This document shows, in pieces, positions 1-64,000 of a DNA stretch of 64,000 nucleotides (position 1 is the stretch's first letter; each line of letters begins with the position of its first letter). The notes beneath the pieces are model-generated. The model was not told the origin of the DNA, made no database searches, and was given only the letters and a program-made list of their open reading frames with translations. The position numbers were made by a program, and so were the translations under genes. This DNA comes from Gyrodactylus bullatarudis (lineage: Eukaryota; Platyhelminthes; Monogenea; Gyrodactylidea; Gyrodactylidae), in assembly GCA_012064415.1 (NCBI GenBank), contig SSNU01000042.1:281822-345821 (forward strand), in the 5' to 3' direction.

Positions 1-1585
1 GTAACGAGTATTTCTGTCCGAACGATAATGAAGGGGATAGCATTATCTTCTATTTGGACTATATCAAATCTCTACCCCTGAACACTATCCCTGAGGTGTA
101 TGGTCTCAATTCTAACTCGAATATTACCAGAGGAACCATGGAGACGAAATTAGTTAGTCCTCTCCCTTTTGTCAAGCAACAAATCATTCGTGATTAATTT
201 CCGAATTTTTAGTTATTAAAGAATATTTTGAATATGCTGCCAAAGGATCAAGACGCCGAAGGTACAAGTGCCGAAATAAAGGTCCTTGGATTAATCGATG
301 ATATCCTCTCAAAGATGCCAGACTCGTTTGATATTGAAAATGTAATTAAAGATTCAGAATGACATCTAGCAAATAACATTTTTTTCGTATATGCTCTAGA
401 AAATTTTGACAGTATGCGCATCAGATTGAAATACGTAAAAAGATTCTGAAAATTTGAAAATATTTCAACATATAGATTTTGAGAAATATTGAAACTTGAG
501 TTTTATCGAATTTTGAGTCGAAAAATTGAATTACAATTCTAAAAAGGCAGAAATAATCTGCAAAAAACACTCTACAACCCGTTGACTCAAACTTTTGAGC
601 TACTTCTTTTTTTGTTTAGAAGCTATGCTCGATAGAGTTCCTTGTTCTCAGGAGAATCTTTTGATCTCTTCTAATCTAACCTACAATGCTGATTGTATGC
701 GAAAGTTTCATATTTGCAAACTTCTTTTCAGGTAAGAAAGAAGTACCCTATTGTCTATGAGAACTCGATGAATACTGTCCTGAGCCAGGAGCTGATTCGA
801 TTCAACCAGCTCAATAAAGAAATAGTCCAGAGTCTGACGACACTCCAAAAGGCAATCAAGGGTCTAGTTGTTATGACAAAGAATATTGAAGATGTCTTTA
901 CAGCTATTAACATGGGGACGATACCAACTGTCTGGATGTCCATTTCGTTCCCGTCATTGAAACCTTTAGGCTCATACATTAACGACTTGTGTAAAAGGTA
1001 CATTTTCAATTGAATATCCGTTTGAATATTGAGTTTCATGTCACATGTTTTTTGGCGTTTAGGATCAAATTCTTTCAAATTTGGATCGACTCAACGTATC
1101 CCGAAGTTTACTGGATTTCCGGTTTCTACTTCACTCAGTCATTCCTCACGGGTATCCTTCAGAACTATGCAAGAAAGCTGAAAATTCCCATTGACAAGTT
1201 AACCTTTGATTTTGCCATTGTCGAGAAGGCCTCCGAGGTCTCGGATGAAATTCGCATTGCCCCGGGTGAGTACATTTGGGGCCTCTTTATGGAGGGTGGC
1301 AGATGGAATCGTGTCATGAAGAACCTTGATGAGGCCCTACCCAAGGTGATCCTTGATAAATTCCCAGTGATTAAGCTCATGCCGAAACCCATGGCTGATA
1401 TTGACGCCTCCTCTGTCTATGAATGTCCAGTTTACAAGACTCGACTTCGCCGTGGTACCCTCTCGACAATAGGTCATTCCACAAATTTTATCATGTACAT
1501 AAACATACCATTTGATGGGGGAAAATTCACCAAGACTCATTGGATCAAGAGGGGCGTTGCCTTGATAACCCAAACAGATGAATAG
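1..1585 (+). CDS. Axonemal dynein heavy chain, C-terminal part (DNAH3/7/12-like), 5' truncated by window edge
   Basis: Exons 1-152 (entering from outside), 222-341, 732-997 and 1063-1585 join in phase through GT-AG introns of 69, 390 and 65 nt. The protein is the end of the dynein motor C-terminal region: a LPL..PEVYGL segment, then YPIVYENSMNTVLSQE, then SFPSLKPLGSYINDL, then ISGFYFTQSFLTGILQNYAR. The extreme C-terminus carries CPVYKT.LRRGTLST.GHSTNF and HW.KRGVAL, typical of one-headed inner-arm axonemal heavy chains. In cilia and flagella these chains drive microtubule sliding. The AAA+ and stalk regions lie left of the window. The stop is TAG at 1583-1585, followed by an AATAAA near 1615. 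Assignment to axonemal dynein is firm. The exact paralogue (DNAH3, 7 or 12 type) is inferred. Confidence 0.93.
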
Positions 1586-2332
1586 CTCAATCTCTTACAC
1601 CAGTTGTTTTTTAAATAAAATAAATGTTTTACATTTTATTTCAACTTTCAGCTCTTTTTTCCCATTTTAAAGATATCCTCAAAGTAGTAGAATAATTTAT
1701 GAAAAAATTAGACACATTCGTATGAAAGTAGTATCCTTATACAGATAGAATTATTCTTTTCGTGTTTACTTGATAGTAGGTCAGTGAAATTATAAAAAAA
1801 AATACGTTTAAAGTTTTAGACCAGGAAATCCCAAATTCGAAGAATATTTGCGATGAAAATCAATTTCGGAGGCAAAAATTCGGCAAAAACTTCAGTGAAA
1901 ACTTCCGAACTTGAAATTCTCCATTACGTAAATTTCTCAGTTCTGAATGACAGATTTTACCCCGGTAAATTCGGCCATTAAAAATAAGTTTTGTTTTTCC
2001 GCAACCTACTACAAAGTAAAATCAAGATTAATATTGTTTCTTATTCTATGGTGTGTTTGAATTTTCATTTTCAACGCCTCTGAATTGACTCTTTAGAAAT
2101 TTTAAAAACTATTTCTCTAATTGAAGAGAAGGAATAGATTCTTCAATATCCAAAATGCTTTATTTTTCATAAAAATAATGTCAAAATAAGTTAATAATCA
2201 ATATAATACAAGAGATTAGTGTTTCTTCTATCGAATAAGCCTAATAATTTCAAATAAGCGGGGAAAATGATAAATCTCAGCAGTTTTGATTGCTTCTTCT
2301 TCTAATGATGTATAATAAAGATCTTGCTTTAT
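1586..2332. other. Gap between converging dynein and sideroflexin 3' ends
   Basis: This AT-rich stretch separates two convergent genes. It holds the dynein polyadenylation signal near 1615 and the sideroflexin AATAAA (minus strand, 2327-2332, just past the TGA). I see no other gene or repeat in it. Confidence 0.6.
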
Positions 2333-5300
2333 TCAGAGACCTTTGTTGTAGTAAAAGGTTTTCGGGATTGAATCGATTGGTCGGTCCAATTTTACTTTGT
2401 AATGGGCACGAATGCTGTCCTGGGTAGATGGTTCCAGTTCATCAAAGGAAATTGACTTTTTCTGCGGCCATATTGCACAACAGGCTGGTGTTGTAAAGAT
2501 TAAACTGAAAAAGAAAAAAGCAATGTAATCCCCAAAAAAAGATCTATAAATGTAATCTATGGTTCGATAGAGAATGATACCCGAAAAACGTGAAATTCTC
2601 TAATTGAATGAGGTGCAAAAAACGGATTGCTCTGCTAATTGATACTGAAATTATTTAGCATACACACAATTGATTCGTCTATATGATGTACGAATTAGCA
2701 GAGTGTACAAGTTAGCAGTTCAGTACGAATTAACTACAGAATGTCAGTGGAGAGTCATTGATCTATGCTATTCTATTCTTTGTAAACTGCCCATCTTATA
2801 AAGGATTTGGCTTAGGCATACATCTTTAGGTATTTCATCTTTAGCTTCAAACTAGATTTCAAAATTAACTTTACTCAATTTTCCCCTGATCTCTTGGTAC
2901 CGATCTGAATACCGAGTTTCCAAATTCCCTCTATATACATGTATCAGATATTCCCCAAAAAAAACCAGCAGTAATTCTTTTTCAAATTCATTCATCAATA
3001 GCGAATAAAAAAAAGAGATGAAAAACTATAAGAGATATTGAAAGAGAAATATTTTTTTGAGGTCACTAGAAAAGTTTAAAATCATCTGATTTCATCTCGT
3101 TTCGTTCTGGTGACGATGAAGAAAGAAACTCTTCTTCTGTAATATTACGTAATATATTCCAATGTATGCAGTGATTTATGATTAAAATGTTTGATATATA
3201 AATATTCATCATGAGATCGCTGATAAACGATCATGTTTATTTCATTTTGTCATTTAACGGGCCAGCGTGTGTATTTAATAATCATAGCAATAATAATATG
3301 TTTAAGAGGTCAAATTTTGAGAGGCACATTTGAGGAATGCCTCGGGCAATCTTTAAAACTCTGGCCATAGAGTTGATAGGAAAGGATGATGAAATAACAA
3401 ACTTTTTTTCAATACCAAGTTAAATTTTCAAAATTGGTAAAAGTTTTGAGCTCAAAGGTTGAAAAAAGCCTTTTCGAATGCGTTGCATTAATCTTTTCAG
3501 GTTTTATATTTGTATTTTAATCTTTTGAGTTTTATTTTACAAAATAATTGATTTATTCTTTACTTATCAGTTAACTTTATTTATTGAGTTATTTTTAGGG
3601 ATGGTTTTCTTTTCGAAAATACATTCTAAAAGAAAATGTGTATTGAGACTAAAGGGTCTTATTCAGTAGATAAACTCCTTCTACTCATCTATCTATTTTA
3701 TTAAAGATTTTAGAGTTTTCCATAGATCAAAGGATTTCTCTCTGATTATAATGGAGCAATAAAACTCGTCATTTGTATGCTGTCTTAAAAATTGTTCAAG
3801 TAACTTTTTCTGTTGGCCAATGAAAATTCAGCAACATGTTTCTACAAGTGCAAAACATGTAAGGAAGCTTAATAAGAAGACGTAATACAAATAAATATTC
3901 TAGTCGTCTCACTTTTCACAGATATATGTATGCTCAAGTCTTCTTTTGAACCTATCAGAATAGAGAGTCGTGTATTTTTTTAAATGTAAAGTTTGAACTT
4001 TCTGATTGGCTCTCGAAAGTTGTACATATAAGAATTATACTTGTTATAAATAAGATCGCTTTCATGTCTTCAATTTATTCACTGATTGTTTCCCCATTGT
4101 TTCATAGTAAATAAATAATTGTGTAAAAAATTCAAGAAAAAGAACACTTGGAATTCAATTAAAATCATGACAAAGAACATGTAGTGCTCATCCCTTTAAG
4201 GCTATGAACTACAGAAGCTACACTTTCACTGCCAACTTTTAGCTGCCTTGGCCTCATTCTTGGAATGAATACAGTATCTTATGACCACAGTCTCTCGTTT
4301 ACTCCTCATATGAAATTGGTCAAAAGAAACTCTTCGATTACGCATCCAGTCTCATAACAAATCTTTGGTTCCTTTGCTCTAACTTTGGCCCTCTATCCTA
4401 CAGAATACTCCTAAATCTAAAGCCCAACAACTCTTTCCATTGTGGTTACGCAGGCTCTCGTTTTCCATCTCCCTCCAAACTCAAGCTAGGGAGAAGTCTC
4501 TATCTCTACATTACACCAGGAATCATATGAAATTCACCTCTCTGATTACCAATACCGAGGGCCTACATTATCACAAAATCGATATTTATGATCTCACTGG
4601 ACTCCAGATCAGAAACATTTACGCCTGGTTATCCGAGATTATTCAGATTTGAACTAAAATTTCTTCGAAAATAACAATTTTAATAAAACCTTTCTATCAC
4701 AAAAAATTGAAATCTAGAATTATTTCGTTCTTAGGTGCTTGGGTAGTATATATATTACTCAGGTTGGTCTTATTTGGTAATGAATGTCCCTGAATGGTTC
4801 AAATTCCAGGTTGTGGCATACTTACTGCGTATATGTCTACCAAAAAATGTAGACTTGGATTATTTATGAATGCTCTGAGAGTTTCTTTCATTTACTAGTC
4901 ACGTTGGGATCCATTTGTCAACTATAACATGGGCTAATTCATTACCAAATAATACGAGCCTTTGGGATTTACGTTACCTATGCACCTAGATCTTTCTTTC
5001 TAAGTATGGCATTCGTTTAATATTAATTTATCAATTGAAATTCATCCAGGATAATCACAGTTATTTTATTTATTGTTTTACAAGGTTAATTAAATTTACA
5101 TTATATTATATTAAACTGTTATTGTTGGTTGTTATTTAAAAGAGAATCGTGCAGCAAAGAATAAACTCTTGGTTAGTACACAGTCCAATGAATAACCTCA
5201 TTAGTTGTGTATCTACAAGGTATTTTTACAATAGGTCAAGGCATAACTTTATTCTCAATAAACTTTTTAACCTTGATGTTTTTAATGAATGGAAAGTATT

Positions 5301-6337
5301 CCATGTCCATTTTTCAAGGGATTTTAAAACTCAAGTGCGAATTTTCAGATGAATCGCAATTAAATAAAAAAAAAGAGTTTCCTAAAGAATCGTAAGATGC
5401 TAATGACTCAAAAGCTTGACTAGATTATGAATAAACTAATTATTAAAAATAAAACTCACAACAAGCCACAAATGCCGATTTGGATGGGAGCTCCAGCAAA
5501 GGGGTAACGCTTGGAGAAGCCCTTCTTGTCCAGATACTCCATCAAGAGAGGCGGTAAGACTTGAGAAAAATTCATCACGATTATTTGGATCAGGAAGGGA
5601 AAAGGAATAAACAACTCACTCATTCCAGGAGTGCACATTCCGACTCGAGAGATAAATACTTGAAATATGGCATTGGCGCCAGCTTTACGAGATTTGCCGA
5701 CCTCTTCACCCTCTTCGTTTATAATGGAAATCCCACTGAGTATATCTTCACTTCGCATGAAGCCAATGTTGGCAATATTAGCTACAACAACACCAAGATA
5801 TGGCACAAACCTTTGAGCTAATGTTGGGAGGTTTTTTATTTGTCTAATGCCGAATGAAGCGGCTAAAGCACCTGATGTAGCAGCTACATATGAAATTCCA
5901 AGTTTTTCCTTTGATATCGGGGTACTACCACTACGATTACTGTAGTTCACAAAGGCATTAAAAGTTTGATTGAGCCATTGCCAAAAGAAAACTTGAGGTG
6001 TTGTTCGAAAAAATTGAAGAAGGCCTCCGGTTATGACCATATTGCCAGGAGCTTGAAATGACATTCTTCCGGGCAGAAATAGTTTCTCACCGGTATCTGG
6101 ATGGAAAGCAGAATCGTAGAGATACTTTGCTTTCCAAATGTCGTCTTCTGTGACACCGGGGAGAGGTTCCTTTCTCTTGAATGCTTCAAGTATTCTTTTG
6201 GTTTCATCTAGCTGAGTGTCGCTTACAAGACAATTTAGTGGACTTGTCGTGTTGAAAAAGTGCCAGAATCTGCCTGAATATGTACTCTGATCATATTTAG
6301 GCTCGTTAATATTTATTTTCTTATCATAAATAGACAT
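2333..6337 (-). CDS. Sideroflexin (mitochondrial serine/amino-acid carrier family)
   Basis: Three exons on the minus strand join in phase: 5620-6337, 5460-5559 and 2333-2504, giving 329 residues, the normal family length. The 60-nt intron 5560-5619 is a multiple of three and open, so an ORF view runs through it. Removing it restores the PGM.LPPLLM.YLDKKGF core. The last exon lies 2,955 bp further on and supplies TTPACCAIWPQKKSI and the terminal YYNKGL. The protein has the sideroflexin start (ININEPKYDQSTYSGRFWHF), the TGEKLFLPGRMSFQAPGN motif and four to five hydrophobic segments of an inner-membrane carrier. Sideroflexins 1 and 3 import serine into mitochondria for one-carbon metabolism; which paralogue this is cannot be told here. 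ATG at 6335-6337 lies 107 bp from the TRMT6 start. Confidence 0.96.
2505..5459 (-). other. Large second intron of sideroflexin
   Basis: This 2,955-bp intron interrupts a gene whose other intron is 60 nt. It is AT-rich and contains a probable decayed retroelement fragment around 4200-4660 (plus strand). It also has a segment at 3445-3466 that is the exact reverse complement of part of an inverted-repeat element in a Pax intron (24845-24866). I found no complete nested gene. Confidence 0.6.
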
Positions 6338-6444
6338 GATGGCTATGATATTTAATGTTTAAATTTTCACAATTCGGTCGAGTAAAACAAAAAGAGTGTT
6401 TATCAAAGAATATTTGATTAGTCAAAGTCAAATTATAAAACCAC
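6338..6444. promoter_or_regulatory. Bidirectional promoter region, sideroflexin / TRMT6
   Basis: Only 107 bp separate the start codons of two divergently read housekeeping genes, so both promoters and 5' UTRs must lie here or overlap. I see no TATA box at a clear distance from either start. The bidirectional promoter is inferred from spacing only. Confidence 0.5.
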
Positions 6445-8114
6445 ATGGAAAAGTACAAGAGCCACATTTCACTAAATGATACCGTTATTCTCAATGATGG
6501 CTCATTTTATCGGGCTATTAAAATTGAGAAAAAGTAAATAATCACTTTTTGACATGTTTTAGGACTTATAACTTCAAGGGTCAAAAGTTTGATTTAAGTT
6601 TGCTGATCGATTTTCCCTATGATGCCTATTTGGTGTTAAATTCTGATGGCATTGAGATTGCCAACCTCAAACAAATTTCCATGATAGAGGAAGACCTCGA
6701 GGAAGATGATCGTAATAACAAAAATCTGAAATCGTCGACGGAAAATCAAAAACTTTCCACGGATGAAATACTCCAGATGAAAACCCAAGGTCTCGATGGC
6801 GAGGAGTTAATTGCGAAGCTAAAGGAAAACAGCACAAGCTTTAATGAGAAAACTCCATTCTCCCAACAAAAGTACATCAAAAAGAAGATTCAGCGTCACT
6901 TGAAGATTTTTCGAATTCGTCCGATGAATTTGAGGAATTACCATGCCTACCTGATGAGTGTGGTCCCATCTAAAATGCTCTACATGAGGATAGACACCCT
7001 GAGTCAGATCATCTCTCTGGCCAATGTCGAGTACAATTCCAAGGTCCTCCTCCTGGAAAATTGCAATGCAATTTTGATGTTTGGCCTGTCTGATCGGATT
7101 GACACTGCAGTGGGACGCATTGTAAACGTGTTCTCTGATCAAACCTTTATTAATGAAAATGCAGAGTTAATCAATAGCCTGGGAACTATTTATCACATGA
7201 TGTTAATGGATCTAATGAGTCTTGTCATGTTGGGATATCCCAAGAATACACTGACCCGGTTTGTGAACAAAATTCTCAGATATCTGGCCAGGCAAAAAGT
7301 TGACAGACTATCCAGGGGCAACCCAGATGCTCTTGTAGGCCAAAAACGTGGTCTAGATGACATGAATCATCGTATTGTCGAGGTATGCACAGTTTTTCTA
7401 ACAATTTTGTAATTTATTAAAGAATATTCCTTCTCGCCTAGCTGTGCAGGCGGTTTCCTCAACTGGATAGCATTGTGAGTTTGGCATTTCCCCATCTATA
7501 TCATCTTCATCTGACAATTTCCTTAGGAATTATTACACGAGATACCGTCAGAGTTGTCGGAAAACTGTGAAAAATTTATCGACCAAGTTGCCTCAGAGAT
7601 GACCTTGAAATTAGAGCCGATTCTCGACCTGTTCACCTGCAGTAATGGCATGGAGTTTGATTCCCTCATCATTGCTCCTCGCTTTCATCCAGTGGAGTTA
7701 ACTCTGGTCATGTTGCAGCTTATGCCTCCGGGGAAACCTTTTGTTATCTATTCAGAGCACATTCAGGTTCTCGTTGATTTGTACGTGAAGCTCAAAGGTC
7801 TTTCAAAGTTAACCAGTGATGATTCAACAGAATTTCCCGGCATTTTTGCCGACTGCTTGTCCATAACAGACTCTTGGATGCGAAGATATCAAATTCTCCC
7901 CAACAGGACACACCCCGAGGTATCCATTAATGAAGCTGCTAGCGGCTATCTCCTCCACGGCTATACAATTGCAAATGATTTTGCCGAGAATGTCGAAGAA
8001 CGTCTTTTGAGCCGACAAAAGACCCTGAGAATCTTTTCAGACCATGGTCTCCTTACAGACCAGTCAAAGTATAACATTGTCATCCCCAAGGACTACGGCA
8101 AGAAATCCAATTAA
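6445..8114 (+). CDS. TRMT6: tRNA (adenine-58-N1)-methyltransferase non-catalytic subunit TRM6
   Basis: Four exons join in phase: 6445-6533, 6563-7382, 7442-7474 and 7527-8114, giving 509 residues (human about 497). Introns are 29, 59 and 52 nt. The third exon is a 33-nt microexon encoding LCRRFPQLDSI. The protein has the Gcd10/TRM6 N-terminal barrel strands (VILNDGSFYRAIKI, TYNFKGQKF), an acidic linker, the conserved FSQQKYIKKKIQRH and FRIRPMNLRNYHAYLM segments, and a Rossmann-like C-terminal half (LIIAPRFHPVELTLVMLQLMPPGKPFVIYSEH). With TRMT61 it forms the tetramer that makes m1A58 in tRNAs, including initiator tRNA. As expected for this subunit, no S-adenosylmethionine GxGxG motif is visible. 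The first exon is too short for an ORF scan and was placed by phase and family similarity. Confidence 0.94.
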
Positions 8115-8256
8115 CTACAGCTTGTTGATCATAAATAAAATTAATTCTTTACAATAAACTCTGATTTGTACATCATTAGAATCTGAAAAAAAACTAAAGA
8201 GGTCTTTGATTATTAAAAGGAATATTCTTATTTAATTCTAATAAAAGAAGATCGGG

Positions 8257-8949
8257 TTAATCTTGGCCTCCTGTCGGCACAGTGAACCAATTGTATTGTT
8301 GGCTAATTTCGGAATAGTTGAGACCACGTTTTGACTTTTCATTTGCTTCCACACCTCCACGCAAATCATCCGTCTTTATTTTCTTTGGTCGGGTCGCTGA
8401 ATTTGTGTCCTGTTCCCCATTGCCAGTGGCGTTCTCCTTTTGCTCGATATTCTGATCGGCCAAACTGGCGTAACTGCAGAGGTCGTAGAAACTCTTGAAT
8501 TTGTAAAATCTGAGGATATCCTGGAGTTTTTTCGACTTTAGCCCATTTATAAAGACGATAGCCATGATGTCTGGTTCATCTCGCTCACAAAATTCACACA
8601 GGTTTATTCGGTGGAGAATTTCCAGCCCGAAATTGGACACGCTCTGGTCGTCCTTTTGATGGCAACGTAGGATTTGCATCCTGTGATAGCTGGTTTGATT
8701 TTCCAACTCAAAAATCTCCTGCAGGTACTTGATCAGTAGATTTCCCTTGGACTCAAGATTGTACAAAATACTCATGGGAATTTTCCCCAATATCCATAGA
8801 CGCTCATCGGGCTCTATACCATTCAGCAGTTTATGGAATCTGAGGGAAATGTTTTTTTCATCTACGTTTTTTGATTTGAGCTTATTTAGGATATTTTGAA
8901 TCTGGATTTGAGTGGGCGTCAGAGCTGTCTCTTTTTCTCCAGCGGCCAT
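8257..8949 (-). CDS. Stand-alone Gag-like protein of LTR-retrotransposon origin
   Basis: This is a single-exon 230-residue ORF starting at ATG 8947-8949 (MAAGEKE). Residues about 90-180 resemble the capsid/UBN2-type Gag domain of Ty3/gypsy elements: RMQILRCHQKDDQSVSNFGL, then LCEFCERDEPDIMAIVFINGL and a helical LADQNIEQ tail. The C-terminus is Lys/Asn/Thr-rich. There is no zinc knuckle, protease, reverse transcriptase, integrase or LTR around it. It is intact and lies 142 bp from the convergent TRMT6 stop. That fits either a solo Gag remnant or a host gene domesticated from Gag. Gag-like origin is inferred from pattern, and function is unknown. Confidence 0.6.
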   Translation of the reverse strand: MAAGEKETALTPTQIQIQNILNKLKSKNVDEKNISLRFHKLLNGIEPDERLWILGKIPMSILYNLESKGNLLIKYLQEIFELENQTSYHRMQILRCHQKDDQSVSNFGLEILHRINLCEFCERDEPDIMAIVFINGLKSKKLQDILRFYKFKSFYDLCSYASLADQNIEQKENATGNGEQDTNSATRPKKIKTDDLRGGVEANEKSKRGLNYSEISQQYNWFTVPTGGQD

Positions 8950-9222
8950 ACTATTTGAGCAGCGTCTAAAACTCAAGTTCAGTTACTGAAACAGGAGATT
9001 AATATTTTGTTTAATTGATTCTAACGCCCAAAATGAAAATTAGCTCAATTTAATATTTGGCAGAATTTACAGTTCAATACTATTGAACTTCAATAGTCAA
9101 ATAGATATGCACTTATTTAAATAAGTGTGACAAAAATATTTTGCATAAAAGCATTAATTATTAAATACTATTTTTATTGTAATAAAAAAGGGTTTAACAT
9201 GTTTGAAACGTATTTAGGCAAT

Positions 9223-10194
9223 CTAGGCAATGTAAGTTGGAGTGACATATCTGAAGAATAGGGAAGCGCCCCTGTTCAGATTATTCGAGTTGTGAAGACT
9301 TCTGAAGCAATGCATTGAATTATAATAAGAAATGGAACCGGGCAACATAGACCCGGAGATGCACATTGAAAATGAAACAACAATAAGAGGATGAGTGAAA
9401 CTGGACACGACTAGTGACGCCAAAGAAACTGATTGTTCCTTCAGGGCTTTTTGGGGGTCAGTATTGTTGTCGAAAACATAATTGTTAAAGACAAAAACAA
9501 ATGCACCGACGGCCAGAGTATTTACAATATCCATAAAACAGCGTGGCACGAGACCTGATAAGAAACCAGATCCACTGTCTTGAGCGAAAATCTCAAGAGT
9601 TGTCTTCAACATAGAGCTGAAATTAGAAAAAAATTACAATTCGTATTGAATTAAAAGAAAGATGATCAAGTTCCAAGGTAAAACGAACGTGTAAATGCCA
9701 ACATTTTGAGCCCTATCGACAATTTGGCGGACCATTATGACCTGAAAGGGATAGGCTATGGCAGTACCACAAGCCCGAGCCAGTCCCAACTGAGTAGATG
9801 TCTTCATGCACTTGAGAAAACCTTTATCAGTCTCGATATTGGATTTTTTACGATGAAAGGCGGGAAAGAAGCGTTCCGCAGCAATATCAGTAGCCAGAGT
9901 TCGAATTGATTCGTTTATTATAGAGGCTGGCAGGCCAGTTGTGAACAGTCCCCAGAGGCCAATATCTTGGTAAATCTTTTTGAGGTATCTAAGAATATTT
10001 GGGTAGCAATAGGCAGGTTTTTGACTGAATAATTTGTGAGTTAACTCATAAGGGAGAGGTTCATAGCCAACCTAAAACCAAAATAAATAGCCAATTATTC
10101 ATACTATCATAAGAACCCGGCATAAATTAATCGGGTGAGCTAAAGTTGATAAACCAAAGGGAACTATAATTTCGGAAACAAGATCACTGTTCAT
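9223..10194 (-). CDS. MTCH2: Mitochondrial carrier homolog 2-like protein
   Basis: Exons 10105-10194, 9689-10071 and 9223-9616 join in phase to give 288 residues (human 303). Introns are 33 nt (10072-10104) and 72 nt (9617-9688). The N-terminal repeat has LAHPINLCRVLMIVGYEPLP, a very good match to the conserved VGYEPLP of the family. Later come RACGTAIAYPFQVIMVRQIV, the degenerate carrier signature FLSGLVPR..MDI, and NRGASLFFR near the end. MTCH2 is a divergent SLC25-type outer-membrane protein that acts as an insertase and tBID receptor. The 33-nt intron cannot be read through, because a TGA follows at once, so it must be spliced or the first exon is wrong. The start lies 136 bp from that of LSM5. 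Confidence 0.9.
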
Positions 10195-10330
10195 TGCAAC
10201 AATTTGTCAAGAAAATTTTTGAAATCTATGGATAACAAAACAAAAGTTTATTCGGTATGTAGATCTTTTGTTTCTACAAAACACAATTTTGAAATTTTGC
10301 TTCAATTTTTTTGGAATTTACAAACATCAA
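10195..10330. promoter_or_regulatory. Bidirectional promoter region, MTCH2 / LSM5
   Basis: 136 bp separate divergent start codons of two conserved housekeeping genes. I see no obvious TATA box. A shared promoter is inferred from spacing. Confidence 0.45.
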
Positions 10331-10594
10331 ATGGCTGCACCTATTGCTCAGTTGTTGCCCCTTGAATTAATCGACAAGTGTATTGGATCCAAAATTCACA
10401 TTGTCACAAAGAGTGAAAGAGAACTGGTTGGCACTCTTCTCGGTTTCGACAGCTATGTAAACATGGTACTTACTGATGTTACGGAATTTGAGTTTACTCC
10501 ACAAGGCAAGAAAATCACCAAGCTATCTCATATCCTTCTAAATGGAACCAATATTGCCATTCTTGTCCCGGGAGGTGATGGTCCAGAAATTTGA
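10331..10594 (+). CDS. LSM5: U6 snRNA-associated Sm-like protein LSm5
   Basis: This is an intronless 87-residue Sm-fold protein. The frame is open upstream, but the ATG at 10331 gives the family start [19 protein letters not shown], so I chose it. The Sm1 motif ([26 protein letters not shown]) and the Sm2 motif ([15 protein letters not shown]) are intact. LSm5 is part of the LSm2-8 ring on the U6 snRNA 3' end and of the cytoplasmic LSm1-7 ring in mRNA decay. It lies head-to-head with MTCH2. Confidence 0.97.
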
Positions 10595-11215
10595 TTCACT
10601 TGAAATTAGTAACATGATATTTTTATAAAAACATCAACAATCTTGTTCCTTATTTTATAAATATACTCTATTTGTACAACTCGTACGTTTCCCAAAACTA
10701 TTTTTGCTTTCTCACCAATGAATAACCTATTTAATTATGTATACTCGTGAGTAGATACACGAACAAATATATTTTTTAAAATAAATATAATGATGATGCC
10801 AGTTTGGTTAAATTTTTAAAGCATTCATTTCATTGCATTAAACTCGATTATATCAAGTTATTTATGACTCATTGTTTGGGGTTCAAAATCATTCAGGCAG
10901 AATATAAATGACAGAATTCAAAAATTATCAAGTCAGAGTTGTATCCTTTAATATTTTATATTGGATTACGCCTTTTAAAAATAATCCATTAATAATAAGC
11001 TTTCCTGTACAAAATTCAAGTGGAATGATGCAGAACTAAATCCTGATTGGTTGTTTGACAAAAGTAAAAATTTTCTGATTGGTGGAGATTTTTTCATTTT
11101 TGAAATGAATCTACAAATACTAACCGATCATCAGCATTTATTTATAAATTAGGATTAACATAGCCAAATTTCTTCCTCAAGAGAGTGGAAGCCAAATAAA
11201 ATGTTTTAAAATAAG
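10595..11215. other. Gap between LSM5 and the PxW-repeat gene
   Basis: This is AT-rich sequence between two plus-strand genes. I see no gene or repeat in it. Confidence 0.5.
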
Positions 11216-11578
11216 ATGAACAAGATCGAGATTAGCCCACAAGAGTTGAATGACACTAAACCAGTTCCACAATGGAAATCGGAAATAACCAAGAAAAAGG
11301 TGGAACGTGAACGCACCATGGATGTGGAACAGAGATGGGAACGCGCAATAAACTCAAATGGAGAAGGCACTCCAGACTGGATGAAGGAGACAGCAATGCG
11401 TAAGAAGCTCCAGCGTGACCTCCTCACGAAACAGGGCATCCCGCCATGGATGCAAGAGACACAGAGGAGGAATTCAGCCCTAACAAAAAAGATTAACGAA
11501 GCCAAGGAGTGTGCCCTGGAACAGGGGACTACTGAGAAAGACCTCATGGAAATTAAGCGACGTCAGAGTTGTCTATAG
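11216..11578 (+). CDS. Small charged protein with three PxWxxE-type motifs
   Basis: This 120-residue intronless ORF starts at an ATG and ends at TAG. Three similar motifs are spaced about 35-45 residues apart: VPQWKSEITKKK, TPDWMKETAMRKK and IPPWMQETQRRN, each followed by basic residues. The rest is highly charged and likely helical, with no signal peptide or membrane segment. The motif recalls the P-W-K-x-E-x-x-x-x-K repeats in phostensin/taperin-type actin or phosphatase-associated proteins, but that link is only a suggestion. An AATAAA lies near 11625. Codon use and the ordered repeats support a real gene. Confidence 0.6.
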   Translation: MNKIEISPQELNDTKPVPQWKSEITKKKVERERTMDVEQRWERAINSNGEGTPDWMKETAMRKKLQRDLLTKQGIPPWMQETQRRNSALTKKINEAKECALEQGTTEKDLMEIKRRQSCL

Positions 11579-12847
11579 TCCTCGTTGTTAATCCAAAACC
11601 CAAATCCAAAGAAGAGATTTATCAAATAAAGTTTTATTGTTTTCCATCTTGTTATTCTTGGAGCCTAATTTATTTACTCTGTAATACGAAGAGGGAAAAT
11701 AATTTATCAGCCTGTTCAAATAAAGGTCAACCAACTTGGTTTTCTCTAAAGGATAGAATAAAAGAGAGATTTTAAACATCAACAAGATACAAGTGTTTCA
11801 CTTTATTATAGAAAGAGGACTTAAAATCATAGATTCAATCGTGTTTATACATCTCCGGACTCACTTATCACTGAATGAGTTATAAGGGAGAAGGACATTT
11901 ATTAGGCACTACAAGAGTTGTATCGGATTACACGACCTGTTTTTTGTGTTGCTCACTTTTACGTTTGAAGAAAAAATTATTTTCATCAAAAATAATCCTA
12001 CTTTTACGTGGATAAACTTCTGGTAAAAGATGGAAACTTTGTCATAACTGCAAAAAATAAACAAGTGGGTAGGCTTAACATCGGTTTGTGTAGGCGTTCC
12101 GATCAGAGTTCCTTCTCTATCCTTCCATTAGACATGTTAAGTTTTATTGATTATCTAGTTTAGTTCTTGTATGCAATGAAAACATTAGAAATTTCAGACA
12201 GCAATTCTTTTATTTTTCTCTTGTATTCAATGCAAAAATTGATGATTGACATAGGCTAGAATGTTTCCGCTGAGAGAATGATGTAAACGATGTGAAGTGG
12301 GGAATAAACCATCTTTGAGGCATAATGTCTAGATTTAATGATTTGATCGTAAGAGTTGGAATGAAAATATCATACCTCCTTAATTTCAGATCTTTCTAAC
12401 CGCTTTAGATCTTCGAAATTGATAAAGAAGTTTGAAAAATTTTGTCAGATTGAGTTTTTCTTTTTATTTTAACATCTCATCGATTCTTTTAAAGTGAGAT
12501 TTTCTGTAATAAAATAGCATTTTTTTGTTAGACAAAACACTTATATTTCAATAAAATGATAATTACAAATAAATGTAATATAACCTTTAAGAGGTTCTCA
12601 TTAAAAAATGTAAAAGGAATGAAAATAGATAAAAATAATGTTCAATCAAATTCATCAATTTGGAGAGTGTGAAAAGTTATCATAAAATGCATTAAATATG
12701 AAAAACTAGTGTCTGCAAGCAAAACGAAAATCATCTGGTCAATGAAGATATGAATAAAGAGTAAAGAATTAGTGTAATCCAATTTTGATCTAATGTGAGA
12801 CATGAGTAATTCAAGATTAGTCAGGTCATCACAATCAGACAGATCAT
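11579..12847. other. Gene-free AT-rich stretch
   Basis: Apart from the probable 3' UTR of the preceding gene (AATAAA near 11625), I see no supported coding, RNA or repeat feature. Confidence 0.5.
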
Positions 12848-13400
12848 ATTTTAACTTAATAGCGTTGAAAGTAGATTCATATTTAGAAGATTCCTTAGGT
12901 TATAATTATTCTCAGAAATAGAATAAGACTCGTAAAATTTTTTGACTATGAATGCAAATCTACGAACCCAGAGAGGGTTAATCCCTGAGATCGAGATAAG
13001 CGCATTGTACGAGTCCAGATGGGGATATAGAGAATGTAGAAATCTATATTGCACCTACTCAATTGTTAGAGATTGAGCATTATTCAAATTAGGTAGAAGA
13101 GGGAACATGTAGTCGAAAAGAGGAAATACCAATGACTTGTAAGCTTTTAGTCTTACTTCACCGGATTTAGAGAATTTTCTTATAGAATATATTATAGTAT
13201 TTATTCTAGGGATGTTAATGAGAGGATATAATTTTAAACTAGACGATATACTGAAACCTAGATCCAAAGTTGAGGAGACAATTTCTCCAGGAAGTAGAAG
13301 CGATTCCATGAGGGTTGCAGGGAGACCAGATGGGAGCATAATTTTGCATTTATCTCTATTGATTTAGAGCCCCATGGCCTCAAGAGAATTATCGTCTTCT
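12848..13400 (-). mobile_element. Decayed non-LTR (LINE) reverse transcriptase fragment
   Basis: One minus-strand frame reads, with two in-frame stops, as the thumb-side end of a LINE reverse transcriptase. It has an INRDKCKIML segment, then DLGFSISSSLKLYPLIN, then LKAYKSLVFPLFDYMFPLLPN, a stop, and VQYRFLHSLYPHLDSYNALI followed by LWVRRFAF. This order is the usual 'GL.iN..K', 'LG...', 'LY..LV.P.leY', 'iE.vQ..f', 'L..RR' pattern of jockey/CR1-type elements. No endonuclease domain or 3' tail was found. It is a dead fragment; the clade is not determined. Confidence 0.75.
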
Positions 13401-16400
13401 TATGTAGGAATTCTCTCTCTATGTGTAGAATTTTTGAGATTATCTCTGGAATGCGTGGAAAAACAAAATCCCATGACTACGTCTTATCATCACGAATAAA
13501 AAAGTAAAATTTCCCACGAGTATAACGGATTGTTAAAATGAAAATAATTTCTACACTAAAATAGTAGCTGGCCAATCTGTACGAGTCTGTACAAGTCGGA
13601 TGAGTCACTGGTTTTTTAAATCAGTGTGATTAGTTTGATGAACGCCTTTCACAAATTCCTTGGGGACATCCAATTCTAAGCTTGATGAAGTCACAAAAAA
13701 TGAATTAAGTGTTACACGGCTTCTTTGAGTATTTTCGACAAAAAGAAAGATTTATCCTAGCAACTTACTTAAAGAATATGTTTTGGCATCCGCCAAATCG
13801 GTTAGTTTTTGGCGTGTGACAAGATTCCTTCAGATTGTCTTGAGTCTTGGGTTGGCCATTTTTAGACTTGATCTGAGATTCATTCTCACGAAGGAGCATT
13901 TTCAGGCTAAAGAAGAAACAAGCTTGAATTTCAAAATAATTAAAAGTTTATCAGACTCTAAAAGGAAGGCTCAAAATAGTTTAAAAGATGCTTTACTTTC
14001 GATTATAGCCCAGAGAGAAGATGTTAAATGTCGGAAAATTATGGAATATAAGACCTACGAAAAATGTTCAACTGAAAAAAATCTAATTTTTGGTGTCTGT
14101 TAGAAGGAAATAAAGAAATTTATATTGGAAAATTGGACAGATCGGTTGTAGACACTTTTCCCATCTCGCTGTGGAAGACTAGTATTTCCAGACAAGAAAG
14201 GGGAAAAAGAAATCAAGAGATTAATTACACGAGAGATTATAGAGGGGAGGAGAGGTGAATTTTCGCGTTCTTTTGGTGATCCACACACTTGTCCTTATCA
14301 AAACACTTGAAGTTGGCGGAAAGACCACAATTGGGATGAAGTTTGAGAAGTTTATTAACCCTTGCCCTGTACTGGGGTCCATACGGATCCCAATAATATT
14401 TTGATTTTCAATTGTAATATTCTTTCTAAAGTTAGACAAATAATTATTTTTTCTAATCCTCATGATACTATCATTGAACGAATATTTACTTAGATAAACA
14501 GATGGTATTGAAGCTGTATTAAAAAAATAATTTTCCAAATTTTCAAATCAATTTCAGACTCTGAAATTCAGAGTACAAGCTGGCCAAAGGAGGTTTTTTC
14601 ATTTTTTATCAATAATTTTTCAAATGATTAAGGAAAATCACGTGATACTAAAAATCAGAGAAAAGAAGTTGAGTATAGGCCACATTAATCATAATTAGCT
14701 TTACATTGCGTTTCCTATATGTATTCCTGATCGGAATTTTCTACGGTCTTATACGAACATCTTAGAGAGTAGCTGGTTAAACCCAAATAATGATGCTATG
14801 ATATATTGTTATTAGATTCTTTCTCGGGAATATCTGATCATTCCTTGTCCAAAAAGTGAGACATTCTCGAGTGTATCTTACAAAAAGTACTTTAATCCCA
14901 TAGTAACGAGTGGAATTATTTCATGTACGCCTGTGTTAATTCTATTCTTGGCTGTAATCTCGACTCTTTGTTCATTGCATTGGACGTGATATTGGTGTGT
15001 TAAATGTCTGTCTCAATGTTTCAATGTAAAAGAGAAATCAAAAGTTGATTTTTAGGATACCGAATAGACAAGGGAACTCTTCAATTTTCAGGCATCTTGG
15101 ATCATAAAATTCTCAACCAGTAAAATAGATCAAAAGAAATCAAAATTCGATTTTCACTAGATGACGGAGTGATTCTCAACATCTGATTCAGCATAAACTT
15201 TTGATCAATTCTCACTTTGAAATCAGCAAAAAATGCCAATTTGGCACTAACTCTAGATTTGTAATATGGCATAGTTTTTATAAAGAATTAATTTTTTCAT
15301 CGTGTGGGCCTCAAAAATCTAGATTTCAAACACTTTATTTGGATATGGTTTGGGTAGGGTTGTGCGTGACCCCTCTTTTTATCACCATGACTCTTATTTC
15401 TCCAATGATCAAAGATATATTGGTATTGATCCATGACGATTAGGGGTTTAAAAGTGCAAACTTTATCTATAAACCATTATTTCCGGTAGAATTATCAGTC
15501 TTATCTCTTATTCTTCAATGGTCAAAGTGGTTAAAACTAAACTAAAGAAATGATATGATCTCAACTCATAGTTTGGTTTGTAGAAAGCGGCAAATATTTT
15601 TAACATTCGGATGTGCAGAGCTCATTTAATAGAGAGTTTTTCAATGCAATAAAGTTCCTATTAAACCATGTATTCTAAATTTTACCCATAATCGCAATTG
15701 AAAATGTCGAATGAATTTTTCTACTACAATCGATTAAAATCTAAATTTTAAAATGCAATTTTTACAGAAATAGGCTCGTAAGGTGTTTTTAATCAGCACT
15801 GCATATTTTAGTAAAATATTCCGGTTTGGGATTTGTTGGAAGATGTTTGGGAAAATGTTTTAAAAATTTCGAATTTAATTTTGATAATTGGCATTTTCCA
15901 AGTTAGATCTAACAGATTCACATTGCAGCCGAAACATTGTCCGGAAGAAAAAAGAAATTTGACTCGCCCCCTAATGGTTACTAACCTTTGGTTAGTTATA
16001 AATAAAATAACTCTGAGTGTGTATAAATATCTTTATAGCTAATTAACAAGAAATCAATGATAATTTGAAGCTTCTAGTTATTGGAAGTCAACAGGAGAGC
16101 TCTGAGATTACTTTTTTATTCAGGTTTATCGAAAGTTTATTCATGAGAAAAGAATAAAATCTCTTTTTTCTCTTAGAATGGCCTAGTTAGGAGACAGCTA
16201 AAGCAAATTCTAACCCTGCTAATTGGTAAATTATTCTGGATTTGGAGGAAATCACATTTGTTACGCTAAAAATCGATAAAGAATTTAATCAGCTTTGAAA
16301 TGTGCTATTTGCCAACCATTAATGAACCAAGACATGGAAAATTGAAAAGAATTTTATATATATGAATACCTTTACTATTGAAAACTACAGTCGGAACCGA

Positions 16401-18486
16401 AACTCAATAGTCACCCCTGTACGAAAGAATTAGATCGTAATATATCGCGATCATGTTTTTATTGAATATCTCTATTTTTAGGTTTCTTATAAGGGATATA
16501 TTACAATTAAATGATACCAAAAATTCATTTATTTATTAAAAAATATTCTTGAACCTTTTGTCTGATCCTAAGCCAGCCGTAGGGATACTGATGAATAAAA
16601 TTTGCAACCCAAAATTTATCAGATTGAAATAATTTATGCAAGGATAAAAAATTACAGACATTTATGTTTGAAACTGTATGCATTGAGTTATATGCACTAA
16701 ATCTTAGAATAATTTGAGATTCTTCCGATCAGATTAAGGAATACAGTCATGTATAAATTTTAAAAGTTTTTATTCCTACTATTCATTTATGACCCTGGGA
16801 AGTAGGTTTTCAAAATAAAAACGTTTTAAACAAAAAATCAACTCTCTTTGAATAAGTGTAGCGCGAGGTTGACGAATTCTAGAGCCATGATCTTTGCGTA
16901 TTCCAGGAGATTAATAAATTTCCTATCGAATGGGGGTGGTAAACAAAGTATTTTCTGATGCTTGAATGAATAATAATGAGTTGATAAAATGACGTGTGAT
17001 AGAATTATCACTTTAAGGGTTAATAGACGAAATTTTGAAATAAACTCTAATTCTCAAATTACACTGAGTGATTAGATAGAAATGGTTTCTAACAGATCAA
17101 ATCCGATTGAAGAAGAAGATGACGAAGTTTCCATCAAACCAAATGTATCACATCACAAATTTCCATTGATTTTCAAGTGTAGTAAAAATGATTGAGAAAT
17201 CGAAATCCAACGCCCAAGCATAATTGATTCTCTTGTCTAATTTTGATCCTGGAAAAAAAAGATTAAAGTTCAAAAAAATTTGTTTTCTTCAAACTGTAGA
17301 GATAGAGTAGGCAATATGTTCTGTATTCCAAAAGGTCTTGATCAAATTTATCAGAAAGAATAAGAACTCTTTCTTGGACATTTAATTTTGAAAACGTGAA
17401 AGTCATTCTCACTTATGTCATGTCCACAATATCCCACACGGACATAATAAAACAACGAAATTCACAATGAAGGCCCTCTTGATGATAAGAACTACTATTT
17501 TTGAGGATAAAACTTGGGAAATTCATTAAATGATCAAGATATTCCAGATTTTAGTGATTGCGTAGTAAATATTCATTGAAAATGGAGCGGCGATTTGAAA
17601 AGCATGATTTTCAAAACTAAATGACATAATGACGAATCATTTTCGATACATGCTTCAATACAAAGTAAGAACTGATAATTCTATCAGAATTAGTTGGTAC
17701 AAAAATGAGGCTGAAAATATCACCCTAATGTACATGATATCGGGAATAAGCATTTATGAGTTTAATATATCATCTTAGATTCACATATTGATTTCAAAAT
17801 GTAATGTGTAACGTATCCATACATAGAATGACCTCATCTTGTCCTATTACATTTTTCATTTGGTCATGGACAAATGGTTTTTCTACTTTAATACTAATTA
17901 TCATTATTAAGAGGTCACGTGTAATGTTTTTATTCGATTTAAAAAAACGTAATAGGACACTTGTTTAAACCAACAGTTTCAGTTTTACCTTTGTTTATCA
18001 ATAAGTATTAGTAATGATTTATTCGTAATTTTAAAATATATTTTATATCATTTAGTTACTTTTAAGTAGTTATACTACAAAAGAACTTATTCCATTACTA
18101 ACATTGTGATTTTCTTTTATCTTGTTGGTCTTTGAAAGTATTTCGGGCAAAATATCATGTGTTTACCGCTTCTTGTTTTCACATCAATTTTAGGACGAAT
18201 ATAATGTTAACAAAAAATGAAATAATAGCGTATTATTGGAAGCTCGCGGAGCATTAGATTCAGGATCAAAATCTGTGCAAGATATTGAACCATGGAACTA
18301 GCTTAGAATAGAGCTTTCAATTCTGAGGAAGATCAAACTTCAAATTTCATACATATAATTGAAATAAACCTTTTGGTGTTCTTATGATTCTGTATAAATG
18401 AAGTCACTCATATTTAGTGGACGCTTTCTTTCGCTGTCCAGTTTATTTCATTCAAATTTTGTTCAAGTCAGTATAGACACACGCAT
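13401..18486. other. Long gene-poor AT-rich region
   Basis: This 5-kb region has only short ORFs with no recognisable domain. One, at 13783-14103 (plus), is open for 106 codons but begins at a non-ATG codon and resembles nothing I know. A copy of a dispersed repeat lies at 16780-16965. I see no tRNA, tandem repeat or other gene. Confidence 0.5.
16780..16965 (+). repeat. Dispersed repeat, copy 1 (second copy near 50200)
   Basis: This segment shares ordered blocks with 50205-50312: TTTATGACC.TGGGAA, AAATCAACT.TCTTTGA, ATTTCCTAT.GAA, and GGGGGT followed by ACAAAGTATTTTC. The copy here is longer, so one has an internal deletion or the other an insertion. The family type is unknown. Confidence 0.6.
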
Positions 18487-18744
18487 TCATTCCTTCACAC
18501 ATCTCTCAACGCATTCCTCCATAGTAGGGAATAAATTATCTTCAGCAGTCGGCGGTTTATTACCAGTGTAGAAGTTAACGTAACATTGGTTCTTATCCCA
18601 TCGATATGAGTAGACAACGTAATATCCTCGTCCATTACCAGAATTGTAGCCTAAGGAACAGGGATTCTTCTTCCTATTGATCAGCCAGAGAGCGTCCAGG
18701 ACACACGTCAGAATTAAGATGATTATCAGTTTCTTTGAGAACAT
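18487..18744 (-). CDS. Secreted single Kunitz-type domain protein with four cysteines
   Basis: This 85-residue protein starts at ATG 18742-18744 with a clear signal peptide (MFSKKLIIILILTCVLDALW). A single Kunitz-like domain follows. Framework cysteines C1 (NPCSLG), C3 (KNQCYVNFYTGN), C5 (MEECVERC) and C6 are present, but the second and fourth cysteines are missing, as in domain 1 of the two genes to the right. The C2-C4 disulfide braces the inhibitory loop in classical Kunitz inhibitors, so this may not be a standard tight protease inhibitor. Kunitz folds occur in protease inhibitors, channel ligands and matrix proteins. The target is unknown. Confidence 0.82.
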   Translation of the reverse strand: MFSKKLIIILILTCVLDALWLINRKKNPCSLGYNSGNGRGYYVVYSYRWDKNQCYVNFYTGNKPPTAEDNLFPTMEECVERCVKE

Positions 18745-19929
18745 TCGGTCTCCACCAAGAGTATTTCAGGCTTTATTACTTGGAATACGTGAAGAATTCA
18801 AGTTTTCTTGAAAATTCAGTAGATTTTTGTGATTTCATTGAACATTTATATATAAAAATATTTGTTTGTTTTCACGTGACTACAATCATAAAACTATGTA
18901 GGTAAATACTCAAATTTCCACACCTAAATTAAACATGTCGAATCCAATATTTTAGAGAGGTCAAATATACAACAAATCATAATAAAACAATTTTCATTGG
19001 ACGAAAGTAGAAATTACGATTTCTTGATCTTTAATATTTACTCAAGTTCCAGATTGAGATAGTCAATTGCCAGAGTAGATGAAACGCTTATAATCCGATT
19101 TCCTCATCAATTCTAAAAGGATTACGAGATTATAAAAAGACTTGGCTCTACGAAAACAGTACCATCATTCACAATAAATCGAAAATAAATCAAGAATGAA
19201 CTTTTTGGTATCTCTGAATAATTTCCAAATTACACACTTTAATCATGGGAGAGTTGAATCATTAGTGAAATACTCACCTATTCAATGGGAACAATTGTCC
19301 TTTATCTGTGTTGTCTAGTGTGTATTTGAATCCCATACTTCATCTTCATTACAGTCATTACCTTTTACTGTTCTATTTGGATCGAATGGTTTTTACATTG
19401 ATTCTATTCTGGAAGAAGCCATATTAGACAAGTTGGTTTATCCTTTAATAGAGTTATTCGTGTTACCCTTTTTGCAAATTTATAAATGTATCTCGATTGA
19501 TATAGTTTAGGACTGATGAAATTCATTGGGCCATATTTCCCAGTCCATTTGACCTAAATTGTAATTTTATTGGAGTAGAAGCAACTATTATATTTTCTCG
19601 ACCAATCACATTAGAGTATGATTCAACCAATAGTAATTCAGTCATCTGAAACCAATAATAATCTCAATCAATAATATCAGTGTTTATTCAACACCTAGGT
19701 CGTTGAGAAAAATTTGGTCCAGAACTAGAATTGCTAAATGTTTCATGATTCTATTGAAAAGTGTCTCATTCAAATAGAAAAAGTATTACCGATTGAGCTT
19801 CAACATCTGTGTGAATTGATCAGAGAGAATTTTTGAAATTTTTTCTTGAAAACCTTGAATTCCATAGCTAGCAAGAGAATATTTATATTGAGACAGTGGA
19901 TAGGATTTGATCTGAGGTGTCTTGAAAAT
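18745..19929. other. Gap within Kunitz cluster
   Basis: This AT-rich spacer separates divergently read Kunitz genes. A TATATATAAA-like run near 18848-18862 could serve transcription of the minus-strand gene but is about 100 bp from its ATG. I see no other gene. Confidence 0.4.
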
Positions 19930-20416
19930 ATGTTTATCATATTAGCCTTTTTTACCATATTTGGAATGGTAGTTGTGGAAGGAATTCTCAGTTCGAAAAA
20001 TTACCTGTCAATCTGTAAAAAACCTCCTGGTTATGGATCTGGGTACAAAAATGAAGAAAAATGGTATTATGATGATAGTAGAAGAGATTGCTTCCGATTC
20101 ACATACCAAGGTAACGATTATGGAGATGAAAATAGGTTCAGTTCGTATGAGGAATGTAGAAAGCATTGCATGGGTAAGAGATTTGTTAAGTTGACTTTTT
20201 TCCTGAAAAACAGTTAAAGATAGCAAATGTAAAAAGTCTAGAGGATCAAAATGTTCAGGAAATGGCTTGAGCTTTCACTATGACGACGAGAAAAATGAGT
20301 GTGAACTTACTGAGTGTGATTATAACCACAAGAAGAACTTCATGAACGAACGTGAATGCAGGGAAGCCTGTGTCTGTAAGTTTTCAGCTTTTCTATTTTT
20401 TCCAGTTTCCTCATAG
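19930..20416 (+). CDS. Secreted two-domain Kunitz protein A
   Basis: Exon 1 is 19930-20173 and the second exon starts at 20214, after a 40-nt intron. The ATG at 19930 gives a signal peptide (MFIILAFFTIFGMVVVEG); the frame is open upstream but has no nearer ATG. Domain 1 (ICKKPPG, RRDCFRFTYQGND, YEECRKHC) has C1, C3, C5 and C6 only. Domain 2, in the second exon, has six cysteines, with C1-x7-C2, C2-x15-C3 and an unusually short C3-x4-C4. The tail is ambiguous: a 30-nt GT-AG stretch at 20376-20405 is a multiple of three, and both the spliced and unspliced forms end at TAG 20414-20416 (138 or 148 residues). It shares architecture with the minus-strand gene at 21167-21621. Confidence 0.8.
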
Positions 20417-21166
20417 ACGAAGAATCAGAGAGACTTGTCGTCAAGATTAAATAAAGAAATTTAGCTCAACCAAGTTATTTCTTGTTTGTGAAAAGAGAGT
20501 TGATAAATTCTAAAAGGTAGATTACTCAATACAGGTTCTTACACAAATGAAAATACAAGGCCTACCTAATAAAATTGAAAGACACATAAAATCTTAACCT
20601 GCCCATTTAGTTTTTGAAATTTTGAAATACCCGGTCATACAAATTATATAAATGGGTGTAGGATATGACAAGTTATGTTGAGATTTCTTGAAAAAAGATT
20701 TTGTTCTGAGAGATATGTACGAACATTGGTTATGAGCTGGGTTACTCAAAGTCATATTAAATCTAGAAAGAAGATGATCCTACTTACTTCACTGATGAGA
20801 CCTTATTCGTGAAATAACTGGCATTATTTCTTGATTGAAAAAGACTATTTCTACAGTGTAGAATCTACAATAACATAGTAATAAAGTCAATGCTTGATTG
20901 TTAGTGCATTCAACAGTAAAATCTGGTCTGGCCACGTGCGAATAAACAAAAAGGAATGTCAAAAGAAGTTTACGTTAAAAAGAATGTTGAGAACTGCTCT
21001 ACTCAGGTACGTTTCTATAAAATTATTCTATAAAATAAACATAGGAAAAGATAATAAAAACTATTGCCACACAGGTTCTTATCTTAAGTTCTTAAACCGG
21101 GGAATAATTCGTAGCTGAAAAGGCAGCATGCTTGGTGATCACAAAAATATTTTATTGCACAACATT
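20417..21166. other. Spacer between the two-domain Kunitz genes
   Basis: There is no complete gene. The segment 20721-20770 is a diverged copy of 21911-21960, on the far side of Kunitz gene B, which suggests local duplication. A short ORF at 20894-21118 has a KKECQKKF stretch but no domain. Confidence 0.4.
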
Positions 21167-21621
21167 TCAACCCCGAATGCATTCCCTTGTGCATTCATCT
21201 TCACTGATAAAGCTATCTTTTCTGTCATATTTACAATCACTGACTTGGCAATAGCCTCCCCTCTCATTGTAGTAATAACTAAACCCATTACTCGTAGATT
21301 TGCACTGTCTCCTGTAGGATTTCATACACCTTTCAGGCTCTAAAAGATAATACAATAATAGTTCTCACTCATGCATGTTCTCAAGCAGGTCTCTTCATCT
21401 GGAAATCTATTGGCTTCCTCGCCTAGATCATTGCCAGAATAGATAAACTTTTGGCATAGGCCTAAATCAATGTTGTAGAACCAGTAAATTTCTACTTCAT
21501 CATCAGGACCAGACCCTGAATCGAGGGCTAGAAGGCAGACATTGACTTTCTTTTGCGTCTGGGTGAAGAATAAACCGAAACACACCAGACTATGGAACAG
21601 GACGAAAAGTATCACTTTCAT
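21167..21621 (-). CDS. Secreted two-domain Kunitz protein B
   Basis: Exons 21369-21621 and 21167-21339 are joined across a 29-nt GT-AG intron (21340-21368), giving 141 residues. I chose the ATG at 21619-21621 because it starts a signal peptide (MKVILFVLFHSLVCFGLFF); an ORF continues upstream. Domain 1 has C1 (VNVCLLALDSGSG), C3 (GLCQKFIYSGNDLG), C5 and C6 (ETCLRTC) and lacks C2 and C4. Domain 2 has all six cysteines, with C1-x7-C2 and a short C3-x4-C4 (YCQVSDC), ending DECTRECIRG. The intron falls at the same place as in gene A, right after domain 1. The paralogy is clear; the function is unknown. Confidence 0.85.
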
Positions 21622-22607
21622 TATATTTTTATCTTTCCAAAAGGTTACCATACGAAATAAACCGTAATTTATAAGCTCCTTTAGAATAAGAGACATCTGT
21701 TCTCAGATAAATAACAGGAGGAATTCTTAGCATCTCTTAAAATTCAGTTTACAAAAGTCGATAGAATCTGAAAATCGGATCAGTTCTAAAAATGATCTAA
21801 AATTAGTTTTACTGTGAGATCATCCAAATGTTTCGACCGTGATTGTCTTCACGCGTCCTTCTTCAGTGGTACGATATACTCAGTATACACGAGTTTATAT
21901 TCTTCTTAGAAAACATTGGTTTTGAGTTGGCTCATCGAAGTCATATTGAATCAATAAAGAATAGTTAGGAACACGAATATTTTACAAGTCTAGTCTGGTA
22001 TGATTTTAAAAAACCTGAGGAAAATTCTGGTTCCTCTGAACTTGCTTATATTATGTAATGTTGGTCTTAAAAATCAGTATTCAATATCTCTAAATCAATA
22101 AAACCTTGAAAAAATGGTCCAATTTTATTCAGATCTATTTTTTCACATGGGTTCTTTTCTTAGTACTCAATTCATTCAAATGTTTGTGTTCCTGACTTTC
22201 TAGGGAAAAATATTGAGATTTGTTCTTTCCTTAAAATTTATGATCAAGATCAACACTATAGATCATAAATTTGACCCCGTTTTATAATGACATCAATTGA
22301 CTGAATAATATATCGAGTTAAAGAGCGTTTAAAATAAGATTTACCAGATACGATTCATATCTAAACAGTTAAATGGAATTAAATTTAAACCGCTAGTAAG
22401 CGCATAGTTGTGTTCAATAAATTTTGAGTTTAAAACACTTTAAATACTCTTTATAGGAGTTTCAAGAATCAGGCACAAACTGTGTTGAAACCCATGTACT
22501 GTATTGACAACACTACGATTTGCTGCTTCATTAACTAGGAATTTTATTTAACTGAAAAAGGGACCTTTAATTTAAATCAATGAAAGTGACTATAGAAAAA
22601 AAACAAG
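21622..22607. other. Gap between Kunitz cluster and tandem-repeat protein gene
   Basis: This AT-rich sequence contains the diverged duplicate at 21911-21960 noted with the Kunitz genes. I see nothing else. Confidence 0.4.
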
Positions 22608-23570
22608 TTAGAATAACAAGGGAGCAGGTATGTAGTGTCTATTGCCCTTGCCAAAGTACACTGGATGAGCGTAGTAGCGATGATTCCTCCTCAAACTTCC
22701 AGCAATGTAACCTTGCGTGGACATGTAGTAGGCGGGTAAATATCCAGTCTTGCCATGATGATAAAAGGGATAGTGGCCATAACTGCCGTAGTAGGGTGGA
22801 CTGATGAAGCCAGCATTGACAAAGGGGAACTTGTGGGATTCAGGTAAGGCAGTTGGTGCTTTTATGCTTTTGGTTTCAACAACTGGGACGCTTTCTACGA
22901 CAGCTGGAGCTTTAATACTGCTGCTACTGGTCTCGACAGTCTCTACGACAGCGGGTGCTTTAACACTGCTGCTACTGGTCTCGACAGTCTCTACGACAGC
23001 TGGAGCTTTAACACTGCTGCTACTGGTCTTGACAGTCTCTACGACAGCGGGTGCTTTAACACTGCTGCTACTGGTCTCGACAGTCTCTACGACAGCTGGA
23101 GCCTTAACACTGCTGCTACTGGTCTCGACAGTCTCTACGACAGCTGGATCCTTAACACTGCTGCTACTGGTCTCGACAGTCTCTACGACAGCGGGATTTT
23201 TGATACTAGATGTTTCCACAGATTCCACATGGGCTGGTGTACTGACACTTGCGATACCATCAACAGGACCTAAGCTTACACTAGATTCTGCAACAGTCTG
23301 AACTGTAGGGGCACTAACCGAACTCGATGATGTGACACTTTCGACAACCGGTGCCTTTACACTGCTTGTAGTCTCAGTGACATGAACAGGGGGTGTCTTT
23401 AGATTGCTAGCCTCTTCGTAATGGACGACATCTGGTGAGCCAAGGGTTCCCTTCATGTGAGACGACCTCAGGACTGTCGACGGATGAAACAAGAGGCCAT
23501 GATGAAGGTAGTAGGCCTGTGAACTGATCATTATCATGCCAAAAAGGAGAAGAGCTATGAATGCTTTCAT
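22608..23570 (-). CDS. Secreted cuticle-like protein with 16-residue tandem repeats
   Basis: This intronless 320-residue protein has a signal peptide (MKAFIALLLFGMIMISSQAY). A Val/Ser/Thr/Glu-rich middle contains about six copies of a 16-residue repeat (VKAPAVVETVETSSSS). A Tyr/His/Gly/Pro-rich tail follows (YYGSYGHYPFYHHGK, YLPAYYM), ending RHYIPAPLLF. Hydrophobic APAVV blocks and Tyr/His-rich tails are typical of arthropod cuticular or other extracellular structural proteins; that role is inferred. No chitin-binding RR consensus is visible. The Ser/Thr-rich repeats could be O-glycosylated. A TATAAATA box lies about 55-65 bp upstream of the ATG. Confidence 0.8.
   Translation of the reverse strand: MKAFIALLLFGMIMISSQAYYLHHGLLFHPSTVLRSSHMKGTLGSPDVVHYEEASNLKTPPVHVTETTSSVKAPVVESVTSSSSVSAPTVQTVAESSVSLGPVDGIASVSTPAHVESVETSSIKNPAVVETVETSSSSVKDPAVVETVETSSSSVKAPAVVETVETSSSSVKAPAVVETVKTSSSSVKAPAVVETVETSSSSVKAPAVVETVETSSSSIKAPAVVESVPVVETKSIKAPTALPESHKFPFVNAGFISPPYYGSYGHYPFYHHGKTGYLPAYYMSTQGYIAGSLRRNHRYYAHPVYFGKGNRHYIPAPLLF
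22914..23200 (-). repeat. 48-bp coding tandem repeat, about six copies
   Basis: Units of 48 bp encode one 16-residue block each. Copies differ by few substitutions (for example KAP/KDP and VET/VKT), and neighbours alternate between GCGGGTGCT and GCTGGAGCT variants. That pattern suggests recent unit duplication or gene-conversion-like exchange. Confidence 0.9.
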
Positions 23571-24243
23571 TTTAAGCTGGGAAGCTATGAGAGTTTCTAC
23601 TTTGATTATTCTTCCTCTTCAAAGAGAACTATTTATACTGAATCTTTGTCTTGCACTTTGTGAAACCAATGTATTCTTAGAAAGAGAGATATATACAAGA
23701 GTAAGGGATGAATTAAAGTTAATTAAATTGTGACTATTAGATGTCTTCTAGACATGGGATCAGAGAATGAGTGTAGTTTTTCCCCTTTGATAGCCAGATT
23801 TCATAATAATTAAAAAATCTATGTGTTTCGGAGCCATTAGCTTGGAAAGGGTGTAATTAGATCGCTAATTAAAAAGAAATTTTTTTTCTGTTCCCCTTGT
23901 ATTTCTCCCGGATAGAATTAGCTATCTAAATCTTTCTAACTCTGGAACACTACTCACAGCATTTGATTTTGGCTCTATCAGTCGTGATTAGACCTCTTTT
24001 GAAAATACAACAGACAATTCATCCGATTATGGCATTGAGATTGCTCAAAACACCACGTTAAGTTAATGGTATTTGATATTGTATTAACTAAATTTACATA
24101 GGATTTGGGAATGGGTCTTTGTAAAGATACAAAGTTGTTCCTCAAATAAAAAAAAGAATCATCTTGAATAATAAATTTATGTATCTTTTATTTGAAAAAA
24201 ATATAAACAGGAAGACTTGTTACAGCATGTCTATTAACGATCC
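23571..24243. other. Gap upstream of the repeat protein and downstream of Pax
   Basis: It holds the TATA box of the repeat-protein gene and the 3' flank of the Pax gene. I see no other feature. Confidence 0.4.
23626..23634 (-). promoter_or_regulatory. TATA box of the tandem-repeat protein gene
   Basis: The minus strand reads TATAAATAG about 60 bp before the ATG at 23570, a normal distance for a TATA box plus a short 5' UTR. Confidence 0.6.
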
Positions 24244-27200
24244 CTACCTCTGCTCTGGGATCCACCTGTCCTCATTGGTTCTCTGATAGTTTTCTTGGAA
24301 TTGGTGGTAACTCTCAGACATTTTCTGTTCACACGAGGCAGTGGAGAGCTGTTCAAAGTTACTAGTAGACACACTGGTTATACTCGAGTCGAGATGACTC
24401 ATATCTGAGGAGGAATTCGTTTCTAAAGATCCATTGGACATGTTTAATGTGGGATCTGTGGACGACGTGGTCTGGGCTTCAATGAGGTATGATGTGGCAT
24501 TATGATGAGACGATGGAAATTGTTGGACATGGGGGTCTTGAGCTATGGGGATTGTAATAGGACAGTTGTCGATACTTGTTGACGACTGATTTAGATGGTA
24601 ACTGAGAAAGTTGTATCCCGGTCTGACCGACATCAAATAGGAGTTTATTGGATCTGGATAGAAAGAAAGGGTAATCGATTACATCAAAAAATTCTACTCA
24701 TGATTCATCTCATGAAACTATCAACTATTTTTGGAAAAAAACTCGTTTTTTTTCTGATAGTCAGGAACACGAATAATTGTTGGATAAATAAAAGAAATTC
24801 AATCTGATTAAAACTACGCTATTTTCGGATTTGTAAATTTCCACTTTTTCAACCTTTGAGCTCAAATTTTTATAGAATTCTAAGATTTAAAGAGAATAAA
24901 TGATCAAAATTAGACGAAGAATTCGAATTTGCCCTAAAGAAGGTCACAAAAATTCGTTTTTATTGTGATAAACCAAACCATTTGAATTGTTCGATATCAG
25001 GAAGGAAAATCATTCAAAATCTACGTTTACCCCCGTGAGTTTCAAGATTATTTGATTCTCTTATGGAATTGATACTTGTTTATCCGAATTCTAACAGGTG
25101 TGAGAAGACAATCTCCATCAAGTTAGAGTTCATATGGATATTGTGACTTTGGTTAAAATGTCTAAAAACTCTTTTTCCAAAATGTCAGTATTAGATCTTC
25201 GAAATCGATAGAAATTTTGAGTTCAAACATTGAAAAAGTGGAAATTTGGCGTGTTTTCGAAATTGACAGATCTGAATGAAATGGTGATAGTTTGAATTTA
25301 TAATGATACACAATTGGAGATCAAATAAGACTTACCGATAAGACTTGTATCAATTGAGCCATTGTTTGTTTCCTTGAAAATAGTGAAGGCTTTCATCAAT
25401 AAAGAGGATAGAATGATACAGTAAATTTCAACTCACAAGAATATTCTTTTGTTCATTGGACTCAAGACTATTAACCCTGGTGTTCACCTCTTCTAAAGTT
25501 AAAATAATTTATTTTTTTTAGCAAATCTCAAGGGGTATAACAGGAAATAATAACTTACTATGCTGGAAATCCAAATCCGAATTGTAGATATGCTTCTGAT
25601 ACGTGACATTGTCAATTTTAAAAGTTTTCGATTTCTCTGTATTGTTATTATTCGGTTCAGTTATTGTTTTGTTTAGACTTGATTCATTAGACATCGACAA
25701 GGTTGCCATTGAGGATGCTGACGCAGATGTCGACGTCTGCAGACCGACAACAGCTTCAGGCTCTTGATTATATGATGTTGTTTGTTCTGGCATTTTGCCC
25801 GAGTAAATTATATCATGAAAGTTCATCGCCATGCCCCCGATAAAGTTGTCAGTTGCTAGCTTACTCAATTCAAGAATACTGCTAAATTTTGCATTGGCCT
25901 GCTGGACGCCAGAATGATCTTCTTCTGAACACTAAATAGAAATATTTAAATAACTTGCTAAGAAATTTAAAGCGCCAAACTTGATCTCACATTAGATAAT
26001 GAATTCGTCTGTTCAGTAACAAAGCCTCTATTAGTCTCTGGTATTTCCTGAGAACCTGAATGAAGGGAGACAACGTCTTGAATGCTGTCCTGTTGACAGT
26101 AATTCGATAGTATGTTGTTTATATTTTCCGGCTCAAAGAAGCTGCCATTGCTGGTATTGTAGATGATCGATGGGTTGTGATTCTCATTAATCTGCCGGTT
26201 ATCTCTTGATATGTCAGAGGCCTGTTCGTGAACATAGACTGAAGACTCGGGGAATCCTATTTCATAGATACCTGTTTGACCTGACGTGTTTATCGATGAG
26301 ACGTTACTAGATCCATTTGGTGTCCCATTTAAATAGTTCTCGGGCAATGAATTGGAGTTGATCAGGGTCTGTGAGGTATTGTTGACCGGTTCAAATGCTG
26401 AAATTGACGTAAATAGGAAATTCGGATCGGGAATGTGATCCTCGAGATGTCGATGTTCACTAGCTGGGGAACTTCGACTGTCCCTCGTTTGATTTGGCTG
26501 TAAAATAAATTGTCCTTGCTGAAGTTCTCCAGGGTGTATTTGGGGATAGGCCAGTTCTCCATTTGAGATGTAGATGCCAAGGCTGTTCGAATCCTCCTTG
26601 GGTATCTTGTTGAACTGTTGATATTCAGTTACTATGCCACTGTGTGAATTGAAAGAGTTATTAAGACGCTTCTTCCCTGCTGTCATTACGCTGCTAGCTG
26701 AACTGGGTACTTTGGCTTCGAAAGAATCCAAAGTTGTCCTTTTAATTTCTGATCTGCTGTTAACCTGAGATTCCTATTAATGAGAAAAAACTTAATGAAA
26801 ATGCATTAATCTGATTCGTCAATCAGAAGGGTCACGAAAACAAGTAATGATTAAAATTCATTCATAATGAACCTGAGATTCATAGTAATGAGAATTCAAT
26901 GAAAATGCTTTAATCTGATTTTTCACGAATACAAGTAATAATCAAAATTCATTCATAATCATAAGATTTTTTAAACAAACTTTATTTCTGACTATTCTGT
27001 TAATGCTGGAGACAGAGGGCACGTTATCTTCTGAGCAAATCTTTTCCCTTAAAAGACGATCTCTCATCTCCCATGCAAACATTGTTGGATTCTCCCGTTT
27101 GAAACGGAATATTGCCTCGACAACAAGAGGTGTGGCTACTTTTGGCTTTGACCCTCCAATAACACCAGGTCTAATACTTCCAGTCTCATAATATCGCCCA

Positions 27201-30200
27201 AGAATTTTTGAGACACATCCGTGGGAAACTCGCAATTGTCTACTTATGTCACATGGACGGACATGTTCATTTGCTAGGGCTATAATCTGATGACGAATGG
27301 AATCTGGTAGAGGACGGCCGTTGACAAAGACTCCGCCCAATTGATTTATACCTCCATGACCTATTTTAATTCGACATTATTATATTTATAAATTTTAAAA
27401 GGTAAAACTACTCGAAAGTAGATTACAATAAATAAATAGTTTTCTTATCATCAAGTAGAAGTAAATGCATGTATTAGAAGAAAAACAGGTGTTTTTTACC
27501 AGACTGTGGAATTCCATTTCTTCTTTCAAACCTCATAAAAAAGCTTTTTCTTTTGTTTACTTGTCATATAAACACTGTGTAAAAGGGATACATGGTTTAT
27601 TAAAAACAATAAATACAACTCATTAATAATTCATCTAACCCGGCAATTAGATAAGAATCTAACGTTGAGTCCTTCTTCTGTTAACCATTAAATCTATAGT
27701 GAATACTTATTACGGCACACACGTTTGAGAACAAAAAGTCAACTGAGACGTTCAGTTGTACATACAGACAAATCAAAACCTGTCACTTTGTAAAAAAATA
27801 ATAATAAAGATTTAAAAAGTTAGAATTTTATGTTACACTCCAATAAAGAAAATCAAAGATTCAATTAAACACAATTTCAAAATTTCCCTTTTGGGCATTT
27901 AAACAGGAGAAAATGATCTGATTACTTTGTTATCCTTAGGGTTTCGGGGCTTCATATTTTTTGATAAAATTAACCAAAATGATATCAAGAGATGTCCCAA
28001 ACAGATGCATCACTATAGAATCAACAATCTCTTATGAATCAATGTAAAATTCAATTCCTTGAAACTCAATTCTAAAATTTGCCTATTCTGATAGACTCTT
28101 TTGATACTAATAATATTCATGTTATATATCACACTAGATTCGACTCATTCGATTGGGCCGTGCATAAGAAAAGGACCCCGTAGTTTAGTAATCTACTTTT
28201 AAACCCTGAAAATTGCCAAATTTCACATTACGGATATGATTTCTTGATAAATGGTACGTTTGTTTGATGTCAAAGAAGAAAACGTTCTTTATATATTGTC
28301 TTGTAAATTTTCATAACTTTTCAATGAATTATCGTAGCTGAACAAGTCATGGTTTCTTCGAAAAAATGCTAAGTCAAAGAAAGTTGATTCTTTTTGAAAA
28401 CCTATTTCCCAAGGACATGGATGAAAATTAAGATAACTAAGAGTAGTCATACCTGTAGAATTCAAATATGAAATCGCATCAATTCTAGATTGCAAAAGAA
28501 TTACCGAATTTTGGATCGATAACTCTTGAACAGTGTATCTATAAATGTTCACTTGACTTTTGACTCCTTTTCTCGTTACATAAAATTATTACTGCCACTC
28601 TCTGTAGTAATAGTAATAATTCAAATTCATTTAGATTTTACAAGTCTTGAAGGAGAGATGCGATGATTGACAGATTACCACCCCCCTCCAATTCTCCCAA
28701 CTTGTACCTCTTTGTTGGGAGAACACACACTTCTTTAGCTAGCTAGTTAATTGAATAATGAATTATTTAACTTGATTCTTCTTTGTAGAAAAAAAGTTCC
28801 TAGAGAAAGTTCTCAAGTGTACTCTCAGGGGGATGTACAGAGGAAAAATATTTACACACACACTCAAAAAAACTGATAAAATCTCCACGTACATTATCCA
28901 TGTTGACGGATCAATTGACTCAGTTGACACGTGTCCACCTCACAACACCTCAGTCTCAATCACTCCTCACATTTAAAATTGAATGAATGTCCGTTGTGTT
29001 CTCTTCTTCTTCTTTTTCATTTACAACTCTTTTCAATGAATCATTACATCAATGAAATTTGCATTTTCACTTTTTTCCATTACAATGTTTTAATGGTTCC
29101 ACTCTGGTGCATTCTCAAGTCTTTTTTTACACCTGATGCAAATTTCCAGTTCAATTATAAATTTCTATAGTGTGTATCCCATGTTGGAGATGTTGTCAAA
29201 ATCAGTTATTTTATTCAGTGTGAAAGAACACATCTACTCTAGTAACCAACTATGGTCAATAATAATAGAAAGTTTCTGGTCCATTACCTTTAATAGAATA
29301 ATATATTGTATACTGATTATGATTATATGTATGTATAGTAGATAGATTTTGTCATTAAAAATGGAAAATAGTCCCATCAGTAGGAGGCCTTATTATTTTA
29401 CTGCCCTTGCCTCCCCCTCTTCTCCTCTTAAGTCATCCGGTGGTATCTTGAAAGATTTTCGTTTTTTTTAATGAAATTCGTGTGACGCTTCATTAAACAG
29501 GATAGAGAGAGGGGGTGAATTTTCTTTTCGTATACTCTCGGGGATTTCATCTTTAACAACAGACATGTAGAATAGGCAGAAATGTAGAGAAGAGAAGTAT
29601 GATTTGATATTTTTGAAAGAATTTTTAAATAAGCTGGTAGGCAAGCTGGGGATTGTTATCTAATAATTCTGTGTTCTTATCGAAAAATCAAGATCTCTTT
29701 CTTTCTGCTAGCATTGAGGGAGAGAAAGTCATCGATAGATGGGAGTATCAAGCTGTGTGTGTCTCTATCAGGAGGAACATTTTGAGTTCAACATGGTGGA
29801 TATCGATTTACATTTTGGAAAACAACTACGACTAAACATCAAGGTGGACTCCAAATTCATTGGAGGGATTCAAAGAGATTTCAGGATCTTTTGGAAAATT
29901 TACAAGATTCTGACGGTCATTACCTTGATGAACAATGTTACTGTATCGATTTTTGTAAATCTTGGAGGTTTATATTTCGTATTTTAATTGAATATCAGAC
30001 TATCAGAATGTATTAGAACTATTGCCGAGGTATTTTGGGTATCAAAAATTTCCAAAGAGTTTTTGGTTACCAATTCAAAACGTACACACACATTCGCTGA
30101 TTTAGGAGAAAAATAATTTGAAGGCATTCCATTTTTTCAACTTTTGCTGGTTTCGAAGGAAACGAACGCTATTTTTCAGCATCCACCAGTAGAAACTGAA

Positions 30201-31318
30201 AATAATTACTCTTATTCATTTATTGATTTGAAAAAAATCGTCATCTTTTGAACTGATCTTGGATCATTCTAATTTATCGATTTCCAAGTAGTAAAAATGA
30301 TCGAAAAATAGGCTTTCACACGTAAATGAAGCGGTTTCTAAAATCTCTACGACCTTTTCTGGTCTTCCTTTCTATTGGTGATCTAGAAAAATAACATAAT
30401 TTTGAACCAAGTAGTTCTTCAGGGAGCTGTTCGCATAGATTGACTATAATGTTTGATTTTCTCTGACATCTTGAAATCAACAAAAATTTTCAAGTTTTAA
30501 AATGGCGCCAGCTTAAGATTAAAATGTCATCGAGAATATCTGTAGGAGACCTCTAATGGAAATGTAAATGTCTCAACTCTGATATCAGGGAAACAATAAT
30601 AGAGGGAACTTACTATACCAGGTATTTTACTACTAATAATCAAAAAAGTTTTTTCTCGCATATACAGTTATGTATCTTCATCATACTATAAAGTTTTTGG
30701 CGGAAAAAGGCTTTTGTGTAAAAATAATTTAAAACTGAATAGCTTTAATAATATTAATTGAAAATTTCCCTTATCGTTACACAAAAAGAAACAAATCATT
30801 TTTTCGATAAAAAAAATTAGATCAAGCAGGTTGTGGACTTTAGATGTTACCTTTTAAAATATAAAATTCCAGAGGGCCGTTACTGCCAGTTAGGCTTGAA
30901 TCTAACTGAACTTTACGTTTAGATGAAGCAACTCACTCTTGTTTCTTCCGCTTAGTTTGCCCTTTGAATAGAATCTATTGAAGTAACTAGTCTGACAGGC
31001 GGTCATTGTGGCCAAAACCTTGGCATCAAAGTCATCCGGCGACAAGTAGCCGTTTGTATCCTTAATACTGGCAACATCATCCCCTTCGTAATATCCTCCA
31101 TTTGAATATTTGAATGGGTTGGATTTCTTCCTGTCTAGCTCATTGTAACTTTCATACGAGTTCTCATTACTCGACTCATGATCAAATGATGGCCGACCCC
31201 TTTGGTTGAATTGGTTTTCTTCATCCCTGCCAACATCCAATGTCCATGGGTGATATCCGTTACTTGTTGTTGTCGTTGTTGTTGTCAAGGAGGATTGATG
31301 AAATAATTTTGTTTTCAT
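24244..31318 (-). CDS. Paired-box transcription factor, Pax2/5/8 type
   Basis: Seven exons join in phase: 30937-31318, 26981-27360, 25991-26773, 25559-25931, 25437-25492, 25336-25372 and 24244-24653, giving about 806 residues (exon 3 could instead start at 26764). Exon 2 encodes a full paired domain: [88 protein letters not shown]. Its [13 protein letters not shown] and FAWE.RDRLL favour Pax2/5/8 over Pox neuro and Pax1/9. No homeodomain is seen, and I could not find a clear octapeptide. The long Ser/Asn/Thr/Gln-rich C-terminal half fits a transactivation region. A 127-residue low-complexity N-terminus before the paired domain is much longer than usual for this class. Exon 1 was tied to exon 2 by matching phase (A + GT) and by the SHGG junction. 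Confidence 0.87.
24834..25247. repeat. Inverted-repeat element in a Pax intron
   Basis: Arms at about 24834-24886 and 25195-25247 are imperfect reverse complements (AAATTTCCACTTTTTCAA, then GAGCTCAAATTTTTATAGA). They surround about 310 bp and fill most of a 682-nt intron, while the neighbouring Pax introns are 59-66 nt. A 22-nt block of the left arm recurs exactly, in reverse, at 3445-3466. It is probably a miniature inverted-repeat element. Confidence 0.65.
26766..26960 (-). repeat. Tandem duplication inside a Pax intron, including the splice-acceptor motif
   Basis: 26766-26868 and 26871-26960 are diverged tandem copies. Each contains CTGAGATTC, TAATGAGAA, AATGAAAATGC, AATCTGATT and AAAATTCATTCATAAT. 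On the minus strand both copies present a GAATCTCAG|GTT acceptor-like motif, one real (exon 3) and one a decoy within the intron. Confidence 0.8.
27361..30936 (-). other. First intron of the Pax gene
   Basis: This 3.6-kb intron lies between the N-terminal exon and the paired-domain exon. It contains only short unremarkable ORFs and no recognised nested gene. Regulatory elements are likely in such an intron but cannot be pinned down. Confidence 0.5.
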
Positions 31319-32222
31319 TTATTCCTGTGTTATCTTTTTAAACGATTTTAACTAAAGGAACGATTCTCAGTGTAACAGGGCAGAACGGGTCGTTACACTT
31401 GGATTACCCAAATAATTAATGAAGCGTGTTAACTTCTTGTTCTTGTATAGATTTGAAATATATATTTATTTATAAATATGTAAAAGAGCGTCCACGCGCT
31501 TATTTCTTCTGTTATCAAACATTCTAACCAACTACCTTACACCCCCCTCTCTCTCTCTCTTCACACAAGATCCTTCCTTCGTTTGAGAATGCTAGATAAA
31601 CTTTATTCTTTCTTTCATGCATATATTTGTGAGAATGAATAGTCCCTTTTCATTGGTCAGATACAGAGAGAATATACTTCCGTCAAATGAATACTTTTAC
31701 TACTCAATACTCACACGATGTCAGTCACCCACCCTGTTCACTATCACCAAAAATAAAGAGTTCTATTCAGCTCTATTCTATACTACTTTTATACATATTT
31801 ATACATACATTTGAGCAGAGACTGAACACAATAACATTCTTGGATTTGCACAAGTATATATTTTATTACACAAATGAAAAAAATTGATTGAGAAATTAAA
31901 CTAGAATGATTAGTTGAGAGGTTTGTGAAAGCAGGTTGTCGTGAATATTTTGAGTAAACAGTAGAGTAGGCCAAATTTTTCAACTTTTCCCACCCTTAAT
32001 CTCATTTTATAAAACCATACGTTTTCGGGTTGATTCTGATATTCAGAATCTCGATTGAAAATGGCAATTTTTTGAACACGCGCCAAGATTTTTTCAATGA
32101 ATTTTACTACTAGAAAGGACAAAATTAAGATTTTTGAATAGAAATAGGGCTTTTCACATGTTGAAATTAGGTAGGTTTTCATTTTGATTTTCAAAAATTT
32201 GTTACCCTATTAAACAGGCTTG

Positions 32223-32357
32223 CTAGACTGTGTAAAGCCGTGTCAAAAGCCTCGTTAACGATCCAGAAATTTCTTCAACCGTGACTCTAAACTGATTTCT
32301 TTCAGCAATCAGCTCTTGTACGTAATCCATGCGAGGATGTTGTCCAGAAGGTTTTCC
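32223..32357 (-). pseudogene. Orphan exon-like ORF with QUA1/KH-family flavour
   Basis: After an AG acceptor, the minus strand stays open for 44 codons to TAG at 32223-32225. It includes PRMDYVQELIAERNQF, followed by a Leu-rich segment ending TRLLTRLYTV. The start resembles the QUA1 helix found before STAR/KH domains (D-Y-x-x-E-L-x-x-E-x-x). No matching upstream exon or KH domain is nearby, so it is probably a gene fragment or chance. Confidence is low. Confidence 0.25.
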
Positions 32358-33442
32358 CTAGCCACCAGGAATGATTACCATAAGAATAGCTATTCTTGAA
32401 TAATATCCATCTGACCTCCACGAGTACTTTCAATGAGTAGACTCAAGAGAAGACGAATTGTATGTGCTTGGTTGGTAACTCTCGTAACAGGGAAAGATAA
32501 TTTACATGAGAAAAAGAAAATTTATGACTCTCTAGAGGGGGTTCATTGCCTCTTCCCTTTGAATAAAATTTTTGCTTTTTAAAGAAGAAAAAATGAAAAT
32601 ACCATTTCAACTCAACTTCATGAATTAATGATGGGAGTTTGAGTTTTTTTGTATGAAAAAATATGCTCATTGTTCATTCAGATAAAGGAGGGTATTTTTA
32701 TTATCTAGGGTGGATGGGGTTATATATATTTTGAGTCATTCCTAGTTTCCAACTCTAGCGATCATGGGGAGGAATACGGAATTCGAGTCAAAAACTGTGT
32801 CTAGTTAATTTTTGAATAGTTCGATTCGACTTGTTAAGTATATTACTAAATGCAAGTTTTCATTTTGGCCTTTAACTTGAATTGTAGTTCGTTCGGAAAT
32901 GTGCCAAACTAATAATAATTGAGTAACAAAGGATTGAAAAAAATTTTTAAAAAAAGAGAACATTCATGTTCATCAACACAGAGATGTATTTTTTGATATT
33001 TAAAAAAAATATATATAATAAATCAACTTTTATCCCTGTTTGCGATCGGAAAAATCATTAGAAATCTCTGAAAGCTCATAAAATTTTATTCATCCTATCG
33101 AAAATATGGCAACATTTTTACTAAAAGAGCTCTGATAATTGAATAGTTTTCTTACCAAGAATTTAAAGTTTTATTCACTTGGTTTTTGAGAAAATTAAAA
33201 TCTGGTATTTTTTCCAAATTAGAGGGAATTCTTTAGATCTGAGGACGGATCAGCGCAAAAATTTCATCTTCATTTTATTGCTATCAAAATGCTTAAACTT
33301 GCTTAAATGCTGATAACTTGTGTGGATAGAATTCTATCAACCTGTTTATGAAAATCCCCAAAAATATCGCATTCAAATGCCCTATAATTGGAAAGTATGT
33401 ATATATTCAAAATTCAAAATGTAAAGAGAATATATTAAATCA

Positions 33443-33800
33443 CTAAATGTACATTTCTAAAAGGATCATCAGTAGTGTCACTTTTAAAATGATATCATCT
33501 AAAAAGGTCAATGAATATAATAATTTACAAATTATTATTATGTTGTCATCTCCAGGATATTTATGAAGAATAGAAAAATTCGAAATTGAGGTAGTATGAT
33601 TCTCCTGTTTAAGATGTCTTGTAACCGCTGTGTCTTTCTTCAAATGATCACTCGATCTTGTAGAAAGTTTCCTTATAGTCCGTCCCTATATATGAAGCCC
33701 CACAAGTGCATTGAAATTTGTAAATCAATAGAGTATTTTCTTTAGGTTTAAGTGAATCCTTATGGATCAAACTGAATAATCTTTGGGTTTTAAATACAAT
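33443..33800 (-). mobile_element. Penelope-like element remnant (GIY-YIG endonuclease region)
   Basis: The minus strand reads KDSLKPKENTLLIYKFQC, then TCGASYIG, a one-base frame change, then RTIRKLSTRSSDHLKK and TRHLKQENHTT.SISNFSIL. The order Y-K-F-x-C-x-C..SYIG-x-T-x-R-x-L..R..dH..H....H...F...iL is the GIY-YIG domain that ends Penelope-like retroelement ORFs. The frame change at the GIY-YIG active-site region and the absence of a reverse transcriptase nearby show a dead fragment. Confidence 0.75.
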
Positions 33801-36800
33801 TTTCAATTGTATATCATTGTGATGAGCAATGAATATTAGAAGTATTTAATTTCTTCTCAAACACTCCAATAGTACAATCCAATAGGGAGTATGTAAATGT
33901 TAGAGAATATGTAGAAAAATATGACAGGCATAGAAGCAAGGGAAGGGATATGAGCAACTCTTTGTTGCCATACTGCACTGTATAAACAAAACTAGATTCC
34001 TCGTCATCTAAAGGGGAAATGACATTTTTGAAGAGACTTTGGTCGAAAGTATCGGAAAGAAAAGTTGAAAATGGAATAAAATAGACGCTTTTTAATTGAA
34101 AATAATACAGCCCCCCCTTTCTTGTCTTTTCAAAGAGTTTTTCTGAGAGGAAGAATCCCAAGAGTATAAGCCAATGACTACCCTAAAGGGGCGATAAGAC
34201 AAAAGGGAAGCTTCATCTGGAATGTTAATTGACACATTTCAAAGTTTACGGGCAACAGTGCGAAAGAAATTCGCTTTTTTTCAGGAAGTAGTCAAAAATC
34301 AGTTTTTCAAGCTTTCAAAAAATTCAAATTATAACTAACTCTATAGGAAACTAATCAATAAAGTCAATTTTCTATTGAGATTTAGGATATGAGAATGACT
34401 TTTAATATCATCAGTCAGTTGTGCAAACGGTGAGAGCATTTAAATAAATAAGAAAGGATGCCGAGAAAATTTTGAGGAATAAGCGCTTTATTTCAGGCAT
34501 ACTCTTCAGCCTCTTACATGCCAAATATATAGTAAAACACAAAGAAAAATATAAATAAATCTGATTGGCTCTCATAATGATCAGGGTTGGAGGGCATTTG
34601 CATTGTCTGTCGAGTTATCACATTGTCATAATTGTTTGGCTTTTGAGATGATTGACACTACTACACTCAAAATTTTCTCGGCATCCTTTCTTATTTATTT
34701 AAATTTTCTAATGAACTTTCAGTCTACCAATAAGTAAGTAGATAATAATTTTTGTTATTTTTCCAAAGTTTCGACATCTCTTTGACACTTTTAAGGACAT
34801 GTTCATCTTGTTCAGCGTCAAAATGATAGAATAGATTATGTGGCTTATTTTCATAATTCTAAGACCATTGAGTCCGAAGATTTACTAGCATAAAATATTC
34901 TCTTGCATAAGAAAGGTTGAATATTATTCATGCTTGAGCAGTCGTTTTTTAGAATTTTCAAGCCCGAAATAATCTATTCTTTTTCTTCCTTCTGATTGGT
35001 TAATCTAAGAGATTCTTGGTCTCAAAAATAAAATACTACAAAATATACTTAATAATTGTCTGCTGTAAATTATAATTTTTTTTTGTTGATAAAATGCGCT
35101 TCCGATTTCTCTTTCCCGATTATCCATATTAACTGAGTTATTTGATTAATTTTGTTCCCGAATATCAGTATTGAAAAATTGGCCACATTTTTCGTCAATT
35201 TGGATGGTTTTTCTGTATTATCACCTCTTATCCGGCTCATTTCATTAGGGGAGTCTAGGAGATATTTGTGTACCCTGTCAGTTAAATACAGCAAATGCCA
35301 GTACCAAGATCAATTTCAATCCGTTGAGTCGAAGATAAAAGTTTGATGCCTGTATAAAATGGTATTCAGCCTTGCTGACTATCATATATACTTTGCTATG
35401 GCTTTATGAAAAAAATGTCTAGTTGTGAACTATCACGACCTATTGGAAAACTATTCTAGCTTTGTCCTGAATTAGGAATCTGGTATGGTACACTCAAAGA
35501 AAGCAGTAAACCAGCAAAAGACACTGAATGAAGGAGAACGTTGAATTGATTTCTTTGAAGAGAGAAAAAAATGGTTAATGTGTTGAGAAGTAAGAGTTTG
35601 GGTGATGCCTCCTTTTTCTACTTCTTACAATAGTTGCTATCTACCTCAAACCAAACATAACGACATTAATCTTTTTGAACCGAGAGATCAATCTACTACT
35701 GAAAAAGTGCATTATAATTTAATTATTGTAGATATCTCACTATACTTTTCCAGAATAAAAAAATTACAATTTCATTGAAAGAATGAATGAATTTTTAAAA
35801 AACGTTTGATTGAGAAAGACCGCAAATCAAAGAGAAATAAAAGGCTTTTTGTTTCAAACAATCTCAAGTCTTTCTTATTGCAGCAATGCTATGAAATCAA
35901 TATACGCCAGAAACTAATTATAAAATGTTATGGTTGAGTTGTCCCACCATTCCAACCTTGAGTTAGCAATCTCATTTCTGTTCAATAAAATCAATACTAA
36001 AACTGCAACTAATAAAGAAATGGTAACGTTATGGGCAAAAGAGTTTCTTCGAAAATGAATGAGTACATACAGCCGTTCGATTGGTACTTGTTTAAATCTG
36101 AGATTGGGCGGCAATTCGAAAATTCAAATTGTTCAAACTTGGATATATAATAAATTTTGATTCAAAATTGCAAGTCATAGATTCATTCAGAAATTGAATG
36201 ATATTTGTAAAATAATATTTACGTAGCTTTATTTAATTATGCTTTTCATCGAATCATGATTATAGTAAATTACAATACCGCTTTGTTCAAAAACCCTTTA
36301 TCTGACATGGATGTAATGCACTCTCCGCTTCGATGCAACAAAGTTTTTAAAAAATTTTCTCAATTTTTCATTCATTCTTTTGGCTTCACTGAGCCAAACG
36401 AAAAATCAAGTGAACCAAATGAAAATTATCTCCATCTCAAGTGTGTTTGAAAGAAAAGTCAACAACCAGAAAAAATAGAAAGAAAACATTGTAGGTCTCT
36501 TAATTGGACTCACCTCGACGATTTTTTGGCATGATTGGTAGAGTTAGGAGGGACTTCTTCGCAGTTAATACACACCAAACAAGCCTGGCAATCGAAGAAG
36601 AGATGGAGTTAATAAAAATATGGCCAATGTCCATTCAACTTACACTGGATAAGAAAAAAAGATTGGCAGTTTTCACTTTAAGGGGATAAATCCGAATGCT
36701 TCTCACTTGTTTTCTTCACAGAGAACAGAAAGTTTATTATTGTGTAGACTTATTTTTTCAAAGACATTTTTAAAAATAATTTGAGTATAGGCATTGGTGT

Positions 36801-37113
36801 GTGCACATGTAGGCTGGAGAAATGTGTGCTCAATCATCAGAGTGAATTTGAGCAGGGTTTCTCAATACATTTTTACCTATCATATCATCTGTTTAAGTGT
36901 TGAGAATATACACGTATCACAAGTTAAACTAAACTATGATACTACACTCATTGAATTATACTATACTAATATTTTTATTCCTATCTACTTTCAAGTAACT
37001 AGACAAATAAAGAGTTAAGTTAATAACAATAAATAAGTATATATTCTTCAAGAACGATGCATATCAAAAAATTCCAGAATAGTTGCAAGAAGATTGTTCC
37101 CGGCTCATGATGT

Positions 37114-40100
37114 TTATTCATTATCGGAGAGACTGAGGCCCATTTTGTAGTCATTTGGTGTCTGCCAGACAAAATCTGAAAAGATAAAATCGATATTATT
37201 ACAGATTTTAGATGTCCATTTGAAATTTCTCACGTTCACTGCCCCCTAAAAGCAATGCAGGGTGTGTGTATATATGGTGAAAATCTGGTGACTAATTTCA
37301 TAGAAATTCAAACTGAAATAAACTCACTGGAATTCGGTGTCTGAGGTTCCTCACCAGAACGAACAGCAGGAGTAGCCATGCTGGCCATAAAGTAGTTTGA
37401 TAGGGGTGTAGCATCTGGCCTTGGTGTCATACTTGTCACGTGAGGTGTTTGACTGCCATGCTGAAGAAGGAAAGATTATCATTGAGGAATAAGATTTTCT
37501 CGTATAATTCAGAGCAACATACCAGAGGAGTTTGTGGAGCCTCACGGATAGAAGTGGCTCTTGGTGTTGAGATGGTGCCGCCAAGTTGGTTGGGCAAAAT
37601 ACGTCCGTTACAATCAACAAGGGCAATATTTTCCCTTAGAACGTGAACCTTTCTAAATTGACTATGCAGTTCTAGGTAAACTTCGCGGGCAGTAGCTTCG
37701 AATATGATGCCGGTAAGGCCTTTGAGAGTGCCAGCGATAATGCGTGCGGTTTTTCCGTAGAGTTTCTTCTCCTGGAAATTGGAACGTGATTGAGGTGCAT
37801 CCGACTTTTTATTGGCATTTGGCAGTTGTTTGATGTTGGCAGCAGACGATGGGGCACCAACCAGAGTGACCTGCTTCGATCTGGCCACAATCATCCCGGC
37901 ATTCTTCATGTGTGTACGGCAATAGACAAAGGCCCAAGAACGGTAAATATGCTTCACTTCCCCGGTCATTCCAGAATATGGTTTTTCGGTAAATGTTACG
38001 GAATCCTTGGCCTGAATGAGATTGCTATTTTTGTCTAGAGCTTGGGCTGTCCTCTGTCGTGGACCGGTGCCAGCGTTTAGCCTCCTGAATGATGTATTAG
38101 ATTTGACTTCGATAACCTTGCCTAGGGTGGTCAAAATGGATATTTTCTCACGTTCCGAGGCGACAACAACACCGACAGTTTGAGCGTCAACCTGGACCAA
38201 GTCCAACATTTGGACATGACTAGAGGTGTTGACGTTGATGGCGTGATCTTGCCAGAGTCTAAGATTCTTTGGCATCACTTTGAGTTCGCTCATATTCTGA
38301 TCGGAGAGAACAATGGCTACTGTTGGATCGAATCGGATAACAAGACCTGTTTCACCTAGAATAACAAAAATAGTTTGGCAAGATGTTAATTCATATCATT
38401 GCTTTCTTTTGAAAATAACAAGACAAACCTTCATGAGGTCCAGAGAGTATTTTAACATGGTCACCCTGGCTGAAGAACTTTTGGAGTTCCGGGGGAGTAA
38501 AGGGGATCGGCTCCTTCAACTCGGTATGGTTAGGCTGGACGATAATATTCGAATCTCTTTCAACACTGATTATTTTACCCTTGAGACCTTTGAGATCTCC
38601 TTGGGATACAATGACAACATCACCGGGTACAAACTGATGGGAAATGAGAACGTCAGATGATGAACTGGCACCAGCCGTATTATTGTTAACCATGGAGGCA
38701 GCAACGGCCAATTGGGAATTATCCAAAGTCTGACCGAATTGCTCTAATTCAGAGAGGGTCGGGGTTATACCCTCAGATGACTTGACAAAGTGAAATTTAT
38801 TAATTAATCGGACCTTTTTAGATTTTATACTCAGTGATATTTTCCAATTTTGTAGGGAATTTTCTTTTAAAATCTTGACCAAAGAGAAAGTTTTCCTTAG
38901 ATATTCTAGTTTTCAGCTATTTAAAGTCAAAATTAAAACTGTAAAATTATTTCTCGAAACTCCTCAACTTCAACTCATTTGTGTGCCTATTTAAGCACAC
39001 TATAGGAATATAATCTACCTCAATTCAGATGCATTAGATCATGAAGTACCCAATGCGTCGAAAACCTCTAGGAAACAAAACTCAAAAATATCACAGAGTA
39101 GAATTCTTTCATACAAGACTGTGTAATGGAACTCACAATTGTATTAATACGGAATAATTTTCTGAGGAAACCATCGGAGTCATAACGATTACCGGCAAAG
39201 ATTATGGATGAACCTTCGTTGGTAATGCGATCCTTGATTTTCTTTACATCTAAAGGTGCAGCGGGTGGTCTTTTCCATTTCTTCTGCTTTCCGCTTTCAT
39301 CCTTGCCCACCATGAGACGACTGTATTTCTCATAATCAATTCTGGGTAATAATTTGAGGGAGACGAGATTTTGGGCATCCTCGACAAAGTCGACCATGGC
39401 CAAATCGTCTTTGAAGATGCCGCTCTTGATACGAACCCATTGGCCAGGTTTAAGGGCTCTGCATTCCTTCACTACTTTGAGGACGTCAGTCATTTCATTA
39501 ATGGGCACAAGATTCTGTTTATAGCGGGCCATCCCAAGGGCATTTATACCGTCGATTGCTTCTTTGACGTGATTTTGACGGAAAGCCTCAATATAAATAT
39601 ATCCCTTGAGGCCTTCTTTTGCAAAGCAACTCTTGATCTGTAGCGGATTGTCAGTGGTCTGCATTGCGATGAATTTACGCATCAAGGCCAGGACTGTAGA
39701 CTTCTCTTCGCCCATTCTACATTTTATAACCCACAAATTTGGATCTTTAATTTGGGGCAGCTGGCTCTGCTGTACAATGGAATCAGCCATGACCTCTCCA
39801 GAACCAAACCGATCACCGTACGACTCATTTTGGTACTTTTTAGCGTAGTAACGTTCAATTTCTTCTTCGTCTTGTTCCAAAAGCTCTCTCATTCTCAGAG
39901 TAGACTCAAATTTTCTTTGATCTGGAGCACGATCATCAACTTCATCGATTTCATCGTGAATGAGATCGTCATCTTCATCATATTGATCTTCTTCCTCATC
40001 GTCTTCATCGACCTCGGCCTCGTCATCAATAAAACCGTCAAAAGCTCGTTTCTTTTTCTTTGGTCTCTTTTTAGAAGACTGATGGTGGGAAGGTTCATCC

Positions 40101-40219
40101 TCTTCATCTATATCTTCGTCTTCTTCTTCCTCCTCCTCTTTATAGTCTTCGTCGTCTGAAGAGAGATCATCATCATCATCATCTGCAGGATGATTTCTCT
40201 TATTTCTATCAGTTTTCAT
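37114..40219 (-). CDS. SUPT5H: Transcription elongation factor SPT5 (DSIF large subunit)
   Basis: Five exons join in phase: 39137-40219, 38429-38780, 37523-38355, 37328-37460 and 37114-37175, giving 820 residues. The first 130 residues are acidic and Lys-rich. The NGN domain follows (LWVIKCRMGEEKSTVLALMRKF, IYIEAFRQNHVKEAIDGI), then KOW motifs (CRALKPGQWVRIKSGIFKDD; FVPGDVVIVSQGDLKGLKGK; FFSQGDHVKILSGPHEGETG; TEKPYSGMTGEVKHI; KLYGKTARIIAGTLKGLTG). SPT5 with SPT4 clamps elongating RNA polymerase II and is phosphorylated by P-TEFb on its C-terminal repeats. Here the C-terminus is short: only a few TP motifs (GSQTPH, SMTPRP, PQTPN, WQTPN) and an acidic end, with no further KOW domains after them. 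Animal SPT5 is usually above 1,000 residues. Confidence 0.93.
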
Positions 40220-40386
40220 AACTAAGAATTCATAAAAACAAAATACTGTGGCAAATACTTTGAAATTTTTCAGAGATTGCCATAAAATGTGGGAATTTGA
40301 ATGATTGGGAAAATGAAATGATATCGACTATAGGCTTTCTAAACATTAAACCATTAGATCAGCCCATATGGCGTATTAATTGAAAT
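40220..40386. promoter_or_regulatory. Bidirectional promoter region, SPT5 / FBXL
   Basis: 167 bp separate divergent start codons. No TATA box is evident. A shared promoter is inferred from spacing. Confidence 0.45.
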
Positions 40387-43300
40387 ATGAATCTTGATCA
40401 AGATCAGTATGAAGACTTGATAGCTCACTATGTGAGTGGATTCATAATTTTTTATTCAATTTCAGGACAAAATCAAATATGTTAAGGAAAGTGTCTGTAT
40501 TAATGATGTTTTACCGAAAGAAATCATCTTGCAAATATTTTCTTTCTTTGATGTCAAAACACTGACTCAGATTTCAGTAGTTTGTAAAGTAATTTATCAG
40601 ATAAATTTATGCATTTTTCTCTAAGTTCTGGTATGAATGTGCTTTTGATGGGTCACTTTGGCGAGATGTTGACTTATTCGGATATCAGACGATTGTCACC
40701 AAAAGTCTCATTCAAAAGATTTCCTCCTATAGTGGAAATTTTCTCAGATCCATCAACCTGAAAGGATGTCGGTGTCTGAATGATGAAACTGTCAAGTTTG
40801 TTGTCAATTTCTTGATTTCTTTTTTCTCTGTAGAATTTTCACAGAACTCTGTAGACACATTGAAGTTATTGATGTATCTCAATGTTCAAATTTGACGAAT
40901 GCAGTCTGTCGCTTGATTGCTGATAACTGTCCAAATCTTAGAGTTCTCGCCATGGAATCAATCAATAGTTTGGACCATTTTGGGTTCAGTTATCTCAAGT
41001 AAATATTTAGAAAATCAAAATATTTCTGAAACCTCATTAATACGAATATTTAGGCGCTGTTCTCGTTTAATAAGCCTGAACGTCTCCTGGTCCAAGATTA
41101 CCGACCAGAATCTAATTTACATTGCTGATGGATGTCGTCGTCTTCAACAGCTTCGCTGCATCGGATGTCAGAATATTACGAGCAATGGGATAATCTCTAT
41201 AGCTAAACGATGTCCGCGCTTAACCACTTTGAATCTCAATTATTGCCAAAATGTAAGTCTTTTGTTCCTTCACCTGAAATGCAATGCAAAATTTCAAGGA
41301 TCCATTTCCTTCCTAGAACATTACTGATCATGCTCTGGTCCATTTAACCTTGAATTGTCCTGACCTCAGGGTTCTATGCCTCTCATATTGTTCTATAACT
41401 GATGTTGGACTAAGGGCCTTGGCTGGATGCTTAAACAAGGCCATGATTGGTTCATTATTTCATTTTACTCTGCCATCTAGTGACATTCTCATTAGGTATA
41501 ACCTGCAGGTTTTGGCACAACAATCAAATCAGCTGACACGGTAAGACTCTTTCCTTATAACTAGGGTCCCAAAAAAGTCCACTAAAATAAGATTTTAGGC
41601 GCCTACGAAAATAGTCTGTTTCTTTAACTAAATTAGTCTATTAGAACTATTCCATTAAAAAAATATACTACAGTCAGTATTCCAATTTGCCGGTCAATTT
41701 TTATCACCTATATTTCTACTCGCAAAATAAATTTCACCATTACCTTATTACTTATGAGTAGACATATCATATCAAAAGGTTCGTTAAATTTTAGATTTGA
41801 TTACAACAAGTACTAATCGATAGATCTTCTTTTTCTGTACTTATAAGTAAATTCAGTCAAGATTCATTGATGATTTTATGACAGTTTTCAGAAAAATTTT
41901 CATCTCTAAAATTCACGGTAAATTCATCAAAGAACGTTACGCGGCACTTCAGGGCTTTTCTACAATGTTTGTGCTTGACGTGACATTTTAATCAATGTGA
42001 ATAATCAATTGGCAAAAAAATTAGAAAATGGGGGGTGGTATTGATATCTTCTCTATGATTGGTCCATCACTTGGTATACTTGACCGAGGACCAATAGGAG
42101 TAGAGATAGAATGTGAGAGATAGTCAAATGTAGAAATAGTCATCCTATGATAGTCTATTATTTTTTTTAGGCTTTTTTTAACAATGAAATAGGTCATAAA
42201 AGTCGTTTATCAAATCATATTCAATAGGTATATAGCGTAATAAGAATGATGTGAATTGGTATATTACATAAAATAGTCCTATAAAATTGAAAAGTCATTT
42301 TTAGGCTTTTTGAGGCCCTACTTATAACTGTATTAATGAAATTCATCCAAATCTACAGTTATCCAATAATACGAGGGCCGATCGCAAGCAACAGTCAGAA
42401 TCAGCAATATTTCAATCCCATCGGGAACATGAATAATGTAACATTTGATAGTGGAATTAGTCAGAACAACGGCCCAATGAATGTAGTGTCAACATCTGGG
42501 GAAAGACAATCCCTCCGACTGGGTCCCATTAAATCGGTTGATGGAATGATGGGCGGTTGTAAAAAGTTGAAATCGATAGAATTGGCACATTGTTTCTCCA
42601 TAAGTGATAACGGTATTATTTCTCTAACTCGACAATGTCCACTGGTAAGAGATCAAAATGAGTAAATGCATACTTAGACCCCCTCCCCCTAAGTATTGTT
42701 AAGCACGTAAAATGCTGATTCCGAATTGGTGCTCAGATTTTTCCTATCTTACAAGGTTCGGGTATAAATTGGGAAAATGTGAAAAAGCGAAATCAGAACC
42801 AAGCAGATTCAAGCAGATTAAAATTCAGTGAAAAATCACTTTTGAATTAAGCTCAATAACTTCGAGACCAGGAATAAGACAAACTCATACGATACATCAG
42901 GGGAAAGAACGATAAATTTAGCATCAGATTTGTTCCGAAAACCTGAACATTTAAACTGGGAACGTATTTTAATTGATCTATTTAGCCAAAAATTGTTGCT
43001 AATTTTATTTTGTTTGAAATTTACTCGCAATTGTGATGCCTGTTTTTGCAAATTTCGCTTTTTCACATTTTCTCAGTTTACAACCAAACCTTGTAAGATA
43101 GGAAAATTCTGAGCACCAATTCGGAATCAGCATGAAAATTTACACAAGAATTTTTATATCTCGTTAAAGTTCGTGACCCCACTACCACCCGAGTTATCTT
43201 CGAAATGAGATTGAACTAATAAGTAAACTTTTCTCATTCATTCAATATAAATGTAGCTTGAGAAAATTGATCTGGAAGGTTGCAGTCTCATAACAGATTT

Positions 43301-45682
43301 GACGCTATCCCAGTTATCAGTAAACTGCAGCTACCTAACCACTCTCATCATTTCGCATTGTGATCAAATCACAGACGAGGGAATCGCCAAACTTACCAGT
43401 GAGTTAACTTTTACCAAAGTATTGATTACACGGGTGGAGGTGGGGTCAGGCTCTTCATTTCTAGTGATTAAATCCTGATGTAAAATTCAACGCTGATCAC
43501 GAATCTGGTATTAAAAAAAAATTTGGCTGTCTGTGAGCTGAGATAATGGGCAAAAACCGAATTTTCGAAATTTCAAAAAACATCTCTTAAACTTTTGCAA
43601 TTTAATCAAATATTAAAAACATGAGAGTAATAAATTTTTCGTTTTTGAGAAAACCGAATTTTTGTCCAGAAATTTTCACCAATTTTCTGAAATATTTTGC
43701 AAATTTTTTTTTCTACAGCTCTTTTAAACAGTCTAAAAACCATTTGGGATGAATAGAAATACAGCCATTACGCCCGAAATTTATTCTTCTTTCAGATGGT
43801 ACAAAATTTATTACTCTCATGTTTTTAATATTTGATTAAATTGCAAAAGTTTAAGAGATGTTTTTTGAAATTTTGAAAATTCGGTTTTTGCCCATTATCT
43901 CAGCTCACAGACAGCCAATTTTTTTTTAAATACCAGATTCGTGATCAGCGTTGAATTTTACATCAGAATTTAATCACTAGAAATAAAGAGCTGCAAAAAA
44001 ATTTTCAAATCACCACCAGTGTTATTAATCAATGATTAATCAGAAACTTTTTTTCAATTTCTTTTGAATGAACTAAACAACTTTTACTACTTTCATTCAG
44101 ATGACACAGTGTAGTAATACTTTCTTACTACCGAAAAAATTGAAAGAAAAATTAGAAATTTTCTTTTTTTTTGTAGTAATTTGATGTTGTTGTTAACAGA
44201 GGGGCGTCATTAGGGTGAAGATTAGAAATTGTCACATGGATCAGGGAGTAAACTATTTCTCTGATTTCTCTATTTTATTTTTTTCATGCTAAAGGTTCAA
44301 CAAACTCTCTTCATCAATCACTTTAAACCAAACCTATGTGTTCAGAAAAATTACTCTTATAATCTTCAATTACCATGGCCTATGTGAGCTTTTTCACTTT
44401 TCTCTTCACTATTGCTATTTATTGAAGAGTTTTGGTGTTTTTTTTCAGCTCACATTATATTCTTATATTTTTCAACTTTTACTATACTTCTTTCAAATGA
44501 ATTTGTAAAATATTATTTTCAATGAATTTTGAACTTTATCATTATTTATGTGTCGCTACTGATGAACCATAAAGAAATGTACATTTGGTGAATAAAAAAT
44601 CTTTTCTTATATATCTACAAAAACTCTCTGAGATTCTCCATTGGATATTTAGTTCCTATCAAGTGGTAAGATTTTCAAGAATCTTTACAAATTAGCCATG
44701 TTAAGCGCCGCTTGTTAGAATGAACAATGGGGAATCCTGAAGAAATAATCGAAAATTCATTTTCCTAGCCTCATGAACAATTTCTGTACTAGATAGAGGT
44801 AGAAGAGAAAACATACAAGACAGAGAGTTTATTATCTCATTAGATTCCCTCAACTGATTGTAGCTGAGATTCCTGATTTCTCAGTTGTCGTCTCTCCGGT
44901 TGTATCAAAGGTCACTTTCATGCAGGCATTCGATGTTTCCATAAACAAACCCACAGTCAGGAGCATGGTCAAGTAGAGAATACTCGAATAAAATTTCATA
45001 ATTTTGGTTGTTTTAATCTCTCTCTCTCTCTCTGACTTTTATACCTGAGTATAAAAGCTACAAATCATTCCTCTTACCAACAACATTTTTCACTACAGGC
45101 CTCTGCTTAGAGAGTTGAGTGTGTCATAATTTATTGTTTGATTTATTCCGTCTGATCAATAGAAAATTCAATCAAGATGAAAAGTAACAAGTCGAATAGG
45201 AAGAAAGTAGCTTGATGTTTTGATCGGGTATCTCAAGTCATTATTAGAAATGTTGTGGGCAAGCATTTTTATTGATTTACATTCCAAAAGAGGAACGAAC
45301 ATGTGGGAAAAGATTTTATATGAAATGAAAATCATCAGAATCACACAAGGTTAAAACTATTTTTACTATAGTAAATAATCTCTTGAATGAAAATGAATTT
45401 TAATTTCAAGGTGGTTTCAATGAACGCGAACGCCTCATCAACCTGGCCATGGACAATTGTCCCCTATTGACCGATGTCTCGTTGGATTATCTATCCAAAA
45501 ATTGTCGAAAGCTGAAAAGACTAGACCTCTTCGATTGTCAGTTGATCACGCAGCAGGGCATTACCACATATCAAGATTTATCGCCAACCATTCAAATCCA
45601 AGCTTATTTTGCCCCAGATGTCCAGATTAATCGTCGTACATTTAATTTGAGAAGATTATTTCAATGTTGTAATCTTCTTTAG
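40387..45682 (+). CDS. F-box/LRR protein of the FBXL2/FBXL20 (Grr1-like) type
   Basis: Nine exons join in phase: 40387-40431, 40466-40588, 40626-40795, 40834-40998, 41054-41252, 41317-41540, 42359-42644, 43257-43398 and 45411-45682, giving 541 residues. The F-box is INDVLPKEIILQIFSFFDVKTLTQISVVCKFWYECAFDGSLW, split by a 37-nt intron inside VCK|FWY. Leucine-rich repeats of the cysteine-containing type follow (C..ITD..L..L...CP.L). The last exon has DNCPLLTDVSLDYLSKNC and AYFAP, and ends in CCNLL, a CaaX-like prenylation signal also found in FBXL2/20. It is the substrate receptor of an SCF ubiquitin ligase, probably membrane-anchored. Oddity: exons 6-7 insert about 90 Asn/Ser/Gly-rich residues in the repeat region. 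Two large introns carry transposon-like elements and one carries a nested peptide gene. Confidence 0.9.
41562..42320. mobile_element. hAT-like non-autonomous DNA transposon with exact 8-bp target duplication
   Basis: The element starts TAGGGTCCCAAAAAAGTCC and its right end, read in reverse complement, is TAGGGCCTCAAAAAGCC. It is flanked on both sides by CTTATAAC (41554-41561 and 42321-42328). The 8-bp duplication and T/CAGGG ends fit the hAT superfamily. No transposase ORF is seen in its 759 bp. It sits in FBXL intron 6; without it and one duplication copy the intron would be 51 nt. Confidence 0.82.
42711..43133. repeat. Inverted-repeat (foldback) element in FBXL intron 7
   Basis: Left arm from 42712 (ATGCTGATTCCGAATTGGTG, onward through CTATCTTACAAGG and AAAATGTGAAAAAGCGAAAT) is matched in reverse complement by the right arm ending at 43133. 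Arms are about 85-90 bp and nearly identical, around a middle of about 240 bp. A target duplication could not be fixed. The intron holding it is 612 nt. Confidence 0.8.
43428..44021. repeat. Long hairpin-forming inverted repeat in FBXL intron 8
   Basis: About 200-bp arms (43428-43638 and 43804-44021) are near-perfect reverse complements. They run through CTAGTGATTAAAT, CAACGCTGATCACGAATCTG, GGCTGTCTGTGAGCTGAGAT and AATATTAAAAACATGAGAG, around a spacer of about 165 bp. The ends read CAC.GGTGG. As part of the FBXL pre-mRNA it would fold into a long double-stranded stem. Flanks are A/T-rich and no sure target duplication was found. Confidence 0.85.
44850..44999 (-). CDS. Nested gene for a 49-residue secreted peptide
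   Basis: This minus-strand ORF in FBXL intron 8 starts at ATG 44997-44999. It encodes a signal peptide (MKFYSSILYLTMLLTVGLFM, then ETSNA) and a short mature part with a single Cys (CMKVTFDTTGETTTEKSGIS), stopping at TGA. A TATAAAAG box lies at 45036-45043 on the same strand, 37-44 bp upstream. The ORF is too short for usual scans. The combination of TATA, signal peptide and GC-richer coding sequence than the surrounding intron supports a real gene. Function is unknown; it could be a secreted peptide or cuticle/seminal component. Confidence 0.6.
   Translation of the reverse strand: MKFYSSILYLTMLLTVGLFMETSNACMKVTFDTTGETTTEKSGISATIS
45036..45043 (-). promoter_or_regulatory. TATA box of the nested 49-residue peptide gene
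   Basis: TATAAAAG on the minus strand, correctly placed for a short 5' UTR before ATG 44999. A second TATAAAAG on the plus strand starts at 45051, so the site could fire both ways, but no convincing plus-strand ORF follows. Confidence 0.5.
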
Positions 45683-46447
45683 ATTTGTTCTAATTTAATT
45701 CCTTGCCAGACACCTATATACTATTTATAATTGTAAAAGAAGAGTTGGAAATTTTAATTCGTCCATAGATAGAAATTCGTCAAAACCATTGTATTCTTGA
45801 TAGGCAGTACTCAATTCAGTTCGATACCAAGTTCCAAGCACAAGAAACAGTATCCAAATTAGCCCAGTTCTAATCTAATGGAGTTAATCTCATCCAGAGA
45901 TTTTTTGTGATATTCTCGAATTTGTACATACATTTGAATATATTCTTTTTAAATTTATTGTCAGATTCTTTCTTGCTCAAAAATGGGCCAATCAAAATTC
46001 ACTTAAAAATTTCTCTCAACAAATGAGATCATATTCTCTTGAAAAACTAAGAAAATTTGTGAAAATAAATTAGCTCTTTTATCTTTAGTGTTAACTGATA
46101 GACAATGATAGACAATATTTCCCTGGCTACAATAGAATAACTCGGAGGTTTCAAGAAGACATTTCTATTCCGTAAGAGAGAGAGAATGGGTTGTTTTTTT
46201 TCTTTCTAAAAATAAATAAGTAGCTGAGGTAATTATTAGTGGTAGGGTAGGTGTAGTGTGTTCATCTTCTTCTATGGGTTTCCAGAATGAGCCGAATATG
46301 AAGCGTTATTTTTATAAGGAAATGCCAATTTGAACATGATGGGTAAATAAAATATAATAGGTCTTTTCAGTTTTGGTCTAATGATGATCAGAGAAAGAGA
46401 GATAACCCTATTTAACCATAATAGTGATAATGATAATGATACAGTTA
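45683..46447. other. Gap between converging FBXL and AMPK 3' ends
   Basis: AT-rich 3' flanks of two convergent genes. I see no further gene or repeat. Confidence 0.5.
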
Positions 46448-55500
<9,053 letters not shown>

Positions 55501-58500
55501 ATGCACTTGTACAATTTAACGTTGCAAAAAGCCTCTGGGGTTATCACAGCGTGTCATGGAAATTTTTCTGGTACTAAACAACAAGAAATAGCCTTGGCCA
55601 AGGGCAAAATTTTAGATCTTTTAAAACCGGACCCGAACTCAGGAAAGCTAATCACAATTTATTCCAGTGAGGTTTTCGGTTCAATCCGATCAATGATGAC
55701 TTTCAGATTGACTGGTGGAAGCAAAGGTAGTTTCTGTTCATCAACTTTTTGCAACCCCTAAAATTAATTCCATGTAATTTCTTTTCTCTTTTAGACTACT
55801 TGGTCCTTGGATCAGATTCCGGTCGTATTGTAATCCTGGAGTATAACCCAACCTTGAATATTTTTGAAAAGGTCCAACAAGAAACATATGGCAAAAGTGG
55901 TTGTCGCCGTATTGTTCCTGGCCAATATCTCGCTATAGATCCAAAAGGACGTGCCCTTATGATTGGAGCTGTTGAGAAGCAGAAACTTGTCTACATTCTG
56001 AATCGAGATGCTGAAGCTAGACTTACGATTTCTTCACCGTTAGAAGCGCATAAATCCTTCACACTTGTTTATCACATGGTCGGGGTTGATGTGGGCTTTG
56101 AGAATCCCCTCTTTGCCTGCATTGAATTGGATTATGAGGAAGCTGACCAAGATACAACTGGAGAAGCTGCCAAGGATATTCATCAACTCCTCACCTACTA
56201 CGAATTGGACTTGGGTCTCAATCACGTAGTGAGAAAGTCATCAGAACCACTGGAAGAACATGCCAACTTTATGATCCCTGTACCAGGAGGCAATGAAGGT
56301 CCCAGTGGTATCCTTATCTGCTCTGAAAACTACATCACCTATAAAAATCTAGGAGGTCAACCAGATATTCGTTGTCCAATTCCACAGAGACGTCATGATC
56401 TCGATGATCCAGACCGGGGTATAATCTTTGTCTGTTCAGCTACTCATAAAACCAAAAGTTTATTCTTCTTCCTAATCCAAACAGAACAGGGAGATGTCTT
56501 TAAAGTCAACCTAGAACTAGAAGAGGATATGGTAACAGAAATTAAGCTCAAATATTTTGACACAGTCCCCGTAGCTGCGTCCCTCTGTGTGCTAAAGACG
56601 GGTTTCCTATTTGTTGCCTCTGAATTCGGTAACCATCATCTCTACCAAATTGCCCACCTTGCCGATAATGATGATGAGCCAGAGTTTAGCTCCAACATGC
56701 CGTTAGAAGAAGGTGAAACTTTCTACTTTGCCCCGAGAGGCCTTAAGAACCTCATTGAAGTTGACACTCTGGACAACTTGTCCCCTATTATGGATTTACA
56801 TGTTGCTGATTTCGCCAACGAAGATACACCCCAACTAGCTGTGGCTTGTGGTAAAGGTTCTAGGTCCACTTTTCGTCTCCTTCGTCATGGCCTCGAGGTA
56901 TCTGAAATGGCTCAGTCAGACTTGCCCGGTAACCCAAATGCAGTCTGGACAGTTAAGAGAAACTCTGAAGAGACCTATGATTCTTACATTGTTGTTTCTT
57001 TTGTAAATGCAACCCTTGTTTTGTCTATTGGAGAGACTGTAGAAGAAGTTACTGATTCCGGATTCAGTGGAACTACACCCACCTTGATTTGTTCTCAGCT
57101 AGGCGATGATGCTTTAGTTCAAGTCTTCCCTGGAGGCATCCGACATATACGCTCAGATAAAAGGGTCAACGTTTGGCGTCCACCTGCCAAGAAACTGATC
57201 CAACACTGTTCTGTCAATAAGCACCAAGTTGTCATTGCTTTAACTGGTGGCGAACTTGTCTACTTTGAAATGGACATTTCAGGCCAGCTTAACGAGTACA
57301 CCGAACGCAAGGAAATGCCCGCCGATGTTGTATGCATGGCTTTGGGTAAGATCCCCTCTGGCGAACAACACTCCAGATTTCTTGCTGTTGGCCTCACAGA
57401 CAATACAGTTAGAATTTTATCACTCTACCAATCCGACTGCCTGTCTCCTCTTACTATGCAGGGCCTGCCTACTATGCCACAGTCTCTCTGCATTGTCGAG
57501 ATGAAGTCGGGCCAATCAACCGGCCTAGGCAACACAGCCAATAATGACGAGGAAGATGAATCCAATGGAATCCTCTACTTGAATATTGGTCTGGATAATG
57601 GGGTCCTACTCAGGGTTGTCCTAGATCCAATCACTGGTGAATTATCTGACACTCGCACCCGTTATTTAGGTAATAAACCAGTCAAATTGTTCATTGTAAA
57701 CACTCAAGGCCGAGAATCTGTCCTAGCCCTATCAAGTCGAGCCTGGCTCCAGTACTCTTATCAGAATAGATTCCATCTCATCCCGCTATCCTACGAATGC
57801 ATGGAGTATGCCTCTTCCTTCTCCTCAGAACAATGCCCTGAGGGTATTGTCTCGATTTGTGAAAATTCTCTGCGCATCGTGGCTCTCGACAAGTTGGGCG
57901 TTGTTTTCAACCAAATCACCCACCAGTTGCAGTACACTCCAAGACGATTTGTTGTCAACCAAGAGTTTAATACAATCTATCTTATCGAGTCAGATTACAA
58001 CACCTACACGGATCAAACTAAGCAAGAAAAAAAGCAAGAGCTCTGCGACAAGATCCGGGAATCCATCACCACCGATGATCCAGCCGAGAGGGATTTCGCC
58101 AATGAATACGCTGACGAGTTTATGCGATGTAATCTAGACGAAACACAATTCGGAGCCCCCAAAGCTGGCCCAGGCATGTTTGCAAGTCTCCTCCGGGTCA
58201 TGGATCCTGTTAGTGGTGATATGCATCAGATTGTTAGATATCCCCAGAATTATGCTGCTTTTTGCCTGAGTCTGGTAAGATTTCCCATGAAATCCGAGGA
58301 TACCTTCCTAGTGGTTGGCCTTGTTAAGGACTATGTCCTTAATCCTAGATCCAATGAAGGTGGCGTCCTCTATACTTATCGCTTGTTGCCTCCTCGCGGG
58401 TCCAAGTTGGAATTCCTCCATGAAACAGTTGTCGAGGATATGCCAACAGCCATGCATCCATTTCAAGTTGGTTGATTTTCAGATCATTATTTGGCTGCTG

Positions 58501-59395
58501 CTGCCAGAAAAGTAACCTCTAACCTCTTATTATTTTTCCAGGGCCGTCTTCTTGTTTCCATTGGTTCTCGTCTCCGAATCTACGATCTTGGCATGAAGAA
58601 GCTTCTTAAAAAGGCCGAAAATAAATATTTTCCCAATCAGATTACACAAATCTCCTCTATTGCCTCGAGGATCATGGTAACTGATGTGCAAGAGTCGATA
58701 TTCTTTGTCAAGTATCATCATCGTATCGATAACCAACTGGTCATTTATGCTGATGACAGTACACCGAAGTGGGTCACTTCTCAGCTCATCCTAGACCCAA
58801 ATACTGTAGCCTTATCGGACAAGTTTGGAAATGTTTCTGTCGTTAGATTGCCAAGTGATGTTAGAGATGATGTTGACGATGACCCGAGTGGAACTAGAGC
58901 TCTCTGGGATCGTGGTAACCTCGGAGGTGCAAGCCAGAAATGTGAACTCATCTCTCATACCTACATTGGTGAGACAGTTACTAAATTGGAAAAGGTCTGT
59001 CTTGTCCCCGGAGGCTCAGAATGCATCCTCTACTCAACACTGAGTGGTGGGTTGGGTATTCTAGCACCTTTTTCATCAAAAGAAGCCTTTGAGTTCTTCC
59101 AGCATTTGGAATTGCACCTGAGGACAGAGAATAAATCCCTCGTCGGCCGAGATCACCTAAACTTCAGATCAATTTATTTCCCTTGTAAAGTGAGTTGTCT
59201 CCCTCTCACAAAAATGTAATGAAATGCAAACTGTCTCTTTTTCCCTACCTCTAGAATGTAATTGATGGTGATTTGTGTGAATTGTACAATAGTTTACCCA
59301 TACAAACTCAAAAGAATATTGCCGAGGAAATGGACAAGGAGCCTAGCGAAATAGCTAAAAGACTCGATGACATGAGAACTCGATTTGCGTTCTAA
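55501..59395 (+). CDS. SF3B3: Splicing factor 3B subunit 3
   Basis: Four exons, 55501-55726, 55795-58466, 58542-59189 and 59255-59395, join in phase to 1,228 residues (human 1,217). Introns are 68, 75 and 65 nt. The start MHLYNLTLQKASGVITACHG and the end DGDLCELYNS... to DDMRTRFAF are the family termini. Conserved blocks include DYLVLGSDSGRIVILEYNP, GRALMIGAVEKQKLVYILNR, FFQHLELHLRTENKSLVGRD and DKFGNVSVVRLP. It is a three-beta-propeller DDB1/CPSF1-family scaffold of the SF3B complex in U2 snRNP, needed for branch-site recognition. It is complete and well conserved. It is the first of three plus-strand housekeeping genes in a row. Confidence 0.98.
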
Positions 59396-59728
59396 GCTAC
59401 TTTGTTGCTATTTTGATGACCACTCGAACAAAATCATTCAAAACACACTTATCAGTTTACTTTTGTACATTTTTATAGAATAAAATATTTCTACTGTAAA
59501 TAAAGTCTCACCTTTTTCCCATTTAAAAAGAAGATTATGTTAAATTATGAGAGTCTTTAACTAGTTGGTTAGATAAATGAATGCACTTTCGAATCTAGTT
59601 CAAATTTAAAAAGGTTTCGATTTCAACTAATTTAACAAATCTGTAACTTATTAATCATAAATATTTTGTTTCAACAAATTCAAATTTCAAATTTTTAATC
59701 TAATTAATTTTAGTTATCAAGTCATTAA

Positions 59729-61414
59729 ATGCATGGTCGTGTAAAAGTACTCCAAAGTGACGAGCAAAAGAAGAAAGCCAAGGCAGAGAAAGCTGAAAAG
59801 TTGGCTAGGTTCGCAGAGCTTGAAACGCAGACCCTTGAAAATTATAAAAATAAAAACGCAGATTTTTTGGCCAACTCTCGCTCTCTCCTCGAAGCTAACC
59901 CGAATTGCTTCGTCTTTTGGAATCAGAGAAGACTTTATCTACTTGAAAATCATTTGAAAGAATTACCTCAAGATGACCTACTCCATGAGGAGCTTCGTCT
60001 TACTAGGAACTGTCTCTTGAAGGATCCCAAGTCATATGGCGCATGGTTCCATCGTAACTGGATTCTAAATGCATTCAAAGTTGAAGATCTCAGTAATGAA
60101 TTGGCCCTGTGCAATGAGTTCCTCACATTGGACGAGAGGAATTTCCACTGCTGGGACTATCGGAGGGGCCTTGTCTCGAAAATGTCTCTCCCCAAGGATG
60201 AAGACATCAAGTTCACCTCTAATCTCCTTGATAGGAATTTTAGCAACTTTTCTGCCTGGCATTATCGCTCAGAGTTGTTGGTTCCATCTGAGAAACAAGT
60301 TAATATCTCGATTCACCTAGAGAGTTCCATCTTCAAACCAGATAGCAATGAATTGGACCTGATCCACAACGCCATCTTCACTGATGCCATTGATCAAAGT
60401 GCCTGGTTTGCTTATTGGCGCTTGTTCAACGAGAAGAAGCGTCTCATCACATTGAATAGTGTGACAATTGCAAAGGAACACGGACTCATTCTAGTTCGTT
60501 TCTCCGCTCCAATCATTTCGGATCAGCTGAAGAAGATTACCTTTTCAATTGAAAGAGACACTCCTCTAGAATTGACATTGTGGAAGTCGGTTAATGCCTC
60601 TGAAGTATCCTCGGTATGGTTACATTCGTTGTCCCAAAACCTGATCAGGGGTCCAATAAAACTTGCAATAGCCCAGGGAGACCATAGGAAAAGTGTCCAG
60701 TTCGAATTAAACCAAGTCACGATTGCGATTAATGAGGAAATACAAACGTTAAACTTTAATTTGACGATAAGTCCAAATATCGACAAGACCCTACTCCAGG
60801 AAGAATTAACTCTAATGTTGGAACTATATGAAATGGAACCAACAAATAAATGGGTCCTGCTAACCCTTGTCAACATGTTAGCTTTCCTAAAGCCCCAGGA
60901 CTACCTGAGTAGTACAACGCAATATTTGAACTTGCTCAAAGAGCTGGACAGGCCAAAGGTTGGCTTCTACAAAGTCTTTCAATCGCATATTATTGTCAAT
61001 GATGCACTGTCCCAATATTACAAGTCTCTAGGCACTGAGTTCACAGATCACTTTGTCTTGGCCAACTCAAATATTACTGCTCTGCCTAATTTTAGTTCCT
61101 TGTATCATATAATTCGTTTAGACTTGTCCTCAAATGAGCTTGAAAGCATTCCAGCCACCCTGCAACACCTACCTCTACTGAAAGAATTGAAATTATCCAA
61201 GAATTTTATTACAAGTCTGGAAAATATTCCCAAAATGCCCAACCTGCTAACTCTTTCCTTGGACTTTAATCAGCTGTCCAAAAAGAATTTGATTGAAAAT
61301 CTCTTCCGACTCGGGAAATACTCGCCCAAACTAAAGGAGGTTGATTTAATTGGCAACCCCGTCACCTCCCCCCTGACAGGTATTGAGAACTTGTCGTTTA
61401 ACCTTAAACTGTGA
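59729..61414 (+). CDS. RABGGTA: Rab geranylgeranyltransferase (type II) alpha subunit
   Basis: This single-exon 561-residue protein (human 567) starts MHGRVKVLQSDEQKKKAKAE. Protein prenyltransferase alpha repeats occupy the N-terminal half, each with a W-x-x-R or NW core: CFVFWNQRRLYLL, SYGAWFHRNWIL, NFHCWDYRRGLV and NFSAWHYRSELL. An Ig-like insert follows (residues about 230-340). Leucine-rich repeats end the protein (YHIIRLDLSSNELESIPATL, LKELKLSKNFITSLENIP, LKEVDLIGNPVTS). With RABGGTB and the escort protein it adds geranylgeranyl groups to Rab C-termini. It is intact and lies 333 bp after SF3B3 and 138 bp before the POLK start. Confidence 0.97.
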   Translation: MHGRVKVLQSDEQKKKAKAEKAEKLARFAELETQTLENYKNKNADFLANSRSLLEANPNCFVFWNQRRLYLLENHLKELPQDDLLHEELRLTRNCLLKDPKSYGAWFHRNWILNAFKVEDLSNELALCNEFLTLDERNFHCWDYRRGLVSKMSLPKDEDIKFTSNLLDRNFSNFSAWHYRSELLVPSEKQVNISIHLESSIFKPDSNELDLIHNAIFTDAIDQSAWFAYWRLFNEKKRLITLNSVTIAKEHGLILVRFSAPIISDQLKKITFSIERDTPLELTLWKSVNASEVSSVWLHSLSQNLIRGPIKLAIAQGDHRKSVQFELNQVTIAINEEIQTLNFNLTISPNIDKTLLQEELTLMLELYEMEPTNKWVLLTLVNMLAFLKPQDYLSSTTQYLNLLKELDRPKVGFYKVFQSHIIVNDALSQYYKSLGTEFTDHFVLANSNITALPNFSSLYHIIRLDLSSNELESIPATLQHLPLLKELKLSKNFITSLENIPKMPNLLTLSLDFNQLSKKNLIENLFRLGKYSPKLKEVDLIGNPVTSPLTGIENLSFNLKL

Positions 61415-61552
61415 TAATTTTTTTTTAATAAAAACTCTGATTTTTTCCTCAAAACAAACCTCGTTCAATAAAGAATAATGACCATTGTAGTTGGAAATTT
61501 AAAGAAATTCCTTATACGTATAGTTTTAGTGATTCGGCCTAATCAAGACAAA

Positions 61553-63677
61553 ATGTCGGATGAAAGTCTCCAGGTAACTTTTAGCAAGATCACCGGCAAC
61601 AAGGCCGGAATGGAAGGCCTCGACAAGGAGACCATAGCCAAGATAATCCGGGAAAACTCAAAGGGTTCCAAATTCTACGACAATGAATTCGCCAAGGAAC
61701 GCAATGTCCAACGTCAAATGGAAGAAAAGATTTCGCAGAGCCGGCGTTTAACTGAATTCCAACTAGCCGAAGGAAGCGCAGAAGTAAGAAGTGTAGAGTA
61801 TTTCTCGAGTTACCCAATAAAATTCACGAGAATTACGAATCTCATCCCTATTTTCTATACGAACAGGGCGATAGAATCCTTACCGAGTTGACACAACGCC
61901 AAGATTACTCGCGAACCTTTGTCCACATCGATATGGACGCTTATTACGCGAGCGTCGAATTGAGAGACAGGCCAGATCTCCGAGAGAAACCGATGGCAGT
62001 CGGCTCCAACATGATGCTCTCCACGAGTAATTACATTGCCCGACGTTTCGGTGTTCGCTCAGCTATGCCCGGCTTCATTGGAAAGAAACTATGTCCCAAC
62101 TTGGTGATTATTGAGCCAGATTTTGTAAAATACTCCGAGGTTAGCAAGAATATTCGTAGAATTATGACAGAGTATGCCGATCCTAACGTCGGCCTGGTTA
62201 CAATGAGTCTTGATGAAGCCTATCTAGAGATTACAGAGGCCCTCAAGTTCAGATCTAGTCTGTCAAATGAACGAAGAACATTCCCGCCTAAAAGTCCCGC
62301 CTTTGGGACCATGCTTTGTCGGTGAGTTTTGTCATGAATAAATTTTAAAAAATATCTCGTAAATTTATTTTCAAAACAAAAATAATCGAAAAGATATTCA
62401 TAAAATAATTTCGGCCTTGACTTAGTGGTGGATGCCAGCAATATATCCATGTCCGTAGTATGGGGTATGGGCAGTCTTGACTGAGCTAACTGAGTGGTGG
62501 ACAGCTGGGTAGGTGGAGGCAACAGTCTTTTGACTGACGACAGCGCCGTGATGAAGACCGTGATAGCCGAATCCTGCATGACCCAAATGGGCATCATAAA
62601 CTGGACCGACAGCACTGGCTAGACAGACGAAAGCAAGGATGATTGAGATGATTGAATTCATAACTGTTGTGTTTTTTGTCTCTTTTAATCCAACCGTCTT
62701 ATTTATACTCTTTGTTGCAACCTGTTGGTGATAAAACATTTCATTTATTCCGGTCTGGACATTCTTCACTCTATAACATGACCTTGTACTTTAGAGAGAA
62801 AAAAAGTATTCTTTAATTGAAAAAAATATTGAACTTTTACCAAAAAGCCTTTAACTGATCTATTTTTATGAGTCCCAATAAAACTACTCGTAAAGCTTTG
62901 AGTCCATCACTTATAAATGAAAAGTTCTCCATTGGGGTGGATGTGTGTATTATTAACCTTTATTAACACTCTAAAATCAACAATGATGAATGATCACTGG
63001 AATATCACATGACCTCTGACAGGCTCTAGGACATTCAGAGATGGCTCTTTTGATAATCCTTCTACCACACAAGGGACACGTTGAGCATAGAGTTACAGGC
63101 GTCGGTCTGCACTGGCAACTTGTTCTCGTCAATCGATTACTTTGATTTGAAATGCAAACGGGAACATGAACAACATCGATCATCTGGCATTCCCTTGGCA
63201 TCCTTTCACCAGATTTCATTGTCAACATTCCTTTTTATAAGTAAATAAAAGAGGCCTAATCATGTGTGCACCATTGAGAGTTTTGTGATTGAATTCCGAA
63301 CTCAGCTGATTAGAATTTTTCTTCAAGTAACAAACTATTTTATTCACTATCTTAGATGTTCCAAAGACCACCGAGAGTCTGTGTTGAAAGAGAACAGTGA
63401 AGGAAAAAGAATTGACGAACGTCTCCTCACCTGCAGTATCTGCCTCAAGTTGGTCAAGACGGGTAATCGAACCTTTGGCCAAGATGCCAATGAATTAGTT
63501 CACGAGATGAGATATCGAATCTACCTTGAAACGATGCTCACCTCAAGCGGAGGGATAGCATGTAACACGTTACTCTCAAAAATAGCCTCCGACATTAACA
63601 AGCCAAACGGATTATTCGCGATTGAATCGTCTGAGAATGCAATACGAAAGTTTATGGAGGATCTGCCGATACGAAAG
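61553..63677 (+). CDS. POLK: DNA polymerase kappa, N-terminal part (runs off the window)
   Basis: Exons 61553-61783, 61867-62321 and 63356-63677 join in phase to 336 residues, ending at a GTAAGT donor; further exons lie beyond the window. I chose the ATG at 61553 (MSDESLQVTF) since NKAGMEGLDKETIAKII..NSKGSKFY follows at the family's usual place; an upstream in-frame ATG at 61478 exists. The N-clasp precedes the catalytic palm: HIDMDAYYASVELRD (metal-binding Asp), STSNYIARRFGVRSAMPGFI and MSLDEAYLEIT (Asp-Glu). Later come LTSSGGIACNTLLSKIASDINKPNG and DLPIRK. It is a Y-family translesion polymerase that extends past bulky lesions. The stretch replacing the usual linker is Cys-bearing (CRCSKDH, CSICLKL). 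Intron 62322-63355 holds two opposite-strand genes. Confidence 0.95.
62422..62661 (-). CDS. Nested secreted His/Gly/Tyr-rich cuticle-like protein
   Basis: This intronless 79-residue protein on the minus strand inside a POLK intron starts at ATG 62659-62661. A signal peptide (MNSIISIILAFVCLASAVGP) is followed by His/Gly/Tyr-rich sequence: HLGHAGFGYHGLHHGAVV, STYPAVHHSVSSVKTAHTPY, YGHGYIAGIHH. The AVHHSVSSVKTA-type blocks resemble low-complexity cuticular proteins of arthropods. A TATAAATAAG box lies at 62698-62707, about 40 bp upstream. Confidence 0.8.
   Translation of the reverse strand: MNSIISIILAFVCLASAVGPVYDAHLGHAGFGYHGLHHGAVVSQKTVASTYPAVHHSVSSVKTAHTPYYGHGYIAGIHH
62698..62707 (-). promoter_or_regulatory. 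TATA box of the nested cuticle-like gene
   Basis: TATAAATAAG on the minus strand, 37-46 bp before the ATG, consistent with a short 5' UTR. Confidence 0.6.
62977..63201 (-). CDS. Nested small Cys-rich protein
   Basis: A second minus-strand ORF lies in the same POLK intron. From ATG 63199-63201 it encodes 74 residues with 11 cysteines: MPRECQMIDVVHVPVCIS, then SCQCRPTPVTLCSTCPLCGR, then SECPRACQRSCDIPVIIHHC. The frame also has an ATG at 63226-63228, but a TATAAAAAG box at 63231-63239 lies only 3 bp before it, so the downstream start fits better. There is no signal peptide. The Cys-Pro motifs recall small Cys-rich sperm-tail or structural proteins; no family is recognised. Confidence 0.58.
   Translation of the reverse strand: MPRECQMIDVVHVPVCISNQSNRLTRTSCQCRPTPVTLCSTCPLCGRRIIKRAISECPRACQRSCDIPVIIHHC
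63231..63239 (-). promoter_or_regulatory. TATA box of the nested Cys-rich gene
   Basis: TATAAAAAG on the minus strand, 30-38 bp before ATG 63201. Its position decides between the two possible starts. Confidence 0.5.
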
Positions 63678-64000
63678 GTAAGTTGGGAAAATTCTGTAAC
63701 ACAGAGCTCGCATTTTCTGTTGAAATTTGTTGTTGATTGGGATCACCAATAGAAAAGTATAAACGGTTGTTTATGTTGTAGGAAACTCTCAATTATGGTG
63801 GGAAAGTCTATACTTTTTCTATATTTTTTTATTCGATAATTAACAAATTAGGATGATCAGAGATCAGCTCAAATTGACGGCTCTTTCAAAATATTGAATA
63901 CTGATGATTGGTTTCTTTTTCTATTGGTTATTCTGAAAGATAACGGTTGATTCATCTCAGAGTTTAAAATTTATTAAAAAATCTTAACCAACTGTGTAGG
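63678..64000 (+). other. Start of the next POLK intron
   Basis: The sequence following the GTAAGT donor at 63678 shows no continuation of the polymerase frame within the window. Confidence 0.6.

Follow-up and report, generated by a model that had tools for sequence, protein, structure and literature searches.

Is an animal able to remove introns of about 30 nt, and, if it is, does it need an unusual spliceosome to do so? The question is raised by six segments in a 64,000-nt stretch of DNA from the monogenean Gyrodactylus bullatarudis (the window), which the initial annotation had taken as introns of unrelated genes and as a sign of a spliceosome modified for minimal introns. The host is a platyhelminth: its COX1, on contig C13, reads open with the flatworm mitochondrial code (table 9) and shares 89% identity with a Gyrodactylus cluster of 68 sequences, named for G. 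albolacustris. The next four matches are from Macrogyrodactylus, Cichlidarus and Paragyrodactylus (83-84%) and from Benedenia (71%). We conclude that the segments are very probably spliceosomal introns of the ordinary U2 type and belong to the flatworm "microintron" class, here in a gyrodactylid monogenean, and that splicing by intron definition is the most likely way in which they are removed. An unusual spliceosome is not needed as an explanation. The observations behind this answer are the position and frame of the segments, protein conservation for part of them, two modes in the distribution of short introns, U1, U2 and U4 of the usual kind, and the presence of SF1 and U2AF65.

A scripted check found each segment exactly where it had been placed, with GT...AG ends and lengths of 29, 29, 33, 37, 38 and 40 nt, and removal of each one restores the coding frame (Table 1). 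Reading through five of the six leads to an in-frame stop, which lies inside the segment or, in Kunitz A, shortly past it. The 38-nt FBXL segment has no read-through stop and shifts the frame if it is kept. For every junction we listed the possible GT-AG introns of 15 nt or more in the tested range that leave a stop-free, continuous frame, counting the claimed one among them. Only the Kunitz B junction is fixed by frame alone, and the remaining five junctions therefore need protein evidence.

Table 1. Proposed short introns of the window. Positions are those of the window; the pair count is the number of stop-free, frame-keeping GT-AG pairs at the junction, the claimed pair included.
Gene	Position	Strand	Length (nt)	Pair count	Remarks
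TRMT6	6534..6562	+	29	4	GTAAAT...TTTTAG; phase 2, after 29 codons and 2 bases
MTCH2 (name from the initial annotation)	10072..10104	-	33	6	GT-AG; phase 0; in-frame stops inside
Kunitz A	20174..20213	+	40	22	GT-AG; phase 1; frame not unique
Kunitz B	21340..21368	-	29	1	Phase 1; sole frame-keeping GT-AG pair in the tested range
FBXL	40432..40465	+	34		GTGAGT...TTTCAG; frame kept; first after the proposed ATG at 40387; outside the original claim
FBXL	40589..40625	+	37	5	GT-AG; FBXL2 alignment crosses the junction without a gap
FBXL	40796..40833	+	38	8	GT-AG; FBXL2 alignment crosses the junction without a gap
FBXL	40999..41053	+	55		Second length mode; FBXL2 alignment continues, one-residue gap at the junction
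FBXL	41253..41316	+	64		Second length mode; from the gene model; FBXL2 alignment continues, one-residue gap nearby

Alignment to proteins of solved structure supports the 29-nt segment of TRMT6 and the 37- and 38-nt segments of FBXL as probable introns. The spliced TRMT6 protein matches human TRM6 (5ccb_B; 1.3e-45) in an alignment that spans the 29-nt junction with a one-residue gap; a search for its relatives found 31 proteins, with flatworms absent among the named ones. The spliced FBXL protein matches FBXL2 (6o60_C; 4.9e-53). The additional, putative 34-nt intron of FBXL lies 5' of the region aligned to FBXL2, and its support is the frame.

The two Kunitz genes (Kunitz_BPTI matches of 1.6e-13 for A and 3.5e-11 for B) have introns identical in position and phase, directly 3' of the last Kunitz cysteine, and it is on this paralogy with Kunitz B that the 40-nt call in Kunitz A rests. 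A Pfam search with the tested part of the MTCH2-named protein returned no match at E 1e-3. The joined sequence around its 33-nt intron seems to resemble MTCH2, and the intron rests on its frame and on this likeness.

The best-supported cases of micro-introns come from the CCT chaperonin genes. In CCT6, the sequences flanking introns of 31 and 30 nt align without gaps to a solved homolog. CCT1 and CCT4 each have one 29-nt intron that the gene model had overlooked. The shortest well-supported intron that we found is a putative 23-nt intron of CCT3, GTAAGAAATACCTATAATTTCAG (locus L033, 1413-1435). It is the sole GT-AG pair in the tested span that gives the conserved amino end MQLPVIVLNQNTKRE, which matches the CCT3 reference PVLVLSQNTKRE with no gap. 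From geometry alone, any branch adenosine in an intron of 23 nt would have to lie at most about 16 nt from the 5' splice site. Comparison with the human proteins appears consistent with introns of 28 nt in CCT2, 33 nt in CCT4 and 32 nt in CCT8, and by the same kind of comparison a 39-nt call in CCT2 is presumably coding.

These introns belong to a distinct length class. We ran a gene model with fixed parameters, in which short lengths were weighted alike, on 264 kb (the window plus 200 kb upstream, with 6,070 bases N). It called 149 introns with two short modes: 23 were below 50 nt, none were at 50-54 nt and 34 were at 55-74 nt. Addition of 19 loci from elsewhere in the assembly brought the sample to 206 calls. 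When we dropped the 17 calls whose length is divisible by three and which have at least one open frame, the remaining 189 comprised 24 introns of at most 45 nt, none of 46-53 nt, 49 of 54-80 nt and 116 of more than 80 nt. The gene model missed four of the six claimed introns (both in FBXL; that of Kunitz A, where it preferred 85 nt to 40 nt; and that of Kunitz B, where no 29-nt intron was called), and it gave 76 nt instead of 55 nt for the FBXL intron at 40999. Altogether, we judged eight of the 206 calls to be wrong and removed them by hand (Kunitz A 85, Kunitz B 27, FBXL 214 and 76, polymerase-kappa-like 26, CCT1 113, CCT2 39 and CCT4 68), and we added eight lengths (29, 29, 34, 37, 38, 40, 29 and 55 nt). 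The corrected set of 206 has 41 introns of at most 45 nt (median 33), none at 46-53 nt, 52 at 54-80 nt (median 63) and 113 longer ones. The gap at 46-53 nt need not be absolute, since the second intron of TRMT6 (7383-7526) allows two readings: a single intron of 144 nt, or a 33-nt in-frame exon preceded by a 59-nt and followed by a 52-nt intron. Eight of the loci (L001-L008) had been picked by the pattern GTAAGT-N23-AG, with a possible bias towards 31 nt; in the 190 introns without them, the same four classes hold 39, 0, 47 and 104. The genome has short-intron modes of about 33 and 63 nt beside its long introns. The 264 kb and the 19 loci were a place in which an intron minimum above 45 nt could have appeared and spoken against the initial annotation. 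None did, and its claim that introns of about 30 nt are used repeatedly is borne out, the segments looking real at the level of sequence.

Several further observations concern intron length. The second mode is about twice the first (63 versus 33 nt), as are the published tapeworm peaks (73 versus 36). The idea that introns near 63 nt are pairs of fused micro-introns was rejected as unsupported: an internal AGGT is present in one of 53 such introns, compared to 3.3 expected. In the polymerase-kappa-like gene, the 26-nt intron of the gene model is probably wrong, and the same donor gives an intron of 83 nt (61784-61866) with a CAG end, which presumably fits the protein better. The kinase and autoinhibitory domains of AMPK-alpha lie at about 53-55 kb and the adenylate-sensor domain at about 47 kb on the same strand (47219-55320), which suggests a single gene with kilobase introns, long introns thus standing beside micro-introns. 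Iterated training of the gene model was abandoned because short introns flooded the sequence and known introns were lost.

Micro-introns precede longer introns in all eight hand-checked genes (CCT1, 2, 3, 4, 6 and 8, FBXL and TRMT6), a post hoc count on partial structures, and they come first in seven of the 14 ab initio genes that have both kinds. MTCH2 was left out of the hand-checked set, as were CCT5 and HSP60 (each one open frame over the matched part) and CCT7, whose sole short call has only a bare ATG before it. The CCT2 entry includes a 29-nt call that likewise comes straight after a bare ATG, outside the reach of homology. Runs of adjacent micro-introns are present in FBXL and in g36. 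The adjacent paralogs g13 and g14 lie at about 148-152 kb on C352, upstream of the window, and neither had a match in a Pfam search. They share intron positions at which the lengths are 29 versus 119 nt and 42 versus 40 nt. Because one position holds introns of 29 and 119 nt, length seems to turn over while position stays fixed.

Two other explanations have to be weighed against that of ordinary flatworm micro-introns. One is that the short introns are artefacts of gene modelling, produced by sequencing indels, pseudogenes or coding insertions that resemble GT-AG introns. The 17 calls that were filtered out could indeed be coding, as could the 39-nt call in CCT2, and a decoy-dinucleotide test, made without the gene model, gave no excess of GT-AG. 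No frame-keeping pair passed its first threshold, and at lower thresholds GT-AG was clearly in excess in none of the short bins; at threshold 2, the ratios in the bins from 25 to 44 nt were 1.18, 1.12, 0.53 and 1.09. Because 60 bases carry only a weak coding signal, we attribute this null result to insufficient power; it gives the claim no support. However, conservation of CCT1, CCT3, CCT4 and CCT6 requires that such segments be taken out, and each segment has a donor and ends at a T-rich AG acceptor. In addition, the lengths fall into two modes. We consider artefact to be improbable in the extreme. The other explanation is a specialised minimal-intron spliceosome, or an early-assembly route (U2AF-independent and SPF45/RBM17-like, or based on an altered U6), that serves the class of about 30 nt. 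Splice-site composition lends it some support: at 9-14 nt from the 3' end, pyrimidines make up 50-62% of bases in the 24 filtered short introns and 65-73% in the 49 of middle length. The 116 long introns, however, also have 58-61% at those positions, so it is not clear that the short class is poorer in pyrimidines than long introns or has a truncated tract. The sole U6 core that we found, with ACAGAAA, also favours a specialised spliceosome. Against it stand the usual pairing stretches of U1, U2 and U4, the presence of U2AF65 and SF1, and the example of Stentor, which is reported to splice introns of 15 nt and to have U2 and ACAGAGA sites that are conserved (PMC9505925). On balance we regard a specialised spliceosome as highly unlikely, and we retain ordinary U2-type splicing as the preferred reading.

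The components themselves can be described as follows. U1 starts with AAACUUACCUGG and has a normal stretch for pairing with the 5' splice site; U2 is complete and includes GUGUAGUAUCUGUUC, and U4 starts with AGCUUUGCGCAGUGG, each with its usual pairing stretch. Loss of U2AF65 or SF1, which is expected of a specialised spliceosome, was not found: U2AF65 is present in one open frame (467 bits), and SF1 is also present (SF1-HH, 96 bits). The U2AF65 frame (C344:30782-32164) is a single one of 502 codons, intronless over the matched part; many other genes have introns. The initial annotation had also counted three splicing genes in the window. Two of them were identified, an LSM protein and SF3B3; both are ordinary (introns of 128, 75 and 65 nt in SF3B3 by the gene model) and they have no bearing on intron size. 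Given a phylum with published micro-introns and components of this kind, the proposal of an unusual spliceosome is not supported.

U6 is what keeps that question from full closure. The ACAGAGA box of U6 is near-invariant. A search of the available sequence of the 77.3-Mb assembly (471 contigs) with a 34-nt core, allowing up to three mismatches, found only one match, and it has ACAGAAA (L047 21-123, C154:241223-241325). The same copy has AAGAAUGACAC where AAGGAUGACAC is expected and is missing a convincing 5' hairpin. A second, decayed copy (L050 141-241, C426:539063-539163) has both differences in common with the first. We looked in U4 for a change that compensates the second difference and there was none, U4 keeping AGCUUUGCGC; no shared snRNA promoter element, as a sign of a live U6 copy, scored above shuffles. 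The copy with ACAGAAA may be a pseudogene, and we favour the view that a working U6 is missing from the assembly, or from the part of it that was available, and that both copies are dead over the view that U6 is altered. There is a very slight chance that gyrodactylids use a U6 with ACAGAAA to splice introns of about 30 nt, the shortest being 23 nt, in which the branch adenosine is no more than about 16 nt away from the 5' splice site. If true, this would be a natural change at a position in the catalytic core of an animal spliceosome, coupled to micro-introns.

In the 24 filtered micro-introns, the donor has A at +3 and +4 in 75% and 79% of cases, respectively, and G at +5 in 67%, and T-rich bases adjoin the AG; GT, AG and a preference for GTAAG-like donors were built into the gene model. 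G at +5 is found in 86% of the 49 mid-length and 78% of the 116 long introns, and T at +6 in 54% of short, 82% of mid-length and 58% of long ones; donors of micro-introns are no closer to consensus than those of longer introns. No branch motif stood out with a yUnAy matrix: its score in the 34 short introns was reached in 35 of 200 shuffles, and its score in the mid-length introns in 142 of 200. Under intron definition, which we think is the most likely mechanism, U1 would pair with the GTAAG-like 5' splice site, and SF1/U2AF and then U2 would assemble at a degenerate branch site that precedes the AG by a few nucleotides. Normal machinery would then span 23-45 nt, and in the shortest introns the branch adenosine would be about 20 nt or less from the 5' splice site. 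From these data we infer splicing in vivo, the location of the branch point and the way in which the machinery can act over so short a distance.

Ultra-short introns are known from several other groups, and the comparison with each is informative. Dicyemid mesozoans, like the present species, are parasitic animals with introns of 20-35 nt (PMC2222250, PMC6543705); the reported median is 27 nt (PMC6543705), and 16 introns in seven genes average 26.2 nt (PMC2222250). Unlike here, about two thirds of the dicyemid introns in those reports are below 30 nt, whereas 165 of our 206 are above 45 nt, and the dicyemid type of uniformity, with most introns below 30 nt, is not found in our sample. In size, the shortest introns here match those reported for Paramecium (about 25 nt, PMC5014332), and the pairing stretches of U1 and U2 are usual in the present species. 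Ciliates are, however, an unrelated lineage, and Paramecium and Nyctotherus are said to have ultra-short introns only. Human ultra-short introns of 43-65 nt, a subset of which is reported to depend on SPF45 (PMC8363638), are likewise far under the usual size for an animal spliceosome, but they are longer than those described here, in which truncation of the pyrimidine tract is not clear.

The closest match is to other flatworms. Tapeworms are reported to have short-intron peaks at about 36 and 73 nt, with Gyrodactylus salaris also bimodal, and first-peak introns of tapeworms are reported to prefer a 3' position in the gene (PMC5036155). Microintrons are described in the fluke Opisthorchis felineus, with peaks at 37 and 90 nt, and also in other flatworms; those of the fluke are described as clustered and 5'-biased, with sites nearer to consensus and a pyrimidine tract that is often absent (PMC6530080). 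A minimum intron length has been raised as a source of annotation trouble in the fluke (PMC6530080), and annotation software with a minimum above about 25-45 nt would break gyrodactylid gene models. The existence of the class is thus already published. The sharper points here are the odd U6 copy and the lower end of 23 nt, for which we found no gyrodactylid report among the openly licensed papers searched. The CCT genes, TRMT6 and FBXL provide a small homology-anchored set for studying how 23-33 nt can accommodate an animal spliceosome. As in the flatworm reports, we find a GT-AG class of about 35 nt, a second short mode, long introns, and runs of adjacent micro-introns; the class expected below 75 nt, near the published 36-37 nt, is present at 23-45 nt with a median of 33. 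In contrast to the fluke, the donors of micro-introns here are no nearer to consensus; this fluke trait is not known to mark the class in all flatworms. Both modes (33 and 63 nt) look somewhat shorter than in the flatworm reports, a shift that is provisional given a different method and a small sample, and the present introns lie at the short end of the flatworm range.
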